Positions 1-64,000 of a stretch of DNA of 64,000 nt are shown here, in pieces. The translations under genes and the position numbers were made by a program. Source of the stretch: Bacteroidales bacterium. Lineage in GTDB: Bacteria; Bacteroidota; Bacteroidia; Bacteroidales; F082. Within the stretch, counting starts at the first letter, position 1. Each line of letters begins with the position of its first letter. The DNA lies in NCBI GenBank assembly GCA_017538795.1, contig JAFYIE010000075.1, positions 60,908-124,907 of the forward strand. Direction: 5' to 3'. A model generated the notes under the pieces. The model did no database searches. It was not told the origin of the DNA and saw only the letters and a list, made by a program, of their open reading frames with translations.

Positions 1-588
1 GAAGCGGTATTTGATATTAATGGATCTGTTCAGGAAGTTTCTGATTTGTTTAATAAAGGAAAAAAAGACGGCCCTTTTAGAAATGCAGGTTTGATGATGG
101 ATCGCCACGTATATACAGTTGATGCGGAGGCTGTCTATACGGGACAACGCATGACACTAGGCGATATATTAATTGATGAAGAACTGGTTCCTGAAGAGTT
201 CTTTATTTCAGAAGAAGATTTGTCAAAATGGAAATATGAAAAGGGGGCAAAAAAGATTGAACGGGTTGCAAAGGGAGGCTTTAGATATTTATTTTCAGAG
301 GGCGGTATGACTTTTCCTGATAATCTTAATCAACCATCCCGAACTATTATTACGGGAGAAGGCGGCAAATCACCGTCACGTTTTAAACATGTAGTACAAA
401 CAAAATCAGGTAGATATCGTCGCTTAACTCCTATCGAGCTTGAACGTTTGAATATGTTTCCAGATAACCATACTTTATGTCTAGGAGTATCTGACGGGCG
501 ACGTGCGTTTTTGATGGGTAATGCTTTAGTTTGTGGTGTTGTAGAACAGATAGGAAAGAGTCTCTATCATTTCATATATGATGAATAA
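1..588 (+). CDS. C5-cytosine DNA methyltransferase, C-terminal part (partial)
   Basis: The reading frame is open from base 1, so the gene begins before the window; about 195 C-terminal residues are visible. They hold the end of a Dcm-type cytosine-5 methyltransferase. A target-recognition segment runs near 340-400. Motif IX, RRLTPIELERLNMFPD, starts near 415, and motif X, GNALVCGVVEQIG, near 517. The catalytic PC motif and the AdoMet-binding motifs would lie upstream, out of view. The GHKL ATPase gene follows after 41 bp on the same strand, so it is probably operonic with the helicase and Vsr genes downstream. Inferred role: modification enzyme of a restriction-like defence system. The family call is firm; the target sequence cannot be read from this part. 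Confidence 0.9.
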   Translation, partial: EAVFDINGSVQEVSDLFNKGKKDGPFRNAGLMMDRHVYTVDAEAVYTGQRMTLGDILIDEELVPEEFFISEEDLSKWKYEKGAKKIERVAKGGFRYLFSEGGMTFPDNLNQPSRTIITGEGGKSPSRFKHVVQTKSGRYRRLTPIELERLNMFPDNHTLCLGVSDGRRAFLMGNALVCGVVEQIGKSLYHFIYDE

Positions 589-629
589 CTAGTATTATTA
601 AAGCGAGTAATAACAATAACACTATAAAT

Positions 630-2099
630 ATGGGAAAAAGAGTTGTCAAAAATTATCCTTCTCCTAGATTGATGGAGACAATAGGCGCGACCAATCAAAC
701 TCCACAAGAAGCTATTGGAGAACTTGTGGCCAATTGTTTTGATGCCAGATGCAATAAGGAAAAACTTCATATTTCCATTGATATGAGGAACAATCGTATT
801 GTTGTTATGGATGATGGAAGAGGAATGACTTCAGAGATACTGGAAAAAGCCGTTTGTATAGCGGAAGATATGTCTAAGTACCTTGAAAGAGGTGAAGAAA
901 CAAAAGGACACTTCGGTATGGGATTCAAGACATCCTGCTCCACATTGGGCGATTTTTATGAAATTTATACAAGACCATATGGTGAGAATTTAGAGTATCA
1001 TACATCCTTTGATATAAAAGATTACAGTACCCGTCCTTCCGGGTCAGATGCTTGGGATATTATCATTGAGGATGGCAGGCCTAATGTTTCCTCTCCGCTG
1101 AAGACAGCAACTCATGGAACGGCTTTCGTAATTAGTATGCTGAAGATTAAGGATTTTCCAGTGAGCGCCGTTCTTGAATATATTGGAAATGCTTTTAAAG
1201 GACATATCGAAGGAGGTGATGAAATTACAATTATAGATGAAACTGGTAGTTATCCAGCAACACCCAAGAAATACAAATTCATTAAGGGGACTAAAGTGAT
1301 AATTGACGAGACGTTTGGACCTAAGGGCAAGTATCACATTACGGGATGGGTCGCAATTGATTCCCAAACACATAACGATGGTTTTTACGGTTTTAATATA
1401 TACAGGAGAGGCCAGCTTGTTGTTACACATGATAAGTCTTGGTTCAGGGCGCACTTAATGACTAGCCGTATTATTGGAGAGGTGAACATGGATTTCCTTG
1501 ATGCGACTTTCTATAAACAAGGTGTGCAACATTCTGAGGATTGGGAATATGTGAAAATCCATATGAGAGAATACCTCAAAGGAATTGTGACGGCATCGTA
1601 CGACCTCAGTAGAAAGGGTAATGTTAATAAATCTTCGGAACGTAATACAATTATTGCTCAGTTGGACAAAGAATATGCGGTTGAAAACGAAGAGGGTAAT
1701 ACTCCGATAAGCACTAATGATAACATTGTAGAAGAAGAGTCTAAACCAATTGTCAGTATTAACAACACTGTAAAAAGTATTGTTACAGAAAAATCACTTG
1801 TGCTGGAAGATGGAAATGAGATACAAATTACATTTGTAGAGAAGGAGGAAGATGGTCATGATGTCGGTCCATATGATTTTATATTCGATGACATTATGAG
1901 GGAGCCGCAAGAATTGCAAGTTATTGTATATAAGAATCATCCTCTTTGGCGCAAAAAAATTGATAGCGAGGTAAGGAAAATAATAGCCACCTCTGATGCA
2001 ATATATCGTGCTCTTGTTGACTATTTTGACGTAGATTCAAGGAAAGCGTTAAAGATTAGGAATGAATGGGTTGCCAAAAGAACTGAATCAATGAAATAG
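630..2099 (+). CDS. GHKL-type ATPase (MutL/MORC/Hsp90-like), defence operon
   Basis: A 489-residue protein with a complete GHKL ATP-binding fold at its N-terminus. The N-box lies at about residues 28-39 (E31, N35, D38 in ELVANCFDA), the G1 box is DDGRGM at 61-66, the G2 lid is GHFGMGF at 93-99, and a HGT motif follows near 162. The C-terminal half is not recognisable and is rich in acidic residues near 370-420. GHKL enzymes close a lid over ATP and dimerise. Iyer, Abhiman and Aravind (2008) described MutL/MORC-like members encoded beside C5 methyltransferases, SNF2 helicases and nucleases, which is the context here. It is followed after 2 bp by the next gene. The fold is well supported; the role as an energy-dependent clamp in DNA restriction is inferred. 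Confidence 0.82.
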   Translation: MGKRVVKNYPSPRLMETIGATNQTPQEAIGELVANCFDARCNKEKLHISIDMRNNRIVVMDDGRGMTSEILEKAVCIAEDMSKYLERGEETKGHFGMGFKTSCSTLGDFYEIYTRPYGENLEYHTSFDIKDYSTRPSGSDAWDIIIEDGRPNVSSPLKTATHGTAFVISMLKIKDFPVSAVLEYIGNAFKGHIEGGDEITIIDETGSYPATPKKYKFIKGTKVIIDETFGPKGKYHITGWVAIDSQTHNDGFYGFNIYRRGQLVVTHDKSWFRAHLMTSRIIGEVNMDFLDATFYKQGVQHSEDWEYVKIHMREYLKGIVTASYDLSRKGNVNKSSERNTIIAQLDKEYAVENEEGNTPISTNDNIVEEESKPIVSINNTVKSIVTEKSLVLEDGNEIQITFVEKEEDGHDVGPYDFIFDDIMREPQELQVIVYKNHPLWRKKIDSEVRKIIATSDAIYRALVDYFDVDSRKALKIRNEWVAKRTESMK

Positions 2100-2101
2100 C
2101 T

Positions 2102-2740
2102 ATGGAAAAAATCGATGTCTTAGTAATAATTAAAAAGACTTGGGACAATGAAGATCTTAGTCTTGAAGATAAGATAATCACTATATCTGATGCGTTTTAT
2201 TCGGTTGGACTTGATATAGCGACTACTGCAAACTATATAAAGGCTACTCCGGCAGAATTTGATGCTTTTTTATCTTTAAGTAATCTTGATGACGACATAA
2301 TCAGGATGATTTCAGAAGCAAATCCTCCCAAGACAACTTGGCCGCTGTTGGCTAGTGGTAATGATGATGAGATTAAGAAAGCACTAGAAGCGTTGACAAC
2401 TCCATCTAGGCCGAAGAATGAATCTATCAGCGAGTATGTGTTTCAACAGATGATTGAGATAGCTGGAGATACTCCTGATCAGATTATCTCTCAACTAACT
2501 GGAGATGATTTGTTCTATTTGGCTAATAAAGCCAAGAACTTCAATATGGAAGATAAGAAGATTAAATTTTTATATAGCGTGGCTGGACAGAAGAAAAGAG
2601 GGAAAGTGTTGAGCGAAAAACAAATAGAAGTGGTGATAAGCATATTTAAAGACTTGGCGGATAATAACGTCATACAACGCAATAGCATCGATAATGACAA
2701 AGAATTGTGTGACAAAGTGTTGGACGCCATAGATAGATGA
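2102..2740 (+). CDS. hypothetical protein of MORC-like defence operon
   Basis: This 212-residue protein is not recognised. It looks mostly helical, with no membrane segment or signal peptide and no obvious catalytic motif. It starts 2 bp after the GHKL ATPase gene, and its stop overlaps the helicase start in an ATGA arrangement, so translation of the three genes is probably coupled. That coupling suggests it is a structural or adaptor subunit of the same complex, but the sequence does not show which partner it binds. Confidence 0.7.
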   Translation: MEKIDVLVIIKKTWDNEDLSLEDKIITISDAFYSVGLDIATTANYIKATPAEFDAFLSLSNLDDDIIRMISEANPPKTTWPLLASGNDDEIKKALEALTTPSRPKNESISEYVFQQMIEIAGDTPDQIISQLTGDDLFYLANKAKNFNMEDKKIKFLYSVAGQKKRGKVLSEKQIEVVISIFKDLADNNVIQRNSIDNDKELCDKVLDAIDR

Positions 2741-5700
2741 TTATGGGACTCAAAGATATAGACATAAAAGTTAGCTATGCAGGTAAGGGAGAAGATATTT
2801 TAAAACATTTCCTATTGCCTTCAATAGATGCATGTGTCCGCTATGATAGAGTCACAAGCTTTTATACAGTCGAATCATTGTTGGCAATTTCCCAAGGAAT
2901 TGATTCCCTTTACAAGAAACATGGAAAGATGAGGCTGATTATTGGCATCCATAGTTTTCCTGGAGAATTTGTCGATGCTGTGACAAGAAAAAAGTATTTA
3001 GAGAACCAAATATCAGAAATTAGGGAACAGCTGAGATTAGGAATAGAATCGATAAAGGATAACTTAGAAAAAAGACGTCTTGCAACAATTGCATGGATGA
3101 TTGAGGATAATCTTCTCGAAATAAAAACAGCCGACGTTTTAGGAGAAGGTATATTTCATCCCAAGACATTGATATTGGTCGATGAGAATAGTGAAAAAAT
3201 TGTTGCTATAGGGAGCCCTAATGAGACAAGTTGTGGGTTGGGTGGCAATTTTGAGCAAGTTATGGTAGCTAAGTCTTGGGAGCAACCAGATGCTGTAACT
3301 GTTCAAGAGAACTTCTTTGACTCTTTGTGGAATAATAAGCTTGAAGATGCTGTTACTTTGGATGTCACTGAGTGCACTGCAGAAATTATCAAACAGGGGT
3401 TGGGGGAATACTATTGCACTTTAAAATCTAATCATTCATCAAAGAGTGATTTGATTAAAATGTCTTCTTCAATGTTGTCAAACTTTTTCGTTTCCGGAGA
3501 CATTCCAGCTCTTTATGTTCATCAGGAGCGTGCGGTAATAGATGCTTTGTCTAGATGGCCTGTAAGAGTGCTTTTCGCTGACGAGGTTGGTTTAGGAAAA
3601 ACATTTGAAGTTGCGTCTACTATGGTCTTCATGGTGAAATACTGCGGTGTTAAAAGGGTTTTGATATTAACGCCCAAATCTGTCTTAAAACAGTGGCAGG
3701 ATGAGCTTAAAGAGTATTTCAAATTGAATGTATGGAGATATGATTCTGGTAGTAAGTCTTACATTGACGCCTTTGACAATATAAAATACGCTGGAACCCC
3801 AAATCCAATTGGAAAGGGGTCTCCAGATATAATATTGATGTCGGCACAATATGCAAGAGGCGCTGGAAATAATTTGGACATATTTTCAAAGGAGGGCGCA
3901 TGCTTACCAGAATTACTTATCTTGGACGAGGCACATTCAGCAAGAGTAAGCAAGGACATCTCGGGTGGAAGTAAAAAAACACAAGTCTATGCAATGCTAG
4001 AAAGAGTGTCTAACAAGATTCCGCACATAATATTGGCGACAGCTACTCCTATGCAAAAGGAAGCCGGGGAATATCATTCATTGCTTAAGCTTCTTGGCCT
4101 ACCCAAAGCATGGCAAAAGAGTTCTGTTTATATGAAATCTTTAGATTTAATCGGCTGCTCTGAATTTCCTAGTCTGTCAGATCTGAACAGTGCTGCTTCA
4201 ATGCTTTATAAGACAATAGAAGACATGAAGCCATCCATTGAACGATTAAGCGTTGAACAACAACATATTTTAGCCCAGCTTGTTGACCTCCAGAATGAGG
4301 ATTCTACGATTATTACCAACTTTGTCCGTGAAAATTGGCAAATTATTCGTCAGTTATTAGTCTTATTGCATCCGGCACATTTGCTAACTGTTAGAAATAC
4401 GAGGCGTGCTCTAGCAGAGATGGGATATAAGTTCCCTAATCGCAAACTGACCCCAGTTTCTATTCCTAATTCTATGGAAGTAGAGCTATTCTATAATAGT
4501 GTGAATGGCTATCTTAGTGAAAAATGCTTTTCTATTGAAGAAATCCTATTTCCTGATAGAAAGATTTCCATTGGATTTGTGCGCGTTAGTTACCAACAAA
4601 GGGTTGCCTCTTCCATTTATTCATGCAAAAAGAGTTTGGAAAGGCGTTTAGAAAAAATAAAAAGCCTGAAAGCAACATTGGAACGTTATCTAAGTTTCAG
4701 GGATGCTATACTGTACAATCCTACTGGATTGGACGATATTGAGCTTGAAGAGTTACTCGATGAAGGTTATGATGACACATTTAACGTAGACTTATCTAAG
4801 ATAGATATATCTGCATTACAACAGGCTATAGCATTGGAGTCAACATGTATAACACCACTATTAAAAAGAGCAAACTCATTGTTGGATGACCGTAAGGATC
4901 TTAAAATAATGGAATCTATTGCCCTCGCTAAAAATTGTCTTGGCGATATGGATAAGGTTCTGATTTTTTCAAGGTATACAGATACAATTGATGCACTAAT
5001 AAATGAATTCAACACTCTTGGTTTTAATAAATATTATAAATATGGTGTTTATACTGGCGCAAAGTCTTGTATTGTATTTGGTGGTGAAGAAATACAATGC
5101 AGTAAGAACGATTTAAAACACGGTCTGTTTTCTGGAGAGATTAGAATTGTATTTTGCTCTGATGCTGCATCAGAAGGTCTAAATCTCCAGGCTGCAAGAA
5201 TCTTGATAAATGTGGATGTTCCATGGACTCCTGCTAGGCTTGAACAGCGAATCGGTCGTATAGCTCGATTGGGACAAATTGCCAATGAGGTGGTCGTATA
5301 CAATGTGTGGTATCCACATAGTATCGAAGCGCGAATGTATCATAGAATACAGAAACGCCTTGAGAATAGCAACCTAGCCATTGGAGAGTTCCCCGATATA
5401 GTAGCCAAAAAAATTAGGAAGGCAATCATGGATGGTGAGGATAATGAGAATCTTGGGTTAAATGAGTTGCTAGAGATACGGAATTCAAAACAAGTAGCTG
5501 CTCTTGAAGAACTCTGGAGTCAATCAGGTAATAGTACAGAGAGCGAGTTGATGAGAGAGCGTCTGTTGAGGATATGCTCTATGTGTAGTAAACAGGTTGA
5601 CACTGATTTAGGAGGAATTGTTAAAGTGTTCGAAACACCTGATGGTGCAAGATATCATCTGACTTCAAAATGCGGAATGGCTGAAAGTATCTCGTTGAAA

Positions 5701-5973
5701 TCAATTATCTGGGATTATTTCACGTTTAGTGATGACACCTTGAATGTAGTACAAGATTTGAATCAAAGGCCAGCGTGTTTTACCACAAACAAGGATGGAA
5801 AAACTGTTGAGCTGAAACATTCAAGTATACCTAAGGTTATTTTAAAAGAAAAACTTGATAGAGAAGATGTATTAATAGGTTATCCATCAATGTTGCCATG
5901 TGGTAAGCGTTTGGATTTATCTTATGCAATAGATTGTGAATTAACACCAGCTCCTATATATTGGATTAAATAA
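2737..5973 (+). CDS. PLD-domain SNF2/RapA-like helicase
   Basis: A 1078-residue fusion. The N-terminus carries a phospholipase D-like nuclease motif, H141-P-K143 followed by GS160-x-N162, preceded by a VTSFYT segment typical of helicase-linked PLD domains. A superfamily 2 motor follows: Walker A ADEVGLGKT near 281-289, DEAH near 397, and the C-terminal RecA-like lobe with ASEGLNLQ and the arginine-finger motif RIGRIARLGQ near 837-846. About 230 residues after the motor have no recognised domain. The enzyme should translocate on duplex DNA using ATP and may cut with the PLD site, though a single HKD motif would need dimerisation. The start overlaps the preceding stop; a second in-frame ATG lies at 2743. 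Confidence 0.9.
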   Translation: MIMGLKDIDIKVSYAGKGEDILKHFLLPSIDACVRYDRVTSFYTVESLLAISQGIDSLYKKHGKMRLIIGIHSFPGEFVDAVTRKKYLENQISEIREQLRLGIESIKDNLEKRRLATIAWMIEDNLLEIKTADVLGEGIFHPKTLILVDENSEKIVAIGSPNETSCGLGGNFEQVMVAKSWEQPDAVTVQENFFDSLWNNKLEDAVTLDVTECTAEIIKQGLGEYYCTLKSNHSSKSDLIKMSSSMLSNFFVSGDIPALYVHQERAVIDALSRWPVRVLFADEVGLGKTFEVASTMVFMVKYCGVKRVLILTPKSVLKQWQDELKEYFKLNVWRYDSGSKSYIDAFDNIKYAGTPNPIGKGSPDIILMSAQYARGAGNNLDIFSKEGACLPELLILDEAHSARVSKDISGGSKKTQVYAMLERVSNKIPHIILATATPMQKEAGEYHSLLKLLGLPKAWQKSSVYMKSLDLIGCSEFPSLSDLNSAASMLYKTIEDMKPSIERLSVEQQHILAQLVDLQNEDSTIITNFVRENWQIIRQLLVLLHPAHLLTVRNTRRALAEMGYKFPNRKLTPVSIPNSMEVELFYNSVNGYLSEKCFSIEEILFPDRKISIGFVRVSYQQRVASSIYSCKKSLERRLEKIKSLKATLERYLSFRDAILYNPTGLDDIELEELLDEGYDDTFNVDLSKIDISALQQAIALESTCITPLLKRANSLLDDRKDLKIMESIALAKNCLGDMDKVLIFSRYTDTIDALINEFNTLGFNKYYKYGVYTGAKSCIVFGGEEIQCSKNDLKHGLFSGEIRIVFCSDAASEGLNLQAARILINVDVPWTPARLEQRIGRIARLGQIANEVVVYNVWYPHSIEARMYHRIQKRLENSNLAIGEFPDIVAKKIRKAIMDGEDNENLGLNELLEIRNSKQVAALEELWSQSGNSTESELMRERLLRICSMCSKQVDTDLGGIVKVFETPDGARYHLTSKCGMAESISLKSIIWDYFTFSDDTLNVVQDLNQRPACFTTNKDGKTVELKHSSIPKVILKEKLDREDVLIGYPSMLPCGKRLDLSYAIDCELTPAPIYWIK

Positions 5974-5981
5974 CTATAATT

Positions 5982-6554
5982 ATGAAAACAAGATTATTTG
6001 CAAGCCCTTGGTTAAGAACTCAGAAAACGCTTGAGACAGCAGAGGCTTTGGAGATTCTAAAAAATGATGTATGGAAGGAGGCATCTGTGTTGTTTGCTGC
6101 GGAACGTGAGGCAAAAATTAAATCTGGCAAGAGTGCCCCAAAGGGAATGCAACGGTTTCTAAACGAAGTCATTACAAGGCGTTTTACTTCTAATGGTTGG
6201 ACGGGTGAAGCTGGATATTTTTTTAAAGATAAGACTTGGGTGAGAATTACTTTCAGACATCAAATGAGTTTGGGCTCGGACATTTTAGATGCAATTAAGG
6301 TGTGTAAAAAAGAGGGTATGCAACAAGCAGTCATTTTAGCCGCAAATAAACATACATTGGATTTAATATCGCCTAATGATGCGGCAGCAATGGTGTCTTT
6401 TGAAAAGCTTGAAAAGGAAATAATGAACCTTAATGGCGCACTTGACATTCCCTTGTTATACGGAGAGCTGACACCTGCTTCAAGTGCATCAAATGATATA
6501 AATGATGAGTTGAAGAAAGCAAGGCCTAGAGATATAACAGTACCTAAGCAATAG
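5982..6554 (+). CDS. unknown protein, possible degenerate BglII/BamHI-like nuclease
   Basis: A 190-residue cytoplasmic protein between the helicase and the Vsr gene (8 bp after the first, 3 bp before the second). Residues about 75-125 have the spacing of the core of BglII/BamHI-type restriction enzymes: a strand ending in TWVRITFRH, then SDILDAIKVCKKEG and the strand QAVILAA. At the place where the ExE/ExK metal ligands would be expected, the sequence has RITF, so if the match is right the site is degenerate or the protein only binds DNA. The C-terminal tail after residue 165 looks disordered. The nuclease idea rests on weak pattern similarity plus context and should be treated as a hypothesis. 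An alternative is a small specificity or adaptor subunit. Confidence 0.6.
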   Translation: MKTRLFASPWLRTQKTLETAEALEILKNDVWKEASVLFAAEREAKIKSGKSAPKGMQRFLNEVITRRFTSNGWTGEAGYFFKDKTWVRITFRHQMSLGSDILDAIKVCKKEGMQQAVILAANKHTLDLISPNDAAAMVSFEKLEKEIMNLNGALDIPLLYGELTPASSASNDINDELKKARPRDITVPKQ

Positions 6555-6557
6555 TTA

Positions 6558-7079
6558 ATGACAGATAAGCTTACTCCTCAACAACGCCATGTCTGCATGT
6601 CTCACATACATGGTAAAAACACTAAACCCGAGCTGAAGGTGCGCAAATGGCTTTGGTCTCATGGCTATCGCTATCGTCTTAATGTAAAAGGAGTTCCTGG
6701 CAAGCCAGACATCGTAATGCGTCGTTATCGCACTGCAATCTTTGTCAACGGTTGCTTCTGGCATGGTCATGAAGGATGTGAGAAGTTCAAGATGCCGAAA
6801 ACAAATGTCGAGTTTTGGGAAGCGAAAATCCGGAGAAATAGAGAACGAGACAGTCAAAACTATCAGATTTTAAAGGAAAACGGATGGCAGGTGCTTGTGC
6901 TTTGGGAGTGCGAACTCACAAAGAAGTCGTTTGAAGCAACTATGCAGAAAGTGGAAGTTCAACTCCATAGTTATTACCTTGCAACTATAAGCCATAATCA
7001 TAAGGTAAAAGATTACATTCGCATCGACGAAGACGACGTCCCAATGGCCGCTGAAGCAGAATACGACTACGGAGATTAA
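6558..7079 (+). CDS. vsr: Vsr-family (very short patch repair) DNA mismatch endonuclease
   Basis: A 173-residue Vsr protein. Family hallmarks are all present: RSxNMSRI-equivalent RHVCMSHIHGKNTKPE at the N-terminus, the catalytic aspartate in GKPDIV, the FVNGCFWHGH block that supplies catalytic histidines and zinc ligands, KTNVEFWEAKI with NRERD, and the terminal strand WQVLVLWECEL. Vsr enzymes nick 5' of T:G mismatches that arise when 5-methylcytosine deaminates, so they are usually encoded beside a Dcm-type methyltransferase. Here the methyltransferase is six genes upstream in the same operon. In MORC-type systems a Vsr-fold protein may instead act as the restriction nuclease. The last about 40 residues are acidic and extend beyond the E. 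coli protein. Its base composition is less AT-rich than the preceding genes. Confidence 0.93.
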   Translation: MTDKLTPQQRHVCMSHIHGKNTKPELKVRKWLWSHGYRYRLNVKGVPGKPDIVMRRYRTAIFVNGCFWHGHEGCEKFKMPKTNVEFWEAKIRRNRERDSQNYQILKENGWQVLVLWECELTKKSFEATMQKVEVQLHSYYLATISHNHKVKDYIRIDEDDVPMAAEAEYDYGD

Positions 7080-7084
7080 CTTTC

Positions 7085-7200
7085 ATGGCTTCGCCCCTCA
7101 TCGCTTCGCGGCGCGTGGGCCCGCGCCAGACGGCGGTTAGAGCTTCGGATGGCGCTTGATCTTTTGGTTACTTTTCCATCAAGGGAAAAGTGACAAAAAA
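7085..7200. repeat. GC-rich intergenic dispersed-repeat-like sequence with hairpin
   Basis: The gap after vsr is much more GC-rich than its surroundings. It contains the near-palindrome GCGCGTGGGCCCGCGC and a perfect 8-bp stem (7170-7177 with 7184-7191, ACTTTTCC/GGAAAAGT). No U-tract follows the stem on either strand, so it is not a standard terminator. It resembles multicopy intergenic elements of Bacteroidota genomes, but copy number cannot be judged from one window. It marks the right edge of the accessory operon. Confidence 0.4.
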
Positions 7201-7224
7201 ACCGCCTGTTAAGGCAAAAATTCT

Positions 7225-7232
7225 TATCTTTG
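7225..7232 (+). promoter_or_regulatory. -7 box TATCTTTG upstream of TSCPD gene
   Basis: An exact match to the Bacteroides-type TAnnTTTG box, 15 bp before the ATG at 7248. No clear -33 TTTG is visible at the usual spacing. Confidence 0.55.
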
Positions 7233-7247
7233 CAAAAAATATTTCTC

Positions 7248-7502
7248 ATGAAGCACCTCCAATACACCCCTCAAGGCACCTGCTCAATCCTTATCGACGT
7301 TACAGCCGATGATAACAACGTCATCCAAAATGTGGCGTTCCTCGGAGGCTGCAACGGAAACCTCCAGGGCATCTGCCGACTGGTGCAAGGACAGAAAATC
7401 GACGACGTAATCAACAAACTGGAAGGTATACGCTGCGGAAACAAGATTACTTCTTGCCCGGATCAGCTGTGCCAAGCACTTAAGGAACTGAAACGGAAAT
7501 AA
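7248..7502 (+). CDS. TSCPD-domain protein
   Basis: An 84-residue protein that is a single TSCPD domain, as found at the C-terminus of vitamin B12-dependent ribonucleotide reductases and as free-standing proteins (TIGR03905-like). The naming signature reads TSCPDQLCQAL near the end; other conserved features are FLGGCNGNLQGI and IRCGNKITSCPD with several cysteines. The function of stand-alone members is unknown. The ATG at 7248 was chosen because it follows the TATCTTTG box; an upstream in-frame TTG overlaps that box. It is followed after 21 bp by a thioesterase gene on the same strand. Confidence 0.85.
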   Translation: MKHLQYTPQGTCSILIDVTADDNNVIQNVAFLGGCNGNLQGICRLVQGQKIDDVINKLEGIRCGNKITSCPDQLCQALKELKRK

Positions 7503-7523
7503 ATAATTGAAAATTTTCAAACT

Positions 7524-7898
7524 ATGCTTCAAATCGGATTATCTCATACCTCAATAACCACTGTAAACAACAGCAACACCGCCCGCACTTACGGCTCGGG
7601 AGGTCTCGACGTGTTTGCAACACCGGCAATGATAGGCCTCATGGAAAACGCAGCAATGACTGCCGTCGAGAACGACCTGCCGGAAGGCTCGTCTACCGTG
7701 GGCGCGCATATCAGCACATCGCACATCAAGCCTTCAAAACTCGGCGCGACGATAAAAGCAACAGCCATCCTTGAGGAAATCGACGGCCGTAAACTCACTT
7801 TCAAAGTGACGGCATGCGACGACGAAGGTATCATCGGCGAAGGTACACATATCCGCTATATCGTTGACATCGGACGCTTTATGGCGAAACTAAAATGA
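7524..7898 (+). CDS. hotdog-fold thioesterase (FlK-like)
   Basis: A 124-residue single-domain hotdog protein similar to the fluoroacetyl-CoA thioesterase FlK family. Visible features are the VFATPAMIGLMENAAM helix that packs in the hotdog fold, ending with an acidic residue and helix cap, and the VGAHISTSHIKPSKLGA strand pair. Members hydrolyse small acyl-CoA thioesters in the cytoplasm; the native substrate is not known. The stop overlaps the start of the next gene by 4 bp (ATGA), so the two are translationally coupled. Confidence 0.85.
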   Translation: MLQIGLSHTSITTVNNSNTARTYGSGGLDVFATPAMIGLMENAAMTAVENDLPEGSSTVGAHISTSHIKPSKLGATIKATAILEEIDGRKLTFKVTACDDEGIIGEGTHIRYIVDIGRFMAKLK

Positions 7899-8587
7899 TA
7901 AAAACCACCATCATCGACGGCTCGGAAATCCGCTACGAGTTCAAACGCTCGCATCGGCGGAGCGTGGTCGCTAAAATACGTCGCGACGGCGTGATAGAGG
8001 TGAGAGCCCCGCTGCTGTACCGCGAAAGCAACATGCTCGTATTCCTGAACCAACATAAACGATGGATTTTTAATCATTTCGACAGACTGCAAAACGCCGG
8101 TAATCAACAGAAAAAGTATATCTCAGGCGAGATTCATTACTATCTTGGCAAACAATACACGCTTCAAGTGGTTGAAAGCGGTAAAAACTCAGTTTTTATC
8201 GAAGGTAATTCATTGATAATCAATTCTAAATATCCGGAAAACCCGAAATATTTAGAGGTTCAATTAAACAAATGGTATAGAAACCAAGCTAAAATCGTCT
8301 TCAGCGAACTTCTTCCGCCAATAATCGAGAAATTCCGCAAATACAACGTGGCACCTGCGAAAATCTCCATCCACGACATGCGGTCGAGGTGGGGTAGCTG
8401 CTCGCGAAAAGGCAATATCAGCCTTAACTTACAGCTTATAAAACTCAATGAAAACTGTATCCGCCAGGTGATGGTTCACGAGATGTGCCACCTCGTTTAC
8501 TTCAACCACCAAGCTGGTTTCCACGCACTGATGGATGAGATGATGCCGGATTGGAAACTATGGAAGAAGGATCTGAAGTTTCTGTAG
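7895..8587 (+). CDS. YgjP-like (DUF45/WLM-related) zinc metalloprotease
   Basis: A 230-residue protein of the YgjP/SprT-like family. The N-terminal half is a beta-rich domain (RRSVVAKIRRDGVIEVRAP). The C-terminal half holds the conserved RSRWGSCSRKGNISLN block and the gluzincin-like HEMCHLVYFNH motif, with two metal-binding histidines, the catalytic glutamate and a third histidine downstream. It is probably cytoplasmic. Its 3' end overlaps the 3' end of the convergent HAD gene by 30 bp. Confidence 0.88.
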   Translation: MIKTTIIDGSEIRYEFKRSHRRSVVAKIRRDGVIEVRAPLLYRESNMLVFLNQHKRWIFNHFDRLQNAGNQQKKYISGEIHYYLGKQYTLQVVESGKNSVFIEGNSLIINSKYPENPKYLEVQLNKWYRNQAKIVFSELLPPIIEKFRKYNVAPAKISIHDMRSRWGSCSRKGNISLNLQLIKLNENCIRQVMVHEMCHLVYFNHQAGFHALMDEMMPDWKLWKKDLKFL

Positions 8588-9169
8588 GTCTTCTTTCAAC
8601 TTTTTGGCGTTCTCGAATCGTATTGCATTGATTCCTACAGCTTTAGCACCTTCGACGTTTTTGATGTTATCGTCGATAAACAGACTTTCCTCAGCTTTGA
8701 GGCCGAAAGTGTTCAGCAATGTGTGGAAAATCTCAGGATTTGGCTTTAATTGCTTGACTTCTCCGGAAACAATAATCTTGTCGATGAGACTGAAGATACG
8801 ATACTTTTTCTGTACCGTAGGAAATGTCTCTGCCGACCAGTTTGTGAGACCATAAATAACAGGAAAACCATTGTCTTTCAACGACTTGATAAGATCATAC
8901 ATACCTGGTATTTCATCGCCCATAGTATCCATCCAGTTGGTCTGATAAAGCTTCAGCGGCTCTGCATACTTCGGAAACATGGCAGTGCGTTCCTTCACCG
9001 CCTGCTCAAAAGGCTTTCCGCCGTCCATCTCGGCATTCCATTCGGTATTGCACACATTCTCAATGAAATAGTTCGATTCCTCCATATCATTGAAATACTT
9101 ATCAAACAGATAGTGCGGATTCCAATCCACCAACACTCCACCAAAATCAAAGATTATATTCTTAATCAT
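8558..9169 (-). CDS. HAD superfamily (subfamily IA) phosphatase-like hydrolase
   Basis: A 203-residue HAD protein. Motif I is IIFDFGGVLVDWN, in which the second aspartate of DxD is replaced by glycine as in many YihX-like and haloacid-dehalogenase-like members. Motif II is GLTNWS, motif III is the lysine in QLKPNPEIF and motif IV is LFIDDNIKN. A helical cap domain lies at about residues 15-85. The substrate is unknown, probably a small phosphorylated metabolite. It begins 2 bp after miaA ends, so it is the last gene of a pcnB-like/miaA/HAD operon. It overlaps the convergent YgjP-like gene by 30 bp. Confidence 0.88.
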   Translation of the reverse strand: MIKNIIFDFGGVLVDWNPHYLFDKYFNDMEESNYFIENVCNTEWNAEMDGGKPFEQAVKERTAMFPKYAEPLKLYQTNWMDTMGDEIPGMYDLIKSLKDNGFPVIYGLTNWSAETFPTVQKKYRIFSLIDKIIVSGEVKQLKPNPEIFHTLLNTFGLKAEESLFIDDNIKNVEGAKAVGINAIRFENAKKLKEDLQKLQILLP

Positions 9170-9171
9170 AA

Positions 9172-10068
9172 TTATATCATCAAATTTTCAATAATTTCAT
9201 CAACCTCATCAATGGTAAACCACTGATAATCATTGTTTTTTCTTAACCATGTCATCTGCCGCTTCGCATATTGCCGCGTGTTGATCTTAATCTGCTCCAC
9301 AGCCTGTTCCAAAGTGCATTTTCCGTCGAGATAATCGAATAATTCTTTGTAACCTACTGTGTTTAAAGAGTTTAGATGCCGTTTCGGATACACAGACTTC
9401 ACTTCTTCAAGCAAACCTTGAGCCATCATCATGTCGACGCGCAGGTTAATGCGTTCAATGAGTTTGTCTCTGTCCCAAAGTATCGCCAGCTTCACTATGT
9501 CAAAATCGCGTTTCGCCACATTTCTCTGTCTGAAAGTGGAGTAGGGCTTGCCGGTTTGATAATAGACCTCCAACGCCCGCTGCAAACGACGCGGATTCTG
9601 CTTGTCGACAATCTGGAAATAGTCGTTGTCAACCTTCTCAACTTCCTTCTGCAAAGTCTCCAAACCGCCCTCCTCAAGCATCCTCGCAACCTTGGTTCTT
9701 ATCTCATCCGAAATATCCGGCATCTCATCCAATCCGTTGCACACAGCATCGATAAAAAGACCCGAACCACCGGTCATGATGGCTACATTTTTAGTCTTAA
9801 AGTATTCCTTTAGATAATTTAATACATCTCTATCATAATCAGCGACATCATATTTATCTTCAATGCTAAGATTATGAACGAAATGATGCTTCACTTGGGC
9901 CAATTCCTCTGCTGTAGGAGCGGCCGTTCCGATGGACAATTCCTTGTAAAATTGACGGCTGTCGGCGGATATGATTTCAGCATCAAAAGCCTTCGCGAGC
10001 TTTATCGCCGTCGCCGTTTTTCCCGACGCGGTAGGGCCAGCCAATACTATGAGATGCTTGTTTTCCAA
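9172..10068 (-). CDS. miaA: tRNA dimethylallyltransferase
   Basis: A 298-residue MiaA, which transfers a dimethylallyl group from DMAPP to N6 of A37 in tRNAs that read UNN codons. The P-loop is AGPTASGKT at about residues 10-18. The substrate-binding motif DSRQFYKE, the TGGSGLFIDAV segment and QNPRRLQRALEVY are all present. Its length is normal for the family. It sits 7 bp downstream of the tRNA nucleotidyltransferase gene, a common pairing of tRNA maturation functions. The start is the ATG at 10068. Confidence 0.97.
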   Translation of the reverse strand: MENKHLIVLAGPTASGKTATAIKLAKAFDAEIISADSRQFYKELSIGTAAPTAEELAQVKHHFVHNLSIEDKYDVADYDRDVLNYLKEYFKTKNVAIMTGGSGLFIDAVCNGLDEMPDISDEIRTKVARMLEEGGLETLQKEVEKVDNDYFQIVDKQNPRRLQRALEVYYQTGKPYSTFRQRNVAKRDFDIVKLAILWDRDKLIERINLRVDMMMAQGLLEEVKSVYPKRHLNSLNTVGYKELFDYLDGKCTLEQAVEQIKINTRQYAKRQMTWLRKNNDYQWFTIDEVDEIIENLMI

Positions 10069-10075
10069 AACCGAA

Positions 10076-11542
10076 TTATTTGACAGGAACAGGTCCGTTA
10101 GATTTGACTTCTACAGGCTCAGTGACCTCGCAAACAACCTTCAGACCGAGTTTTTCGCCTTCAGTTTTCATAAACTGATAGGCTTCCTCGAAGTTGTTGC
10201 CGATGATGCCGTCCAAAATGGCTTCACGGATGGCGGTTTTTATCACTCCGACCTCGCGACTCTCAGGAATACCAAAGGTTTTCATGATGACGGTGCCGTC
10301 GACAGGCGGCTGCCAGTTGCGCAAGTGGTCTTTCGCCTCAATCTCCTTCAACTTCCTTCTTACAATCTGGAAATTATTGTGGAAACGGGCTTTCTTCTCT
10401 TCGTTTTTCGATGTGATATCTGCGTCGCAAAGCGTCATCAGATCGTCGATGTCGTCGCCTGCGTCGAAGAGCAAACGCCTTACTGCTGAATCAGTTACGA
10501 TGTCTTGTGCCAGCACGATAGGGCGGAGGTGGAGGTAAACGAGCTTCTCCACATATTTCATCTTCTCGTTAAGCGGCAGCTTGAAGTTAGCAAAGATCTT
10601 ATGCACCATCTTCGAGCCTTTCACCTCGTGTCCGTGGAAGGTCCAGCCGGCATCTTTCTCAAATTTCTTGGTCAATGGCTTTGCAATATCATGCAAGACA
10701 GCAGCCCAGCGGAGCCATAAATCACCACCGCTAACAGCCACATTATCAAGCACTTCCAAGGTGTGATAGAAGTTGTCTTTATGTCCTTTGCCTTCCTGAA
10801 TTTCAACGCCTTTCAATGCCGCCATCTGTGGGAAAATCAATGGTAACAGTCCGCATTTGTCAAGGAGTTTGAAACCGATGCTCGGCACACTCGACATGAT
10901 GATTTTGTTCATCTCCTCGGTGACACGTTCCATCGATATTATCTTGATTCTCTGAGCGTTACGTCTGATTGCCTCGAACGATTCCGTCTCAATCATGAAA
11001 TGAAGCTGCGTCGCGAATCTGATGGCGCGCATCATTCTCAAAGGGTCGTCGGAATAGGTGATGTCGGGGTCTAAAGGTGTCCTGATGATCTTGTCTTCAA
11101 GGTCCTGAACTCCGTTGAATGGGTCGACGAGCTCGCCAAAGTCGTTCTCGTTCAATGAGATAGCCATGGCGTTGATGGTGAAGTCACGGCGGTTCTGGTC
11201 GTCTTCCAAAGTGCCGTTTTCGCACGTAGGCTTGCGGCTGTCTGCGGTATACGACTCTTTTCTGGCGCCCACAAACTCAATCTCATGGCCTGCCACGTTG
11301 ATCATCGCGGTGCCAAAGCGACCGTAATATTTCACGTGTTTCTTGCCTGGTAACAAGTCGGCGGTTTTCTTGGCTAACTCGATGCCGCTGCCGACCGTAA
11401 CCACATCAATATCATTGGATTGGCGATGCAGCAACAGGTCACGGACATAGCCGCCCACGATGTAGGAATCGAATCCCAACTCGCGCGACGCGGCGGTGAT
11501 TACCTTGAAAAAACGATTATCTATATTTTTTTGCAGATTCAT
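10076..11542 (-). CDS. CCA tRNA nucleotidyltransferase / poly(A) polymerase-like protein with HD domain
   Basis: A 488-residue class II nucleotidyltransferase. The head domain has VGGYVRDLLL and the metal-binding NDIDVVT, then RRDFTINAMA and the ribose/nucleobase-selecting DPLRMMRAIRFA. The middle carries an HD phosphohydrolase domain with LHDIAKPLTKK near residues 285-295. The enzyme adds or repairs the 3' CCA of tRNAs, or in some family members adds A tails; the two cannot be separated by eye. Bacteroidota usually have one such gene, which favours the CCA-adding role. It lies 2 bp downstream of clpC and 7 bp upstream of miaA. Confidence 0.92.
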   Translation of the reverse strand: MNLQKNIDNRFFKVITAASRELGFDSYIVGGYVRDLLLHRQSNDIDVVTVGSGIELAKKTADLLPGKKHVKYYGRFGTAMINVAGHEIEFVGARKESYTADSRKPTCENGTLEDDQNRRDFTINAMAISLNENDFGELVDPFNGVQDLEDKIIRTPLDPDITYSDDPLRMMRAIRFATQLHFMIETESFEAIRRNAQRIKIISMERVTEEMNKIIMSSVPSIGFKLLDKCGLLPLIFPQMAALKGVEIQEGKGHKDNFYHTLEVLDNVAVSGGDLWLRWAAVLHDIAKPLTKKFEKDAGWTFHGHEVKGSKMVHKIFANFKLPLNEKMKYVEKLVYLHLRPIVLAQDIVTDSAVRRLLFDAGDDIDDLMTLCDADITSKNEEKKARFHNNFQIVRRKLKEIEAKDHLRNWQPPVDGTVIMKTFGIPESREVGVIKTAIREAILDGIIGNNFEEAYQFMKTEGEKLGLKVVCEVTEPVEVKSNGPVPVK

Positions 11543-11544
11543 TA

Positions 11545-14097
11545 TTATTCCGCCGTTTGTACAGACGCGTCATGACACGTCTCTACCGTCATTTCATCTT
11601 TTTCAGAATCGTAATCAATCAAGATTTTGCTGCCTTTTTCAGGGTTCGATTTGATGATTTCCTCAGCCAAAACATCTTCCACATATTTCTGGATAGCACG
11701 CTTCAGCGGACGTGCGCCATATTGCTCGTCCCAGCCTTTCTCGACGATGAAATTGCGTGCTTTTTCCGTGAGTTCCAGCTCGTAGCCCATCTCTTTCGTG
11801 CGCTCCAACACCTTCTTCAGCTCGATGTTGATGATCTGGTTGATGTTTTCCTTGTTCAGCGACTCGAAAATCACCACCTCATCGATTCTGTTAAGAAATT
11901 CAGGGGCAAACGAGCGTTTTAAGGCGTTTTCAATCACAGCGCGCGAATACTTATCTTTCGAATCTTTCTTCGCCTGTGTGCCAAATCCAACGCCTTGTCC
12001 AAAATCCTTCAGCTGACGTGAGCCGATGTTCGACGTCATGATTATGATTGTATTCTTGAAATCGACTTTTCTGCCAAGAGAATCAGTGAGTTGACCGTCG
12101 TCTAACACCTGCAAAAGCAGATGGAACACATCCGGATGGGCTTTCTCGATTTCGTCCAAGAGAACGATAGAGTAGGGCTTTCTGCGAACTTTCTCAGTCA
12201 ACTGGCCGCCTTCTTCGTATCCGACATATCCTGGAGGCGCTCCCACGAGACGCGAGACAGCGAATTTCTCCATGTATTCGCTCATGTCGATACGAATCAA
12301 TGCATCCTCTGAATCAAAGAGATACTTGGCTAAAACCTTTGCTAAATATGTCTTTCCGACGCCGGTAGGACCGAGGAAAATGAAGCTTCCGATCGGTCGG
12401 TTCGGGTCTTTCAAACCTGCGCGGTTTCTTCTGATGGCCTTCACCACGTTCTTAATCGCCTCATCCTGACCGATGACGGTGCCGGCGAGCTCTGTCTCCA
12501 TGCTCATCAGGCGGTCGCCTTCGTTTTGTGCGATGCGCTGAACCGGAACGCCGGTCATCATCGCAACGACCTCCGCTACGTTCTGCTCTGTAACGGTCTC
12601 ACGATGGCTGTCTGTCTCGTTATCCCAAGCTTTCTTGGCATTTTCGAGCTTTTCAACCAGCGATTTTTCTTCGTCACGGTATTTGCCTGCATCTTCGAAA
12701 CGCTGTTCTTTTATAGCAATTTTCTTCTGCTGACGGATTTCCTCAACTTGTTTCTCCATCTCTACGATCTCTGTCGGGACGTGGATGTTGCCGATATGCA
12801 CTCTCGCGCCGGCTTCGTCCAATGCGTCGATAGCCTTATCCGGCAGATGACGATCAGAAATATAGCGGTTTGTGAGTTTCACGCAAGCCTCGATGGCATC
12901 GTCTGAATATCTCACCAAATGATGGTCTTCATAACGACCTTTTATGTTGTTCAGAATCTGAACTGTCTCCTCAGGAGTGGTCGGTTCCACCAGTATTTTC
13001 TGGAATCTACGCTCCAAAGCGCCGTCTTTTTCAATGTATTGGCGATATTCATCCAAAGTTGTAGCTCCAATGCACTGCAGCTCGCCACGTGCCAATGCCG
13101 GCTTGAACATATTCGAGGCATCAAGCGATCCGTTAGCGTTGCCTGCGCCAATGATATTATGAATCTCATCGATGAAGATGATGATGTCCGGATTTTTCTC
13201 TAACTCATTGAGAATCGACTTCATACGTTCCTCAAACTGTCCTCTGTACTTCGTTCCGGCGACCACCGAACCGAGATCCAAAACAATAATTCGTTTGTTG
13301 TAAAGCGTACGCGACACTTTATGCTCGATGATACGTTGTGCGAGTCCTTCCACAATCGCCGATTTACCAACGCCCGGCTCGCCAATGAGAATAGGATTGT
13401 TCTTCTTTCTGCGGCTCAAAACCTGCGCAATGCGTTCAAGTTCTGTCTCACGGCCGACGATAGGGTCGAGGCGACCTTCCTCAGCAGCCTTCGTCAAATC
13501 ACGTCCGAAGCTGTCAAGAACAGGTGTCGCTGACTTTGAATTTTTTTTATTCTGTTGTTTATCAGTAGTTTGCGCTGGAGCCTCATCTTCTTCATCCTCA
13601 TCCTGGAACACGTTGGTCGGCTCCGCAACCATATCTTCATTATTACTTCTCGCCGGATAATTCGGCATCAATTTCTCCACTTCTTTCTTGTATTTGTTAA
13701 ACGTAATACCTTCATATTCAAGACGTTGCGACACGATATTATTGTCATCGTGAAGTATCGCAAGCATAAGGTGTTCCGACGCGACCTGTTCGCTGTTGAA
13801 GTCCTTCGCCACGATATACGTGAATTTCAGCGCGCGTTCCGCTTGCTTGGTCAAAGGGAGGTTGTCGGTATTCCCGAGAACGGTGCTATTTGTCTTGATC
13901 GACGCCTCAAGTTTTTGTCTAAACGCCTCAATATCAAGCTCTAAATTCCTCAAAATCTGCACAGCGTTACTGTCTGTGTCGTCCACAATGCCAAGGAAAA
14001 TATGCTCCAATCCGATGTACGCATTACCCATCTTCACAGCCTCCTCGCGACTGTGCTGCATGATATCTTGTACCCTTGGTGAAAATTTCTGATCCAT
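11545..14097 (-). CDS. clpC: ATP-dependent Clp protease ATP-binding subunit ClpC
   Basis: An 850-residue class I Clp/Hsp100 unfoldase. Two Clp-N repeats span about residues 1-145. An acidic and asparagine/glutamine-rich linker at 150-190 is longer than usual. AAA-1 follows with Walker A GEPGVGKS at 239-246, then a UVR-type coiled coil ([12 protein letters not shown] near 470) that identifies ClpC rather than ClpA. AAA-2 carries GPTGVGKT and the pore loop GYVGYEEGG. It forms hexamers that feed substrates to ClpP. It is the first gene of the operon with the CCA enzyme, miaA and HAD gene, and is divergent from gyrA. Confidence 0.96.
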
Positions 14098-14117
14098 CTT
14101 GTAAAAATTTCAAACTG

Positions 14118-14125
14118 CAAAAATA
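14118..14125 (-). promoter_or_regulatory. -7 box TATTTTTG for clpC operon
   Basis: Read on the minus strand, TATTTTTG matches TAnnTTTG and lies 20 bp before the clpC start codon. The upstream spacer is very AT-rich and a -33 element is not clear. Confidence 0.6.
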
Positions 14126-14203
14126 CAAATAAAATGTTAAAATATTGTTAAAAAAGTGTTTAAAAATTTTAAATAAAAGTGTTTCCAATTCAAAAAAAAT
14201 CCG

Positions 14204-14211
14204 TATTTTTG
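14204..14211 (+). promoter_or_regulatory. -7 box TATTTTTG for gyrA
   Basis: An exact TAnnTTTG match 40 bp before the gyrA ATG, divergent from the clpC promoter. A weak GTTTCC near 14180 may serve as the -33 element. Confidence 0.6.
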
Positions 14212-14251
14212 TCAATTATTTTTTGGATTATAAAAATTAAAGAAAAGATAC

Positions 14252-16822
14252 ATGGAAGAACAGTTAGAAGGTGAAAAACTTGAAGGCGAAAGAATTGTCC
14301 CGATAGGCATTGAGGATCACATGAAAACGAGTTACATCGACTACTCTATGTCGGTTATCGTCGCTCGTGCTTTGCCTGATGTCAGAGACGGCTTGAAACC
14401 TGTACACCGCCGCATCCTTTATGGAATGATGGACATGGGCGTGCTCTCAAACCGCCCGTATAAGAAATCAGCAAAGGTCGTCGGCGAAGTTTTAGGAAAA
14501 TACCACCCACATGGTGACTCGTCAGTGTATGACGCCATGGTGCGTCTGGCTCAAGACTGGAGCATGCGTTATCCTCTCATCGACGGTCAGGGTAACTTCG
14601 GCTCAATGGACGCCGACCCGCCGGCGGCAATGCGTTACACCGAGGCTCGTCTGAGAAAGATAGCCGAAGAGATGCTTGCCGACCTCGACAAGGACACTGT
14701 CGATTTTATGAACAACTACGATGACTCCGAACAGGAACCGACCGTGCTGCCGTCACTCATCCCGAACCTCTTGGTGAACGGAGCCAGCGGTATCGCTGTG
14801 GGTATGGCGACAAACATGCCGCCTCATAACCTCAGCGAGGTGGTCGACGGAATCATTGCTTATATCGACAACAACGACATCACTGTCAGCGAGTTGATGG
14901 AGTATATCAAGGCTCCTGACTTCCCGACAGGCGGTATCATCTACGGCTACGAAGGCGTGAAAGACGCTTTCGAGACTGGCCGCGGACGTATCGTTTTGCG
15001 TGCAAACACTACAATTGAAGAGCATAACGGACACGAGCGTATCATCGCCACATCGGTGCCTTATCAGACCAACAAGGCTGATATGATCAAACGTACCGCC
15101 GACCTCATCGGAGAGAAGAAACTCGACGGCATCGCTGACATCCGCGACGAATCCGACCGTAACGGTCTCCGCATCGTTTACGATTTGAAACGTGATGCCG
15201 TGTCAAGCGTGGTGTTGAACAAATTGTTCCAGATGACAGGCCTCCAGAGCTCATTCAGCGTTAACAACGTGTGCTTGGTGAACGGTCGTCCTCACACATT
15301 GAACCTCAAGCAGTTGATTCAATATTATGTCGAGCACCGTCATCAGTGCGTGGTGCGGCGTACACAGCACGACCTTCGTGAGGCTGAGAAACGCGCTCAT
15401 ATCTTGGAAGGTCTCGCTCGCGCCATCGACATCGTCGACCAGATCATCGCTACAATCCGTGCTTGTAAAGGCGGCTCACAGGAAGCTAAACAGGCTTTGA
15501 TGGATCAATACGGCTTCGACGACCCGCAGGCTGCAGCAATCGTGGCTTATCGTTTAGGTCAGTTGGCAGGCCTCGAGATCAAGAAAATCATGGATGAACT
15601 CGACGAGCTTCACAAACTCATTGCTCATCTCAAGGAAATCCTCGCTGATCCGAAACTGCAGTTCGAAATCATCAAGAACGAGCTTCGTTATGTCAAGGAA
15701 AAATACGGTGACGAGCGTAAGAGCATCATCGAGCGTACGGCTGAAGACTTCAAGATGGAAGACATCATCGCCGACGACGCCGTGGTTGTGACAATATCTC
15801 ACCTTAATTATATTAAACGCACCAACCTGACGGAATACCGCCGCCAGAGCAGGGGAGGCAAGGGCTCGAAAGGCTCCGACGCACGCGACGAAGACTTCAT
15901 CGAACAGATCTTCGTGGCGACGAACCATAACTACATGCTGTTCTTCACTGAGAAAGGCAAGTGTTACTGGCTCCGCGTGTTCGAAATCCCTGAAGGCACC
16001 AAGGCAAGCAAGGGTAGAGCTATCCAGAACCTCATCCACCTCGATCCGGATGACAACGTCAAGGCATACATCAACTTGACGAATATGACACCTGAATTCT
16101 GCGAGAGCCATTATCTGACACTCATCACAAAGAAGGGTATCATCAAGAAGACCACGATGGAGGCTTACTCACGTCCACGCGCTACAGGTATCATCGCTCT
16201 CGGCATCCGCGAAGGCGACGAGCTCCTCGAAGCCAAGATGACAAGCGGCAACAGCGAGATTTTGATCGCGCTGAAGTCGGGTAGAGCCATCAGATTCCCA
16301 GAAAAGACCGTGCGTCCAATGGGTAGAACCGCATCAGGTGTGCGCGCTATCACCGTTGACGACGAAAACGACGAAGTTGTCGGCATGATCTGCATCGACG
16401 ACCCACAAACCAACGTGCTCGTGGTGTCCGAGAAGGGCTACGGAAAACGTTCCGACCTCGAGGAATACCGTATCACTAACCGTGGTGGTAAGGGCGTCAA
16501 GACAATGAACATCACAGAAAAGACCGGTCAGCTGGTCGCAATAAAAGATGTGGTCGACGGCGATGACCTCATGATCATCAACAAGTCAGGTATCCTCATC
16601 CGTATAGCCGTTGATACTCTGAGAGTTATGGGTCGTGCAACACAAGGTGTGCGCCTCATCAACCTCCGCGACAACGACGAGATCGCAGCTGTCACAAAAG
16701 TAAAGGCTGAAGACATCGAGGAAGAGGAAGAATTCGATGAAAACGCCGAGAACGTTGAAAACGAAGGCAATAACGAAAATGCAGAGAACGTTAACAACAC
16801 AGAAAATCAACAGGAAGTTTAA
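14252..16822 (+). CDS. gyrA: DNA gyrase subunit A
   Basis: An 856-residue GyrA, the DNA breakage-reunion subunit that works with GyrB to introduce negative supercoils. The winged-helix active site includes the catalytic tyrosine Y129 in [10 protein letters not shown]. The quinolone-pocket segment is [10 protein letters not shown], with S90 and D94 at the positions of E. coli S83 and D87, so no common resistance change is seen. The C-terminal beta-pinwheel follows from about residue 520 and contains a GyrA-box-like QSRGGKG. The tail after residue 820 is acidic and asparagine-rich, longer than in many relatives. It has its own promoter and is followed by a TPR gene after 19 bp. Confidence 0.98.
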
Positions 16823-16841
16823 CTAAAAAATCTAATAAAAA

Positions 16842-18083
16842 ATGAAGAAAGTCGTATTAACTTTAGTCTTAGCAATTTTAGGACAATTCGCCATTGCTCA
16901 AAACATGCAGGTGCAAAACGCTTTTAACAAGCAGAAGGAAGCACAGCAATACATTGATCAAGCCGAAGGTCTGAAGACTCAGAACAAGGCTGAAAAAGCA
17001 GCGAAACAGATGCAAAACGCCAAGCTTACAATTCAGAAAGCAAAGGAAGCCATCGATATTGCATCACAGAACGAATCAACCATGAACCAGGCTAAAACAT
17101 GGCACTATTATGCAGTTATTTACTACAAAATCGGTGCTTATCCTGAGTTTATCGACCTCGACCATGACGCTTTTGTAAAGACTTTGGACGCATTCGTGAA
17201 GATCCAGAATCTCGACCAAGACTATTACAACAGAAATCGTGGTGAATTTCAGCAGTATGCAGCCAATATCGGCGCCCGTTACTATGACCTCGGCGCAAAC
17301 AGCTACAATGAAGGCAATTTTGAGGAAGCTTACATCAACTTCAAGAAAGCTTACGACGCAACAGCTATCGTGGGCGGCAAAGACAACAGCGCATTGCTCA
17401 ACGCAGCTCTCAGCGCAATGAAAGTTGAAAGATATGACGAAAGCGTCGCGATGTTCGAAATCCTTATCGCAAACGGTCTTGAAGAACCAACAGTTTACTC
17501 AAACATGGCAGCTGCTTACCGTGCAGCTGGCAACAATGACAAGATGCTCGAAACCATCCTGATCGCAAGAGAGAAATTCCCGGAAGATGAGAACGTCATG
17601 AACGAAATGATCAACGCTTATCTGACACTTCACAGAGAAGACGAAATCATCGACCAGATCAGAGAGATGGCAGTGGCAAACCCACAACAGCCGATCTATT
17701 ATTTCATCCTTGGTACAATCTACGGCAACAAAGAATCAAAGCTTTACAACATCGAAGCATCTCTTGAAGCTTACAACAAAGCTATCGAAGAAAACGACAA
17801 ATACGCTGACGCATACTACAACGCAGGCGCTTTGCTGATCGAAAAAGCTTCTGAAATCTATGAGGCAGCCAACGCAAAAGATCCAAGCGAGTATTCAAAC
17901 TTCAACGCATATCTTAAAGCTACAAACGAAATGATGGACGAAGCAAAGAGCTACGACGAAAGAGCTTTACCATACGTTGAAAAAACTTACGAATTACTTC
18001 CAAATGATCCTGCAGTGAAACAGGCATTGAAAGGCATCTATGCACGCCTCAAGATGACCGACAAAGCTCAGGCTCTTGACTAA
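16842..18083 (+). CDS. secreted tetratricopeptide repeat protein
   Basis: A 413-residue protein with an N-terminal signal peptide (hydrophobic stretch LTLVLAILGQFAIAQ, cleavage near residue 19). TPR-like helical repeats fill the rest, with recognisable units such as YFILGTIYGNK and DAYYNAGALLIEKA. Such proteins act as periplasmic scaffolds; the partner is unknown. Lysine- and alanine-rich helices near residues 25-75 may form a coiled coil. It lies 19 bp after gyrA and may be cotranscribed; a strong terminator follows it. Confidence 0.88.
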   Translation: MKKVVLTLVLAILGQFAIAQNMQVQNAFNKQKEAQQYIDQAEGLKTQNKAEKAAKQMQNAKLTIQKAKEAIDIASQNESTMNQAKTWHYYAVIYYKIGAYPEFIDLDHDAFVKTLDAFVKIQNLDQDYYNRNRGEFQQYAANIGARYYDLGANSYNEGNFEEAYINFKKAYDATAIVGGKDNSALLNAALSAMKVERYDESVAMFEILIANGLEEPTVYSNMAAAYRAAGNNDKMLETILIAREKFPEDENVMNEMINAYLTLHREDEIIDQIREMAVANPQQPIYYFILGTIYGNKESKLYNIEASLEAYNKAIEENDKYADAYYNAGALLIEKASEIYEAANAKDPSEYSNFNAYLKATNEMMDEAKSYDERALPYVEKTYELLPNDPAVKQALKGIYARLKMTDKAQALD

Positions 18084-18091
18084 AAACTTTT

Positions 18092-18121
18092 GGTGGAGTT
18101 TAACCGCTCCACCCTTTTTTT
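18092..18121 (+). terminator. intrinsic terminator after the TPR gene
   Basis: A perfect 7-bp GC-rich stem GGTGGAG/CTCCACC with an 8-nt loop is followed directly by a C and a run of seven Ts, 8 bp after the stop codon. A second AT-rich hairpin, ACATTAT/ATAATGT at 18127-18145, lies just beyond. Confidence 0.9.
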
Positions 18122-18269
18122 AAAACACATTATTTAACATAATGTATATTATTTTTCAAAAGGGGTTTTTAAAAAAAAGGTTATTATCATTAATTTTTTA
18201 GCAATATTTCTTTATTTCGAAACTTCAGTTAAAAATTGTTAAAAATAAAAATCATTGTGAATTTTTTAA

Positions 18270-18277
18270 TAAATTTG
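18270..18277 (+). promoter_or_regulatory. -7 box TAAATTTG for DUF3127 gene
   Basis: An exact TAnnTTTG match, 28 bp before the ATG at 18306, after the terminator of the preceding operon. The about 120 bp between are AT-rich without other recognisable features. Confidence 0.6.
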
Positions 18278-18305
18278 CAGTCAGAAAATAAAAAGAAATA
18301 AATAT

Positions 18306-18695
18306 ATGGAAATCGTTGGAAAAGTTGTACAGTTAGGTACTTTGACCGAAGGAAACTCTCCTCGCGGCCCTTGGAAAAAACAAGAATTGATTATCGAAAC
18401 AGTTGAACAATATCCCAAGAAAATCTGTTTGATGTGCTGGAACGAACGCGTCAACGATATCAACAGCTTCTTCGTAGGCCAAACAATCAAGGCTCAGATC
18501 AGCATAGAATCGCGTGAATTCAACGGCAAATGGTATACCGACGTTAGAGCGTTCAGATTCGACCAGGAACAGCCTACAGCGCAGCCTGCGGCACAGCCGA
18601 TGAACCAGATGCCTCCACAGATGCCACAGCAGCCATTGCCACCGATGAACGAGGAATATTTCGCCTCGGACAACGGCGACGATCTGCCATTCTAA
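18306..18695 (+). CDS. DUF3127 OB-fold protein with SSB-like acidic tail
   Basis: A 129-residue protein. Residues 1-85 are a DUF3127 domain, an OB-like fold common in Bacteroidota (MEIVGKVVQLG, PWKKQELIIET, WYTDVRAFRF). Residues 88-120 form a glutamine-, proline- and methionine-rich linker. The last residues, NGDDLPF, closely match the acidic tip of single-stranded DNA-binding protein (DDDIPF), which in SSB recruits repair and replication partners. The domain plus linker plus tip layout strongly suggests an SSB-like or nucleic-acid-binding role, but this is inferred. It converges on the DUF4831 gene. Confidence 0.88.
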   Translation: MEIVGKVVQLGTLTEGNSPRGPWKKQELIIETVEQYPKKICLMCWNERVNDINSFFVGQTIKAQISIESREFNGKWYTDVRAFRFDQEQPTAQPAAQPMNQMPPQMPQQPLPPMNEEYFASDNGDDLPF

Positions 18696-18704
18696 AATGT
18701 TAAC

Positions 18705-19811
18705 TTATCTAATAACTGAAATGATTTGACCTGTATTCGGGTCAAACAATATTTTATTGTTCTTGACAGACATCGTCCTGATGACGCCAAACTGACTGAT
18801 AGTCAACTGTTTTTCGGCCAAGACATTGTTTCCGACAAGCACTTTGACATTCGATTCCTCAGGCATCCTATAGAAAATCTTATTGGCTAAGCTGGCTTTT
18901 TTCGTTTCGTCACTCAATTGTTTGATGTTGGCCAATGTATTCTTGCTTTCGAACTGTATTTTAATTACTTCGCCTTTGCCACCCGATTCAACCATTCCAT
19001 CGGTATTTGAAAGCTTAGCTACTGACACTGAGGCATTTGCCTGGTTTTCTTCAGGAGTAATATAAAACACCTTAGAATATGTGCTTTTCGCAACCTTACC
19101 TTTAAACAAGCTAACATATTCATTCTCAATGCTTTTCAAGTTTTCGACCATAAATGGCAATGAACTGCCAGTTGATACCTCCTGATCGCCTGTAACAATG
19201 TCCATATAAGCACTTCTGGCTCTCTTGATCTTCTCCAAAGCGTATTTTGCCTTGTCTTCCTTGGTTATTTTTTTAGGAGCATTACCCTCTTCTTCATCAT
19301 CCTCTACCCGTTCTATCTCATTATCAAGAATTTCAACAAACGAAATTTCCTTATTTTCATTGAGATTTAAACCATTGTCAAGAAATGACGTGCGCAATAT
19401 CCTTGGCTTAGCAGGCTCATGTTCGTAACCGATTGACAGAATCAAGCCATCATTGTCGAGAATGACATTCAGCAATGGCTCTTTACTTTTTTCATCAAAA
19501 GAGATGAAATACGCCGCATTTGGATCCACCTCATTAACTAACTGAATATCAACCGATTTAATGTTGTATTCCTTTTTATTTTCTTTAATATAATCGTTTA
19601 TCCCCATCAACTTTGAGGCAAATTCGGCATAAGGACCGATGTGATAATCCGATTCCTCGACCAAGAATTCAAGTCTTATAACGTTTCTCGGAAGATAATA
19701 GAAAACACCGTCTTCCTGTGTTTCGGGAACATTCTTTGCTAATGTCGTAACAAATTGAGCATCAAGGCTTAACGACACAAATAATGATAAGATTAAGAAT
19801 ATTTTTTTCAT
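18705..19811 (-). CDS. DUF4831 family exported protein
   Basis: A 368-residue DUF4831 protein with an N-terminal signal peptide (ILSLFVSLSLDAQ). Its conserved opening, VFYYLPRNVIRLEFLVE, and the VFYITPEENQ region near residue 245 mark the family, which is restricted to Bacteroidota and has no known function. Two internal segments begin with the similar pattern FY-LPR/FYRMPEE, suggesting repeated subdomains. It starts 7 bp after the symporter gene ends, so the two are probably cotranscribed. Confidence 0.88.
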   Translation of the reverse strand: MKKIFLILSLFVSLSLDAQFVTTLAKNVPETQEDGVFYYLPRNVIRLEFLVEESDYHIGPYAEFASKLMGINDYIKENKKEYNIKSVDIQLVNEVDPNAAYFISFDEKSKEPLLNVILDNDGLILSIGYEHEPAKPRILRTSFLDNGLNLNENKEISFVEILDNEIERVEDDEEEGNAPKKITKEDKAKYALEKIKRARSAYMDIVTGDQEVSTGSSLPFMVENLKSIENEYVSLFKGKVAKSTYSKVFYITPEENQANASVSVAKLSNTDGMVESGGKGEVIKIQFESKNTLANIKQLSDETKKASLANKIFYRMPEESNVKVLVGNNVLAEKQLTISQFGVIRTMSVKNNKILFDPNTGQIISVIR

Positions 19812-19818
19812 GTTTTAA

Positions 19819-21291
19819 TTATTTATTTTCAATTTTCTTAGATGAGATTAACAATGCGACAAATGTTATTAACCCATTGATAATCAATATTTCAAAGCCA
19901 AATTTGTATCCATTGAACAACTGAACCGAATACATGTTTAATATATAACTCAAAATTGGCGATGCTATTGCGATGTAAGGAACAAATTTATCAATAGGCT
20001 TGCGGTTTTTAACGAAAAGTCCGAATGAATATAGTCCAAGCAACGGCCCGTAGGTGTAACCTGCTATTTCAAACACTTTGTCGATGAGCGACTGGTTGTG
20101 GAACGGCCGGAACGCAATGATTACCAACAAGTAAACTACAGCGAAAATGATGTGAATAATCTTTCTTGTCCTGAGTTTCTGCTCCTCCGAAAGGTCTTTT
20201 CTGCTGTCAAAATCGATAAAATTAAAGCAGAATGTGGTCGTCAGAGCTGTCAAAGTGCCGTCTGCTGAGGAATATCCTGCTGCAACAAGGCCGATAACAA
20301 ACACTATACTTGTGAATTTGCTGAAAGAGAATGCTATCGAGGGGAATATTTTGTCGTTCACCACTACTCCACTTTCGTTCACAGGTAATTGAAAACCAGT
20401 GCGTTGCGCATAATAAATGAGCGATGCGCCGAGGCATAGAAAGATGATGTTCACGAAAATGAACAAAATACTCGAAGTCATAACGTTTTTCTGGGCGTCG
20501 CGCAGACTTTTACATGTCATGTTTTTCTGCATCATGTCCTGGTCGAGACCTGTCATCACTATGGTGATAAACGCGCCGCTGAGAATCTGTTTCACCCAGA
20601 ATCTACTGTGATTTGGATCAGTCTCAAAAAGCTTGGTATAACCCTGCTCCGACGAGGCTTTAAGCAGGTCTGGAATTGAGATGTTAAGCTCTTTAAGTAT
20701 GCAAACCACCGTGATTATCGCCGCCAAAAGCAGGAATGTGGTCTGCAAAGTGTCGGTCCAGACAACGGTTTTGATGCCGCCTTTGAAGGTGTAAACCAAT
20801 ATCAAAGCAATGAAAATGACCGCCGGAATCCAGAACGGGATGCCCCAAGCCTTGAAAACGAATTCATATAACACAAAGACAACCAGATACATACGAAGCG
20901 CGGAGCCGAGCAGACGCGACAAGATAAAGAACGCGGCGCCGGTTTTTTCAGAATTTTTTCCGAAACGCATCTCGAGATACGAATAAATGGATGTCAGGTT
21001 AAGCTTGTAATACAACGGCAGCAAGATAAGAGCGATTACCGCATAACCGATGATATAACCAAGGACAATGCCAAAATACGTGAACTGGCTGGTGTAGACG
21101 TTGCCTGGCACCGACATAAACGTCACTCCCGACAACGACGCGCCTATCATACCATACGCCACCACAAACCACGGCGATTTACGGTTTCCTGTGAAGAAAG
21201 TCTCATTTGTCGACTTCCTCGACGTGATGTGTGCGATAAACAAAATCAGCACAGTGTAAACGACAAAAACCGTCAAAATAAGAGATGACAT
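19819..21291 (-). CDS. sodium:solute symporter (SSS family)
   Basis: A 490-residue integral membrane protein of the SSS family with about 13 predicted transmembrane helices. The unwound TM1/TM2 region with GMIGASLSGVTFMSVPG and the family motif AAGYSSADGTLTALTTTF near residue 335 are typical of the sodium-binding core. Substrates of the family include sugars, amino acids, nucleosides and organic acids; the sequence does not decide which. It heads an operon with the DUF4831 gene. Confidence 0.92.
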   Translation of the reverse strand: MSSLILTVFVVYTVLILFIAHITSRKSTNETFFTGNRKSPWFVVAYGMIGASLSGVTFMSVPGNVYTSQFTYFGIVLGYIIGYAVIALILLPLYYKLNLTSIYSYLEMRFGKNSEKTGAAFFILSRLLGSALRMYLVVFVLYEFVFKAWGIPFWIPAVIFIALILVYTFKGGIKTVVWTDTLQTTFLLLAAIITVVCILKELNISIPDLLKASSEQGYTKLFETDPNHSRFWVKQILSGAFITIVMTGLDQDMMQKNMTCKSLRDAQKNVMTSSILFIFVNIIFLCLGASLIYYAQRTGFQLPVNESGVVVNDKIFPSIAFSFSKFTSIVFVIGLVAAGYSSADGTLTALTTTFCFNFIDFDSRKDLSEEQKLRTRKIIHIIFAVVYLLVIIAFRPFHNQSLIDKVFEIAGYTYGPLLGLYSFGLFVKNRKPIDKFVPYIAIASPILSYILNMYSVQLFNGYKFGFEILIINGLITFVALLISSKKIENK

Positions 21292-21334
21292 ATATTCTTG
21301 GTTATAAATTATTTAAGATATTTTATATAAAGTT

Positions 21335-21874
21335 TCACTTTAATATTTTAGCAAACCCTAAAAGCGACTCGAATTTATCGTCCGGACCTGTTTTGACAGG
21401 CTCATTACCTATTAATATAGTATACATCCCGGCGTTTCTGCCAAACTCGATATCGGAATTTGAATCGCCAATCATAATGGATTTTTCGAGGTCGATTTCC
21501 GGAAAATCATGCTTAGCCATGTAAGCCATTCTCGGACTTGGTTTTCTGAAGTTATCAGGGTCGGATTTCAGCTGTGGGCAGACGTAAATCTTATCCACCC
21601 TACCCTGCTGTTTTTCAATCTCCTTAACCATGAAATCGTGAACCACATCGACATCTTTAAGTGTCATCAAGCCTTTCCCGACGCCTTGTTGGTTTGTCAC
21701 GATGATGATTCTGCCAAATTTCTCGGAAAAGATTTTAAAAGCGTCCAGAACGCCAGGCATAAACTCAAATTCCCCAAGATTCTTGACATAATCGTCGATA
21801 AGACGCACGTTGATAACGCCGTCACGGTCGAGAAACAGAGTCCAGCTCTTGTCGATTTTACTTTTCCAATCCAT
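21335..21874 (-). CDS. gmhB: HAD-IIIA phosphatase, GmhB-like (D,D-heptose 1,7-bisphosphate phosphatase)
   Basis: A 179-residue HAD-IIIA protein. Motif I is LFLDRDGVINVR, motif II is IVTNQQGVGKG and motif IV is MIGDSNSDIEFG. The loop that in GmhB binds zinc (CPH followed by CxCRKP) reads CPQLKSDPDNFRKPSP here, so most zinc ligands are missing. The start at 21874 overlaps the gmhA stop by 1 bp (TAATG); a longer open frame reaches into gmhA but is unlikely. Adjacent gmhA supports a role in ADP-heptose synthesis for the LPS core: removal of the C7 phosphate of the heptose bisphosphate. The family is certain; the exact substrate is likely. Confidence 0.85.
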   Translation of the reverse strand: MDWKSKIDKSWTLFLDRDGVINVRLIDDYVKNLGEFEFMPGVLDAFKIFSEKFGRIIIVTNQQGVGKGLMTLKDVDVVHDFMVKEIEKQQGRVDKIYVCPQLKSDPDNFRKPSPRMAYMAKHDFPEIDLEKSIMIGDSNSDIEFGRNAGMYTILIGNEPVKTGPDDKFESLLGFAKILK

Positions 21875-22458
21875 TATTTCGGGAAAATAGTGGCTTCTAT
21901 GATTTCGCAGATGATGTGTCCTATCATGATGTGCGACTCCTGGATGCGAGGAGTGCATTTGCTCGGGACGTTGAGTAAAATGTCGCAAACGCCAGCCATT
22001 TTGCCGCCCGTCTCCCCTGTCATGCCGATGGTCTTTACGCCGATTTCCTTCGCCACTTCAATGGCTTTCAATATGTTAGCTGAGTTTCCCGAAGTGCTGA
22101 TGCCGACGAAGACATCGCCTTTTTTAGCGGAAGCCTGCAACATTCTCGAATAAATCACGTCATAAGAATAATCGTTAGCCACAGCCGTGAGATAGCTCGT
22201 ATTCACGTGCAAAGCTTCAGCATTCAACGGAGGACGATCATAGTAAAAACGACCGCTCAACTCAGCGGCAAGATGTTGCGCATCCGCAGCACTGCCGCCA
22301 TTACCGCAAAAATGTATTTTTCCGCCGTTTTTCAGCGATTCAACACACATCATCGCGGCGTCGTTAATCCTTTTTATCAACTCTTTATCATTGATTATCA
22401 ATTGCTTAACATTGACTGAGTCTTTAATAATATTTTCAACAGAAATCATATTCATCAT
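21874..22458 (-). CDS. gmhA: phosphoheptose isomerase (SIS domain)
   Basis: A 194-residue SIS-domain protein matching GmhA, which converts sedoheptulose 7-phosphate to D-glycero-D-manno-heptose 7-phosphate, the first step of ADP-heptose synthesis. The GmhA-type FCGNGGSAADAQHLAAELSG segment, VFVGISTSGNSANIL for phosphate binding, and the C-terminal ESHIMIGHIICEIIE with its catalytic glutamate and histidine are present. The start region has several ATGs (22458, 22455 and 22449); 22458 is given, but the later ones are possible. It is translationally coupled to the GmhB-like gene. Confidence 0.92.
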   Translation of the reverse strand: MMNMISVENIIKDSVNVKQLIINDKELIKRINDAAMMCVESLKNGGKIHFCGNGGSAADAQHLAAELSGRFYYDRPPLNAEALHVNTSYLTAVANDYSYDVIYSRMLQASAKKGDVFVGISTSGNSANILKAIEVAKEIGVKTIGMTGETGGKMAGVCDILLNVPSKCTPRIQESHIMIGHIICEIIEATIFPK

Positions 22459-22466
22459 ATTTTTTG

Positions 22467-22474
22467 CAAAGATA
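22467..22474 (-). promoter_or_regulatory. -7 box TATCTTTG for gmhA-gmhB
   Basis: An exact TAnnTTTG match on the minus strand only 8 bp from the first possible ATG, which favours one of the later gmhA start codons. A heptamer repeat array occupies the -33 region. Confidence 0.55.
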
Positions 22475-22480
22475 GCAAAA

Positions 22481-22509
22481 AGACTTTAGACTTTAGACTT
22501 TAGACTTTA
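22481..22509. repeat. heptamer tandem repeat (AGACTTT)x4
   Basis: About four exact copies of the 7-mer AGACTTT stand head to tail directly upstream of the gmhA -7 box, where the -33 element should be, and between the divergent gmhA and DUF486 promoters. Confidence 0.9.
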
Positions 22510-22567
22510 GTTTTTTTGATATTTTAATATCTTAATAATTTCACCTTAAATAATTTCAAACTTTTTG

Positions 22568-22575
22568 TAATTTTG
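22568..22575 (+). promoter_or_regulatory. -7 box TAATTTTG for DUF486 gene
   Basis: An exact TAnnTTTG match 17 bp before the ATG at 22593. Confidence 0.6.
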
Positions 22576-22592
22576 CAGCAAATTTTTAAAGC

Positions 22593-22961
22593 ATGAAAGG
22601 ACTTTACACAATTCTGATGTTGGTAATTTCAAATGTCTTCATGACATTTGCATGGTATGGCAATATAAAGCTCAGCGAAATGGGCATCATCAAAGATTGG
22701 CCATTGATTCTCATCATCTTAGCAAGTTGGGGCGTGGCTCTTTTTGAGTATTCTTTCATGGTGCCGGCCAACCGCATCGGCTCGGAAGTGAACGGCGGTC
22801 CGTTTAATCTTGTGCAACTCAAAGTGATTCAAGAGGTTGTAAGCCTTATCGTCTTCATGATTATCACCATAAAAGTGTTTAAAATGGGCCAATTCAGCTG
22901 GAATCATATGATAGCATTTTGTTTTATGGTGCTCGCGGTTTATTTCTGTTTTAAAAAATAA
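22593..22961 (+). CDS. DMT-family small membrane protein (DUF486)
   Basis: A 122-residue inner-membrane protein with four predicted transmembrane helices, matching the DUF486 branch of the drug/metabolite transporter superfamily. Typical features are LASWGVALFEYSFMVPANRIG in the loop after helix 2 and FNLVQLKVIQEV before helix 3. Members are half-size transporter-like proteins whose substrate is unknown and which may work as dimers. Confidence 0.88.
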   Translation: MKGLYTILMLVISNVFMTFAWYGNIKLSEMGIIKDWPLILIILASWGVALFEYSFMVPANRIGSEVNGGPFNLVQLKVIQEVVSLIVFMIITIKVFKMGQFSWNHMIAFCFMVLAVYFCFKK

Positions 22962-22991
22962 CAAGACCAATGACATTTTAAAAAAATGTGT

Positions 22992-22999
22992 TATATTTG
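22992..22999 (+). promoter_or_regulatory. -7 box TATATTTG for the 23046 gene
   Basis: An exact TAnnTTTG match 46 bp before the ATG at 23046. The leader between is an imperfect AGATTTA heptamer array (23005-23035). Confidence 0.5.
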
Positions 23000-23004
23000 C
23001 GGAT

Positions 23005-23035
23005 AATTTAAGATTTAAAGATTTAAGATTCAAAA
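23005..23035. repeat. imperfect AGATTTA heptamer array
   Basis: Tandem units TAATTTA, AGATTTA, (A)AGATTTA and AGATTCA with one extra base between copies. It fills the 5' leader of the following gene. Confidence 0.6.
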
Positions 23036-23045
23036 TATAAAAGAT

Positions 23046-23456
23046 ATGAAATTTTACGACATTGATTCGATTTTCACTTTTGGTAAATATGAGGGTGAAA
23101 CATTAGCGGAAGTTTTTGAGAAAGACCCTAAATACATAAAATATTGCCAGGAAAACATCGACGATTTCTACATCGCCCCTGATGTTTTGAAGGAGTTGAG
23201 GGCATCGTCACGCGACAATAAGTTATTGACAGCCAACCTCGACGAGATGTCTGACGAGGAATTACGCGACTTCATGAGCCAGATGAACGATATCGATGAA
23301 TTCGATGAGAGCAAACTCGAAGAGGATTTCGACTGGGAAGAGGGCGAAAACATGTTTGCTGACGAAGAGGAAGACATCTTCGGTGAAGACGAGGAAGAAT
23401 ATTACGAAGACGAAGGCTTCGATGAGCCGTATGACGACCCGTATGACCGATATTAA
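23046..23456 (+). CDS. exodeoxyribonuclease X C-terminal-like domain protein with acidic tail
   Basis: A 136-residue protein. Residues 1-52 resemble the small domain found at the C-terminus of ExoX-like exonucleases (FTFGKYEGETLAEVFEKDPKYIKYC), here without any exonuclease domain. From about residue 65 the sequence is extremely acidic, with more than half Asp and Glu plus Tyr and Phe, and is probably disordered. It may be a DNA-mimic-like or regulatory protein, but its function is unknown. It converges with the glycosyltransferase gene across a perfect palindrome. Confidence 0.75.
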   Translation: MKFYDIDSIFTFGKYEGETLAEVFEKDPKYIKYCQENIDDFYIAPDVLKELRASSRDNKLLTANLDEMSDEELRDFMSQMNDIDEFDESKLEEDFDWEEGENMFADEEEDIFGEDEEEYYEDEGFDEPYDDPYDRY

Positions 23457-23462
23457 GTTGGA

Positions 23463-23482
23463 AGTTAGCAGTACTGCTAACT
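23463..23482. terminator. perfect 20-bp palindrome between convergent genes
   Basis: AGTTAGCAGTACTGCTAACT is its own reverse complement and sits between the convergent ends at 23456 and 23492. It can fold in the transcript from either strand, so it is a candidate bidirectional terminator. A proper U-tract is missing, which lowers confidence. Confidence 0.45.
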
Positions 23483-23491
23483 ACTAACTGA

Positions 23492-24427
23492 TTAGAGCTT
23501 TTCTGCGATTCCGTAAACTTTTTGTTTAGATGATGACGACTGCACGAGTTCCGCAAGGAATCCCGTCATGAACAGTTGTACACCAACGATTATGCACACC
23601 AACGCGAAGTAAAACAACGGGCGGTTGGTCATGCCGTAAGCGTGGAATGCGAACTTCTTGACAGCCAATACGATACCGATAATAAAACCAACGAGGAATG
23701 TCAGTGATCCCAAGCCGCCGAAAAGGTGCATCGGGCGCTTTCCGAATTTAGAGATGAATGTGATTGTGAGTAAATCGAGATAACCTCTTAAGAATCTGCT
23801 CATTCCAAATTTTGAGACACCGAATTTCCTCTTTTGGTGATGAACAACCTTCTCCCCTATGTGCGTGAATCCAGCGGCCTTCGCGATAACTGGAATATAA
23901 CGATGCATCTCGCCGTAAATCTCTATGCTTTTAACAACCTCGATACGATAAGCTTTGAGGCCGCAGTTGAAATCATGAAGCTTGATACCTGTCATGCGGC
24001 GTGTCGACCAATTGTAAAACTTTGAAGGGATGTTTTTCGACATTTTTGAGTCGTAACGCACTTTTTTCCAACCACTTACAAGATCATAACCATCCTTTTC
24101 AATCATATTGTAAAGTTCCGGGATCTCGTCTGGGCTGTCCTGAAGGTCGGCATCCATGGTGATGACGACGTCGCCTTCAACAATTTTAAAGCCTTCGTTG
24201 AGTGCCGCCGACTTGCCGTAGTTACGACGGAAACGGATACCTTTGATATTAGGATTGTTTTCCTTCAGCTTCTGGATGCAATGCCAAGAACCGTCGGTGC
24301 TCCCGTCGTCGACGAACACGATTTCGTAAGAATAGTTGTTTTCGGTCATGACGCGACGAATCCAGGTCTCGAGTTCCGGCAGCGATTCCTCTTCATTCAG
24401 CAAAGGTATGATGACAGATATATCCAT
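23492..24427 (-). CDS. glycosyltransferase family 2, DPM1/GtrB-like
   Basis: A 311-residue GT2 enzyme. The GT-A domain has ISVIIPLLNEEESLP at the start, VFVDDGSTDGS, and the metal-binding DADLQDSPDEIP near residue 95. Two C-terminal transmembrane helices (about residues 230-260 and 270-295) are typical of enzymes that load a sugar onto polyprenyl phosphate at the inner leaflet for cell-surface glycan assembly. The start at 24427 was chosen because it falls 1 bp after the stop of the upstream gene and directly begins the catalytic domain; a longer frame adds ten residues inside that gene. Confidence 0.92.
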   Translation of the reverse strand: MDISVIIPLLNEEESLPELETWIRRVMTENNYSYEIVFVDDGSTDGSWHCIQKLKENNPNIKGIRFRRNYGKSAALNEGFKIVEGDVVITMDADLQDSPDEIPELYNMIEKDGYDLVSGWKKVRYDSKMSKNIPSKFYNWSTRRMTGIKLHDFNCGLKAYRIEVVKSIEIYGEMHRYIPVIAKAAGFTHIGEKVVHHQKRKFGVSKFGMSRFLRGYLDLLTITFISKFGKRPMHLFGGLGSLTFLVGFIIGIVLAVKKFAFHAYGMTNRPLFYFALVCIIVGVQLFMTGFLAELVQSSSSKQKVYGIAEKL

Positions 24428-24428
24428 T

Positions 24429-24905
24429 TCAATCTTTTTTACGTGCAAAAATAGCAATAATTAATGAATAAAACAGCGACAAAATTACATTTATTATCAA
24501 CATCGAGATTGCTGTGGCTACAGGTGAGAAGAGCTCGCGCATCATTTTGCCGTTTTCGTAAAGTTCCATCCTACTCTCCATCCCGAGATACGCATAGAGT
24601 ATGTAAATTACGCCACTGAAGATAATCGCGCCTATAATTCCGGTTATGAAACTCATCAAAAACGCTTGGCCATAGGAAAACTCGCTCCACACGAATTTGT
24701 TTTTAAAGAAAGCCAGTGTCACGCTTTGGGCAACGAACGGGATAAGGTAAATTATAGAGAAAAGGTAGGAATATTCGACATAGAGGCGTTCGTAAAACAC
24801 AACGTAAGTCAATGATAATAAGACACTTGTCAACAATCCTGCAATAACGACTGTTGTCCAATACTGTCTGCCAGTGTATGTCGGGTTAAAAATCATTTCA
24901 CACAA
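24429..24905 (-). CDS. DUF4199 membrane protein
   Basis: A 158-residue protein with four predicted transmembrane helices and the layout of DUF4199, a Bacteroidota family of unknown function. A conserved loop, WSEFSYGQAFLMSFITGIIG, lies between helices 2 and 3. It is frequently paired with a GT2 glycosyltransferase, as here, with a 1-bp gap. The start codon lies 6 bp from the 3' end of the SRP RNA gene, so the two units share a strand and direction. Confidence 0.85.
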   Translation of the reverse strand: MCEMIFNPTYTGRQYWTTVVIAGLLTSVLLSLTYVVFYERLYVEYSYLFSIIYLIPFVAQSVTLAFFKNKFVWSEFSYGQAFLMSFITGIIGAIIFSGVIYILYAYLGMESRMELYENGKMMRELFSPVATAISMLIINVILSLFYSLIIAIFARKKD

Positions 24906-24910
24906 AAAAA

Positions 24911-25005
24911 GGTAAGCTACTTATATCGCACCGCTCTACCATCTACCCTTGCTGCCTTCCGGCCCTGGGGGAGTTCGACAGGAGCTGGTCGTATAAGACT
25001 TACCC
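24911..25005 (-). ncRNA. ffs: small signal recognition particle RNA (4.5S-type)
   Basis: On the minus strand, about 95 nt fold as a single hairpin. The ends GGGTAAG and CTTACC pair. The apical region has the conserved SRP Alu-less core GGCCGGAAGGCAGCAAGG, with the GGAA tetraloop and the asymmetric AGCA internal loop bound by Ffh. It is the RNA scaffold of the signal recognition particle that targets membrane proteins. A consensus promoter lies directly upstream. Confidence 0.95.
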
Positions 25006-25009
25006 GCTG

Positions 25010-25038
25010 CAAAGATACGAAATTTTTGGATTGTGCAA
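25010..25038 (-). promoter_or_regulatory. SRP RNA promoter (TTG-N18-TATCTTTG)
   Basis: A full Bacteroides-type promoter on the minus strand: -33 TTG at 25036-25038, an 18-nt spacer, and -7 TATCTTTG at 25010-25017. Transcription would start within a few bases of the RNA 5' end. Confidence 0.8.
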
Positions 25039-25053
25039 GAAAAAATAAAAAAA

Positions 25054-25083
25054 ATTCCCGGCAGAATTAATTCCGTCGGGAAT
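25054..25083 (-). terminator. intrinsic terminator after the 25111 lipoprotein gene
   Basis: ATTCCCG and CGGGAAT arms with a further complementary interior give a stem of about 13 pairs. On the minus strand it is followed by TTTTTTTATT. It ends the lipoprotein operon just before the SRP promoter. Confidence 0.85.
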
Positions 25084-25110
25084 TTAAATTAAGTATACTA
25101 TAAATTCTTT

Positions 25111-25512
25111 CTAATAAAAAAGCGCTTCTTGAACATATCCTGCATATGAGGCATTATGAAACACATAGAAATCAGTGTCATACCAATCACTCCACTGTGT
25201 TTCATGTGCTGCTAATATACAAGATTGATTATATTTAGAACCTATTTCATAAGTACGGCGAAACACCTCACTGGAATCATCATTTATCACAATTGTTACC
25301 TTACAATAATATAGTCTTAAATCACTTTTGTTCTGGAGTGCAAACCTTATTTTATAAGCATGATTATTGTTATTATGCATATATATACAATCTGTAACCT
25401 TTAAATTACTACTACTATTGGGATCCACAGAAGAAGATTTACTGCATGAATATGTAAATGCCAATAATGCCATGCATAACACAATCAAAGATTTCTTAAC
25501 CAATTGTTTCAT
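25111..25512 (-). CDS. small secreted lipoprotein, unknown function
   Basis: A 133-residue protein with a lipoprotein signal: basic start, hydrophobic core LIVLCMALLAF and lipobox-like TYSC, followed by a serine-rich tether. The mature part looks like a small beta-sandwich, with alternating strands such as YKIRFALQNKSDLRLYYCKVTIVIND, reminiscent of FxLYD-type or immunoglobulin-like modules. The start at 25512 (or 25521) is preferred because the longer frame begins inside the upstream gene and lacks a signal peptide until this point. Its leader shares a conserved element with the leader of the neighbouring BACON lipoprotein. Confidence 0.75.
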   Translation of the reverse strand: MKQLVKKSLIVLCMALLAFTYSCSKSSSVDPNSSSNLKVTDCIYMHNNNNHAYKIRFALQNKSDLRLYYCKVTIVINDDSSEVFRRTYEIGSKYNQSCILAAHETQWSDWYDTDFYVFHNASYAGYVQEALFY

Positions 25513-25516
25513 ATTA

Positions 25517-25551
25517 ATCATTGCTCGGTTATTACCCATCGGCTCGTTGGG
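25517..25551 (-). promoter_or_regulatory. conserved 5' leader element, copy A
   Basis: On the minus strand the leader contains CCCA-ACGAGCCGA-TGGG, a 4-bp stem with a 9-nt loop, then TAATAACCGAGCAATGAT just before the start codon. A near-identical element precedes the BACON gene at 27008-27044. Confidence 0.6.
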
Positions 25552-25573
25552 ATAATCTTTTAATATAATTTTA

Positions 25574-27004
25574 TTAAAGTTTTCCTTTGAAGTAGAAGGT
25601 GAATGATTTACCATCAGCCATTCCGCTACCTTCAATATAATACGAGTTACCATCCTTTGTTATTGTAACCACAGAACCACTTGACGCATTATGAGAAGTA
25701 CCATATTTATCAACAATCTCATATGTATTCCAATGGTTATAGCCACTTCCCATAAAAGTTCCAACAGGAACAATATTACCAACGTCCTGGAACTGAACTC
25801 TAACAGTGTAAATATAATGATTATGATTATCTAATCCGTCATACCCAACAATTATTTCTGTTGAAGATCCAAGCCATCCAAAATCAACATATTCTTTCTT
25901 TAGTACACTAGTCATACTCTTTTCTTCTCCATCATATATAAGATAATTTCTTCCACCACTACCTGGTTTTTGATTAATAGTTACAGTTCTTACAGTTTTG
26001 CTATCAGTTGTAATCGTCACAACGGCGGTCCTTGCCATTGCTGCAGTATTTTTATCTACAGTTACTTGAATATCTGTGTTTATGTTTCCACTGCTTTGTG
26101 ATAAATGCACCCAGTTAGCATCACATGACGCCGTCCAAGGAAGTGGATACATTCCATTGTAAACATATACATGAATAACCCCGTGTTGGTTAGGTGCTGG
26201 ATTTGCTCCAAATTCCAATTCTCTTGGCTCAACAACCAAATCATAAGACCCAGGCTTTTGAGATATAGTAGCTCGTTTTGTGATTTTTCCATCTTCGGAA
26301 ACGACTCTAATTGTAGCTGATCTATTTGTATTTTTTAGATTTTGTTCTACAGTATAGTTTATATTACCATTACCCACACCATTTAAACCAGAAGATATAC
26401 GACACCAATCGGCGTTACTTGTAACCGTCCAAGTTATATCATTATCCTTGCAAATAACCTTTACACGTCCAGTTCCACCTGATGATTCAAAATAAGAAAA
26501 CACCGGGCTAACAACTATTTTATTGGTTGAACTAATCCAATATCCAGAAATATTGTTACTATCCAAAAACGTTATCGGGCCTTCATAATGAATTTCAAAA
26601 GGCTTAGCCACGTTGTTAACATCAAGAGATCCACTTGCATCAACGGTATAAATTTCACCATCAAGAGATATTGTTAAAGAGCCATTTATAGATTGATAAT
26701 CAGAATCCTCATAACAATATGTTACTAAACAAGTATTATTCTGGAGTTCGTAAGATATATTAGTATTCCCTAACGGAATAGAATTTTGGTTTTTAAAAGA
26801 CAGAAGAACTGTTGGATCTGTTGTTTCAAATTGTATTGTTAAATCGTTGTTAGAAACAAAATACTCTGCAGAAGTTATATCATACCAATTGCCATCCATC
26901 ATGGCACCAGTAGAACTTCCACCACCAGACTTTGAACATCCCCAGACAAACAAAGTCATAACTAAAGTTATAAAACTAAAAAGAATAGTATTTTTTTTAA
27001 TCAT
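25574..27004 (-). CDS. BACON-domain surface lipoprotein
   Basis: A 476-residue lipoprotein. The signal MTLFVWGC ends at the acylated cysteine near residue 23, followed by serines and glycines. Two BACON domains lie at about residues 180-255 and 260-350. Each shows the typical pattern: a WT(V/A)S core strand, W-C-R/W-V-H, then N/K-x-x-x-x-R-x-A-x-(I/V) and a final ISQKPGS/INQKPGS. The C-terminal 120 residues form an unrecognised beta-rich domain. BACON modules occur in Bacteroidota surface proteins that bind glycans, mucin or dietary polymers. No TonB or SusCD neighbour is present, so the ligand is unknown. The small lipoprotein gene follows in the same direction. Confidence 0.88.
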   Translation of the reverse strand: MIKKNTILFSFITLVMTLFVWGCSKSGGGSSTGAMMDGNWYDITSAEYFVSNNDLTIQFETTDPTVLLSFKNQNSIPLGNTNISYELQNNTCLVTYCYEDSDYQSINGSLTISLDGEIYTVDASGSLDVNNVAKPFEIHYEGPITFLDSNNISGYWISSTNKIVVSPVFSYFESSGGTGRVKVICKDNDITWTVTSNADWCRISSGLNGVGNGNINYTVEQNLKNTNRSATIRVVSEDGKITKRATISQKPGSYDLVVEPRELEFGANPAPNQHGVIHVYVYNGMYPLPWTASCDANWVHLSQSSGNINTDIQVTVDKNTAAMARTAVVTITTDSKTVRTVTINQKPGSGGRNYLIYDGEEKSMTSVLKKEYVDFGWLGSSTEIIVGYDGLDNHNHYIYTVRVQFQDVGNIVPVGTFMGSGYNHWNTYEIVDKYGTSHNASSGSVVTITKDGNSYYIEGSGMADGKSFTFYFKGKL

Positions 27005-27007
27005 AAT

Positions 27008-27044
27008 ATTATTGCCTAGTTATATCCCATTAGGCTCGTCGGTG
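27008..27044 (-). promoter_or_regulatory. conserved 5' leader element, copy B
   Basis: On the minus strand the leader reads CCG-ACGAGCCTAA-TGG, then ATATAACTAGGCAATAAT before the ATG. It matches copy A at about 26 of 31 positions, including the ACGAGCC loop and the GCAAT segment, although the genes downstream differ. Confidence 0.6.
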
Positions 27045-27066
27045 TTTATAATGAATCTTACAACCG

Positions 27067-27074
27067 CAAATATA
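27067..27074 (-). promoter_or_regulatory. -7 box TATATTTG for BACON lipoprotein
   Basis: An exact TAnnTTTG match on the minus strand. Transcription from it would give a leader of about 55 nt that includes conserved element copy B. Confidence 0.6.
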
Positions 27075-27206
27075 TAAATTATTTTTTAATTTCCAACAAA
27101 AAAATAATATTATAGAAAAAAATCAGCCACCCAAAAAAATTGAACGGCTATACCTTATTAATTAAGTAATGCAATCAGCTAAAACTACTCTAATTTTCCA
27201 TTTTTC

Positions 27207-27539
27207 TTATAAAATTTTTGATTGATTCCGCCAATGGCTCCAAATCGCGAAGACTTCAATTCCATCTCTCTCAATCTCTCTTTTTAAAGTTTCATTCATG
27301 TTTTTGTGTTCTCTAACTACGTCAACATCACAATTTAGTAAATTCTCCAAAAAATGCTTTAATCTGATTCTAAGAAGCATATTTGGTTTCATGACAGCAC
27401 AAACATCAACATCGCTATCGGATGTCTGCTCATTTCTTGCAACCGAACCGAACAAGCGCAACGAGCTCACGCCAAAATCCCTTCTTAGAATTTCAGAATA
27501 CGACCTGATTTTTGCAATATAATCGTTACGAGTTCCCAT
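27207..27539 (-). CDS. minimal nucleotidyltransferase (MNT/MntA-like)
   Basis: A 110-residue protein with the pol-beta nucleotidyltransferase core: RLFGSVARNEQTSDSDVDVCA, i.e. GSxAR followed by two metal-binding aspartates in DxD, and a third candidate acidic residue in CDVDVV. Proteins of this size usually act as antitoxins that adenylylate a HEPN toxin encoded next to them. No HEPN gene follows; the next 90 bp hold no open frame with such a motif. The C-terminal tail FAIWSHWRNQSKIL extends past the usual end. It has its own promoter. Confidence 0.85.
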   Translation of the reverse strand: MGTRNDYIAKIRSYSEILRRDFGVSSLRLFGSVARNEQTSDSDVDVCAVMKPNMLLRIRLKHFLENLLNCDVDVVREHKNMNETLKREIERDGIEVFAIWSHWRNQSKIL

Positions 27540-27558
27540 ATTTATGTTATTGACGATG

Positions 27559-27566
27559 CAAAGATA
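27559..27566 (-). promoter_or_regulatory. -7 box TATCTTTG for the nucleotidyltransferase gene
   Basis: An exact TAnnTTTG match on the minus strand, 19 bp before the ATG at 27539. Confidence 0.6.
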
Positions 27567-27574
27567 ATAAAAAA

Positions 27575-27604
27575 ATTCCAGCGAAGCAACTTCTGCTGGA
27601 ATTT
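27575..27604. terminator. bidirectional intrinsic terminator after etfA
   Basis: A perfect 9-bp stem AATTCCAGC/GCTGGAATT, continued inward by GAAG/CTTC, is flanked by a T-run on both strands (plus: TTTTTTTT; minus: TTTTTTT). It closes the long minus-strand fermentation operon 27 bp after the etfA stop. Confidence 0.85.
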
Positions 27605-27631
27605 TTTTTAACTCAGCCGTAAGGCTGTTGA

Positions 27632-28651
27632 TTATTTCTCCACTTCTTTCTTCAGTCTCTCTGTCAACATCGGGACGATCTTGTGGAGGTCACCGACGAT
27701 GCCGAGGTCAGCGGCTGAGAAGATTGGTGCGTATTTGTCCTTGTTGATGGCGATGATGAAGTCTGACTCTTCCATACCTGCGAGGTGCTGGATAGCGCCG
27801 GAGATACCGCATGCCATGTAAAGAGCCGGGCGCACTGTCTTACCTGTCTGACCGACCTGGAAGCAGTGATCCATGATGCCTGCGTCGACCATGGCACGTG
27901 ATGATGCCACCATGCCGCCAAGGACATCGGCCAAAGCCTGAAGCTTGTTGAAACCTTCCTTGTCGTGAACACCACGGCCACCTGACACCAAAATCTTGGC
28001 ATCGGCGATGTCGTCAGCGCACTTGCAGTTCATCTTGGTCTCAATGACTTTCACTTTGAACTTACTTGTGTCGAACTTCGGAGCAAACATCGTGATGGTG
28101 CCTTTTCTGCCAGCCTCGCGGACGCGTTTTTGCATCACACCTGGACGCACTGTCGACATCTGAGGACGTGTGTTTGGGCAAAGAATGGTTGCCATCAGGT
28201 TGCCACCGAATGCAGGACGTGTTGAACGGAACTGCTTCTCGCCTGTCTCCTCGACGATACCGATTTCAAGCTTGGTGCAGTCTGCTGTCAGACCGGTCTT
28301 CAAACGTGAAGCGATACGTGGTGCGAGGTCACGGCCGATGGTTGTTGCACCGTAAAGGACGATGCTTGGGCAACCGGCTGTAATCATCTGATACACAACC
28401 TGTGAATACTGTTCTGTCAAGTAATCCTTGAGTTCAGGGCAGTCGGCGACGAGCACTTCGTCAGCACCCATCTCGATGAGGCTCTGAGCCTGATCTTTCA
28501 CGTTGTGACCAAGTAACATTGCCACGACTTTCTCGCCGAGAGCGTCGGCCAAGTCGCGTGCTTTACCTAAAAGTTCGTAAGCTACGGATTGGATTGTACC
28601 ACCGCGCTGTTCTGCGAACACATATACGTTTTTATAATCTTTGATATCCAT
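27632..28651 (-). CDS. etfA: electron transfer flavoprotein subunit alpha
   Basis: A 339-residue EtfA. The C-terminal FAD domain shows the family signature: SGGRGVHDKEGFN near residue 217, GQTGKTVRPALYMACGISGA and NKDKYAPIFSAADLGIVGD. With EtfB it passes electrons to or from acyl-CoA dehydrogenase; in anaerobes such a complex may bifurcate electrons from NADH to ferredoxin and crotonyl-CoA. It is the last gene of the operon, 11 bp after etfB, and is followed by a terminator. Confidence 0.96.
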   Translation of the reverse strand: MDIKDYKNVYVFAEQRGGTIQSVAYELLGKARDLADALGEKVVAMLLGHNVKDQAQSLIEMGADEVLVADCPELKDYLTEQYSQVVYQMITAGCPSIVLYGATTIGRDLAPRIASRLKTGLTADCTKLEIGIVEETGEKQFRSTRPAFGGNLMATILCPNTRPQMSTVRPGVMQKRVREAGRKGTITMFAPKFDTSKFKVKVIETKMNCKCADDIADAKILVSGGRGVHDKEGFNKLQALADVLGGMVASSRAMVDAGIMDHCFQVGQTGKTVRPALYMACGISGAIQHLAGMEESDFIIAINKDKYAPIFSAADLGIVGDLHKIVPMLTERLKKEVEK

Positions 28652-28662
28652 AACTCTTACTT

Positions 28663-29445
28663 TTAGATTAAATGTTTCTCTTTCAATTTCTTAACAATGA
28701 TTTCGACTGCTTCTTCCTCGCTAACTTCGAACACCTCGCCCGGTGCCTTGAGCTGTTTCGGGAATGACTGCCACACCTTTGTCGGTGAGCCTTTCAAGCC
28801 GAGTTTGTTCTCGTCGACATCGAGTTTGTCGGCGCCCCAAACTTCAACTTCTCTGTTGTAGGCGTCAACGATGCCGGCGACTGTCATGTAACGTGCCTCA
28901 AATGCTGATGCCAACACTGTGAGGACGCACTTGCCTTCGACTTTGAGAGTCTGCACGCTGTCTTCGTTTTCTTTCTTCACGATGAAGTTGCCGTTCTTTT
29001 CGCGTTCAGCGTCGATGACGTATGAAACCTGTGGGAGACCAAGGTGCTCAGCCATCTCAGGACCGACCTGTGCTGTATCACCGTCGATAGCCTGACGGCC
29101 AGCGATGATGAGATCATAGTCCAAAGTCTTGATGGCGCCTGCCAATGCGTATGATGTTGCGAGAGTATCAGCACCAGCGAACTTTCTGTCGCTCAACAAG
29201 ATAGCTCTGTCAACGCCCATAGCGAAAGCTTCTCTCAGGATGAGGTCGGCTTGTGGAGGTCCCATGGTGATAACTGTGACGTTAGCGCCGTATTTGTCTT
29301 TCATCTGGAGTGCGAGTTCGAGACCGCCCTTGTCGTCAGGGTTCATGATGCTCGGAACGCCTTCACGGATAAGAGTATTCTTTACCGGATCGATTTTGAT
29401 TTCGGTAGTATCAGGTACTTGCTTAATACAAACTATAATATTCAT
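28663..29445 (-). CDS. etfB: electron transfer flavoprotein subunit beta
   Basis: A 260-residue EtfB, opening with IIVCIKQVPDTTEIKIDP, with the nucleotide-binding region LIIAGRQAIDGDTAQVGPEMAEHLGLPQ near residues 115-140 (pattern given in parts: AGRQAIDGDTAQVGP). It binds the second flavin or AMP in the Etf heterodimer. Order and spacing (acd-etfB-etfA with 12 and 11 bp gaps) match butyryl-CoA dehydrogenase/Etf operons of butyrate-forming anaerobes. Confidence 0.96.
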   Translation of the reverse strand: MNIIVCIKQVPDTTEIKIDPVKNTLIREGVPSIMNPDDKGGLELALQMKDKYGANVTVITMGPPQADLILREAFAMGVDRAILLSDRKFAGADTLATSYALAGAIKTLDYDLIIAGRQAIDGDTAQVGPEMAEHLGLPQVSYVIDAEREKNGNFIVKKENEDSVQTLKVEGKCVLTVLASAFEARYMTVAGIVDAYNREVEVWGADKLDVDENKLGLKGSPTKVWQSFPKQLKAPGEVFEVSEEEAVEIIVKKLKEKHLI

Positions 29446-29457
29446 AATCCTTCCCTC

Positions 29458-30597
29458 CTATTTAAATAAATGACCGGCGATAACCATTCTCTGAACCTCT
29501 GACGTACCTTCGTAGATCTCGGTAATCTTGGCGTCACGCATCATGCGCTCGACCGGATATTCACGTGTGTAGCCGTAGCCGCCGTGGAACTGGACTGCCT
29601 TTGTAGTCACTTCCATTGCTGTCTCAGCTGCGAAGAGTTTTGCCATTGCTGCATCTGCTGAGTATGGGAGCCCTTTGTCTTTCTTCCATGCCGCGCTTCT
29701 GACGAGCAAACGAGCTGCCTCGACCTTAGTCTTGAGGTCGGCCATCTGGAACTGTGTGTTCTGGAACTGGGCGATAGCCTTGCCGAACTGCTTACGTTCC
29801 TTGGTGTATTTCACTGTCTCATCCATAGCGCCTTGAGCGATGCCGAGAGCCTGTGAAGCGATACCGATACGGCCGCCGTCGAGGGTCTTCATAGCGATGT
29901 TGAAGCCCTTGCCGAGAGGTCCGAGGAGGTTTTCCTTCGGCACTTCGCAGTTTTCGAAAATCAACTCGCAGGTCGCGCTGCCGCGGATACCCATCTTCAA
30001 CTCTTTCTTACCGATGCTGAAGCCCTTGAAGCCTTTCTCAACGATGAATGCCGAGATGCCCTTGGTGCCTTTGCTCTTGTCTGTCATAGCCATGACGATA
30101 AACACATCGGCGTAAGCTGCGTTGGTGATGAAAATCTTTGTTCCATTGAGGATGTATTTGTCGCCAGCGTCAACAGCCATTGTCTGCTGCATGGCGGCGT
30201 CGGTACCGGCGTTAGGCTCGGTGAGACCGAAAGCGCCGATCCATTCGCCTGATGCGAGCTTCGGCAAATATTTCATCTTCTGTTCCTCTGTTCCGTTTTC
30301 GAGGATAGGTGCCATGCACAATGATGTGTGAGCCGAGAGGATAACGCCTGTGGTGGCGCACACTCTTGAGAGCTCCTCAACAGCCATGATGTACATCTGC
30401 ACTGATCCGCCGGCGCCGCCGTACTGGCGTGGTACCGGGATGCCCATCAAACCTAATTTCGCCATCTTCTTGACGGTCTCCATAGGGAAACGTTCTGTCT
30501 CGTCAACTTCGGCTGCCAAAGGCTTGACCTCGTTCTCCGCAAACGATCTGATCATCTGCAGGAACAATTCTTCTGTCTTTGAATAGCTAAAATCCAT
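29458..30597 (-). CDS. bcd: short-chain acyl-CoA dehydrogenase (butyryl-CoA dehydrogenase)
   Basis: A 379-residue acyl-CoA dehydrogenase. Family features are FGLTEPNAGTDA for FAD/substrate binding, GIRGSATCELIFENC, and the C-terminal block YTREYPVERMMRDAKI followed by EIYEGTSEVQR, which contains the catalytic glutamate of short-chain enzymes. Context with crt, hbd and etfBA makes crotonyl-CoA reduction to butyryl-CoA the likely physiological reaction. The start is at 30597, 36 bp after hbd. Confidence 0.93.
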   Translation of the reverse strand: MDFSYSKTEELFLQMIRSFAENEVKPLAAEVDETERFPMETVKKMAKLGLMGIPVPRQYGGAGGSVQMYIMAVEELSRVCATTGVILSAHTSLCMAPILENGTEEQKMKYLPKLASGEWIGAFGLTEPNAGTDAAMQQTMAVDAGDKYILNGTKIFITNAAYADVFIVMAMTDKSKGTKGISAFIVEKGFKGFSIGKKELKMGIRGSATCELIFENCEVPKENLLGPLGKGFNIAMKTLDGGRIGIASQALGIAQGAMDETVKYTKERKQFGKAIAQFQNTQFQMADLKTKVEAARLLVRSAAWKKDKGLPYSADAAMAKLFAAETAMEVTTKAVQFHGGYGYTREYPVERMMRDAKITEIYEGTSEVQRMVIAGHLFK

Positions 30598-30633
30598 TAG
30601 ATTATGTTATTTCAATTAATATTCCTTTAATTT

Positions 30634-31470
30634 CTAGTATTTGTAGAAACCTTCACCTGTTTTACGTCCGAGCAATCCAGCTCTCACCATCTTGCGGAGG
30701 AGCGGATGTGGGCGGTACTTAGGATCACCGAATTCGTTGTAAAGCACCTCCATGATGGCGAGGTTGACATCGTTTCCGATGAGGTCGGCCAATGCGAGAG
30801 GTCCCATTGGGTGATTTGCGCCGAGCATCATGCACTTGTCGATATCCTCTGCTGATGCGATGCCGTCGGCCAAGATACCGACTGCCTCGTTGATCATTGG
30901 GATGAGGATGCGGTTGACGACGAAACCTGGGGCTTCCTTCACCTCGACCGGCTGTTTGCCGATTGATGTGGCGAGGTCAACGATGCATTTTGTCACTTCA
31001 TCGCTTGTGAGCTGTCCTTTGATGACTTCCACCAATGCCATTCTGTCGGCCGGGTTGAAGAAATGCATGCCGATGAACTGTGCCGGACGTGTTGTGCAGG
31101 CAGCGATTTCGGTGATTGATAATGATGATGAGTTGGTTGCGAAGATTGCTTCTGGCTTGCAGATCTTGTCGAGTTCAGTGAACACCTCTTTCTTGAGAGC
31201 CATATCTTCTGATGCAGCCTCGATGACGAGGTCGGCGTCTTTGAATGTGGCGTAGTCGGTGGTGGTGGTGATGTTCTTCAACAGAGCGTCAACGTCCTCT
31301 TGAGTCATCTTGCCTTTCTCCACGAGTTTAGCGTAACCTTTTGCGATTGAACCCATTGCCTTGTCAATGCTGGCCTGAGTTCTGCTCTTCATGACGACTG
31401 GCATCTTAGCTGCGAAAGCCTTCACGATGCCTTTAGCCATGGTTCCTGTTCCGATAACGTATACTTTCAT
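30634..31470 (-). CDS. hbd: 3-hydroxybutyryl-CoA dehydrogenase
   Basis: A 278-residue 3-hydroxyacyl-CoA dehydrogenase. The NAD fold opens [18 protein letters not shown]. The catalytic histidine lies in [13 protein letters not shown], with the partner glutamate in LVEVIKG. The C-terminal dimer domain holds [17 protein letters not shown] and a [11 protein letters not shown] end. It reduces acetoacetyl-CoA to 3-hydroxybutyryl-CoA. It is in the operon 15 bp after crt and 36 bp before the acyl-CoA dehydrogenase. Confidence 0.95.
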
Positions 31471-31485
31471 GATATTTGAATTAAA

Positions 31486-32268
31486 TTATTTTCCTTTAAA
31501 ATTAGCTTTTCCTTTATTAAGAAACGCTGTCATGCCTTCTTTCTGATCTTCTGTGGCGAAACACTTTCCGAAGTTGCGGTTTTCCAGTTCGATGGCGTCG
31601 GCTGCGTTCATGTCGTAGCTTTCGTTGATGCATTCCTTGGCATATTTGATAGCCAAAGGCGCATTGGCTACGATCTTCTGAGCTGTCTCGATGACTTTTT
31701 CCATCAAAACTTCAGGCTCATAAACAGCGTTCACCAAGCCGATACGCAGTGCTTCGTCGGCACGGATTGCTTTGCCTGTGTAGATCATCTCTTTGGCGTA
31801 GCCTTGTCCGATGAGCTTCGCGAGACGGTATGTGCCGCTGAAACCTGGTGTGATGCCCAGTCCCACCTCCGGCTGACCGAATCTGGCGTTGCTTGAGGCA
31901 TAACGGAAGTCGCATGCCATCGCGAGCTCGCATCCGCCGCCGAGGCAGAATCCGTTGACGGCAGCTATGACAGGAATCGGGAGCAATTCTATCTTACGGA
32001 AAGCGATGGCGCCGAGTTTACTGAACTCGTAGCCTTCTTTCTCGTAGAGATGCACCATCTCAGAGATATCTGCGCCTGCCACAAACGATTTCTCGCCGTC
32101 ACCAGTGATGATGAGAACGCGAGTCTTCTTTGTGTCGAGGTTGCTCACAAAGTCGTCGATTTCCTTCAAAACCGTCGAATTCAGTGCATTCAACGATTTA
32201 GGAGCCGACACCGTCATGATGCAGATACCGTCTTCCCTGTTTTCGCTTTTTAAATATTGATATTCCAT
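31486..32268 (-). CDS. crt: crotonase / 3-hydroxybutyryl-CoA dehydratase
   Basis: A 260-residue enoyl-CoA hydratase of the crotonase fold. The CoA pocket is FVAGADISEM; the oxyanion hole and first catalytic glutamate lie in NGFCLGGGCELAMACD; the second glutamate is in FGQPEVGLGITPG. It dehydrates 3-hydroxybutyryl-CoA to crotonyl-CoA. It begins 2 bp after the CoA-transferase gene, so it belongs to the same transcript. Confidence 0.94.
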   Translation of the reverse strand: MEYQYLKSENREDGICIMTVSAPKSLNALNSTVLKEIDDFVSNLDTKKTRVLIITGDGEKSFVAGADISEMVHLYEKEGYEFSKLGAIAFRKIELLPIPVIAAVNGFCLGGGCELAMACDFRYASSNARFGQPEVGLGITPGFSGTYRLAKLIGQGYAKEMIYTGKAIRADEALRIGLVNAVYEPEVLMEKVIETAQKIVANAPLAIKYAKECINESYDMNAADAIELENRNFGKCFATEDQKEGMTAFLNKGKANFKGK

Positions 32269-32270
32269 GA

Positions 32271-32930
32271 TTAGTCAACCATTGATTTGAGGTTCGGGCT
32301 GATGATGAGCTTAGCCTCTGTTGCTTCCTGCACCTGCTCGACGGTAAATTCAGGATGGATCTCTGTGAGTACGATGCCTTCTTTGGTGATTTCCATCACA
32401 CCCATCTCGGTGATGATCATGTTGACCTGACCTGCTGCTGTGAGAGGCAGTGTGCATTCCTTCAAGATCTTCGGAGCGCCTTTCTGTGTGTGTTCCATGG
32501 TGAGGATAACGCGTTTTGCACCGACCACGAGGTCCATTGCGCCGCCCATGCCTGGGGCCATCTTGCCAGGGATGATCCAGTTGGCGAGGTTACCCTTCTC
32601 ATCAACCTGCAATGCGCCGAGGAACGACACGTTGACGTGACCGCCGCGGATGATTGCGAATGATGTTGCTGAATCGAATGTGCAAGCGCCTGGTGTCAAG
32701 GTGATGAAACCGCCGCCAGCGTTGATGAGGTTCTTGTCTTCCTTGCCTTCTTCAGGTGTTGGGCCCATGCCCATAGCACCGTTCTCGGTCTGCAGCGTCA
32801 CTGAAACGCCTTTTGGAAGGTAGTTAGGGATCAATGTCGGGATACCGATACCAAGGTTCACTACATCGCCGTCATGCAGCTCTTTTGCTGCTCTCTTGGC
32901 GATAACTTCTCTCATTTCATTTTTATCCAT
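32271..32930 (-). CDS. CoA-transferase subunit beta (butyrate/acetoacetate type)
   Basis: A 219-residue class I CoA-transferase beta subunit. The catalytic glutamate is in QTENGAMGMGP near residue 47; GGGFITLTPGACTFDS and GGAMDLVVGAKRVI are other family signatures. In lysine fermentation this class moves CoA between butyryl-CoA and acetoacetate. The alpha subunit, normally directly upstream, is missing: the 115 bp before this gene hold only a dispersed repeat and heptamers. The ATG at 32930 is chosen; a longer frame reading KKSQTKKRK upstream lies in low-complexity AT-rich sequence. Confidence 0.92.
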   Translation of the reverse strand: MDKNEMREVIAKRAAKELHDGDVVNLGIGIPTLIPNYLPKGVSVTLQTENGAMGMGPTPEEGKEDKNLINAGGGFITLTPGACTFDSATSFAIIRGGHVNVSFLGALQVDEKGNLANWIIPGKMAPGMGGAMDLVVGAKRVILTMEHTQKGAPKILKECTLPLTAAGQVNMIITEMGVMEITKEGIVLTEIHPEFTVEQVQEATEAKLIISPNLKSMVD

Positions 32931-32977
32931 ATTCTGAAATATTAAATTGTTAATTTGTATTTTCCTTTTTTTTGTTT

Positions 32978-33045
32978 GAGATTTCTTCACTCCGCTTCGC
33001 TTCGGTCGAAATGACGACTAATGGCTAACGGCTAATAGCTAATGG
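32978..33045. repeat. dispersed-repeat-like element plus (CTAATGG)x4 heptamers
   Basis: Bases 32978-33016 have the look of a widespread Bacteroidota intergenic repeat: a purine/pyrimidine-biased stretch containing CTCCGCTTCGCTTCGGTCG and then AAATGACG. It is joined to four heptamers at 33018-33045: CTAATGG, CTAACGG, CTAATAG and CTAATGG. The array ends exactly at the kamE stop codon. Copy number elsewhere cannot be seen here. Confidence 0.6.
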
Positions 33046-33834
33046 CTATTTCATTCCTCTTTTGACCATCTCTTGAACAACGAATGATGCCACGTCATCG
33101 GCGTAGGTGTTCATGCCGAAGCCGGCATCGAAACCGAGTTCCTTCGCGAGCTCGTGCGAGATACGAGCGCCACCGCAGCAGCAAATCATCTTGTCGCGCA
33201 GGCCTTCAGCCTCCATCAGCTCGATGAAGTTGGTCATATTCTTGATGTGAACGTCTTTCTGGGTAACTGTCTGCGAAACCAAAAGCGCATCTGCATGAAG
33301 CTCAACGCCTTTAGCGATGAACTCTTCATTCGGCACCTGCGAACCGAGGTTATAAGCCTCAATCATCTCGTAACGCTCGAGTCCGTAGTGGCCGGCGTAG
33401 CCTTTCATGTTCATGATAGCGTCGATACCCACGGTATGAGCGTCGGTACCTGTACTTGCGCCCACGATGACAATCTTACGGCCTATGTTTTCCTTGATGT
33501 ACTGGTCTGTCTCGTACATATCCATAGTGTTCGATTCGACCTTCGGAACGTAAATCGTGCTGTAATTCACGGTATGTGTGCAGCTTCCGTAGCAGTTAAA
33601 GAACGTGAATCCTGGTGTTAACTCTTTGTAATACACCACAATAGGATTCTCGAAACCCATAGTTTTGAGGAGTTGTTTTGCTGCCTCAACAGCTTCTGCG
33701 CCGCATGGCACCGGTAATGTGAAACTCAGCTGGGTCTTGCCATCGTTCATCGTGTCGCCATACGGCTTAATTTTCGTCAAGTCTAAGGTTTTGTCAAAAT
33801 CCTTAGCTTCCATTGAATATAATCCTTCGCTCAT
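33046..33834 (-). CDS. kamE: lysine 5,6-aminomutase beta subunit (B12-binding)
   Basis: A 262-residue KamE. The base-off/His-on cobalamin motif is D131-A-H133-T-V-G, and the PLP-binding lysine is K144 in MNMKGYAGHYG; both fall at the positions known from the Clostridium sticklandii enzyme. The C-terminal Rossmann-like domain binds adenosylcobalamin (ADALLVSQTVTQ, CCCGGARISHELAKELGFDAGFG given in parts). With KamD it moves the terminal amino group of beta-lysine or D-lysine to C5. No kamD is encoded nearby, which is unusual because the two are normally adjacent. Its promoter and a leader hairpin lie upstream. Confidence 0.95.
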   Translation of the reverse strand: MSEGLYSMEAKDFDKTLDLTKIKPYGDTMNDGKTQLSFTLPVPCGAEAVEAAKQLLKTMGFENPIVVYYKELTPGFTFFNCYGSCTHTVNYSTIYVPKVESNTMDMYETDQYIKENIGRKIVIVGASTGTDAHTVGIDAIMNMKGYAGHYGLERYEMIEAYNLGSQVPNEEFIAKGVELHADALLVSQTVTQKDVHIKNMTNFIELMEAEGLRDKMICCCGGARISHELAKELGFDAGFGMNTYADDVASFVVQEMVKRGMK

Positions 33835-33880
33835 ATATAATATAAATTATTCTTTATCAATAAGTTACATAAAAAGACAT

Positions 33881-33904
33881 GATAAAGGCTTTTGCACCAT
33901 TATC
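33881..33904 (-). promoter_or_regulatory. hairpin in the kamE leader
   Basis: In the minus-strand transcript, GATAA-T-GG and CC-T-TTATC pair around an 8-nt loop (7 pairs with one T/T mismatch), placed between the -7 box and the kamE start. It might protect the mRNA or act in regulation. It is far too small for a cobalamin riboswitch. Confidence 0.35.
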
Positions 33905-33911
33905 AAGTCAG

Positions 33912-33919
33912 CAAATATA
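33912..33919 (-). promoter_or_regulatory. -7 box TATATTTG for kamE operon
   Basis: An exact TAnnTTTG match on the minus strand, about 78 bp before the kamE start. It would give a leader of about 70 nt containing the hairpin at 33881-33904. Confidence 0.55.
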
Positions 33920-33964
33920 ATATATTTTTTTATATAAAAAGAAAAAAAAACTAATTTTAATGAT

Positions 33965-34040
33965 GATTTTTAATGCCCTTTGCAGAAATGCGACCTACCA
34001 CAGGGTACTGTTGAGCATTTCAAAAAGGGCATTAAAAATC
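33965..34040. repeat. 17-bp perfect inverted repeat with extended stem
   Basis: GATTTTTAATGCCCTTT at 33965-33981 pairs perfectly with 34024-34040; after a short mismatch, AAATG/CATTT adds five pairs around a 25-nt loop. A second small hairpin, CTTTTTG/CAAAAAG, abuts at 34040-34056. It lies between the end of the symporter gene and the kamE promoter. It may be a terminator or the remnant of a small mobile element. Confidence 0.7.
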
Positions 34041-34076
34041 TTTTTGCTGCAAAAAGGTACCAATAATCTCTGTCAG

Positions 34077-35489
34077 TTAATGTCTTTTTCGAAAGATTTT
34101 TGTTCTGAAAAGGAATAAATTTAAAATGATGAAAACGACAACCAGTACACCTAAGGTGATGAGTGTTTGGGTGAATCCTTGTGGGGCGAAACCGATGAGC
34201 AGAAGCACCGGAAATCCCAGCGCCACTGCCGGAAGTGACTGTAACACAAGGTTATTCGCTGCTGGAGTCTCAAACTTCGGGTCGATCTCACGAAGCAGAA
34301 TCATGCCATTGGAAGCGGTGCCGGTGAGCATGCCGAACATGCTGAAAAAGCCTTCGTAAACGTAGTTCGGATAAATATGTTTGCACACCTTAAACACAAA
34401 CCAGAATGTGGCGATGGCTCCAAACACGCAAATAAGGATATACGGCAACGCCAACCCTTTAAATTCGCTGAAGTTTATGGCTGCTGTACCCGCCAGAATC
34501 ATAATATCGAAAAAGAATCCGCTAATGCGGTTCAAAAGATAGTTGTTAATATACTCACGATTCATGAGTTTGGCTCTTTTCAAGCCCTTCATGATACCTT
34601 TTATCATGATTCCGAACAGTGTACCAAACAGGAAATTGAATCCCCACATCAACGGCATCAGTGTTTTTTCGCCGAACTCACCAAGCGGAAGACTTTGCAA
34701 CCAATTGTTAAAAACGAAGACTAAAAAATATGTGAAAAGCACTAAGCAAATCTGCAGCGAAAGCTTGTCAACCGACTCAGTATCAGGGATTTCATTTTTA
34801 CCCTCGTAGTCACTTAATTTGTTTGCCTGCTTCTCTTTTATATCCGAAATCTTAATCTTCCCTTTCTTTTTCAAGATGTTTAGATATATGACCCCGATCA
34901 CACATCCTATCACGAAGCCCATAGCTGCTATAGAAAGCCCGAAATCCTTGCCTGGGAAAACAAATTCTTGTTCAGAAGCCCTATCCATAAAAATCGCCCC
35001 GAAGTTCAACGCCTGTCCCGGACCCTGACCATAACCCATCGGCAGAAGCAGACCCGCGGCGTAGAAAATATTCTTTCCGAAATAAAACAAAGGTATCGTA
35101 ATTAACAGTCCCACAATTCCTTGAACGATATAAGTGCCTGCCGTCAACGCCCCCGTTTCAATGACTTTCATGGTACCCGACCTCGACTCTACTTTGTTGT
35201 TTTTCAACGCCAAAGCCACAAAACCGAGTCCCAAAGCGTGATATGTTATAACCTCCATCGAAGTTTTGTCAATCAAGTCCTCCCATCCAAACAAATTAGT
35301 ATGTATTGCCTTGAAAATCAATAATAAAACACCTCCTATCAATGCTGAGGGAATGAAGCTTTTCTGCAAAAACGGAACCTTGGTTCGTAAAATATTTCCC
35401 ATCAAAAGTCCTATTGCAATGACACTAAACTGTATCATTATTCCCCAAACTTCCTTGGTAGCGAAAAATGGTACTATTAACACATTCAT
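34077..35489 (-). CDS. GltS-type (ESS) sodium/glutamate symporter family protein
   Basis: A 470-residue membrane protein with about 12 helices in two inverted halves. The GltS-type glycine-rich reentrant motifs are GYGQGPGQALNFGAIF near residue 150 and GMLTGTASNGMILLREID near residue 395. The known function of the family is Na+-coupled glutamate uptake. Because it precedes the lysine-fermentation genes, a role in importing a fermented amino acid is possible, but this is inference. The ATG at 35489 is preferred over the TTG six bases upstream. It starts 2 bp after the uvrB stop. Confidence 0.82.
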   Translation of the reverse strand: MNVLIVPFFATKEVWGIMIQFSVIAIGLLMGNILRTKVPFLQKSFIPSALIGGVLLLIFKAIHTNLFGWEDLIDKTSMEVITYHALGLGFVALALKNNKVESRSGTMKVIETGALTAGTYIVQGIVGLLITIPLFYFGKNIFYAAGLLLPMGYGQGPGQALNFGAIFMDRASEQEFVFPGKDFGLSIAAMGFVIGCVIGVIYLNILKKKGKIKISDIKEKQANKLSDYEGKNEIPDTESVDKLSLQICLVLFTYFLVFVFNNWLQSLPLGEFGEKTLMPLMWGFNFLFGTLFGIMIKGIMKGLKRAKLMNREYINNYLLNRISGFFFDIMILAGTAAINFSEFKGLALPYILICVFGAIATFWFVFKVCKHIYPNYVYEGFFSMFGMLTGTASNGMILLREIDPKFETPAANNLVLQSLPAVALGFPVLLLIGFAPQGFTQTLITLGVLVVVFIILNLFLFRTKIFRKRH

Positions 35490-35491
35490 AA

Positions 35492-37510
35492 TCAATCGAT
35501 TTTATTCAATTTCTCTTCCAAAGCCACGATAATGTCGCGATACTTAGCCGCATTCATAAAATCAAGTTCCCTGACTGATTTCTCCATCTCTTTCTTGGCT
35601 TCCTGAATAGCTTTTCTTATATCTTTAGGCGAACGATAAACCGTCGTTTTTTCCTCTGCCACGGCTCCGACATGTTCGTCAACAGTCTCATACTCAACGA
35701 GTTTATGGCTGTTTATGGTATCATTCCATGCCGTGTCAAGTGGTTTGACAATGGTCTTCGGCACAATGCCGTGTTCGATATTGTATGCCATCTGTTTCTC
35801 GCGCCGGCGCTGTGTCTCATCGATGGTTTTTTGCATCGATTCCGTGATTTTGTCGGCATACATGATGACTTTGCTGTTGGCGTTACGCGCCGCGCGTCCT
35901 GCCGTTTGTGTCAAAGAGCGTTCCGAGCGCAAAAATCCTTCTTTGTCGGCGTCAAGAATAGCAACAAGCTGAACCTCAGGCAGATCCAAGCCCTCACGAA
36001 GCAGGTTCACGCCCACCAAAACGTCGAAATCTCCCCTTCTTAAACCCATCATAATCTCCACTCTGTCGAGGGTGTCGACATCGGAATGTATGTATCTCGT
36101 CTTGATATTCAAGTTGTTAAGATAATTTGTCAGCTCCTCCGCCATGCGTTTTGTCAAGGTGGTGACAAGCACACGTTGTCTGTTTCTAATCACATGAATT
36201 ATCTCGTCAACGAGGTCGTCGACTTGGTTTGTGCACGGTCGCACTTCGATTACAGGATCCAACAAACCCGTCGGGCGTATAAGTTGCTCAACGTAAACGC
36301 CTTGCGTCTGCTGCATCTCGTAATCGCCAGGTGTCGCGCTGACATATATCGTCTGTCCCGTAAGTGCCTCAAACTCATCAAATTTCAACGGTCTGTTGTC
36401 AAGCGCCGACGGCAGTCGGAAGCCGTATTCAACAAGCGTTTGCTTACGAGAACGGTCGCCTCCGTACATGCCGCGGATCTGCGACACAGTGACGTGGCTC
36501 TCGTCGATAATCGTGATGAAATCATCAGGGAAGAAATCAAGCAGACAGAACGGGCGCGTGCCGGCGGCACGTCCATCGAAATATCTCGAATAGTTCTCGA
36601 TACCCGAACAGTAGCCGAGCTCACGAATCATCTCAACATCATGATTTACACGGTCTTCCAGACGTTTTGCGTCTTCATATTTGCCAATCTCACGAAAATA
36701 TTCAGCCTGCGTAAACATGTCGAGCAAAATCTCCTCCGTCGCTTGTTTTATCTTCTCTTTCGAAGTCACAAAAATATTCGCCGGGAACAAAGTAATATTT
36801 TGCAGACTCTCAATTCTCGTGCCGTTTATCGGATCAAACGACTCCAGTTCTTCAATTTCATCGTCCCAGAAGATAATTCTGAACGGCGTCTCGGAATAAG
36901 CCGGAAACACGTCTACAGTATCGCCTTTCACGCGAAATCGTCCACGCGAGAATTCTATATCATTTCGGCTGTAAAGCGCGTTCGACAGGTTGAAAAGCAG
37001 GTCATCGCGACGAATCTTCTGTCCAAGCTCGATATTGATCACATTTTTACTGAAATCTTCAGGGTTTCCGATACCGTAAATACATGATACTGAAGACACT
37101 ACGATAACATCGCGTCTTCCTGAAAGCAATGCAGAAGTTGTACTTAATCTTAATCTGTCGATCTCGTCATTTATCGACAAATCTTTCTCAATATAGGTAT
37201 TTGTCTGCGGAATGAACGCCTCCGGCTGATAATAATCGTAGTACGAAACGAAATACTCAACCTTATTTTCCGGAAAAAACTGTTTGAATTCGCTGTAAAG
37301 CTGTGCCGCGAGGGTCTTATTATGGCTCAAAATAAGCGCAGGACGGTTAAGTTCAGCCAACATATTGGCAATGGTAAACGTCTTTCCGGAGCCGGTGACA
37401 CCCATCAAAGTCTGGTACCTTTCCCCTGCCAAAATGCCGTTTTTAAGTTGCTCGATGGCTTGCGGTTGGTCGCCAGTAGGCTTAAATTCCGATGACAGCT
37501 TGAAATTCAT
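35492..37510 (-). CDS. uvrB: excinuclease ABC subunit B
   Basis: A 672-residue UvrB, the damage-verification helicase of nucleotide excision repair. Walker A is GVTGSGKT at about residues 38-45. The beta-hairpin region YYDYYQPEAFIP, DESHVTVSQIRGMYGGDRSR, the helicase motif VGVNLLREGLDLPEV and QTAGRAARN are all conserved. The C-terminal UVR motif that contacts UvrC is KKEMEKSVRELDFMNAAKYRD (shown in part, MNAAKYRD). Length is normal. It is the last gene of a hypothetical-mutL-rhomboid-uvrB operon, touching the rhomboid gene by 1 bp. Confidence 0.98.
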   Translation of the reverse strand: MNFKLSSEFKPTGDQPQAIEQLKNGILAGERYQTLMGVTGSGKTFTIANMLAELNRPALILSHNKTLAAQLYSEFKQFFPENKVEYFVSYYDYYQPEAFIPQTNTYIEKDLSINDEIDRLRLSTTSALLSGRRDVIVVSSVSCIYGIGNPEDFSKNVINIELGQKIRRDDLLFNLSNALYSRNDIEFSRGRFRVKGDTVDVFPAYSETPFRIIFWDDEIEELESFDPINGTRIESLQNITLFPANIFVTSKEKIKQATEEILLDMFTQAEYFREIGKYEDAKRLEDRVNHDVEMIRELGYCSGIENYSRYFDGRAAGTRPFCLLDFFPDDFITIIDESHVTVSQIRGMYGGDRSRKQTLVEYGFRLPSALDNRPLKFDEFEALTGQTIYVSATPGDYEMQQTQGVYVEQLIRPTGLLDPVIEVRPCTNQVDDLVDEIIHVIRNRQRVLVTTLTKRMAEELTNYLNNLNIKTRYIHSDVDTLDRVEIMMGLRRGDFDVLVGVNLLREGLDLPEVQLVAILDADKEGFLRSERSLTQTAGRAARNANSKVIMYADKITESMQKTIDETQRRREKQMAYNIEHGIVPKTIVKPLDTAWNDTINSHKLVEYETVDEHVGAVAEEKTTVYRSPKDIRKAIQEAKKEMEKSVRELDFMNAAKYRDIIVALEEKLNKID

Positions 37511-38391
37511 CAGTTTTTCTTGCTCTGCTTAAACAAAAAATCCTTTTCCTCCTCTGTCAGGCTGCTGTAGCCGCCTTTGCTTATCTTTTCAAGTATTTCA
37601 TCGGTTCTTTTGTCATTGTCACGGCGTTCTTTGTTGTATTCCCAGTCTGATTTTGGCCTGCCACCGGTAAAATCTTTGTTGAATTTTATCCTGAAATTCG
37701 GCCTCCAATAACCTTCTTTGTAACGCCAATACAAAATGAGTGCCAAACCGAAAATCATACCGCCGACATGTGCGAAATGCGCCACGTTGTCGACTGATGA
37801 GAAGCCAGAAAACAACTCTATCAAGCCGTAAAAAATCACAAACCACTTAGCCTTGATTGGAATGGCGAAATAGATGTAAATCCTTGAGTTTGGCCACATC
37901 ATGCCGAATGCGAGAAGTATGCCGTAAACAGCACCCGAAGCGCCAACAGTCGTGAGCATATTGAGATATTCATCAACCGGAATGCTTCTGTTGCCCATCC
38001 TGACAAACTGATAATGCTCTATGATATCTGAAAGTTGAATGTATTGCACGAGTTCCTGCGTCAGGCCGGCGCCAATGCCGCAAACAAAGTAAAATATCAG
38101 GAAGCGTTTAGGCCCCCACGCATTTTCTATGCTGTTTCCGAACATCCACAAAGCGAACATGTTGAAAAACAGATGCGTGAAGCCGCCGTGCATGAACATA
38201 TAGGTCACAAACTGGTACGGCCTGAAATCAGACGCGCCGATATAATGCAAGCCGAGATATTGCGACAAATCAATGCGCCACGTAGCTTCCGCCGCCCATG
38301 TCGCCAGGAAGAATATCACATTGATTATCAATAAGTTTTTTACCACTGTGGGTAAGATCGAAAAACCTTGAGGTCTAAATTGATTTTCCAT
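37510..38391 (-). CDS. rhomboid family intramembrane serine protease
   Basis: A 293-residue rhomboid. The catalytic serine is in GASGAVYGILLAFG near residue 153 and the catalytic histidine in AHFAHVGGMIFGLAL near 208. The L1-loop motif MFMHGGFTHLFFNMFALW is also present. Six transmembrane helices are predicted, with a charged cytoplasmic tail of about 65 residues rich in Lys, Asp and Glu. It cleaves transmembrane substrates within the membrane; the substrates are unknown. It shares single bases with mutL upstream and uvrB downstream, a tight operon. Confidence 0.94.
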   Translation of the reverse strand: MENQFRPQGFSILPTVVKNLLIINVIFFLATWAAEATWRIDLSQYLGLHYIGASDFRPYQFVTYMFMHGGFTHLFFNMFALWMFGNSIENAWGPKRFLIFYFVCGIGAGLTQELVQYIQLSDIIEHYQFVRMGNRSIPVDEYLNMLTTVGASGAVYGILLAFGMMWPNSRIYIYFAIPIKAKWFVIFYGLIELFSGFSSVDNVAHFAHVGGMIFGLALILYWRYKEGYWRPNFRIKFNKDFTGGRPKSDWEYNKERRDNDKRTDEILEKISKGGYSSLTEEEKDFLFKQSKKN

Positions 38392-40193
38392 TAGTTCAAA
38401 CGTGTTTTTATGTCGTCAGCACTGATGATTGTGAAGATTTTCTTACCATTTGGCGCCACTTCAGCCACCGCGCAGCCGAAAAGCCTGTCGACGATGTCCT
38501 GCATCTCCACCGAACTCAATGTCTGTCCCGCCTTCACCGCCATCTGCGACGCTAACGAACGGGCTAAATTTAATTTTCTATCTGTTTGATTACCAGAACT
38601 TGTAGTCTTGTAATCCTCTAAAATCTTCTCAATAATCGGGACGGCATCACTGCCTTTGCAATCGACAGGCGTTCCGTTTATCACAAACGTGGTGTTGTTC
38701 ATCGCCTCAATCCTGAAACCTATTTTTTCAAGCTCCGGCTTCAGCTCTTTAAGAAGCGATGCGTCATTGATATTCAACGAGATATGATGCGGAAACAATT
38801 CCTGCTGTGATGCAATGATTTCCGTCTCCATCTCCTTCAAATATTTCTCGTAAAGTATCCTTTCATGCGCCATATGTTGGTCTATCACAAGGATTCCCGA
38901 CTTCACCGTTGTCACGATGTACGACTGCTGTAGCTGGATGAAAAGACTCTTTTGTTCCTCATCAAGAGGCTTATTTTCACTGACATTCTCATCGATTCTG
39001 GTGTTAGCAACAGTGTCGTTGCTGTCGTCGTAAGCAATGCGCCAGTTTTGTTGCTGATGACGTATCGGATTGATTTTGAACGGGTTAAAATTCGGATCAA
39101 AGTCAACTTTCGGAGCGATGACAGGCCTGTCCATACGACTCGCCTCACCAAAATCAATGCCCATATTCGGATTGATATCAAAGTCAAGCATCGGAGCCAG
39201 GTTGTTCTGCCCAATGGCTTTGCGCACCGCCGAATGCATTATGGCATAAATCAGCTTAACATCGATAAAGTTGACTTCCGTCTTCGTCGGATGTATATTG
39301 ATATCGATTTCCTTCGGATCTATCTGAATATCAAGAAAATAGCCTGGGAAACAATCCTGCGGAATGAGCTCTTTGTAAGCGTTTTCCACTGCATGATGCA
39401 GATACGCATGTTTGATGAAACGGCGGTTCACGAAGAAATACTGCTCACCTCTCGTCTTCTTGGAAAACTCAGGCTTCACAATGAATCCATCGATTGTCAC
39501 CGTCTCCGTCACCTGGTTCACAGGCAGCAGCTTGCCGTCGTAATCCTTGCCGAAAAGTCCGACGATACGCTGTTTCAACGTGCCAGGATAAAGATGGAAA
39601 AGCTCCTTGTCGTTGCTCACAAATGTAAACCCGATTTCAGGGTTCATTATCGTGATGCGGAAAAATTCCTCGTTGATATGTCGAAGCTCTGCCTCATTGG
39701 ATTTCAAGAAGTTACGTCGTGCTGGAACATTGAAAAACAGGTTCTTCACAGTGAAATTCGTGCCCACCGACGCCGGTTTAGGCAGCTGTTCCATCACCTT
39801 CGAGCCTTCGATACGAATCTTTGTACCCATCTCGTCTTCTTTTCTGCGTGTCGTCAGTTCAACCTGCGCCACTGCTGCTATCGAAGCGAGAGCTTCGCCA
39901 CGGAAACCCATCGTTTTTATGGCAAAGAGGTCGTCGGCACAACTTATTTTCGAGGTCGCGTGACGCTCAAAACAAAGTCTCGCGTCCGTCTCCGACATAC
40001 CGCATCCGTTGTCAATCACAGTGATGAACGTGCGGCCGGCGTCTTTCACAATCAAATCGATTTGCGTAGCACCAGCATCGATAGCGTTCTCTATCAACTC
40101 CTTCACAACGGACGCCGGCCGCTGTATGACCTCGCCCGCGGCAATCTGATTCGCGACGGAATCCGGAAGTAACTTTATGATATCCAACGACAT
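38391..40193 (-). CDS. mutL: DNA mismatch repair protein MutL
   Basis: A 600-residue MutL. The GHKL ATPase has the N-box KELIENAIDAGA, DNGCGM, and TMGFRGEALASIAAV. The C-terminal dimerisation domain keeps the endonuclease-type motif DQHMAHERILYE, as expected for organisms without MutH. The other metal-site motifs are less canonical (SQMAVKAG, and APNGKK in place of CPHGRP). MutL couples MutS mismatch recognition to strand nicking. It is the second gene of its operon, 2 bp after a small membrane protein gene. Confidence 0.97.
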   Translation of the reverse strand: MSLDIIKLLPDSVANQIAAGEVIQRPASVVKELIENAIDAGATQIDLIVKDAGRTFITVIDNGCGMSETDARLCFERHATSKISCADDLFAIKTMGFRGEALASIAAVAQVELTTRRKEDEMGTKIRIEGSKVMEQLPKPASVGTNFTVKNLFFNVPARRNFLKSNEAELRHINEEFFRITIMNPEIGFTFVSNDKELFHLYPGTLKQRIVGLFGKDYDGKLLPVNQVTETVTIDGFIVKPEFSKKTRGEQYFFVNRRFIKHAYLHHAVENAYKELIPQDCFPGYFLDIQIDPKEIDINIHPTKTEVNFIDVKLIYAIMHSAVRKAIGQNNLAPMLDFDINPNMGIDFGEASRMDRPVIAPKVDFDPNFNPFKINPIRHQQQNWRIAYDDSNDTVANTRIDENVSENKPLDEEQKSLFIQLQQSYIVTTVKSGILVIDQHMAHERILYEKYLKEMETEIIASQQELFPHHISLNINDASLLKELKPELEKIGFRIEAMNNTTFVINGTPVDCKGSDAVPIIEKILEDYKTTSSGNQTDRKLNLARSLASQMAVKAGQTLSSVEMQDIVDRLFGCAVAEVAPNGKKIFTIISADDIKTRLN

Positions 40194-40195
40194 AG

Positions 40196-40525
40196 CTACT
40201 TACCTCCCATTTTCAGGAACATGGTGACAAAATTCTCGACAAACGGTGTAAAGAAAATTATATAAATCATAAACGCCGAGATTCCAAATATTATTGAATA
40301 GCGCAGCATTTTGAAAGAATTACCTTTATTGACCATCTTTCCGTCGTCAATGCTCCTTCCCCAACCCTTTCTCATTTTAACTCTAAGCTTCTCACTATCA
40401 GAGAGTTCTGAATCTAACCCCATGGCAGCCTTCTTCTTCTCCAACGCCTCTTTCTCCGGATTGTAGTATCTTGGAATATAATTAAATTTAGGCATTTCCG
40501 GCCTGTGAAACATGAAAAATCCCAT
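40196..40525 (-). CDS. small conserved membrane protein
   Basis: A 109-residue protein conserved in Bacteroidota beside mutL. A basic N-terminal region has FNYIPRYYNPEKEALEKKKA, and one transmembrane helix lies at about residues 73-95 (YSIIFGISAFMIYIIFF). The function is unknown. The ATG at 40525 is annotated; one at 40513 (starting MFHRPEMPK) is equally plausible. It has a clear promoter 20 bp upstream and starts the mutL operon. Confidence 0.8.
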   Translation of the reverse strand: MGFFMFHRPEMPKFNYIPRYYNPEKEALEKKKAAMGLDSELSDSEKLRVKMRKGWGRSIDDGKMVNKGNSFKMLRYSIIFGISAFMIYIIFFTPFVENFVTMFLKMGGK

Positions 40526-40545
40526 ATCGCGATATATTTAAACTG

Positions 40546-40553
40546 CAAAGATA
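40546..40553 (-). promoter_or_regulatory. -7 box TATCTTTG for the mutL-rhomboid-uvrB operon
   Basis: An exact TAnnTTTG match on the minus strand, about 20 bp from the first start codon at 40525. Confidence 0.65.
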
Positions 40554-40622
40554 GGCATATTTTTTGAGATTTCAGCCTATTATTTTAAATAAATTATTAA
40601 CAATTTGAATTACTATTTTTCT

Positions 40623-40630
40623 TAATTTTG
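40623..40630 (+). promoter_or_regulatory. -7 box TAATTTTG for the ABC importer operon
   Basis: An exact TAnnTTTG match 29 bp before the ATG at 40660. A TTTG at 40605-40608 is too close to serve as a standard -33 element. No cobalamin riboswitch fits in the 134-bp gap. Confidence 0.6.
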
Positions 40631-40659
40631 CACTTTACGAAATTTTAAATTCATTTGCA

Positions 40660-41802
40660 ATGAAAAAACTGCTATTTATCTGTATATCAATGATTTTCGT
40701 ATTGTCTTCTTGCGAGAATCCGGCAAATCAAGCAAAAGACAAGTCGTCTTCAGACAGTGAAAATCTGATGAAATACACAAGCTATATAGATGTAACTAAT
40801 TACAAATCAGGATATTATGTAAATATTTCAAATCCCTGGAACGATAAATCTCTTGGAGATTTTTACTTGTATCCCGACTCTTTAGAACTTCCGAATGAAC
40901 TTGAAAACAAGGCCGTGATTCGTACTCCGGTAAAGAATGTAATCGCTTATTCCTCAACGCAATGGTCTGTGTTTCTTGAACTTAAAGAAATAAATCGCGT
41001 GAAAGGCATTCTCGAAAGCAATTACACCGACAATCCTGAAATCAAACGTCTTCTGGCAGAGAAAAAAATTGAGGATGTGGGCATTGAAACGAGTTTGAAG
41101 ACTGAAATCGTGATAAATCTTCATCCCGACGTGATTCTTTACACGCCTTATTCGACCGTTCCGAAGACCGAAATCGGCGAACTGACCGGCGCAGTGATGT
41201 TTCCTTTCGCCGATTACCTTGAAAATCATCCGCTTGGACGTGCCGAATGGCTTAAAGTCATAGGTTTTCTAACCTGCCGTGAAAAAGACACCGACAAATG
41301 GTTCAATGATATCGTAACTCGTTATGAATCATTGAAAAAGCTCTGCGAAAACGCCGAAAAAAGGCCTACGGTATTCTCCGATTTGCCATTCGAAGGACAA
41401 TGGTATTTGCCTGGCGGCGCAAGCTATATCGCTCAGATTTTCCACGATGCGGGTGCCGACTACATCTGGAAAGACAACACCTCCACCGCAAGCCTTCCTG
41501 TTGACGCGGAAACAGTGCTTTCAAAAGCTCGCGACGCTGATTTCTGGCGTGTGATGAATTCGACAAATCACAAATTCACATACGAAGGCTTAGCAGTTGA
41601 AAATGAATTATATACGTATTTCAAAGCATATAAAAACCGTAACATAATCGTGTGCGATATTCGCAAAAGCGGCTATTTCGAGAAATCGGAATACGAGCCA
41701 GACATCCTGCTGAAGGACTTTGTTTACGCCTTCCATCCGGAAATGATGGAAAACGAGGATTATATGCCGAAATATTTTTACAGATTGAAAGATGAAAAAT
41801 AG
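40660..41802 (+). CDS. ABC transporter substrate-binding lipoprotein (iron-chelate/cobalamin type)
   Basis: A 380-residue lipoprotein (signal ICISMIFVLSSC, acylated cysteine at residue 19). The two-lobed periplasmic binding fold of the FecB/BtuF class is visible: VIAYSSTQWSVFLEL in the first lobe, HPDVILYTPYS, a long connecting helix with GFLTCREKDTDKWF, and the second lobe with GQWYLPGGASYIAQIFHDAGADYIW (shown in part, GGASYIAQIFHDAG). It delivers a metal chelate or corrinoid to the permease. The stop overlaps the permease start by 11 bp. Confidence 0.9.
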   Translation: MKKLLFICISMIFVLSSCENPANQAKDKSSSDSENLMKYTSYIDVTNYKSGYYVNISNPWNDKSLGDFYLYPDSLELPNELENKAVIRTPVKNVIAYSSTQWSVFLELKEINRVKGILESNYTDNPEIKRLLAEKKIEDVGIETSLKTEIVINLHPDVILYTPYSTVPKTEIGELTGAVMFPFADYLENHPLGRAEWLKVIGFLTCREKDTDKWFNDIVTRYESLKKLCENAEKRPTVFSDLPFEGQWYLPGGASYIAQIFHDAGADYIWKDNTSTASLPVDAETVLSKARDADFWRVMNSTNHKFTYEGLAVENELYTYFKAYKNRNIIVCDIRKSGYFEKSEYEPDILLKDFVYAFHPEMMENEDYMPKYFYRLKDEK

Positions 41803-42814
41803 CAAGATAATTATCGGAATTGCAGGAATTATACTGCTTGGAGTCATTCTCTTCGTGCTGAATCTGTTCGTCGGTTCAGTCATGGTTCCTTTTGAGGATA
41901 TATTTAAAGTGTTACTTAAAGAAAATACAGATAAAACTTTGAGTATCATTATTTTTAATTATAGACTTCCACAGGCATTGACAGCTCTTTTAGCAGGTTC
42001 AGCCCTCGCTGTGGCAGGTCTGTTGATGCAGACTTTGTTCCGCAACCCTCTCGCCGACCCTTCCATGCTCGGCATCAGTAGCGGTGCAAGCCTCGGCGTC
42101 GGTATCGTGATACTTTTAACTGGCGCAATCTCAGGTGCGGCCGTATCGTCATTCGGTTGGTGGTCGACAATTGGCGTGAGTTTGGCAGCCTTCATTGGTG
42201 CGGTTTTGGTGCTTTTTGTAATGTTGGCCTTCAGCTCCCGCATGAAAAACATGACAACCTTGATAATCATAGGTTTAATGATCGCTTACCTGGCTGGTTC
42301 TGTCACCGACATACTCAAATTTTTCAGTCTGAAAGAAGACATCCACGCCTTCGTGATCTGGGGAATGGGCAGTTTCTCGGGCGTCGGCACCTCAAAAATG
42401 ACAATATTCGCCATCAGCATCATCATTGGCTTGATCGCAACGTTTTTCTTGTCTAAAAACCTGAATATCTTGCTATTAGGCGAAATGTACGCCGAGAATT
42501 TAGGCATCAACATAAAACGAAACAGCGTCGTTATAATCTTAATTTCGGGTTATCTCACCGCCATCGTCACGGCTTACTGCGGTCCTATCGCTTTCGTGGG
42601 CCTCGCGATGCCGCATATCGCGCGATTCCTATTTAAGAGCAGCGACCACCGCCTTCTCATCCCCGCCACAATGCTGATTGGCATGGATATGGCGCTTTTC
42701 TGCAACCTCATAGCCAGAATGCCAGGCTTCGACGGCAACCTGCCAATCAACGCTGTTACGGCTTTCATTGGAGCACCGGTTGTTATTTCTGTCATAATGA
42801 AAAGTAAGAAATAA
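41792..42814 (+). CDS. FecCD-family ABC transporter permease
   Basis: A 340-residue permease with about ten transmembrane helices. It has the family hallmark QALTALLAGSALAVAGLLMQ followed by NPLADPSMLGISSGASLG, and the coupling segment GPIAFVGLAMPHIARFLF that contacts the ATPase. It acts as a homodimer to import iron-siderophore, heme or cobalamin. The start overlaps the binding-protein gene. The ATPase gene starts right after its stop. Confidence 0.95.
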   Translation: MKNSKIIIGIAGIILLGVILFVLNLFVGSVMVPFEDIFKVLLKENTDKTLSIIIFNYRLPQALTALLAGSALAVAGLLMQTLFRNPLADPSMLGISSGASLGVGIVILLTGAISGAAVSSFGWWSTIGVSLAAFIGAVLVLFVMLAFSSRMKNMTTLIIIGLMIAYLAGSVTDILKFFSLKEDIHAFVIWGMGSFSGVGTSKMTIFAISIIIGLIATFFLSKNLNILLLGEMYAENLGINIKRNSVVIILISGYLTAIVTAYCGPIAFVGLAMPHIARFLFKSSDHRLLIPATMLIGMDMALFCNLIARMPGFDGNLPINAVTAFIGAPVVISVIMKSKK

Positions 42815-43579
42815 ATGGAAATATTAAAAACACACTCATTATCAATTGGTTACGACAACAAAAAAGTCGTTTCCGACATCAACGTGTCATTAAACGAAGG
42901 CGACATCATCGCTCTTGTGGGGCCTAACGGTGCCGGAAAATCGACACTTTTCAAGACTTTTTCTACGCATATCAAGCCTGTAGACGGAAAGATCGAGCTG
43001 TTCGGAAAGGATTTGCAGTCGTATTCACCAAAAGAACGTGCAAAACTCCTCGGAATAGTGCTCACCGAGCGTCCGGACGACATGTTTCTGAAGGTCTTCG
43101 ACGTGGTCGCCGCTGGCCGATATCCTTACACCGGAATGTTCGGAAAACTCAACGAAAACGACGAAAAAGAAATTAAAGCATCACTTGAATTAGTAGGCAT
43201 TAATAATTTGATTGACAGAGTTTTCAATACATTGTCAGATGGTGAAAAACAAAAGGTTATGATAGCCAAGGCAATAGCCCAAAACACTCCAATCATCATG
43301 CTCGACGAGCCTACTGCTTTCTTGGATTATCCGAGCAAGATAGAATTGTTTTCATTGCTTAAAAAACTTGCCAAGGAGCAGAAGAAAGCCATTCTTTTCA
43401 GCTCCCACGACCTCGAGCTTCTGCTTCGCTACACCGACAATCTCTGGATTATAGCGAATGACCAGCCGTTTGCCGCAGGAAACAGTTCAGAATTATTGAA
43501 AAGCGGTGTCATAAAAAAATATTTTGGACTAAAAGACGCTGATAATCAATATCTTTTAAATCAGATTTGTGAAAAATGA
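42815..43579 (+). CDS. ABC transporter ATP-binding protein (metal-chelate/cobalamin type)
   Basis: A 254-residue ATPase with Walker A GPNGAGKST near residues 36-44, a degenerate signature LSDGEKQKV near 140, Walker B IIMLDEPTAFLD near 158, and the H-loop SSHDLELLL. It powers the FecCD-type permease encoded directly upstream. The operon (binding protein, permease, ATPase) is complete; the substrate is not determined. The B12-dependent aminomutase 7 kb away makes cobalamin attractive, but iron chelates are equally possible. The stop overlaps the amidohydrolase start (ATGA). Confidence 0.95.
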   Translation: MEILKTHSLSIGYDNKKVVSDINVSLNEGDIIALVGPNGAGKSTLFKTFSTHIKPVDGKIELFGKDLQSYSPKERAKLLGIVLTERPDDMFLKVFDVVAAGRYPYTGMFGKLNENDEKEIKASLELVGINNLIDRVFNTLSDGEKQKVMIAKAIAQNTPIIMLDEPTAFLDYPSKIELFSLLKKLAKEQKKAILFSSHDLELLLRYTDNLWIIANDQPFAAGNSSELLKSGVIKKYFGLKDADNQYLLNQICEK

Positions 43580-45171
43580 AAAGAATAACCTTAATAATAT
43601 TGTTACTTTCAATGTTTTCGTGCAGCAAGACAAAAGTCGATTTGATTGTGCACAACGCCAACGTGTATACCGTTGATAATCAATTCAGTAAGGCAGAGGC
43701 CTTTGCCGTGAAAAACGGAAAATTCGTGGCTATCGGCTCAAACAGAGATATTCTGAGACATTATTACGCCACGCAAACGCTTGACGCTCAGAAACAAAGC
43801 ATCTATCCAGGTTTCATCGACGGGCACTGTCATTTTGTTGGTTACGGTGAGACAAAAGTACGTTTCGTCGATTTGAATGGCTGCAAATCGTTTGAGGAAG
43901 TGTTGGAAAGGCTTGAAAAACATAACGAAGGCAACGATTCGGAATGGCTTCTTGGCCGTGGTTGGGACCAGAACCTTTGGGAAGTTAAGGCATTTCCTGA
44001 TAATACAGAACTTCGCAAACGTTTCCCAGATAAAAAAGTACTCATCACCAGAGTCGATGGCCACGCCGTGCTTGTAACAGACAACGTCTTGAAACTCATT
44101 GGATTAAATGCCAAATCACATATTGATGGTGGTGAAATAATTCTTAAAAACGGCAAACCTACTGGTATCCTGCTAGATAACGCTGCCGATATGGCGAAAA
44201 CGGCTATTCCGCCACTGGATAACGCTCAGAGAATCAAGGCGTTAAAGATCGCACAAAGAGATTGTTTCGCTCATGGTCTTACTGGTGTCACCGATGCCGG
44301 ACTTGACATCAAATCCATTGCATTGATTGATTCTTTGCAGCAAGAAGGCGTTTTAAAGATGAAAGTCAATGCCATGGTGAACCCTGACGACGAGACCATG
44401 GATTATTTCATGAAGTTTGGAGTCATTGAGAAAGAACGGCTTACGGTACGCTCAGTGAAAATCTACGCCGACGGAGCTCTCGGTTCGCGTGGAGCCAAGT
44501 TACTCGAGCCCTACTCCGATGCACCTGAGACATCAGGATTATTTGTAGAAAACGAGGCTTTTTACGACCATGTTTGTGAAAAGGCATATAACGCCGGCTA
44601 TCAGGTATGCTGCCATGCTATCGGCGACGGCGGCGTGAGGATGATTATCAACGAATATGCCAAGTTTTTGAAAGGCGAAAACGACTTAAGATGGCGCATT
44701 GAGCACTCGCAAGTCGTTCATCCTGAAGACTTTGCGCTTTACAAGAAATATAGCATCATCCCATCGATTCAGGCGACGCATTGCACATCCGACATGCCTT
44801 GGGCGGAGGATCGTCTCGGTTCGGAAAGGATTAAAAACGCCTATGCCTACAAGACTTTGCTTGCACAGAACGGCTGGCTCATCAACGGCACCGACTTCCC
44901 TATCGAGCACATTTCCCCTCTTAAGACGTTCTATTCCTCCGTGGCACGCGAATATCTGATTGACAATAAATTAACTTGTGAGGAAGCTTTAAAATCGATG
45001 ACCATCTGGGCAGCGAAAGGTTACTTCGCCGAGTCCCGCAAAGGCAGCATCGAAATCGGTAAAGAAGCAGATTTTGTGATACTTTCAGATGACATTATGA
45101 CCATCGAAGATGAAAAAATTCCTGAGGTAAAGGTGATGAACACGTTTATTGACGGGGAGATGGTGTATTAG
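43576..45171 (+). CDS. YtcJ-like amidohydrolase, predicted lipoprotein
   Basis: A 531-residue amidohydrolase. The N-terminus has a short lipoprotein-like signal, IILLLSMFSC. The metal-binding motif GFIDGHCHFVG is near residue 78. Later blocks typical of the YtcJ family are IYADGALGSRGAKLLEPYSD, CHAIGDGG and WRIEHSQVVHPEDF. The C-terminal KGSIEIGKEADFVILSDD is a standard amidohydrolase end. It probably hydrolyses an amide or imide substrate outside the cytoplasm; the substrate is unknown. It is translationally coupled to the ABC ATPase gene, so it may process what the transporter imports, or simply be a passenger. Confidence 0.9.
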   Translation: MKRITLIILLLSMFSCSKTKVDLIVHNANVYTVDNQFSKAEAFAVKNGKFVAIGSNRDILRHYYATQTLDAQKQSIYPGFIDGHCHFVGYGETKVRFVDLNGCKSFEEVLERLEKHNEGNDSEWLLGRGWDQNLWEVKAFPDNTELRKRFPDKKVLITRVDGHAVLVTDNVLKLIGLNAKSHIDGGEIILKNGKPTGILLDNAADMAKTAIPPLDNAQRIKALKIAQRDCFAHGLTGVTDAGLDIKSIALIDSLQQEGVLKMKVNAMVNPDDETMDYFMKFGVIEKERLTVRSVKIYADGALGSRGAKLLEPYSDAPETSGLFVENEAFYDHVCEKAYNAGYQVCCHAIGDGGVRMIINEYAKFLKGENDLRWRIEHSQVVHPEDFALYKKYSIIPSIQATHCTSDMPWAEDRLGSERIKNAYAYKTLLAQNGWLINGTDFPIEHISPLKTFYSSVAREYLIDNKLTCEEALKSMTIWAAKGYFAESRKGSIEIGKEADFVILSDDIMTIEDEKIPEVKVMNTFIDGEMVY

Positions 45172-45318
45172 ATAATATCAAGACCATCTTATTTAGCTTT
45201 TATTCTTTGATATTATAAAAGGTTTATTACGCTATTACACTGCGAGGCGTTAATGAAAGGATTTGAATACTTGTATTATTATGAAGAGGAAAAGAAAAAC
45301 ATATTTTCCCCAGTAGTT

Positions 45319-47841
45319 TTATGACTTGTCTTTACTCAATAACGCTTCAATAGGCACGGTGCTATTCATCAATCCAATTCTGGTATCCGATTCGTGGCGG
45401 TTAACGCCAGTATAGGTCAGAGAGGCATCTTCGTAACGACGGAACTTAAGGATAGCGTCGTTCATCTGGGCACGATTAAATACTCCGACACGCAGAAGCA
45501 GGTCGAAATCATCAATAGTTAGGCCTGTAACACGCTCAAACAAACTTGGTTCCAGTTTACGAATCACATCTTCAAGGCTTTCTTCGCGATAATCGGTAAG
45601 ATACATGAAGATGGGTATTCGGGTTGCGAACTTCATCAGTTTTTCCTGCACCTCACGACGCTTGGAGCGATATTCTTTCTCTTCAGCGGTGAGTTCTTTC
45701 TTTTTCTTATGGTCGTTATTATCGCCAGCTTCGCGTTTCAGCTTTTTGATTTTTTCAGCACGATTGACAATATTCTCGATAATATCGCTACCCAAGGCGC
45801 GGAAACCTTCAATTTTCATGATAGTGGCCAGGGCTTCAGGGTTGTCAAGCACTCGTTGCAAGGTAGCATTATCCACATTGACCAGTTGCGCGCTGTTCCA
45901 ACGACGCGCCAACAATGTACCACTGGTGCCGTTATCAACAAAGTCAAGGATTTCGGTAGCATCAACACGCTTCATTGAACTGCCATCAAACTGAAGTATG
46001 GGCAGGAAGTTGATGAATTCGTCAACTTTATCAGTGATACGGCGATTACTATCCACATCCAACTGGTTAGCGTAAGTAACCACTTCCCGCAAAGCACGGT
46101 TGGGGGCAAAATCAAACACATAACAAGTCGGTTTGAGGATTGTTTTCTTTGTAGGGTCATCCTTATCGGTAGCCGTCCATGGACTTTGCACACGAAAAGC
46201 AGTCTGGAAGTAAGTTTCAGGACTGGAGCAGTTACGCAGCATAAGCAGTCCTCCTAATGGACGCAACGTTACTCCAGTAGTCAACTTGCCACATGTCAGC
46301 GTGATGGTGCGTGTTTTCAATGGATTATCGCCCATAGCCTCGCGAACAGGACCGAGAGCTTCCACGCCAATACCAGCCTTGGTGCCGCTGCAGTTGATAA
46401 TGGTGTAGTTCTGATAAAAACCGTTGGCCGGACGTTGCAGTAGCGCTTCCATGGCGTCACACGAAGCCACGTTGGGCAGGAACCACATCGTGTGGGCGCA
46501 GAGGTCTAGCAGGCGCGTGTCCTCAAAAGGCAAAGCCGGACGTACATTGAGCGGTGAACTGCCGTCACCAAAGATTGGCGCTTTGCCACGGATAATGTCA
46601 AGCCATTTCTGAACAGCCTTCTCGTGGATAAACTTCTTCCCTTCCGCCCTGAAAAACTCGTTAAGGTCGAAGCCGTCCATGTCCCACTGCTCTATCATAG
46701 CTCCAAGGTCTTGAGGCATCTGGTAAGTCATCATCACCATGGTAGGCATCTCCAGATAAGGGCTACCGACGGACTCTTTCCGTGCCTGTTCATCCTGATA
46801 AGTCCAGTTAAATATTTGGTTTTCAATGAATTCGCCCGTAGCAAGCGCTCGGAATGGTGTACCGCTGAGGTAAAGATAATGCTTACCTGTGATTGGCACA
46901 TCGCTGTCGTCCCAAGCACGTCCGCTTTCCACATCAATACCACTTTCGCTCATCACCTCATCCTCCTCCGTCTGTCGCTTTTTGGCTTCTACATCACCAA
47001 GGTCGAGAAGGCTTTTTGCGTTGTCGTTCCAAGCACCGAAATGATATTCATCAAGTACAATCAAATCCCAATTGATACTGTGAACCCATTCGTTCTTGGG
47101 TTTGATGTTTCCGTAACGGTCTCTGCCGAGGTAATCTTGAAACGAGCCAAATACCACCAACGGCTTTGGCGAGGACAGCGATGGAAATTCTTCATCCATT
47201 CGACTACTATAGTAACGCCACCCCTCAAAGTCGCGGTGCCGTAATAAGTCGTCGCGCCACGAATCCTCTACGGCAGGTTTGAATGTAAGCACCAACACTC
47301 GTTTCGCTCCCATGCGTTTGGCAAGCTGGTAAGTAGCGAAGGTCTTGCCGAAACGCATTTTAGCATTCCAAAGGTAGTGGCTGGGGCGGTTTGGCTCCTC
47401 TATGTCCATTTTGGCAAAATAATCCGCAGTATCCCCTACCGCCTGCTTCTGCTCATCCCGCATCTCGTAGTCGAGATCACGCATTGTTTCGACATTTGTG
47501 TCACGGTGACGCACTGCCACATATGCCGCCTTTGCCTCGCTCAGCGTACAACGGCACCACTCACCAATAAGCTTCTTACCCATACGACGCAGGTAATCGT
47601 GAAGATCGTGGTCGCTAAAGCTTTCGCCACTTCCGTCGGCATAGAAAGCATTGTTGTACCAAAGCAAATGGTAAGTCTTGTGCGGTTCAGTGATTGGATG
47701 CTGTTCATCAATGCGTTCGTTAACATTTTGACGGCTCGTCTGCCCTATCTTTATCCATCCCGGAAACGAAATGTCGTCGTACATGTATATCTGCGGCACT
47801 GCACGCTGACTGTTGGGAAGTATTTGGTCTATAGTTTGCAT
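45319..47841 (-). CDS. GIY-YIG (T5orf172-like) nuclease-SF2 helicase restriction protein
   Basis: An 840-residue protein, third gene of a restriction-modification operon. Residues about 15-115 resemble the T5orf172/GIY-YIG nuclease fold (QIYMYDDISFPGWIKIGQT, then R and a later glutamate). The rest is a superfamily 2 motor: motif I MRFGKTFATYQLA near residue 171, motif II VLDEYHFGAW near 265, SGTPFRAL, and a C-terminal lobe with TCGKLTTGVTL and QTAFRVQSPW. A helical region at 690-740 is lysine-rich. The enzyme probably translocates on DNA and cuts unmodified sites. It starts 19 bp after the methyltransferase gene. Confidence 0.88.
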   Translation of the reverse strand: MQTIDQILPNSQRAVPQIYMYDDISFPGWIKIGQTSRQNVNERIDEQHPITEPHKTYHLLWYNNAFYADGSGESFSDHDLHDYLRRMGKKLIGEWCRCTLSEAKAAYVAVRHRDTNVETMRDLDYEMRDEQKQAVGDTADYFAKMDIEEPNRPSHYLWNAKMRFGKTFATYQLAKRMGAKRVLVLTFKPAVEDSWRDDLLRHRDFEGWRYYSSRMDEEFPSLSSPKPLVVFGSFQDYLGRDRYGNIKPKNEWVHSINWDLIVLDEYHFGAWNDNAKSLLDLGDVEAKKRQTEEDEVMSESGIDVESGRAWDDSDVPITGKHYLYLSGTPFRALATGEFIENQIFNWTYQDEQARKESVGSPYLEMPTMVMMTYQMPQDLGAMIEQWDMDGFDLNEFFRAEGKKFIHEKAVQKWLDIIRGKAPIFGDGSSPLNVRPALPFEDTRLLDLCAHTMWFLPNVASCDAMEALLQRPANGFYQNYTIINCSGTKAGIGVEALGPVREAMGDNPLKTRTITLTCGKLTTGVTLRPLGGLLMLRNCSSPETYFQTAFRVQSPWTATDKDDPTKKTILKPTCYVFDFAPNRALREVVTYANQLDVDSNRRITDKVDEFINFLPILQFDGSSMKRVDATEILDFVDNGTSGTLLARRWNSAQLVNVDNATLQRVLDNPEALATIMKIEGFRALGSDIIENIVNRAEKIKKLKREAGDNNDHKKKKELTAEEKEYRSKRREVQEKLMKFATRIPIFMYLTDYREESLEDVIRKLEPSLFERVTGLTIDDFDLLLRVGVFNRAQMNDAILKFRRYEDASLTYTGVNRHESDTRIGLMNSTVPIEALLSKDKS

Positions 47842-47860
47842 AATCTAAGGTCTTTTGTAG

Positions 47861-49360
47861 TTACTCCATCGGTCGTATCATGCTTTCAATAAAGGCGATT
47901 TCATCTTTGTCTAAGTTGTATTTCTTGTATAGCATTTCATCTGTCCAGGGGTGAGAAAAGTCCTGTATAGGAACAAACTTGTAAACCTCTTTGGTTGTGG
48001 ATTGTGTGACCTTTCTTAACATTATTAGAAACCGCATAAATCGAGTCTTTATGTAGCTAATAACATTTTCACATTCTTCTTTTGAAATAAATGGACCTAT
48101 ATAGATGTATGTTTCTGAACTAACAGTATTTGGCTCACCCACAAAAGGTACTCCTACAATTGGATGAGGGAAACTATCACTACCACTTCCGGCTCTTGCA
48201 ATATAAACTTTATATGATTTCACGTCTTGTCTGTTTTTCGTGATAAGTTTTTCACTAACAAAAGACTCTCCTTGATTTTCATACAATTTCAAATATCCAT
48301 TATGGTATTCTTTCTCACCATGAAAATTTGTACTCAAACCAAACGGTTGACGAGAACTAACCCTATCTGCTAATGTTGGTTCTTTGAAAGAAACTACTTT
48401 ATGCAAAATGCTTATTGCCTCATTGTATCGAATAAACACATCACTCCCTTTTTCTAGCAAAGGTCTTGAAACAGGCTCTCCAACTTTTCCATTTTGATGA
48501 GTGTAAATCATACAATCTCCTCGATTATCCCTATTCCATAGAAAATAGCACACACCACCTTTAATTTGTACTCCAGGAAAGCATTCATACGCTTGAGGAT
48601 AGTCGTGTATAATACGCAATCTATTGTCGTGCAACATTTCATCTCTAAATTCATCAAGCCCTTTACCACCAGCATACCAGCGCGCAGGAACTATCATAAT
48701 AAGGTATCTCGGTTTAATTTTTTTTGCCTGCGTGATAAACCTATCATATATTGGCATTGCGCTAATACCAAACCCTCCATCACTTAATTGATACGGCGGA
48801 TTACCTATAATTACATCGAATTGCATATCTTTATGAAAAATTTCTTTGATACTTTTGTGAATAAATGGATAAGCGTATGTCTCGCGGGAGTCTGTGCGTA
48901 GATACTCATTTTGGCTGGCGCCGCAGTATTCGCAACGACCTTGTGCGTTCCATGTATGGTTGCATCGGACATATCGCAAATTGCCTTGCACATCATGGAA
49001 TGCTGTAGTAACGCTGTATTCGCCATTGGCCTGCTTGGTGCAATAGAGTGTGCGACGGCTCATTTCGGCAGTGAGGTCGGTACAAGCGACGCCGAAAACC
49101 TGTTTGGCCATAATATGGTCGATGCGTTGTTGCAAGTCGGGTATTTGCTCTTCCAGCCCTGCCAACAGCCGTTTGGCAATCTCACGTAGGAAGACACCGC
49201 TTTTGCTACAAGGGTCAAGAAAGCGCGTCTTGGGGCTGCCAAACAGTTCCTGTGGCAATAAATCAAGCATCCGGTTGGCCAACTCGGGCGAAGTAAACAC
49301 CTCGTCGCTGCTCAGATTTGCCAAGCAATTGAGAATATCAGGGCTATACGTGTTCTTCAT
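47861..49360 (-). CDS. adenine-N6 DNA methyltransferase (Eco57I-like), catalytic subunit
   Basis: A 499-residue methyltransferase. Motif I-like RFLDPCSKSGVFLREIAKRL lies near residue 48. A zinc-ribbon-like C-x-H-(x8)-C-x-x-C segment (CNHTWNAQGRCEYCG) lies near 150, and the catalytic motif IV VIGNPPYQLSDGG near 205. The second half is the target-recognition part. The GxG of motif I is altered (CSKSG), so AdoMet binding may rely on the partner gene. The start at 49360 was chosen because it begins the conserved MKNTYSPDILNCLANLS and overlaps the upstream gene by 17 bp; the longer frame is antisense-like filler. Confidence 0.9.
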   Translation of the reverse strand: MKNTYSPDILNCLANLSSDEVFTSPELANRMLDLLPQELFGSPKTRFLDPCSKSGVFLREIAKRLLAGLEEQIPDLQQRIDHIMAKQVFGVACTDLTAEMSRRTLYCTKQANGEYSVTTAFHDVQGNLRYVRCNHTWNAQGRCEYCGASQNEYLRTDSRETYAYPFIHKSIKEIFHKDMQFDVIIGNPPYQLSDGGFGISAMPIYDRFITQAKKIKPRYLIMIVPARWYAGGKGLDEFRDEMLHDNRLRIIHDYPQAYECFPGVQIKGGVCYFLWNRDNRGDCMIYTHQNGKVGEPVSRPLLEKGSDVFIRYNEAISILHKVVSFKEPTLADRVSSRQPFGLSTNFHGEKEYHNGYLKLYENQGESFVSEKLITKNRQDVKSYKVYIARAGSGSDSFPHPIVGVPFVGEPNTVSSETYIYIGPFISKEECENVISYIKTRFMRFLIMLRKVTQSTTKEVYKFVPIQDFSHPWTDEMLYKKYNLDKDEIAFIESMIRPME

Positions 49361-49994
49361 ATCGGTAAATTTGTGTGTAATGTAACGGTGGATAAGTACG
49401 CACAGGCTCGTCGAAGCTCTGCACTTCGCCTTGCTCGTCGAAGAGGCTGTATTGGTGGCTTTGTGTGACAAGGAAATCAAACTGGAAGTCACGCCGCGAG
49501 AACTGCATGCTGCCTGCAATGGGTGTCCATTCGCAGAAAGTGATGGGCTTATCCTCGGCTGTACGATAGGTCAGCGCATCACCGCAGACGATGTTCTTCT
49601 GAAGCATATATCGAAGGCTTTCTTCATAACCGTTTGTACGACCTCTGTTGCCCATCTGTCCAAGCACTTCGGCAAACAACCGTTCACGACAAGCCTCGGC
49701 GTTGTCGGGCAGGATGTCAATGCCATAGCAGGAGCCTACGGCAATCAGGCTCTTGAACTCCAATTCCGTTTGGGATTTGATGTCTTGCAAAAGGGAGAGT
49801 TTTCGGTGCAGAATCTCGATAAGGAAATTGCCATCACCACAGGCAGGCTCGAGGAAGCGGCTGTCGAGACGGAACGACTCGTCACGCACCAAGTCGAGCA
49901 TGGCGTTCACCTCGCGCGGATTGGTGAACACCTCGCCATGGTCAGCCACTCGTTGGCGGCTTTTGATTTGTTTTGTGTTTTCGTTACTGGGCAT
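49344..49994 (-). CDS. methyltransferase-like subunit with AdoMet motif, no NPPY
   Basis: A 216-residue protein with an intact AdoMet-binding motif I, FLEPACGDGNFLIEILHRKL, near residue 47, and GIDILPDNAEACRERLF as motif II-III region. A catalytic NPPY motif is absent: the expected place reads FDFLVTQSHQY. The opening RVADHGEVFTNPREVNAMLDLV parallels the opening of the next gene (DEVFTSPELANRMLDLLP), so the two look like diverged copies. It is the first gene of the operon and its start codon lies inside a strong hairpin. A heteromeric methyltransferase with split AdoMet-binding and catalytic duties is a reasonable inference. Confidence 0.85.
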   Translation of the reverse strand: MPSNENTKQIKSRQRVADHGEVFTNPREVNAMLDLVRDESFRLDSRFLEPACGDGNFLIEILHRKLSLLQDIKSQTELEFKSLIAVGSCYGIDILPDNAEACRERLFAEVLGQMGNRGRTNGYEESLRYMLQKNIVCGDALTYRTAEDKPITFCEWTPIAGSMQFSRRDFQFDFLVTQSHQYSLFDEQGEVQSFDEPVRTYPPLHYTQIYRYEEHV

Positions 49995-50131
49995 AAAAAA
50001 TCGTGGAACTTTTCTTACGACTTCTTAGGTGTTCCACGACCTGCCCAGTAAGTAAGTAAAGCCCACGACTAATCGTAGACGTCTACCGCTTTACTAAACT
50101 GGGGCTTGATTTGTGGAACTTCAAGAAGTCA
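49984..50131 (-). promoter_or_regulatory. nested palindromic leader of the restriction-modification operon
   Basis: The leader holds several stems. TTACTGGGCA (49984-49993) pairs with TGCCCAGTAA (50042-50051). Inside it TCGTGGAAC (50001-50009) pairs with GTTCCACGA (50031-50039), and on the minus strand that stem is followed by six Ts and the ATG. Upstream, CCCAGT and AGTAAAGC (50044-50062) pair with GCTTTACT and ACTGGG (50088-50103) around the 12-bp palindrome GTAGACGTCTAC (50075-50086). An inverted copy of GACTTCTT-GTTCCAC lies at 50113-50130. The outer stem would hide the start codon and the inner one looks like an attenuator. Confidence 0.7.
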
Positions 50132-50224
50132 GTTAGAGCGAAAACGCTTTTATAATATGTTAGTTATCTTCTATTCTTTTGTTTAATTGTCTATTGTTTG
50201 TTTATATGTATGTTTTATATTTTG

Positions 50225-50232
50225 CAAATTTA
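50225..50232 (-). promoter_or_regulatory. -7 box TAAATTTG for the restriction-modification operon
   Basis: An exact TAnnTTTG match on the minus strand, directly after the AbiH stop. It predicts a leader of about 220 nt, long for this genome, containing the nested palindromes. Confidence 0.6.
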
Positions 50233-50240
50233 CAAAAAAA

Positions 50241-51230
50241 CTAAAATAAATTCGAAATCGTATCTAAATTTCGTTCATATGCCGCACGGCTATTGTCATT
50301 CAATCGTTTAACGAAAACATCTAACAAACTTTTGTCTTTTTCGTCTTCAGTACATATTATCTGAAAATGTGATTGAGCATATAATCTTTGAATACTAATA
50401 TTCATTTCTCTTAGCTTACCTATTATACTCAATCTTGATTTATCGTCTTTGGTGAAAATTGTAATATTCTTTTTGTTTTCTTCATGGATAGAATCTCCAT
50501 CCGATAAACTTTTAAAGAAACGGTCAAAATAACTATAATCAATATTACCAAAAGACAACCCAAATATCACAATCTCTCGTGCATTAGTCAATGCATTATA
50601 AATATCATGTGATCGATAATAATGACTGGACGATTTGTGAAACAGTTCATATCCCGGACGCAATTTTGAGTCATCAACACCTAATATGATAGACCTGTCA
50701 TCAACCTTACCATGCATGTGAGTGTATTTTATATCATGATAGATTCCCAGCGACCGAGCAATTTTATTTAAACTAGTGTAATTAAACGAGTATATTTGTT
50801 CAAAATAATCATTATCTATTACTGATTTCAGAACCCTACCAGCGACACTATCTTTTCTTGTGACTTTATCTTCAACGCTAATAATATAATCACACAAAGA
50901 ATTCTGTAATTGTGTAAAATATTCTATATTCTTTGCAATGAAAGAATCACTCTCTTTCCCATTATTTTTATTATCAGCCTGGGAATATAACAACAACTCA
51001 TTTTCAAGGTCGAACCATGTGTTAAGATTTTTCTTTCTGTCAAGATAATGCTCTAATAATATAGGACTTGTCGAAGTGCCTAATCTTATAACACTGCTAT
51101 TTGTTCTCACATATGAAGTCACAACATGTGAAGCCTGTGGCCAAAAAGTTGATTTTGCAAAGTCAGAATACTTTGTGGGTAATTCTAAATCCAAATCAAA
51201 CCCATTACCTATTATAAAAACATTCTCCAT
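50241..51230 (-). CDS. abiH: AbiH-family phage abortive infection protein
   Basis: A 329-residue AbiH protein. The nucleotide-binding-like opening VFIIGNGFDLDLELPTKYSDF at the N-terminus (GNGFD is the hallmark), FSFNYTSL near residue 150, THMHGKVDDRSIILGVDD, and the late motif IVIFGLSFGNIDYSYF are all family signatures. AbiH was first found on a lactococcal plasmid as a single-gene phage-exclusion system; its biochemical action is unknown. Here it sits between the ATPase-TOPRIM-HEPN cassette and the restriction-modification operon on the same strand. Confidence 0.9.
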   Translation of the reverse strand: MENVFIIGNGFDLDLELPTKYSDFAKSTFWPQASHVVTSYVRTNSSVIRLGTSTSPILLEHYLDRKKNLNTWFDLENELLLYSQADNKNNGKESDSFIAKNIEYFTQLQNSLCDYIISVEDKVTRKDSVAGRVLKSVIDNDYFEQIYSFNYTSLNKIARSLGIYHDIKYTHMHGKVDDRSIILGVDDSKLRPGYELFHKSSSHYYRSHDIYNALTNAREIVIFGLSFGNIDYSYFDRFFKSLSDGDSIHEENKKNITIFTKDDKSRLSIIGKLREMNISIQRLYAQSHFQIICTEDEKDKSLLDVFVKRLNDNSRAAYERNLDTISNLF

Positions 51231-51248
51231 ACAAAAATACTATTATTC

Positions 51249-51369
51249 TTATTTCATCACCTCATCCGCCAAATACCTATCTCCCAATGTATAAAGTATC
51301 GTATTTGGATCTCGCATCAATTGATTCTTGCTCAAATTGTTTCTTATTATCAATATCCAACCAATTCAC
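51249..51369 (-). pseudogene. frameshifted small gene remnant upstream of AbiH
   Basis: Minus-strand translation from a GTG at 51369 gives VNWLDIDNKKQFEQESID and then ARSKYDTL before a stop. Skipping one base continues as TLGDRYLADEVMK and a stop at 51249. The two pieces read like one natural protein C-terminus broken by a single-base change. A promoter-like box precedes it. The parent gene is not recognised. Confidence 0.35.
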
Positions 51370-51373
51370 ATCG

Positions 51374-51381
51374 CAAAAATA
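51374..51381 (-). promoter_or_regulatory. -7 box TATTTTTG upstream of the AbiH region
   Basis: An exact TAnnTTTG match on the minus strand. It would give AbiH a leader of about 140 nt that includes the frameshifted remnant. Confidence 0.45.
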
Positions 51382-51479
51382 ATAAATTTACACATATAAC
51401 AAAATCTAAATAACACTATGTTTAACAGCTTGAAATTAGAGTTGAAAAGCAAACAATCGTATTAGCTATCTTTTTAACT

Positions 51480-52130
51480 TCATTCATCTATGATATCTTT
51501 AAGATTGGTCAATACTAAAGTATAAAACACATCAAATCCTGATATAACATGCGGCTCTTTATACTCTCCATTTTCATCAAATAAAGATTCGTTAACTATG
51601 TCTGGATTAGTTGGTATTTCAACCATTAATATCCAATTTTTACTTGCTTCTTTGGCAATAGTGATAAGGTCTTTAAGCAATTGTTTATCTTCCATCGGAA
51701 CTGCTTTTTCCAAACAAGAAGCTATCTCATGTCCATATATATTACGTTTTTCGTAACACTTCGATAATGTTTGAAAATCATCTTTTTCAATCAACCCCAA
51801 ATTAACCATCCATCTAAATAATGATAATTTAGGATTCCAATCTCCACCCTTATTTCTTTCTAAATGCAGTACTTCATTTATATATTTTTTCTCCGCATCT
51901 TTGTCTGGAGCAAACGTCATCTTTCCATCTTTCGTAATATGCTTAACAAAACTACATATTAGTTTCTTTCGTTCTTCATCCCAAGAAAAACTATTGGCAT
52001 AAAAGGAGCGAACTTGATCCATCCAATAAGAAACAAAATTCTCAAATACCATTAAGAAAAGGCTATAAAAAATCAGTTCTTTTCTGATCTTTTCACGGTC
52101 GGTTACAATATCGAAGAAATCAGAATCCAT
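51480..52130 (-). CDS. HEPN-like protein of AAA-TOPRIM cassette (putative RNase effector)
   Basis: A 216-residue, largely helical protein with no signal or membrane segment. It carries R129-N130-I-Y-G-H134, a match to the Rx4H motif (with the typical polar residue after Arg) of HEPN ribonucleases, in the helix EKRNIYGHEIASCL. HEPN proteins cut tRNA or mRNA in many abortive-infection and toxin systems. It is the last gene of a three-gene operon, starting 4 bp after the TOPRIM gene. No named family was recognised; the HEPN call rests on the motif and the helical setting. An alternative is a structural subunit. Confidence 0.7.
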   Translation of the reverse strand: MDSDFFDIVTDREKIRKELIFYSLFLMVFENFVSYWMDQVRSFYANSFSWDEERKKLICSFVKHITKDGKMTFAPDKDAEKKYINEVLHLERNKGGDWNPKLSLFRWMVNLGLIEKDDFQTLSKCYEKRNIYGHEIASCLEKAVPMEDKQLLKDLITIAKEASKNWILMVEIPTNPDIVNESLFDENGEYKEPHVISGFDVFYTLVLTNLKDIIDE

Positions 52131-52134
52131 AAGC

Positions 52135-52764
52135 CTATTTTTTCTTATCCAAATTTTTTACTCCCAACAATTTTTCAAACTCCTTCAACTCCTTTTTCCT
52201 CGCATTACGGATTTTGGCAATGTCGAGTTTATCTAAATATGGCTTTATTTTTTCTCTACCCTTATTCCGGTCGTATACAATATTTTTCTTTCTAAACAAT
52301 CCTTTTACTTTTTCTTGCCCATCATGACCTTTGGGTAGGGTATTCAACGGCAAATTCAGAGCTTTCAACAAACCATTCAAATCGTCTAACAACCAATCTT
52401 CTATGCTTGTTTTTGCTTCAATCCGACAAAAATGTGAAACATCGTAGTAGTCTTTTAAATTCTTTTCAACCTTATCCCATTCTGGTCTCAACTTTATCCC
52501 TTTTTCCAAAACATCCGTATCGTATTCACAGACAACAGTATCAAACGTAACAGGAGATTTTGAGGTTAATTTTATCCTCTTTAACCCCTGTTTCATTTTC
52601 TTTTCTTCCGGAAATCCATGTGTATTTATTATCTTTACCTGTTTTTTAAAGTCTTTACTGCGATAATACTGGATTAATCCATCAATTATGATTTCATCAG
52701 CATCTCCTTCTACAAAAACGACTTTAATATTGTCAGATCTTTCTATTGTTTTCTTTTTTGTCAT
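52135..52764 (-). CDS. TOPRIM-like nuclease (RloB/DUF4276-like) of defence cassette
   Basis: A 209-residue protein with a TOPRIM signature: the first-strand glutamate in VVFVEGDADE (E19) and the DxD pair in VVCEYDTD (D82, D84). A later segment, IEAKTSIEDWLLDDL, resembles the I-E-x-W-L-L-D block of RloB- and DUF4276-type proteins. In OLD-, PARIS- and AbiL-like systems a TOPRIM protein is the nuclease controlled by an AAA/ABC ATPase, as encoded next door. The ATG at 52764 is chosen because a perfect AGGAGG lies 8 nt upstream; the in-frame GTG at 52773 is too close to it. The C-terminus is lysine-rich. Confidence 0.8.
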   Translation of the reverse strand: MTKKKTIERSDNIKVVFVEGDADEIIIDGLIQYYRSKDFKKQVKIINTHGFPEEKKMKQGLKRIKLTSKSPVTFDTVVCEYDTDVLEKGIKLRPEWDKVEKNLKDYYDVSHFCRIEAKTSIEDWLLDDLNGLLKALNLPLNTLPKGHDGQEKVKGLFRKKNIVYDRNKGREKIKPYLDKLDIAKIRNARKKELKEFEKLLGVKNLDKKK

Positions 52765-52772
52765 ACCATCCA

Positions 52773-52778
52773 CCTCCT
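52773..52778 (-). promoter_or_regulatory. strong Shine-Dalgarno AGGAGG before the TOPRIM gene
   Basis: Read on the minus strand, AGGAGG ends 8 nt before the ATG at 52764. Other genes in this window lack such a site, as is usual in Bacteroidota, so it stands out and decides the start. Confidence 0.7.
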
Positions 52779-52782
52779 ATTA

Positions 52783-54075
52783 TTAATTATTTGCGAAAAA
52801 CTCTGATATCAAATCTTGGTCGCACTCCATATCCAACATTAAATCAAACAAGTATTCGCCCAATGACATTTCTCCTGCAGCTGCAATTTTCAATACATGA
52901 GACACTTTGGTCGTCTTTAATGTATGGAAATCAACAAAACCTTTTTCTGAAGGTAAGCCTATATATAATTGAGGAGCCGTCAAATATTTGACCAAATTAG
53001 GCGAATGACTAGTAAACAATAATTTGGTGTCACCTAAAAAATCTTTAATTGAAGAGAGCAAACTTTGCAACAGCCTTGGATGTATTGAGTTTTCCAATTC
53101 TTCAATAAGAAGCAATTGAGCACCATCTTTCTGAGCCATTACAATCTTAGTCAACAAATTCAGCAGTTTCATACTTCCAGTTGAAAGATATTGGAACCGT
53201 GTCTGTTGATTATTGTTCCTTTCTTTTACAATGACATCGTATTGGTCTGGTAATTCAAAAGGAGCATCTTTATCAACTTTCAAGTTTAATTTATTGATAA
53301 CAATTGGATTAATCGTTTCGATTGTAGGAATAAGATTCGTGATTGATGATATCAAATACTCAAATGTGTCTTTGTCCTTTTGCTTTAATTCATATAAATA
53401 TTGAGCGAGGTCATATCCTAATAATAATTTTTGTTTACCATCCCTTACTGTCACTCGTGGTGCAAAAAGTTCTTCAGGATCCGACAGGGTATCAATACCC
53501 CTTACTTCTATATTCTTAATTGTTTCAATATAATTATGGTAAAACAAATCATCATAATTATATAATTTATTTAGAACTAATTCATTAGAATCAATATATA
53601 ACTCCTTGTCACATCTGCCAGATGAGCTGGGAGTATATTTTGCATTATTGCTATCAGTTCTTTGTATCAATTTAGTAAACTTTGCTTTTGTTCCATTTTT
53701 AGTTTTAATTTTCAGATACTCCTCAATAATCTGTCCTTCAGTTTCTACTCCTTTTTCATTCCTCCTATTTCTTTTCCAATCAAAACTAAACCCATAAATA
53801 AAATCTGTATTATCATCAATCTTCCCCTCTTCCACAAATACATATGGCTTTCCCGCTATTCCCTTGTTTATGGAAATACACGACTTATCGCCCATCATAT
53901 TAATCCTATCTCCCGGTATGGTTTTAATGAATTGAAAAGCAAATGCAATAGCTGCCATTGCATTGCTTTTACCATAGTTGTTTGGAGCTAATAATGAAGT
54001 AATATCTTTAAGGTCTATTGAAAAAGAATCAATATTCCTAAATCCTTTAATTGAAATTTTGTTTAATGAAACCAT
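52783..54075 (-). CDS. AAA/ABC-type ATPase (AAA15/21-like) of defence cassette
   Basis: A 430-residue ATPase of the RecF/OLD-like class. Walker A is APNNYGKSN at 30-38 after the typical opening LNKISIKGFRNID. The signature-like YLSTGSMKLLN, Walker B LLLIEELENSIHP and the switch LFTSHSPNL follow in the last third. The central region is probably a coiled or helical insertion. Such ATPases sense phage infection or DNA ends and release or activate a TOPRIM nuclease partner. The start at 54075 follows from the promoter at 54105-54134, which lies inside the longer open frame. It is followed after 18 bp by the TOPRIM gene. Confidence 0.88.
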   Translation of the reverse strand: MVSLNKISIKGFRNIDSFSIDLKDITSLLAPNNYGKSNAMAAIAFAFQFIKTIPGDRINMMGDKSCISINKGIAGKPYVFVEEGKIDDNTDFIYGFSFDWKRNRRNEKGVETEGQIIEEYLKIKTKNGTKAKFTKLIQRTDSNNAKYTPSSSGRCDKELYIDSNELVLNKLYNYDDLFYHNYIETIKNIEVRGIDTLSDPEELFAPRVTVRDGKQKLLLGYDLAQYLYELKQKDKDTFEYLISSITNLIPTIETINPIVINKLNLKVDKDAPFELPDQYDVIVKERNNNQQTRFQYLSTGSMKLLNLLTKIVMAQKDGAQLLLIEELENSIHPRLLQSLLSSIKDFLGDTKLLFTSHSPNLVKYLTAPQLYIGLPSEKGFVDFHTLKTTKVSHVLKIAAAGEMSLGEYLFDLMLDMECDQDLISEFFANN

Positions 54076-54104
54076 AATTCCCAAATGTTTAATGAATGAT
54101 GCCG

Positions 54105-54134
54105 CAAAGATATAAAATATTTTTATATATGCAA
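54105..54134 (-). promoter_or_regulatory. promoter of the AAA-TOPRIM-HEPN operon (TTG-N19-TATCTTTG)
   Basis: A full consensus promoter on the minus strand: -33 TTG at 54132-54134, a 19-nt spacer and -7 TATCTTTG at 54105-54112, about 30 bp before the ATPase ATG. Confidence 0.75.
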
Positions 54135-54135
54135 T

Positions 54136-54342
54136 AAAAAATTGCATTTATTTTAAAATATTTTTTGTTTTTATTTTTTCAAAACCTAATTAGATACTCT
54201 ATTCTAATTATTAAAAATGCCCTTTTAAATTTAATATTTAATCACAATTCTCTGACAATCAACATTTTAACACACAAATAAAGATTAAACAGATTTAAAT
54301 CTTCTTAAAATATATCTTCAATACAAATGCCATTAAAAAATC
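54136..54342. other. AT-rich non-coding stretch
   Basis: About 200 bp of very AT-rich sequence between the divergent operon promoter and the rpe promoter. No open frame, hairpin with U-tract or recognisable repeat is seen; an isolated AATGCCCTTTT recalls the arm of the inverted repeat at 33965. Confidence 0.5.
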
Positions 54343-54373
54343 TTGCACCTTATTAAAATAAGGTGTATTTTTG
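54343..54373 (+). promoter_or_regulatory. rpe promoter with palindromic operator in the spacer
   Basis: A full promoter: TTG at 54343-54345, a 20-nt spacer and TATTTTTG at 54366-54373. The spacer holds ACCTTATT-AA-AATAAGGT (54347-54364), two perfect 8-bp arms, a likely binding site for a dimeric regulator. Confidence 0.65.
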
Positions 54374-54394
54374 CAGTTACAAAAAATTGACAAA

Positions 54395-54490
54395 ATGAAC
54401 AAACTTATCGCTCCATCGTTGCTTTCAGCTGACTTCCTGCATCTGTCGAAGGATATTAACATCGAAAGTTATGGACATCCACTGGTCTGA
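54395..54490 (+). pseudogene. rpe: truncated 5' fragment of ribulose-phosphate 3-epimerase
   Basis: Translation from the ATG gives MNKLIAPSLLSADFLHLSKD, the conserved N-terminus of Rpe (catalytic-pocket serine in LLSADF). It then departs into unrelated residues and stops after 31 codons. The normal protein has about 215 residues. The promoter is intact, so the gene was cut near 54458 by a recombination event at the edge of the defence island. The missing part is not in this window. Confidence 0.85.
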
Positions 54491-54515
54491 TAAACGTTGG
54501 TATTCCTTTGTCTTA

Positions 54516-55346
54516 TTATACCTCAATCATAGCCGAAGGGTTAAAACCATTCATCAGATGTTCTCTGTGAGATATGTAGCCCAATTGATTGGATAATATG
54601 AGAGTGTCACCTATTTGCGCTTTGATGTTGCGATGCGAATGTCCATAAATCCAGTAATCAATGCGGTTATTGGAAATAAACGTGGCCAACTCAACCGTGA
54701 ATGCACCATTGATGGTGCTGTTCTGAAATTCTGCTGCCGTGCATAATTGTGTGGGGACATGATGCGTGAGGACGATAATTTTTTTAGCGTCACTCTCGGA
54801 AATGGCTTGTTGGATGAATGTGAGGCAACGCTCATGTTCCTTGTTGAATTCATCTGCTGTTAGTCGATGTCCATCATACATGATGCGATAGAAGTCGCTG
54901 ACATTCCGTTCCGTCAGGAATGCATCGTACGGCTCTATCTTCGACCATAATGTTGATACAATTATATCTATGCCGTCAAGATTAACCACGCTGTTGTAGT
55001 ATGCATGAATATTGTGACGAATCTGCTTGCGGAAACCGTTAGGCATAGCATGAAGATCGTAATAACCGTAAAAGTCGTGATTGCCCAGGCACACTATAAC
55101 CTGGTTGTAGTGCTTGCTTGCCCAATCCCAGAATTTATATGCTGAATACGTATCGTTTTTCGAGTCTGGTAAATCAAGATATGCCGTATCGCCAGCGATA
55201 AGCAAAATATCCCCCGTAACCTCCAGAGGATGTTCTTCGATCCATTGACGATTTTGAGGGAACTCCAAATGCAGGTCGCTGACATACTGAATGCGTATGC
55301 CGCTAGTCGTACCTGTAGCACTTTGTGACATTTGGTCAGAATGCAT
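54516..55346 (-). CDS. calcineurin-like metallophosphoesterase
   Basis: A 276-residue metallophosphoesterase. All metal-binding motifs are present in order: DLHLE near residue 24, GDT near 52, GNHD near 92, the histidine in LTHHVPT near 197 and GHSH near 238. The two-metal centre hydrolyses phosphoesters. It resembles stand-alone phosphoesterases of mobile or accessory regions; the substrate is unknown. The first about 15 residues are serine/threonine-rich and a second ATG lies six codons in. It starts 11 bp after mpl stops and converges on the rpe remnant. Confidence 0.88.
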   Translation of the reverse strand: MHSDQMSQSATGTTSGIRIQYVSDLHLEFPQNRQWIEEHPLEVTGDILLIAGDTAYLDLPDSKNDTYSAYKFWDWASKHYNQVIVCLGNHDFYGYYDLHAMPNGFRKQIRHNIHAYYNSVVNLDGIDIIVSTLWSKIEPYDAFLTERNVSDFYRIMYDGHRLTADEFNKEHERCLTFIQQAISESDAKKIIVLTHHVPTQLCTAAEFQNSTINGAFTVELATFISNNRIDYWIYGHSHRNIKAQIGDTLILSNQLGYISHREHLMNGFNPSAMIEV

Positions 55347-55357
55347 GTGTTCCCGTT

Positions 55358-56716
55358 TTAAAACAACCCCTTCAAATCCTCTGTCGTCAACCCATTGAAA
55401 TCGCCGGAACTCATGAAGCCACCGACCATGTTGGTTCTGTCTAAGCCGTTTAAAAATGTCACAAGCTCGTCTTTTGAGTGAACCACCTGCAAATCCGGGC
55501 GTTGGAAGCCTTTAACTATTCTTTCATCGGTCATCATCTCCAACTTCTTGATGGCGACTGCATGCGGATCATAGAAGACGACTGCACGGTCGCAATTGTC
55601 GAGGCAATGTGCGTAATGGTCGATGAAGACCTCGCTGAGGCTGCTGTAAGTGTGCAACTCAAAGACAACCAATAAGTTCTTGTTTGCATATTGTTCCCTT
55701 AAAGCTTTCACTGTTGCCAAAACTTTGGAAGGTGCATGTGCAAAATCACGGAACACAAGGTTGCCTTTGGCTTTGTTTTCAAACAGCAACTCTAGTCTGC
55801 GAGCGGCGCCTTTGAAGGTCTTTATCGCCTCATAAAACTGCTCGTCGCTGATGCCGACTTGTTTGGCAACATAACGTGCAGCGTTGATATTCTTCATGTT
55901 ATGCTCACCGAAGATCTGCACCTTCTCCTCTTTTCCGTCAGGCATAATCAAAATGGTGTCGTCGCCGTAGGTTTTGTATGGATGAATCTCGTAGCCATAC
56001 GTTGGAACTGTTGCGTTTTCCGCTATTTTCTTAGCTTCGACATCATTGCTGTCGTAAATCAGGCAGCCGCCTTTTTCAATGGTATTTACAAAGATTCTGA
56101 ACTGCTCAAGATAGCAGTCGAATGTCGGGAAAACATTTACATGATCCCAGCCGATGCCTGAAATTACTGCGATATGCGGATGATATTTATGGAATTTCGG
56201 CACTCTGTCGATAGGCGAAGTAAGATATTCGTCGCCCTCGATGACCATATATTTAGCGGTCTCGCTGAGGCGAACCATCACGTCGAAACCTTCGAGCTGT
56301 GCTCCAACCATGAAGTCGGTCTCGATGCCAGCCTGCTTCATCACATGCAGAATCATCGATGTTATCGTCGTCTTACCGTGACTGCCGCCAATCACGATAC
56401 GGATTTTGTCTTTACTTTGCTCGTAAAGATATTCGGGATATGAATAAATCTTAAGTCCAAGTTCTTGTGCGCGAACGAGTTCCGGGTTGTCGATGCGGGC
56501 ATGCATTCCCAAAATCACAGCCTCATATGAGTCGTCTAAAATCTCAGGATGCCAACCGAATTCCTTCGGCAAAATACCTTCTTTTTCAAGACGTGTTCTT
56601 GATGGCTCAAAAATCTCATCGTCAGAACCTGTTACTTCGTAACCCTTTCTGTGTAAAGCGATTGCAAGGTTATGCATCGCGCTTCCGCCTACTGCAATAA
56701 AATGGACTTTCTTCAT
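55358..56716 (-). CDS. mpl: UDP-MurNAc:L-Ala-gamma-D-Glu-meso-DAP ligase
   Basis: A 452-residue Mur ligase of the Mpl type, which attaches recovered murein tripeptide to UDP-MurNAc in peptidoglycan recycling. The N-terminal fold opens VHFIAVGGSAMHNLAIALH, the ATP-binding P-loop is GGSHGKTTITSM near residue 110, and the central region has VIEGDEYLTSPIDRVPKF. The C-terminal domain has FRDFAHAPSKVLATV, characteristic of Mpl. It starts 3 bp downstream of the Omp28-like gene. Confidence 0.94.
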   Translation of the reverse strand: MKKVHFIAVGGSAMHNLAIALHRKGYEVTGSDDEIFEPSRTRLEKEGILPKEFGWHPEILDDSYEAVILGMHARIDNPELVRAQELGLKIYSYPEYLYEQSKDKIRIVIGGSHGKTTITSMILHVMKQAGIETDFMVGAQLEGFDVMVRLSETAKYMVIEGDEYLTSPIDRVPKFHKYHPHIAVISGIGWDHVNVFPTFDCYLEQFRIFVNTIEKGGCLIYDSNDVEAKKIAENATVPTYGYEIHPYKTYGDDTILIMPDGKEEKVQIFGEHNMKNINAARYVAKQVGISDEQFYEAIKTFKGAARRLELLFENKAKGNLVFRDFAHAPSKVLATVKALREQYANKNLLVVFELHTYSSLSEVFIDHYAHCLDNCDRAVVFYDPHAVAIKKLEMMTDERIVKGFQRPDLQVVHSKDELVTFLNGLDRTNMVGGFMSSGDFNGLTTEDLKGLF

Positions 56717-56719
56717 ATT

Positions 56720-58339
56720 TTATTTTTTGATGACAATTCTTTGTGAAGTTGTTATTCCGTTGATATTCTTGACATTAACAACATACAAGCCTTCTTCAAA
56801 CGCTGATGTGTCAACCGATTCCACATTACCCGATTTTGAATATACAATCTGACCTAATGCGTTGTAAATCATTACTTCACAGATATCTTCGCCTACGATG
56901 TTAATCTGATTTGAGGCGGGATTCGGGAAAATTGTCAAATAAGATGATGAATTCTCTTCAACGCCGGCATTTTCACATGTAAACTCGACTGCATACTTAT
57001 TGGTGAATACGTTCATATTTGAACCAAACTGCATGAAAATATCGTTGTTGGCATCTTTAATAACACCCAAACCGTTGCCGCAACCATCGGCATTAGGGCT
57101 GATAGCGCTTATTTGATAGCAACCATTCGAAGGAATTGACACATAAAACTTGTATGCATGACCACCTTGATCAAAGTGCCACTCTCCTGCTATCTCATTG
57201 GTTTCCATGTTTTTGAGCTGCATATAGAATCTGTCTGGATCTGAAGCTGATTTCACTTGGAAGTACAGGTCACCAGGATGTGACTCTGCTGATTCAATAC
57301 CAATCGACAAATAATTGTCAAATGGATAAGCATCGTCATGGTTATTGATCTTTTTTACATTGAAATTCAAAGTGTTAGCTCCTTGAATATCAAATTCCGG
57401 CATAATAACTTCTGCTGTTTCGCCTTGCGGAAGATTTCCGGTCCAGTTGTATGTATTTATAACATTGCTGTTCTCATCCTTAACTTCAATTTCCATTGAT
57501 GTAACTGTCTCAGTACCAAATGTTTTTATCTTCAAACTCGGGTCAATTTTTCCTGAACAGTTTTTGGTGATAACCGAACCTATTTTGCGAAGTGCCACGT
57601 CATAACTCACATTTTCAGGCTCCAGTGAGATTCTCACTGCCTGGAACACTTCCTTTGTTGAGAAGCTTTGCACCCAAGCCACAAGATGCATGTTTTCCTT
57701 AGGAAATCCTGCCATATCAAACGTTTCGGTAACTGTCATTGACTCTCCTGAAAAAGCAGTACCATTCTGAGTTGGAATAAGATCGCGGGTAACAGCATTG
57801 AGTTCACTCATGCCTTGCCAGTTTTTCTGAATACGTGATTCAGTCAAAGCAATCATGACTTTAAGGTTTGCCGCACTGCAATCGCCCACTTTGTTAACCA
57901 CAGCATTCACCTGACAAATCGAGCCTTCAAGATAATTATACGACAAATCGATTGTGAACGGGCTTGTCACATTGATGCGATTGTTGTACATGTTTTTGTA
58001 TTGAGAATAATTTGTTTGGCTTGCGCTACCGCCACCAGACATAGTAAGAGTGCCGTCGACTTTTGCTGTAGGATAGCTGCTAATACCATAAAAATTAGCT
58101 CTTGCATTAGTTTCTGTAGTGTAAAATTCAGGAGTTGAGAATGCGCTTGTGTGTATTGCCACCGGAGCAACCGCAAGACCTTCTTCCATCATCTGGTTGA
58201 TGGCATTGGCCGCTGCAGGGCAATAAGGACAATTGACACCTGTGAAAATTTCAAACAAAACACATTCACGTGCTACGTTTTGCGCTGATAATGAGCCTAA
58301 TAACATAAAGGCTGCAATTGATAATAATATCTTTTTCAT
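56720..58339 (-). CDS. Omp28-related outer-membrane/secreted protein with T9SS sorting domain
   Basis: A 539-residue exported protein. A signal peptide (IAAFMLLGSLSAQ) is followed by a thioredoxin-like Omp28 domain with the redox-type CPYCPAA motif near residue 37. The middle is a beta-rich region. The last about 75 residues form a type A T9SS C-terminal sorting domain (FPNPASNQINI, IYNALGQIVYS, GLYVVNV, a basic end). It is therefore predicted to cross the outer membrane by the type IX system and attach to the surface or be released. Its own promoter overlaps a long palindrome. Confidence 0.9.
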   Translation of the reverse strand: MKKILLSIAAFMLLGSLSAQNVARECVLFEIFTGVNCPYCPAAANAINQMMEEGLAVAPVAIHTSAFSTPEFYTTETNARANFYGISSYPTAKVDGTLTMSGGGSASQTNYSQYKNMYNNRINVTSPFTIDLSYNYLEGSICQVNAVVNKVGDCSAANLKVMIALTESRIQKNWQGMSELNAVTRDLIPTQNGTAFSGESMTVTETFDMAGFPKENMHLVAWVQSFSTKEVFQAVRISLEPENVSYDVALRKIGSVITKNCSGKIDPSLKIKTFGTETVTSMEIEVKDENSNVINTYNWTGNLPQGETAEVIMPEFDIQGANTLNFNVKKINNHDDAYPFDNYLSIGIESAESHPGDLYFQVKSASDPDRFYMQLKNMETNEIAGEWHFDQGGHAYKFYVSIPSNGCYQISAISPNADGCGNGLGVIKDANNDIFMQFGSNMNVFTNKYAVEFTCENAGVEENSSSYLTIFPNPASNQINIVGEDICEVMIYNALGQIVYSKSGNVESVDTSAFEEGLYVVNVKNINGITTSQRIVIKK

Positions 58340-58377
58340 CTTTTTAAAATTTAACTGCTTATTAATATTTTACACTG

Positions 58378-58403
58378 CAAAGATATGAAAAATTTTCATA
58401 TCT
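58378..58403 (-). promoter_or_regulatory. -7 box TATCTTTG with overlapping 23-bp palindrome, Omp28 gene
   Basis: TATCTTTG on the minus strand at 58378-58385, about 38 bp before the start codon. The sequence at 58381-58403 is AGATATGAAAA-A-TTTTCATATCT, two perfect 11-bp arms around one base, overlapping the -7 box and the spacer; it is a candidate operator. Confidence 0.6.
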
Positions 58404-58434
58404 ATTAAACTTTTAAACTACTAAACTATTAAAC
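58403..58434. repeat. 8-bp tandem repeat (TATTAAAC)x4 upstream of xerD
   Basis: Four units at exact 8-bp period: TATTAAAC, TTTTAAAC, TACTAAAC and TATTAAAC. They end 8 bp before the xerD -7 box. Confidence 0.85.
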
Positions 58435-58442
58435 TAAATTTG

Positions 58443-58450
58443 TATTTTTG
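58443..58450 (+). promoter_or_regulatory. -7 box TATTTTTG for xerD
   Basis: An exact TAnnTTTG match 13 bp before the xerD ATG at 58464; the octamer repeats replace a recognisable -33 element. Confidence 0.6.
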
Positions 58451-58463
58451 CATAAAATTTAGA

Positions 58464-59390
58464 ATGATATTAGATAAGAATCTGATAAAGCATTTCAGCG
58501 ATTATCTCCGCCTTGAACAGTCGCTGTCTGACAATACAATCGATGCGTATTGCCATGATATTGAATTGTTTAGGGAGCATCTTGAAGATAGCGGACATTC
58601 TCTTTCAGTAACAGAAATCACGCATCGCGACATCGAGGATTTCTTCGCCAAGCTTTATGATTTGGGCATCGTGGCATCATCGCAGGCTAGGATTTTATCG
58701 GGAATCAAAAGCTTTTACAGATATCTGATTCAGGAGAAGATTTGCGAGGAAGACCCTAGCCTGCTTGTCAGCTTTCCGTCGATCGGGCGGCACATCCCGG
58801 AGGTTTTGAGTTATGAGGAAATCGTGGCAATGCTCGACAGCATCGATTTGAGTCAGCAATTTGGGCATCGCAACAAAGCGATCATTGAGGTGATGTACGG
58901 ATGCGGGCTTCGTGTATCGGAAGTTATTTCATTGAATATCAGCGATATATATACCAAAGACGAATTCATCCGCATCATCGGAAAGGGCGACAAGGAAAGA
59001 CTCGTCCCAATCGGCAAGAAAACGCTTAAAGAACTGATGCTTTACACTCGCGGCGAGCGTCTTCATCAGGACATCAAGCCAAAGTTCACCGACAAAGTGT
59101 TCATCAGCGCGCGAGGCACAAGCCTCACACGCCAAAGTGTGTTTCTTTTAGTAAAAAGTCTCGCCGAAAAAGCCGGAATAAAAAAGACTATAAGCCCTCA
59201 CACGCTGCGACATTCGTTTGCCACGCATCTTCTCGAAGGCGGCGCCGATTTGCGTGCAGTCCAACAAATGCTAGGGCATTCAAGCATTTCGACAACCGAA
59301 ATATATACTCACGTCTCAGATGAATATCTGCGTCAGGTGATAATGGAGTTTCATCCGCGCTGGCACTCCCAGAACACCTCTACCAACTGA
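58464..59390 (+). CDS. xerD: tyrosine recombinase XerD
   Basis: A 308-residue tyrosine recombinase of the XerD type, which resolves chromosome dimers at dif with XerC. The N-terminal SAM-like core-binding domain spans about 1-100 (FSDYLRLEQSLSDNTIDAY). The catalytic residues are all present: Arg in GCGLRVSEV, Lys in GKGDKERLVP, His and Arg in HTLRHSFATHLLEGG, His in LGHSSISTTEIY, and the Tyr nucleophile in IYTHV. The ATG at 58464 was chosen because the upstream TTG start overlaps the -7 box. The last 40 bp overlap the convergent gene. With no integrative element attached, it is likely the housekeeping enzyme. Confidence 0.93.
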   Translation: MILDKNLIKHFSDYLRLEQSLSDNTIDAYCHDIELFREHLEDSGHSLSVTEITHRDIEDFFAKLYDLGIVASSQARILSGIKSFYRYLIQEKICEEDPSLLVSFPSIGRHIPEVLSYEEIVAMLDSIDLSQQFGHRNKAIIEVMYGCGLRVSEVISLNISDIYTKDEFIRIIGKGDKERLVPIGKKTLKELMLYTRGERLHQDIKPKFTDKVFISARGTSLTRQSVFLLVKSLAEKAGIKKTISPHTLRHSFATHLLEGGADLRAVQQMLGHSSISTTEIYTHVSDEYLRQVIMEFHPRWHSQNTSTN

Positions 59391-59782
59391 TTATTATCGA
59401 AATAAAAGTCGAGATTAAGCTCTTCGTAAGTAATACAGTCGCCGTCTTCCTTGTCTTCGACATAGTCTTCACAGCCATTTTGCTTCATCAGCTCAACAAT
59501 CTCATCTTTGTTCAAATCGAAGATTTTAGCGCCGAAAAGCTCACTTTTTTCGTTGAAAGTGTAGAAGTTTGATAGACGCATCTCCGTGTCGCCCTCGAAA
59601 TAGGCTGAAAAATCATTGTCTTCATAGTCGAGAACCACAACATGGCTTTCGTCTTCGTAAGCCGAATCGATTTCCTCTTGATTTGTAGGCTGTCCAAGCA
59701 ATTCAACCACGTCATCGATTGGCATGCCGAAATGAAGGTCGCCGTATCCTTTTAAAGGTTCTATTTTGAAATTTTCCATCAT
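59351..59782 (-). CDS. small acidic protein of unknown function
   Basis: A 143-residue acidic protein. The opening GYGDLHFGMPIDDVVELLGQP resembles the start of BamE/SmpA-like or related small alpha-beta domains, where a GMP/GMT turn precedes a helix. Several strands with Tyr and Asp follow (SHVVVLDYEDNDFSAYF). No signal peptide is seen, so it is probably cytoplasmic. Its 3' end overlaps the 3' end of xerD by 40 bp in antisense. It lies 17 bp downstream of the permease gene. Confidence 0.75.
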   Translation of the reverse strand: MMENFKIEPLKGYGDLHFGMPIDDVVELLGQPTNQEEIDSAYEDESHVVVLDYEDNDFSAYFEGDTEMRLSNFYTFNEKSELFGAKIFDLNKDEIVELMKQNGCEDYVEDKEDGDCITYEELNLDFYFDNNQLVEVFWECQRG

Positions 59783-59799
59783 AATGTTTATGTTTTTAT

Positions 59800-61020
59800 T
59801 TATTCGAATCTTATTGATTTTGAAGGTCTTACATTATTAATTAGCATAGTCGGCAAAAGCAGCATCAGCACCCAAAGAAGCATAGTGCCAATGTTCAAAG
59901 CCAAGATATGCCATATATTAAGTTCTATCGGGACTGCTGAAAGATAATACGATTCGGGCGAGAGCGAGATAAAACTGGTGTATTTTTGAATTAGGCAGAA
60001 CCCGATTCCGATGACATTTCCGATTAAAATACCTATTAATAAAATGCTGCACGAACGTCGCAAGAAAATGCTTCTGATGAGTCCGTTGCTCGCTCCCATC
60101 GCTTTAAGCAAACCTATGGTTGAGGTTCGTTCAAGTATGATTATCAGCAACATACTGATTATCGTGATGCCAGCAACGAGCAGCATCAGCACTATGATTA
60201 TCACCACATTCATATCCTGAAGCGACAGCCAATCGAAAATCTGCGGATATGTCTCCATCGCCGAATAAGAAACGAGTTCCGTTGGGATGCTATAATAAAT
60301 CTGGTGGTTGTAATCGCTGATATTATCTTCGTTGTCAACCCAAATCTCCAGATGCCCTATTTCGCCGTTTTTCCAACCGTTCAAACGTCTGATTTGGTTC
60401 AAATCACAAAAAACGAAACGCTCGTCGCATTCCTGAAGTCCGGTCTCATAAATACCTTTCACGACAAATTTCCTGCCGCGAGCCTTCATGTCGTTGTCGA
60501 CGAACCAGATTCGCACATCGTCGCCCACCTTCAACTTCATCTTATGAGCGATGATATTTGAAACCACAACATCGTTAGAACGCTCATTCTCAATGTATTG
60601 CGGCGTTTCTCCGTCAATGAGATAATAATTTATGTAGTTCCAATTGTAATCAACGTCAACGCCCTTCAAAACAACGGCTTGAATCTCATCATCAGTCTTG
60701 ATTATGCCGGCTTTGTTTGCCGTTTTGTGCATATTTTTGATGAAAGGCTTGTCGAGACGCGCTTTTAAAACGCTGTCAAAAACAAACGGAGCCTCCTCTA
60801 TCGACTCGTTCTGGTTCAGCGCCTGAACGTGAATCGGAGCCACGAAACCGATAACTTTATCCTTTATCTGATTCTTGAAACCGACGACTACAGCTATGGA
60901 AATCAACATGATAGCGATGCCGAGAGCCACACTTGCGACAGCAATACGCATCACCGTCGAAGACAGATTTTCTTTCGACAACGAAAAAATTCTTTTCGAT
61001 ATGAATGTCGCCGCGTTCAT
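59800..61020 (-). CDS. FtsX/LolC-type ABC transporter permease
   Basis: A 406-residue permease. One N-terminal transmembrane helix (residues about 25-48), a large MacB-like periplasmic domain (50-260), and three C-terminal helices in the FtsX domain (270-395, with LLKAMGASNGLIRSIFL as the coupling segment). This is the layout of LolC/LolE, which extract lipoproteins for delivery to the outer membrane, and of related MacB-type exporters. No ATPase gene is next to it. Its promoter lies 16 bp upstream. Confidence 0.92.
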   Translation of the reverse strand: MNAATFISKRIFSLSKENLSSTVMRIAVASVALGIAIMLISIAVVVGFKNQIKDKVIGFVAPIHVQALNQNESIEEAPFVFDSVLKARLDKPFIKNMHKTANKAGIIKTDDEIQAVVLKGVDVDYNWNYINYYLIDGETPQYIENERSNDVVVSNIIAHKMKLKVGDDVRIWFVDNDMKARGRKFVVKGIYETGLQECDERFVFCDLNQIRRLNGWKNGEIGHLEIWVDNEDNISDYNHQIYYSIPTELVSYSAMETYPQIFDWLSLQDMNVVIIIVLMLLVAGITIISMLLIIILERTSTIGLLKAMGASNGLIRSIFLRRSCSILLIGILIGNVIGIGFCLIQKYTSFISLSPESYYLSAVPIELNIWHILALNIGTMLLWVLMLLLPTMLINNVRPSKSIRFE

Positions 61021-61036
61021 TTTTTTCTTATCATTG

Positions 61037-61044
61037 CAAAAATA
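61037..61044 (-). promoter_or_regulatory. -7 box TATTTTTG for the permease gene
   Basis: An exact TAnnTTTG match on the minus strand, 16 bp before the ATG at 61020, in the narrow space between two divergent genes. Confidence 0.6.
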
Positions 61045-61058
61045 AAAAAATATCGGAT

Positions 61059-62243
61059 ATGTCGAGAATATTTTTGGTTTTATTTCTTATAATATCGTAT
61101 ATACCATTGAATATCAGCGCACAAGAACTAAAACTTCTTGATGCCAAAGATGCGGTTTCTGGTGCTTCGAGGATGGAAATGTATCTACCGATGCTTAAAA
61201 ACAAGGCTGTCGGCGTGATTGGAAACCATACAAGCATAATGGACAACGGCACGCATCTCATCGACACATTGCTTAGTTATGACGTGAATATTGTCAAGAT
61301 TTTCACTCCGGAGCACGGTTTTCGCGGCACTGCCGACGAAGGCGCTTCCATTGCTTCAGGCGTTGACGAAAAAACAGGCATTTCTATCGTTTCGCTTTAC
61401 GGTAAGAATAAAAAACCTACTTCAGAACAGCTGAAAGATGTCGACATTCTTGTGTTCGACCTTCAGGACGTCGGTTGCCGGTTCTACACCTACATCTCGA
61501 CTATGACTTACGTTATGGAAGCCGCTGCCGACAACAATATTCCTGTTATTGTCCTTGACCGTCCGAACCCTAACGGTTTTTACGTGGATGGTCCCGTGCT
61601 CGAGTCAGAGAATGCTTCATTCGTCGGAATGCATTGTGTACCAATTGTTTACGGCTTAACCATCGGGGAATACGCCTTGATGATAAATGAAGAAAAATGG
61701 CTCAACGACGGTTTGCAATGCGATTTGACGGTGATTCCGCTTGGAAACTACGACAGAAACGCCATTTACAAGCTTCCGGTGAAGCCTTCGCCAAACCTTC
61801 CGAATTGGGAATCGGTTTACCTCTACCCTTCGCTCTGCCTGTTTGAGGGCACAAACGTCAGCGTCGGGCGCGGCACAGAGACGCCTTTTCAAGTTTATGG
61901 GCATCCGAATATGGCCGATGACTTTGTTTTTGTGCCGAGAACCGCTGAAGGTCACCGAGCACCACTTTATTCCGACAAAGAATGCCATGGCAAAGACCTT
62001 CTGGAATATGCCCATCGCTATAGAAACAACGAGAAACAGCTTAATCTCTCTTGGATTTTAGATGCGAGAAATCAGTTGAAAAACGACGATAAATTCTTCA
62101 ACAACTATTTCATAAAATTGGTTGGCGTTGCCGATATGCAACAAAAAATCAATTCCGGAATGTCGGAGGATGAAATTCGTTCATCGTGGCAGACCGGAAT
62201 TGACAACTATCTGAAAATCAGAGAGAAATATCTGATTTATTAG
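61059..62243 (+). CDS. namZ: exo-beta-N-acetylmuramidase NamZ-like (DUF1343)
   Basis: A 394-residue exported protein of the DUF1343 family, whose characterised member NamZ removes N-acetylmuramic acid from the non-reducing end of peptidoglycan fragments. A signal peptide (LVLFLIISYIPLNISAQ) is followed by GVIGNHTS, IVKIFTPEHGFRG, DVDILVFDLQDVGCRFYTYI (shown at 20 residues) and LDRPNPNG. The C-terminal half has GTNVSVGRGTETPFQVYG. It would work with mpl, also in this window, in murein recycling. The ATG at 61059 directly precedes the signal peptide; an upstream frame reaches into the divergent gene. Its stop overlaps the next convergent gene by 4 bp. Confidence 0.92.
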   Translation: MSRIFLVLFLIISYIPLNISAQELKLLDAKDAVSGASRMEMYLPMLKNKAVGVIGNHTSIMDNGTHLIDTLLSYDVNIVKIFTPEHGFRGTADEGASIASGVDEKTGISIVSLYGKNKKPTSEQLKDVDILVFDLQDVGCRFYTYISTMTYVMEAAADNNIPVIVLDRPNPNGFYVDGPVLESENASFVGMHCVPIVYGLTIGEYALMINEEKWLNDGLQCDLTVIPLGNYDRNAIYKLPVKPSPNLPNWESVYLYPSLCLFEGTNVSVGRGTETPFQVYGHPNMADDFVFVPRTAEGHRAPLYSDKECHGKDLLEYAHRYRNNEKQLNLSWILDARNQLKNDDKFFNNYFIKLVGVADMQQKINSGMSEDEIRSSWQTGIDNYLKIREKYLIY

Positions 62244-63442
62244 TACATTCTCTTGCCTGGATATACTTCGAGAGCTTTTCCAAGAATCATCATGGCGTCT
62301 TTCAAGTCGTCGCAGTTGAGGCAGTAGCTCAAACGCACTTCCTGACGGCCGAGACCGATTGTTGAGTAAAAACCGCTTGCAGGTGCGAGCATCACAGTCT
62401 TGCCTTCATAGTTGAAGTCGGTGAGCAACCACTTGCAGAACTTGTCGGAATCGTCGATTGGAAGATGTGCCACGATATAGAAAGCGCCTTTTGGTGTCGG
62501 GCAGTAAGCGCCAGGAATCTTGTTGATACCTTCGACGCAAACATCACGACGTTTCACGTATTCGGCAACTATGGCGTCGAAATATGAAACCGGGGTGTCG
62601 AGAGCTGCTTCACCAGCCACCTGACCGTATGTTGGAGGCGACAAACGAGCCTGAGCGAATTTCATTGCAGTGTTGATGACCTCACGGTTACGGGTCACCA
62701 TACGACCGACGCGGATACCGCAAGCGCTGAAACGCTTTGATACTGAGTCGATTAAGATAACGTTATCGTCAACACCCTTGAGGCTCATCGCTGAATGATG
62801 GACTGAGCCGTCGTAGCAGAACTCACGGTAAACCTCGTCAGAAATAAGATAAAGGTCATATTTCAGAATGATCTGACGCAGATTTTCCATTTCCTGTTCT
62901 GAATAAAGGTATCCTGTAGGGTTGTTAGGGTTGCAGATAAGGATAGCCTTTGTATGCTCGGTGATAGCTTTCTCAAAGTCCTCGATTGGAGGCAAAGCGA
63001 AGCCGTTGCTGATCTCAGAATAGATAGGACGTACGCGCACTCCTGCTGTCTGAGCAAAGCCGTTATAGTTAGCGTAGAACGGTTCAGGGATGATAATCTC
63101 ATCGTCCGGGTCCATGATAGTCTGGAAAGCGATCGACAAAGCCTCTGAAGCGCCGTTTGTAACGATGATGTCGTCTGGAGTGACTTTGATGTTCAGTCTG
63201 TCATAATATTCGCAAAGTTTCTTTCTATATGAAAGGGTACCTGCTGAATGCGTGTATTTAATAACTTTTTCGTCATAATTCTTGACAGCTTCAAGAGCAT
63301 ATGGAGTTGTCGCGATATCTGGCTGACCGATATTCAGGTGATACACATGAATACCTCTTGATTTTGCTTCGTCGGCGAAAGGCACAAGCTTTCTGATTGG
63401 CGAAGCCGGCATGAATTGGCCTTTTTTAGAAATTTTCGGCAT
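62240..63442 (-). CDS. PLP-dependent class I/II aminotransferase (AspC-like)
   Basis: A 400-residue fold-type I aminotransferase. Key features are YHLNIGQPDIATTP at the N-terminus, NGASEALSIAFQT for phosphate binding, LICNPNNPTGYLYS with the conserved Asn, and ISDEVYREFCYDG with the PLP-stacking Asp and Tyr. The Schiff-base lysine lies in LIDSVSKRFSACGIRVG near residue 236, and the substrate carboxylate arginine is in EVRLSYCLN. It transfers amino groups to 2-oxoglutarate; the donor (aspartate, aromatic or other amino acid) is not fixed by sequence. It starts 14 bp after the DUF1573 gene. Confidence 0.93.
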   Translation of the reverse strand: MPKISKKGQFMPASPIRKLVPFADEAKSRGIHVYHLNIGQPDIATTPYALEAVKNYDEKVIKYTHSAGTLSYRKKLCEYYDRLNIKVTPDDIIVTNGASEALSIAFQTIMDPDDEIIIPEPFYANYNGFAQTAGVRVRPIYSEISNGFALPPIEDFEKAITEHTKAILICNPNNPTGYLYSEQEMENLRQIILKYDLYLISDEVYREFCYDGSVHHSAMSLKGVDDNVILIDSVSKRFSACGIRVGRMVTRNREVINTAMKFAQARLSPPTYGQVAGEAALDTPVSYFDAIVAEYVKRRDVCVEGINKIPGAYCPTPKGAFYIVAHLPIDDSDKFCKWLLTDFNYEGKTVMLAPASGFYSTIGLGRQEVRLSYCLNCDDLKDAMMILGKALEVYPGKRMY

Positions 63443-63456
63443 AATATAATTAGGTA

Positions 63457-63924
63457 TTAGTTATTCGTATTCAATGGAGTTCCTATTGTTTCCATCTTCA
63501 AAGGAGCCGCGTCTGTTGGCTGAGCTTCGACGTTGCCTTTGATATGCAGTTTTACTTCTTTGTTAATCAAAGCATTAGAAAATATTGTGACATATTTGTT
63601 GAAATTGCCTGAGCGGTCGGTGTTTTTATAAGTCACTTTGATAACGTTTGACTCGCCTGGGAGGATTGGCTGTTTTGGCCATTCCGGAACTGTGCAACCG
63701 CATGATGATTTAGGCTGTGTAAGGATAAGCGGTTCATTGCCGGTGTTAACAAACACAAACTCATATGAGCCGTTACCTTTGAACGGTATGTTGCCAAAAT
63801 CGTGGCTTGTCTCTTTGAATGTGATTTCCGGACCGTTTTGTTTTTCAACGCTTTCTTCGTTTTGAGCGAATGCCATTGTGCCCATCAAAAACAATGTGCA
63901 AATTAAAACAAACAACTTTTTCAT
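63457..63924 (-). CDS. DUF1573 secreted protein
   Basis: A 155-residue exported protein with a signal peptide (FVLICTLFLMGTMAFAQ) and one DUF1573 domain, an Ig-like fold common in Bacteroidota. The conserved opening is ISFKET-like ITFKETSHDFGNIP, with YEFVFVNTGNEPLIL, and the family hallmark PKSSCGCTVPEWP with two cysteines. The function is unknown; a structural or surface role is usual. It has its own promoter and precedes the aminotransferase gene. Confidence 0.9.
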   Translation of the reverse strand: MKKLFVLICTLFLMGTMAFAQNEESVEKQNGPEITFKETSHDFGNIPFKGNGSYEFVFVNTGNEPLILTQPKSSCGCTVPEWPKQPILPGESNVIKVTYKNTDRSGNFNKYVTIFSNALINKEVKLHIKGNVEAQPTDAAPLKMETIGTPLNTNN

Positions 63925-63952
63925 ATCGATCTAATTTTAATTTTTCAAACTA

Positions 63953-63960
63953 CAAAAATA
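63953..63960 (-). promoter_or_regulatory. -7 box TATTTTTG for the DUF1573 gene
   Basis: An exact TAnnTTTG match on the minus strand, 28 bp before the ATG at 63924. Confidence 0.55.
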
Positions 63961-64000
63961 CAAATATTTCTTATATGAAGCGACAAAAATAAAATTTTTA

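Follow-up and report, generated by a model that had tools for sequence, protein, structure and literature searches.

In PARIS, the ATPase AriA releases AriB after Ocr, and AriB, a separate TOPRIM protein, is described as cutting tRNA (PMC12409363). In Gabija and in class 1 and class 2 OLD systems the ATPase and TOPRIM parts are fused, class 2 being accompanied by a helicase gene (PMC10568477). RloB, a relative of OLD_TOPRIM, is seen in type I restriction-modification (R-M) operons; the same source describes ATPases that neutralise TOPRIM_OLD/RloB-type toxins in toxicity-neutralisation assays of two TOPRIM pairs, and its network pairs a HEPN node with an AAA domain that also pairs with TOPRIM (PMC10440598). 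For at least 16 clades a linkage of HEPN proteins to R-M is described, and PrrC is held by its R-M enzyme (PMC3710099). PARIS-like dyads and HEPN proteins are also described as back-ups beside BREX (PMC12839542). OLD-ABC/TOPRIM dyads and HEPN back-up effectors beside restriction-type systems are already in print (PMC3710099, PMC12839542, PMC10440598), and the two-effector pairing that a first-pass annotation proposed for the locus described here has precedent.

A three-gene operon in an inserted island

The window, the whole 64,000-nucleotide stretch of Bacteroidales DNA analysed here, carries genes A, T and H as intact open frames on the minus strand (Table 1). ORF calls place them tightly together, with 18 nt between A and T, holding GGAGGTGG ahead of T, and 4 nt between T and H. 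Relatives begin at the equivalent of the ATG at 54075, and we therefore set the start of A there and not at the ATG further upstream, at 54147. The Bacteroidota-type promoter-like site upstream of A reads TTG-N19-TATCTTTG. Such matches number five across the window, where 50 mononucleotide shuffles average 2.5, so the site is not significant alone and is plausible by position as the promoter of A-T-H. The first-pass annotation had described three close minus-strand genes behind one consensus promoter; the gene layout stands, and the promoter keeps that positional plausibility.

The operon lies in an inserted island whose site is empty in three of the five nearest relatives (G891, G899, G922). 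The two ends of the island are also present in genome G908 (97.7% and 97.9%), where AbiLi/AbiLii occupy the A-T end and the metallophosphoesterase is missing an internal stretch. The AbiH neighbour and the nearby R-M operon reported earlier were both recovered, the latter as an Eco57I-type gene set. The GC content of the AbiH gene is as low as that of A, T and H (31-33%), and that of the R-M genes is 41-52%. The 249-nt gap between H and the AbiH gene seemingly contains coding remnants when read by eye. The defence setting of A-T-H holds.

Table 1. Features of the A-T-H operon and its island (positions in the window)
Feature	Position	Strand	Basis
Gene A, OLD-type ABC/AAA ATPase (predicted), 430 aa	52783-54075	minus	PF13304, PF13175, PADLOC and PDB profile matches
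Gene T, stand-alone RloB-like TOPRIM protein (predicted), 209 aa	52135-52764	minus	PF20469; hhalign to RloB
Gene H, HEPN-like putative ribonuclease, 216 aa	51480-52130	minus	Family consensus against Cas_Csm6_HEPN
Bacteroidota-type promoter-like site, TTG-N19-TATCTTTG	54105-54134	minus	Motif match, upstream of A
Walker A APNNYGKSN, A residues 30-38 (K36)	53962-53988	minus	Unchanged in 4/4 A proteins
Walker B LLLIEELE, A residues 321-328	53092-53115	minus	EELE invariant in 4/4 A proteins
TOPRIM VEGD, T residues 18-21 (E19)	52702-52713	minus	Invariant in 4/4 T proteins
TOPRIM DTD, T residues 82-84 (D82/D84)	52513-52521	minus	Invariant in 4/4 T proteins
Rx4H motif RNIYGH, H residues 129-134	51729-51746	minus	R129, N130, H134 invariant in 8/8 H proteins
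Inserted defence island, ~10.2 kb	45175-55356		Flanking genes adjacent in G891, G899, G922
AbiH-family gene, 249 nt downstream of H	50241-51230	minus	PF14253, 7.5e-26
Eco57I-type R-M genes: helicase-like subunit and two methyltransferase ORFs	45319-49994	minus	Profile matches
Metallophosphoesterase, island edge	54516-55346	minus	PF00149, 6.1e-17

Predicted identities of A, T and H

In Pfam, A matches PF13304 (2.4e-18) and PF13175 (1.3e-17). AbiLi is its best PADLOC model (5.1e-23, 79.6 bits), with AriA (1.1e-21) and HEC-01A (1.5e-21) within 5 bits of that score, and a profile of A matches PtuA, retron ATPases and AriA in the PDB (AriA 8.3e-5). Both Walker motifs named in the first-pass annotation are in place, and alignment of the four A proteins extends the invariant Walker B segment to EELENS-H. 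The prediction of A as an OLD-type ATPase holds.

The best model for T is PF20469 (OLD-like TOPRIM), at 2.9e-5 and over that model's cut-off, and the residues earlier read as TOPRIM, VEGD with E19 and D82, are present. Using hhalign, four T proteins aligned to 20 RloB proteins with Prob 86% and a pairwise E of 4.9e-6, across VEGD, D-x-D and then a later E-x-W-L motif; the RloB profile comprised 19 of 26 over-cut-off rows (those with loci, L045 being excluded for an inner stop) and one L007 protein. Window T matched neither AbiLii nor RloB models at E up to 1 in Pfam and PADLOC-type profiles. Its relatives matched them weakly (L014 T, RloB 9.4e-4 and AbiLii 4.3e-4; L022 T, AbiLii 5.2e-5). DUF4435 is the label for the AriB-type TOPRIM partner, and no DUF4435 or AriB-named model was among the T matches at E up to 1. 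The PADLOC model for the second HEC-01 component matched T at 1.9e-5, weakly (22.5 bits). Neither T nor H matched an NCBIfam family at E up to 1 or a PHROGs entry at E up to 0.1. Five PDB chains found by sequence with the T profile, the best an adenylate kinase at 0.021, were all judged chance, and IMG/VR scans with T returned 0 by single sequence and 1 by alignment. The assignment of T as a RloB-like, OLD-related TOPRIM protein, predicted from these alignments, holds.

The substrate of such a protein could be DNA or tRNA. A substantial minority possibility is that T cuts DNA directly, in the manner of class 1 OLD nucleases and GajA, and not tRNA, leaving H alone as the RNA-cutting abortive part. 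The OLD-like TOPRIM model that T matches best is consistent with this, as TsOLD cuts DNA (PMC10568477) and GajA is described as nicking DNA via the domain of that same model (PMC10952713). T is, however, a separate protein as in PARIS, whose separate TOPRIM protein cuts tRNA (PMC12409363).

H carries the Rx4H motif that the first-pass annotation had pointed to, with R129 and H134. The eight members of the H family, at identities down to 18-25%, all keep the R, N and H of RNxxxH, together with the acidic E30 upstream of it; the window protein lacks the complete Ex3[KR] form. HEPN motifs are described by the rule Rx4-6H with a polar residue (N, D or H) after R (PMC3710099), and RNxxxH fits it, N being the polar residue. 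The family consensus matched Cas_Csm6_HEPN at 8.3e-6 (26.2 bits against a cut-off of 23.4), and none of ten scrambled controls matched a HEPN model. Its remaining HEPN matches were at 0.0017 and weaker, beside a best chance match of 0.0019 for the controls, and non-HEPN families score on the consensus like its HEPN matches other than Csm6.

Seven of the eight H members, window H included, match no HEPN model on their own; the eighth, L009, reaches HEPN_MAE_28990 at 4.5e-4, below the cut-off. The HEPN reading of the third gene, a motif guess in the first-pass annotation, is now supported by family profiles and not by the window protein alone. By hhalign, the H family matched neither two MAE_28990-type HEPN proteins nor one Abi_C protein, and the two PDB chains found by sequence with its profile, a NAP1-related protein (0.0041) and another chain (1.1), were judged chance. 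H had no match in IMG/VR scans, and a phage search with one protein, L020 H, gave no relative. On plasmids, no relative of window H or T was found, and two relatives were reached via distant H-family members. Taken together, the data support H as a putative HEPN-like RNase, less strongly than A and T are assigned. In the libraries tried, generic AAA and OLD-like TOPRIM models are all that picks up A and T, and no model picks up H itself; annotation built on those models would miss A-T-H.

Gene sets around H in related loci

We compared four close H loci (window, L006, L007 and L008), a small sample. G033 (L010; E 0.0068) and G578 (L021; E 2.2e-4) were left out as chance matches because the matched frames, of 373 and 400 aa, apparently lie within unrelated genes. 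The full trio, in the same order, occurs in one further genome, that of L008, from another family. Its A, T and H proteins are 74%, 68% and 47% identical to those of the window, and the DNA in common is 52022-54075, covering A, T and the start of H, roughly 109 bp of it (73.7%, blastn). The H of L006 belongs to a type III R-M operon that lacks A-T; this H is 79% identical to window H, and the only DNA in common is 51479-52132, that is, H to within a few bases (77.8%, blastn). Window H is therefore closer to this A-T-free H than to the A-T-linked H of L008. L007 also has H without A-T (47% identical to window H), and an AbiL pair takes their place (AbiLi 6.2e-81, AbiLii 2.5e-16). L007 and L008 match across H and into the 5' end of mod (90%), with the breakpoint about 9 bp ahead of the H start (blastn).

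A-T stands without H in two of the four A-T loci (L014, L022). H directly precedes a type III mod in three of the four close loci, overlapping it in L007 and L008 and overlapping or abutting it in L006, depending on the start codon chosen. No type III mod lies beside H in the window; in the window genome the single match to that mod spans residues 70-458 of 665 at 44% identity and is carried by a different contig. The three genes do not stay together as a fixed trio. Because the trio recurs in L008, yet H and A-T are separate elsewhere, A-T-H is a recurrent combination and not an obligate unit.

The first-pass annotation had proposed a dedicated, undescribed ATPase, TOPRIM and HEPN system, refutable by homologous loci in which the third gene is not linked to the first two. 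The co-occurrence that it had asked about is seen in L008, but close H relatives without A-T, the refuting outcome it had named, were found in L006 and L007, and the proposal is not supported. A single system, with an ATPase that detects phage and governs a TOPRIM nuclease as well as a HEPN RNase, would suit the tight operon, the identical gene order in a genome from another family, and the published pairing of AAA domains with TOPRIM and with a HEPN node (PMC10440598). We nevertheless consider it unlikely, given that H and A-T each occur alone, that a breakpoint lies just ahead of H, and that window H is nearest an A-T-free H. Functional coupling of A-T with H is possible, given the L008 trio and the published HEPN-AAA pairing.

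Less likely again is that H serves its neighbours as an adaptor or antitoxin-like subunit without catalytic activity. H is a separate small gene that touches or overlaps a neighbour in the four close loci, and RNA binding without cleavage is probable for some HEPN domains (PMC3710099), but invariance of the active-motif R, N and H and of E30 in such distant members argues for catalysis. That the genes are decaying leftovers, to which the apparent remnants beside H and the incomplete G908 metallophosphoesterase could point, is highly improbable for three open frames with intact motifs and a promoter-like site.

Proposed reading and described counterparts

We read the observed gene content, motifs, homology, island insertion and swapping near gene boundaries as two independently moving defence modules, stacked as one operon and serving as an abortive back-up with restriction (probability about 0.62). 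Module 1 would be a sensor-effector pair of the OLD-type ATPase A and the stand-alone RloB-like TOPRIM nuclease T; module 2 would be the HEPN ribonuclease H, of a family unnamed in the libraries tried. We infer the biochemical steps, the trigger and the partner restraining H as follows. A would keep T inactive until a phage cue, probably a sign of blocked restriction, leads it to free T, which could then cut host nucleic acid, either DNA or, like AriB, tRNA. H would be a further suicide RNase, restrained by a defence protein next to it until that protein is overwhelmed. Both modules would halt phage growth once the first layer, restriction, fails.

It is also conceivable, if doubtful, that H is a plug-in suicide RNase cassette for restriction operons, with fixed boundaries and exchangeable upstream sensors (A-T, AbiL, a helicase-DUF4391 set), that stays coupled to restriction and, in the window genome, has come to lie in a new restriction island. 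The boundaries meant here are a start codon that abuts the upstream alarm genes and a 3' end that overlaps mod.

The loci form a natural experiment in the assembly of layered defences: one HEPN gene follows three different upstream gene sets, the breaks falling close to gene boundaries, and among closely related genomes a single island carries either of two ATPase-TOPRIM pairs. Should H work with any upstream set, defence effectors and sensors would be interchangeable parts. If an R-M enzyme leashes H, type III systems would gain a PrrC-like suicide back-up.

Among described systems, AbiL/RloAB has the same two-gene ATPase-TOPRIM layout as A-T, and an AbiL pair takes the place of A-T in L007, another lying at the corresponding end of the island in G908. 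The AbiLi score of A is, however, 79.6 bits against 270 (L007) and 213 (G908), and the AbiL TOPRIM partner belongs to the RloB family (PF13707/AbiLii), whose models window T does not match, the ground on which we rejected A-T as an AbiL member. The hhalign result suggests a remote kinship of T with RloB. PARIS likewise keeps its OLD-type ATPase and TOPRIM protein as separate genes, and A matches AriA models, but these rank below the top model for A, and membership was rejected with the AriB-type family unmatched by T. A fused OLD or Gabija system was rejected since A and T are separate genes. A and T match the two components of the PADLOC candidate HEC-01 (1.5e-21 and 1.9e-5), a name absent from the 8 papers listed of 184; PMC9252829 makes no mention of HEC. 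The AAA-neutralised TOPRIM_OLD pairs of NetFlax, compared by description, also join an AAA protein to a separate TOPRIM_OLD/RloB-type toxin (PMC10440598).

H resembles R-M-linked HEPN RNases of the PrrC/PrrI type, in which the HEPN gene lies within or beside R-M and Rx4H has N after R (PMC3710099). It differs in being small, in lacking a fused ATPase, in matching no named HEPN family alone, and in that the R-M beside it in L006-L008 is type III. Judged by sequence, A-T is built like AbiL/RloAB and PARIS and is assignable to neither. The parts are of known kinds; their mix-and-match arrangement is unusual.

Composition of the A-T-H operon

We found three genes, encoding a predicted OLD-type ATPase (A), a TOPRIM protein (T) and a candidate HEPN ribonuclease (H), in an operon with gaps of 18 nt (A-T) and 4 nt (T-H). 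As the first-pass annotation had described, they are tightly spaced on one strand. Their reading frames are intact, and downstream of H lie an AbiH gene (PF14253, 7.5e-26) and an Eco57I-type restriction-modification (R-M) gene set. Position 54075 is the best choice for the A start codon, since relatives begin there. The consensus promoter claimed for the operon survives in part: a promoter-like site lies upstream of A, but its pattern occurs five times in the window, whereas 50 mononucleotide shuffles average 2.5, so where the site lies counts more than how rare it is. In the gap between H and AbiH (window 51231-51479), apparent short coding remnants can be seen by eye, as if a gene had been lost.

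Features of the defense island in the window
Feature	Position	Strand	Description
Defense island	45175-55356		about 10.2 kb, between amidohydrolase and Mpl-like genes
Gene A	52783-54075	minus	intact ORF
Gene T	52135-52764	minus	intact ORF
Gene H	51480-52130	minus	intact ORF
Promoter-like site	54134-54105	minus	pattern match, TTG-N19-TATCTTTG

Judged by sequence, A is an OLD-type ABC/AAA ATPase. It matches AAA_21 (2.4e-18) and AAA_15 (1.3e-17) in Pfam, and AbiLi (5.1e-23), AriA (1.1e-21) and HEC-01A (1.5e-21) in PADLOC. A PDB search with the A profile returned 15 sequences, led by PtuA and retron ATPases (best 5.7e-9), with AriA ranked below them (8.3e-5). Walker A APNNYGKSN, as reported earlier, is unchanged in all four A members, and so are EELENS and TSHSP. 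T is assigned as a stand-alone TOPRIM protein: the predicted TOPRIM residues VEGD and DTD are unchanged in 4/4 T proteins, an OLD-like TOPRIM model matches at 2.9e-5, over its cut-off, and HEC-01B (PADLOC) matches at 1.9e-5. By hhalign, a profile of the four T proteins aligned with a 20-sequence RloB profile (probability 86%, pairwise E 4.9e-6) across the VEGD, D-x-D and E-x-W-L motifs. The kinship is remote, and window T itself matched neither the RloB nor the AbiLii model.

The HEPN assignment of H is less direct. Searched alone, window H gave no family match better than chance in Pfam, PADLOC, NCBIfam or PHROGs. Eight members of its family were collected: window H, three close relatives at loci in other genomes (L006, 79% identity to window H; L007 and L008, 47% each), and four distant ones (L009, L020, L047 and L048; 18-25%). 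In a small test set that included 1000 shuffles, the best of which scored 0.0013, a profile built from the four close proteins recovered L020 (7.5e-17) and L009 (5.8e-8). R129, N130, H134 and E30 are invariant in 8/8 members and fit the HEPN rule given in PMC3710099: Rx4-6H, with N, D or H following R and an acidic residue upstream. The eight-member consensus matched Cas_Csm6_HEPN at 8.3e-6, over the cut-off, and more weakly HEPN_LA2681 (0.0017), DUF6548 (0.0035) and HepT-like (0.031), all values that a consensus query flatters. Ten scrambled controls (one reversed, six shuffled, three block-shuffled) matched zero HEPN models at E up to 0.1; their best chance match reached 0.0019, to a non-HEPN family, so only the Csm6 match exceeds chance. 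Among single members, one of eight (L009) matched HEPN models, under cut-off (4.5e-4 and 0.001). Against the HEPN reading, hhalign of the H family with two HEPN proteins and one Abi_C protein found no alignment. The earlier HEPN proposal is backed by the Rx4H residues and the family consensus, more weakly than the assignments of A and T; H would represent a HEPN family that apparently lacks a name.

Modular exchange of H and A-T

H-like matches (E up to 0.01) occurred in 5/393 genomes of the order and T matches (E up to 0.001) in 3/393, the window genome included in each; the G033 H-like match was taken as chance and dropped. Across 395 genomes of the phylum, the H profile (E up to 0.001) matched the window genome, G619 and G578, the last again dropped as chance, and the T profile (E up to 1e-6) matched the window genome alone. 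Within the family of the window genome, H is present in 1/100 genomes, the window's own, and in the family of G081 in 2/31, both found before. One scan of genome contigs gave a single H relative, L006.

A, T and H are not one travelling unit, contrary to the first-pass proposal of a single three-gene system. The A-T pair stands beside H in two of the four close H loci (window and L008). At L007 an AbiL ATPase-TOPRIM pair replaces it before H (AbiLi 6.2e-81, AbiLii 2.5e-16), and at L006 a helicase and a DUF4391 gene precede H. The pair was not seen beside H at the four distant loci in ORF lists and plasmid annotation, which is incomplete. Among four A-T loci, H is present in the same two and absent from L014 and L022, where tblastn with H was negative. 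The L022 contig (IMG/VR) ends ~750 nt past T, and its third place is taken by a membrane-protein-like ORF (4341-5093) that touches the T stop codon and is perhaps an alternative partner of A-T. At the Salinivibrio plasmid locus L047 (7028-9576), a nucleotidyltransferase-domain gene and a small partner lie ~1 kb upstream of the H relative, and genes for a transposase and an integrase follow downstream.

Breakpoints between relatives fall close to gene edges. By blastn, DNA common to the window and L006 is restricted to 51479-52132, the H gene. The stretch common to the window and L008 is 52022-54075, which takes in A, T and roughly 109 bp at the start of H. Between L008 and L007, H and the 5′ end of a methyltransferase gene (mod) are shared at 90%, together with stretches of the mod 3′ part and the restriction gene (res); the switch from A-T to AbiL lies ~9 bp ahead of the H start. 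L006 carries a type III mod (MTase_III 9.1e-230), to which the mod genes of L007 and L008 are related. In the latter two loci H overlaps mod; in L006 it either overlaps mod or ends a few bases before it, depending on the mod start codon chosen. L007 and L008 also have a type III res farther downstream, and a partial res lies at the L006 edge. The window genome has a single match to this mod, on another contig (44% identity, residues 70-458 of 665); window H has lost this neighbor or never had one. In the H operon of L007, a further HEPN-type gene (4977-5816; PADLOC AbiJ 4.6e-14; Abi_C, PF14355 7.5e-25) sits between mod and res.

Insertion of the island

The window locus is an insertion. Matches to the flanking amidohydrolase and Mpl-like genes lie 22, 83 and 29 nt apart in G891, G899 and G922, versus about 10.2 kb in the window. 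These are three of the five nearest relatives by amidohydrolase (>=85% identity) among 30 genomes searched, the window genome included; in more distant genus members the two genes are not adjacent among the matches listed. The other two near relatives, G871 and G908, carry different genes at the site, at contig ends, and at least those of G908 are defense-like; this junction is a hotspot. Two parts of the window island are present in G908: the R-M helicase end (97.7% over 435 bp, 100/100 residues) and, at 97.9% over 389 bp, the metallophosphoesterase. Next to the latter stand AbiLi and AbiLii (1.4e-63, 1.7e-10) instead of A-T; the G908 contig stops inside AbiLii, leaving the H position beyond the end. 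The G908 metallophosphoesterase (L064 1959-2419) is without a ~370 bp internal stretch of window 54516-55357. GC content is 31-33% in A, T, H and AbiH versus 41-52% in the R-M genes (window, 42.6%), which suggests that the low-GC block arrived separately from the R-M genes. A 78-bp stretch, 88% identical between the G899 empty site (L059 300-376) and window 33962-34039, is perhaps a short dispersed repeat.

Proposed mechanism and published systems

By analogy, A would restrain the separate T nuclease and let it go on a phage cue. In PARIS, the anti-restriction protein Ocr can serve as the cue, and the nuclease acts on tRNA (PMC12409363); in tested pairs TOPRIM_OLD toxins are neutralized by AAA proteins (PMC10440598). 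For R-M-linked HEPN RNases, a restrained second-line suicide role has been proposed, like that of PrrC, which its R-M partner keeps in check (PMC3710099); H may likewise be held as a PrrC-like suicide RNase beside R-M. Stacked beside restriction, A-T and H could form layers that act once restriction is blocked. Gene content, homology, modular exchange and insertion are established from the sequences; the trigger, the substrates and whatever restrains H are our extrapolations from these systems.

Published work already describes OLD-ABC/TOPRIM dyads as well as back-up HEPN genes beside BREX-type systems (PMC12839542), at least 16 clades of R-M-linked HEPN families (PMC3710099) and type I R-M operons that contain RloB (PMC10440598). 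Neither the A-T-H trio nor the H swap is described in the HEPN, RloB, TOPRIM and type III R-M literature searched, a set with few subscription journals and so weak evidence of absence. We conclude that the parts are of known kinds, that their combination is new, and that the H family shows unusually clear cassette behavior.
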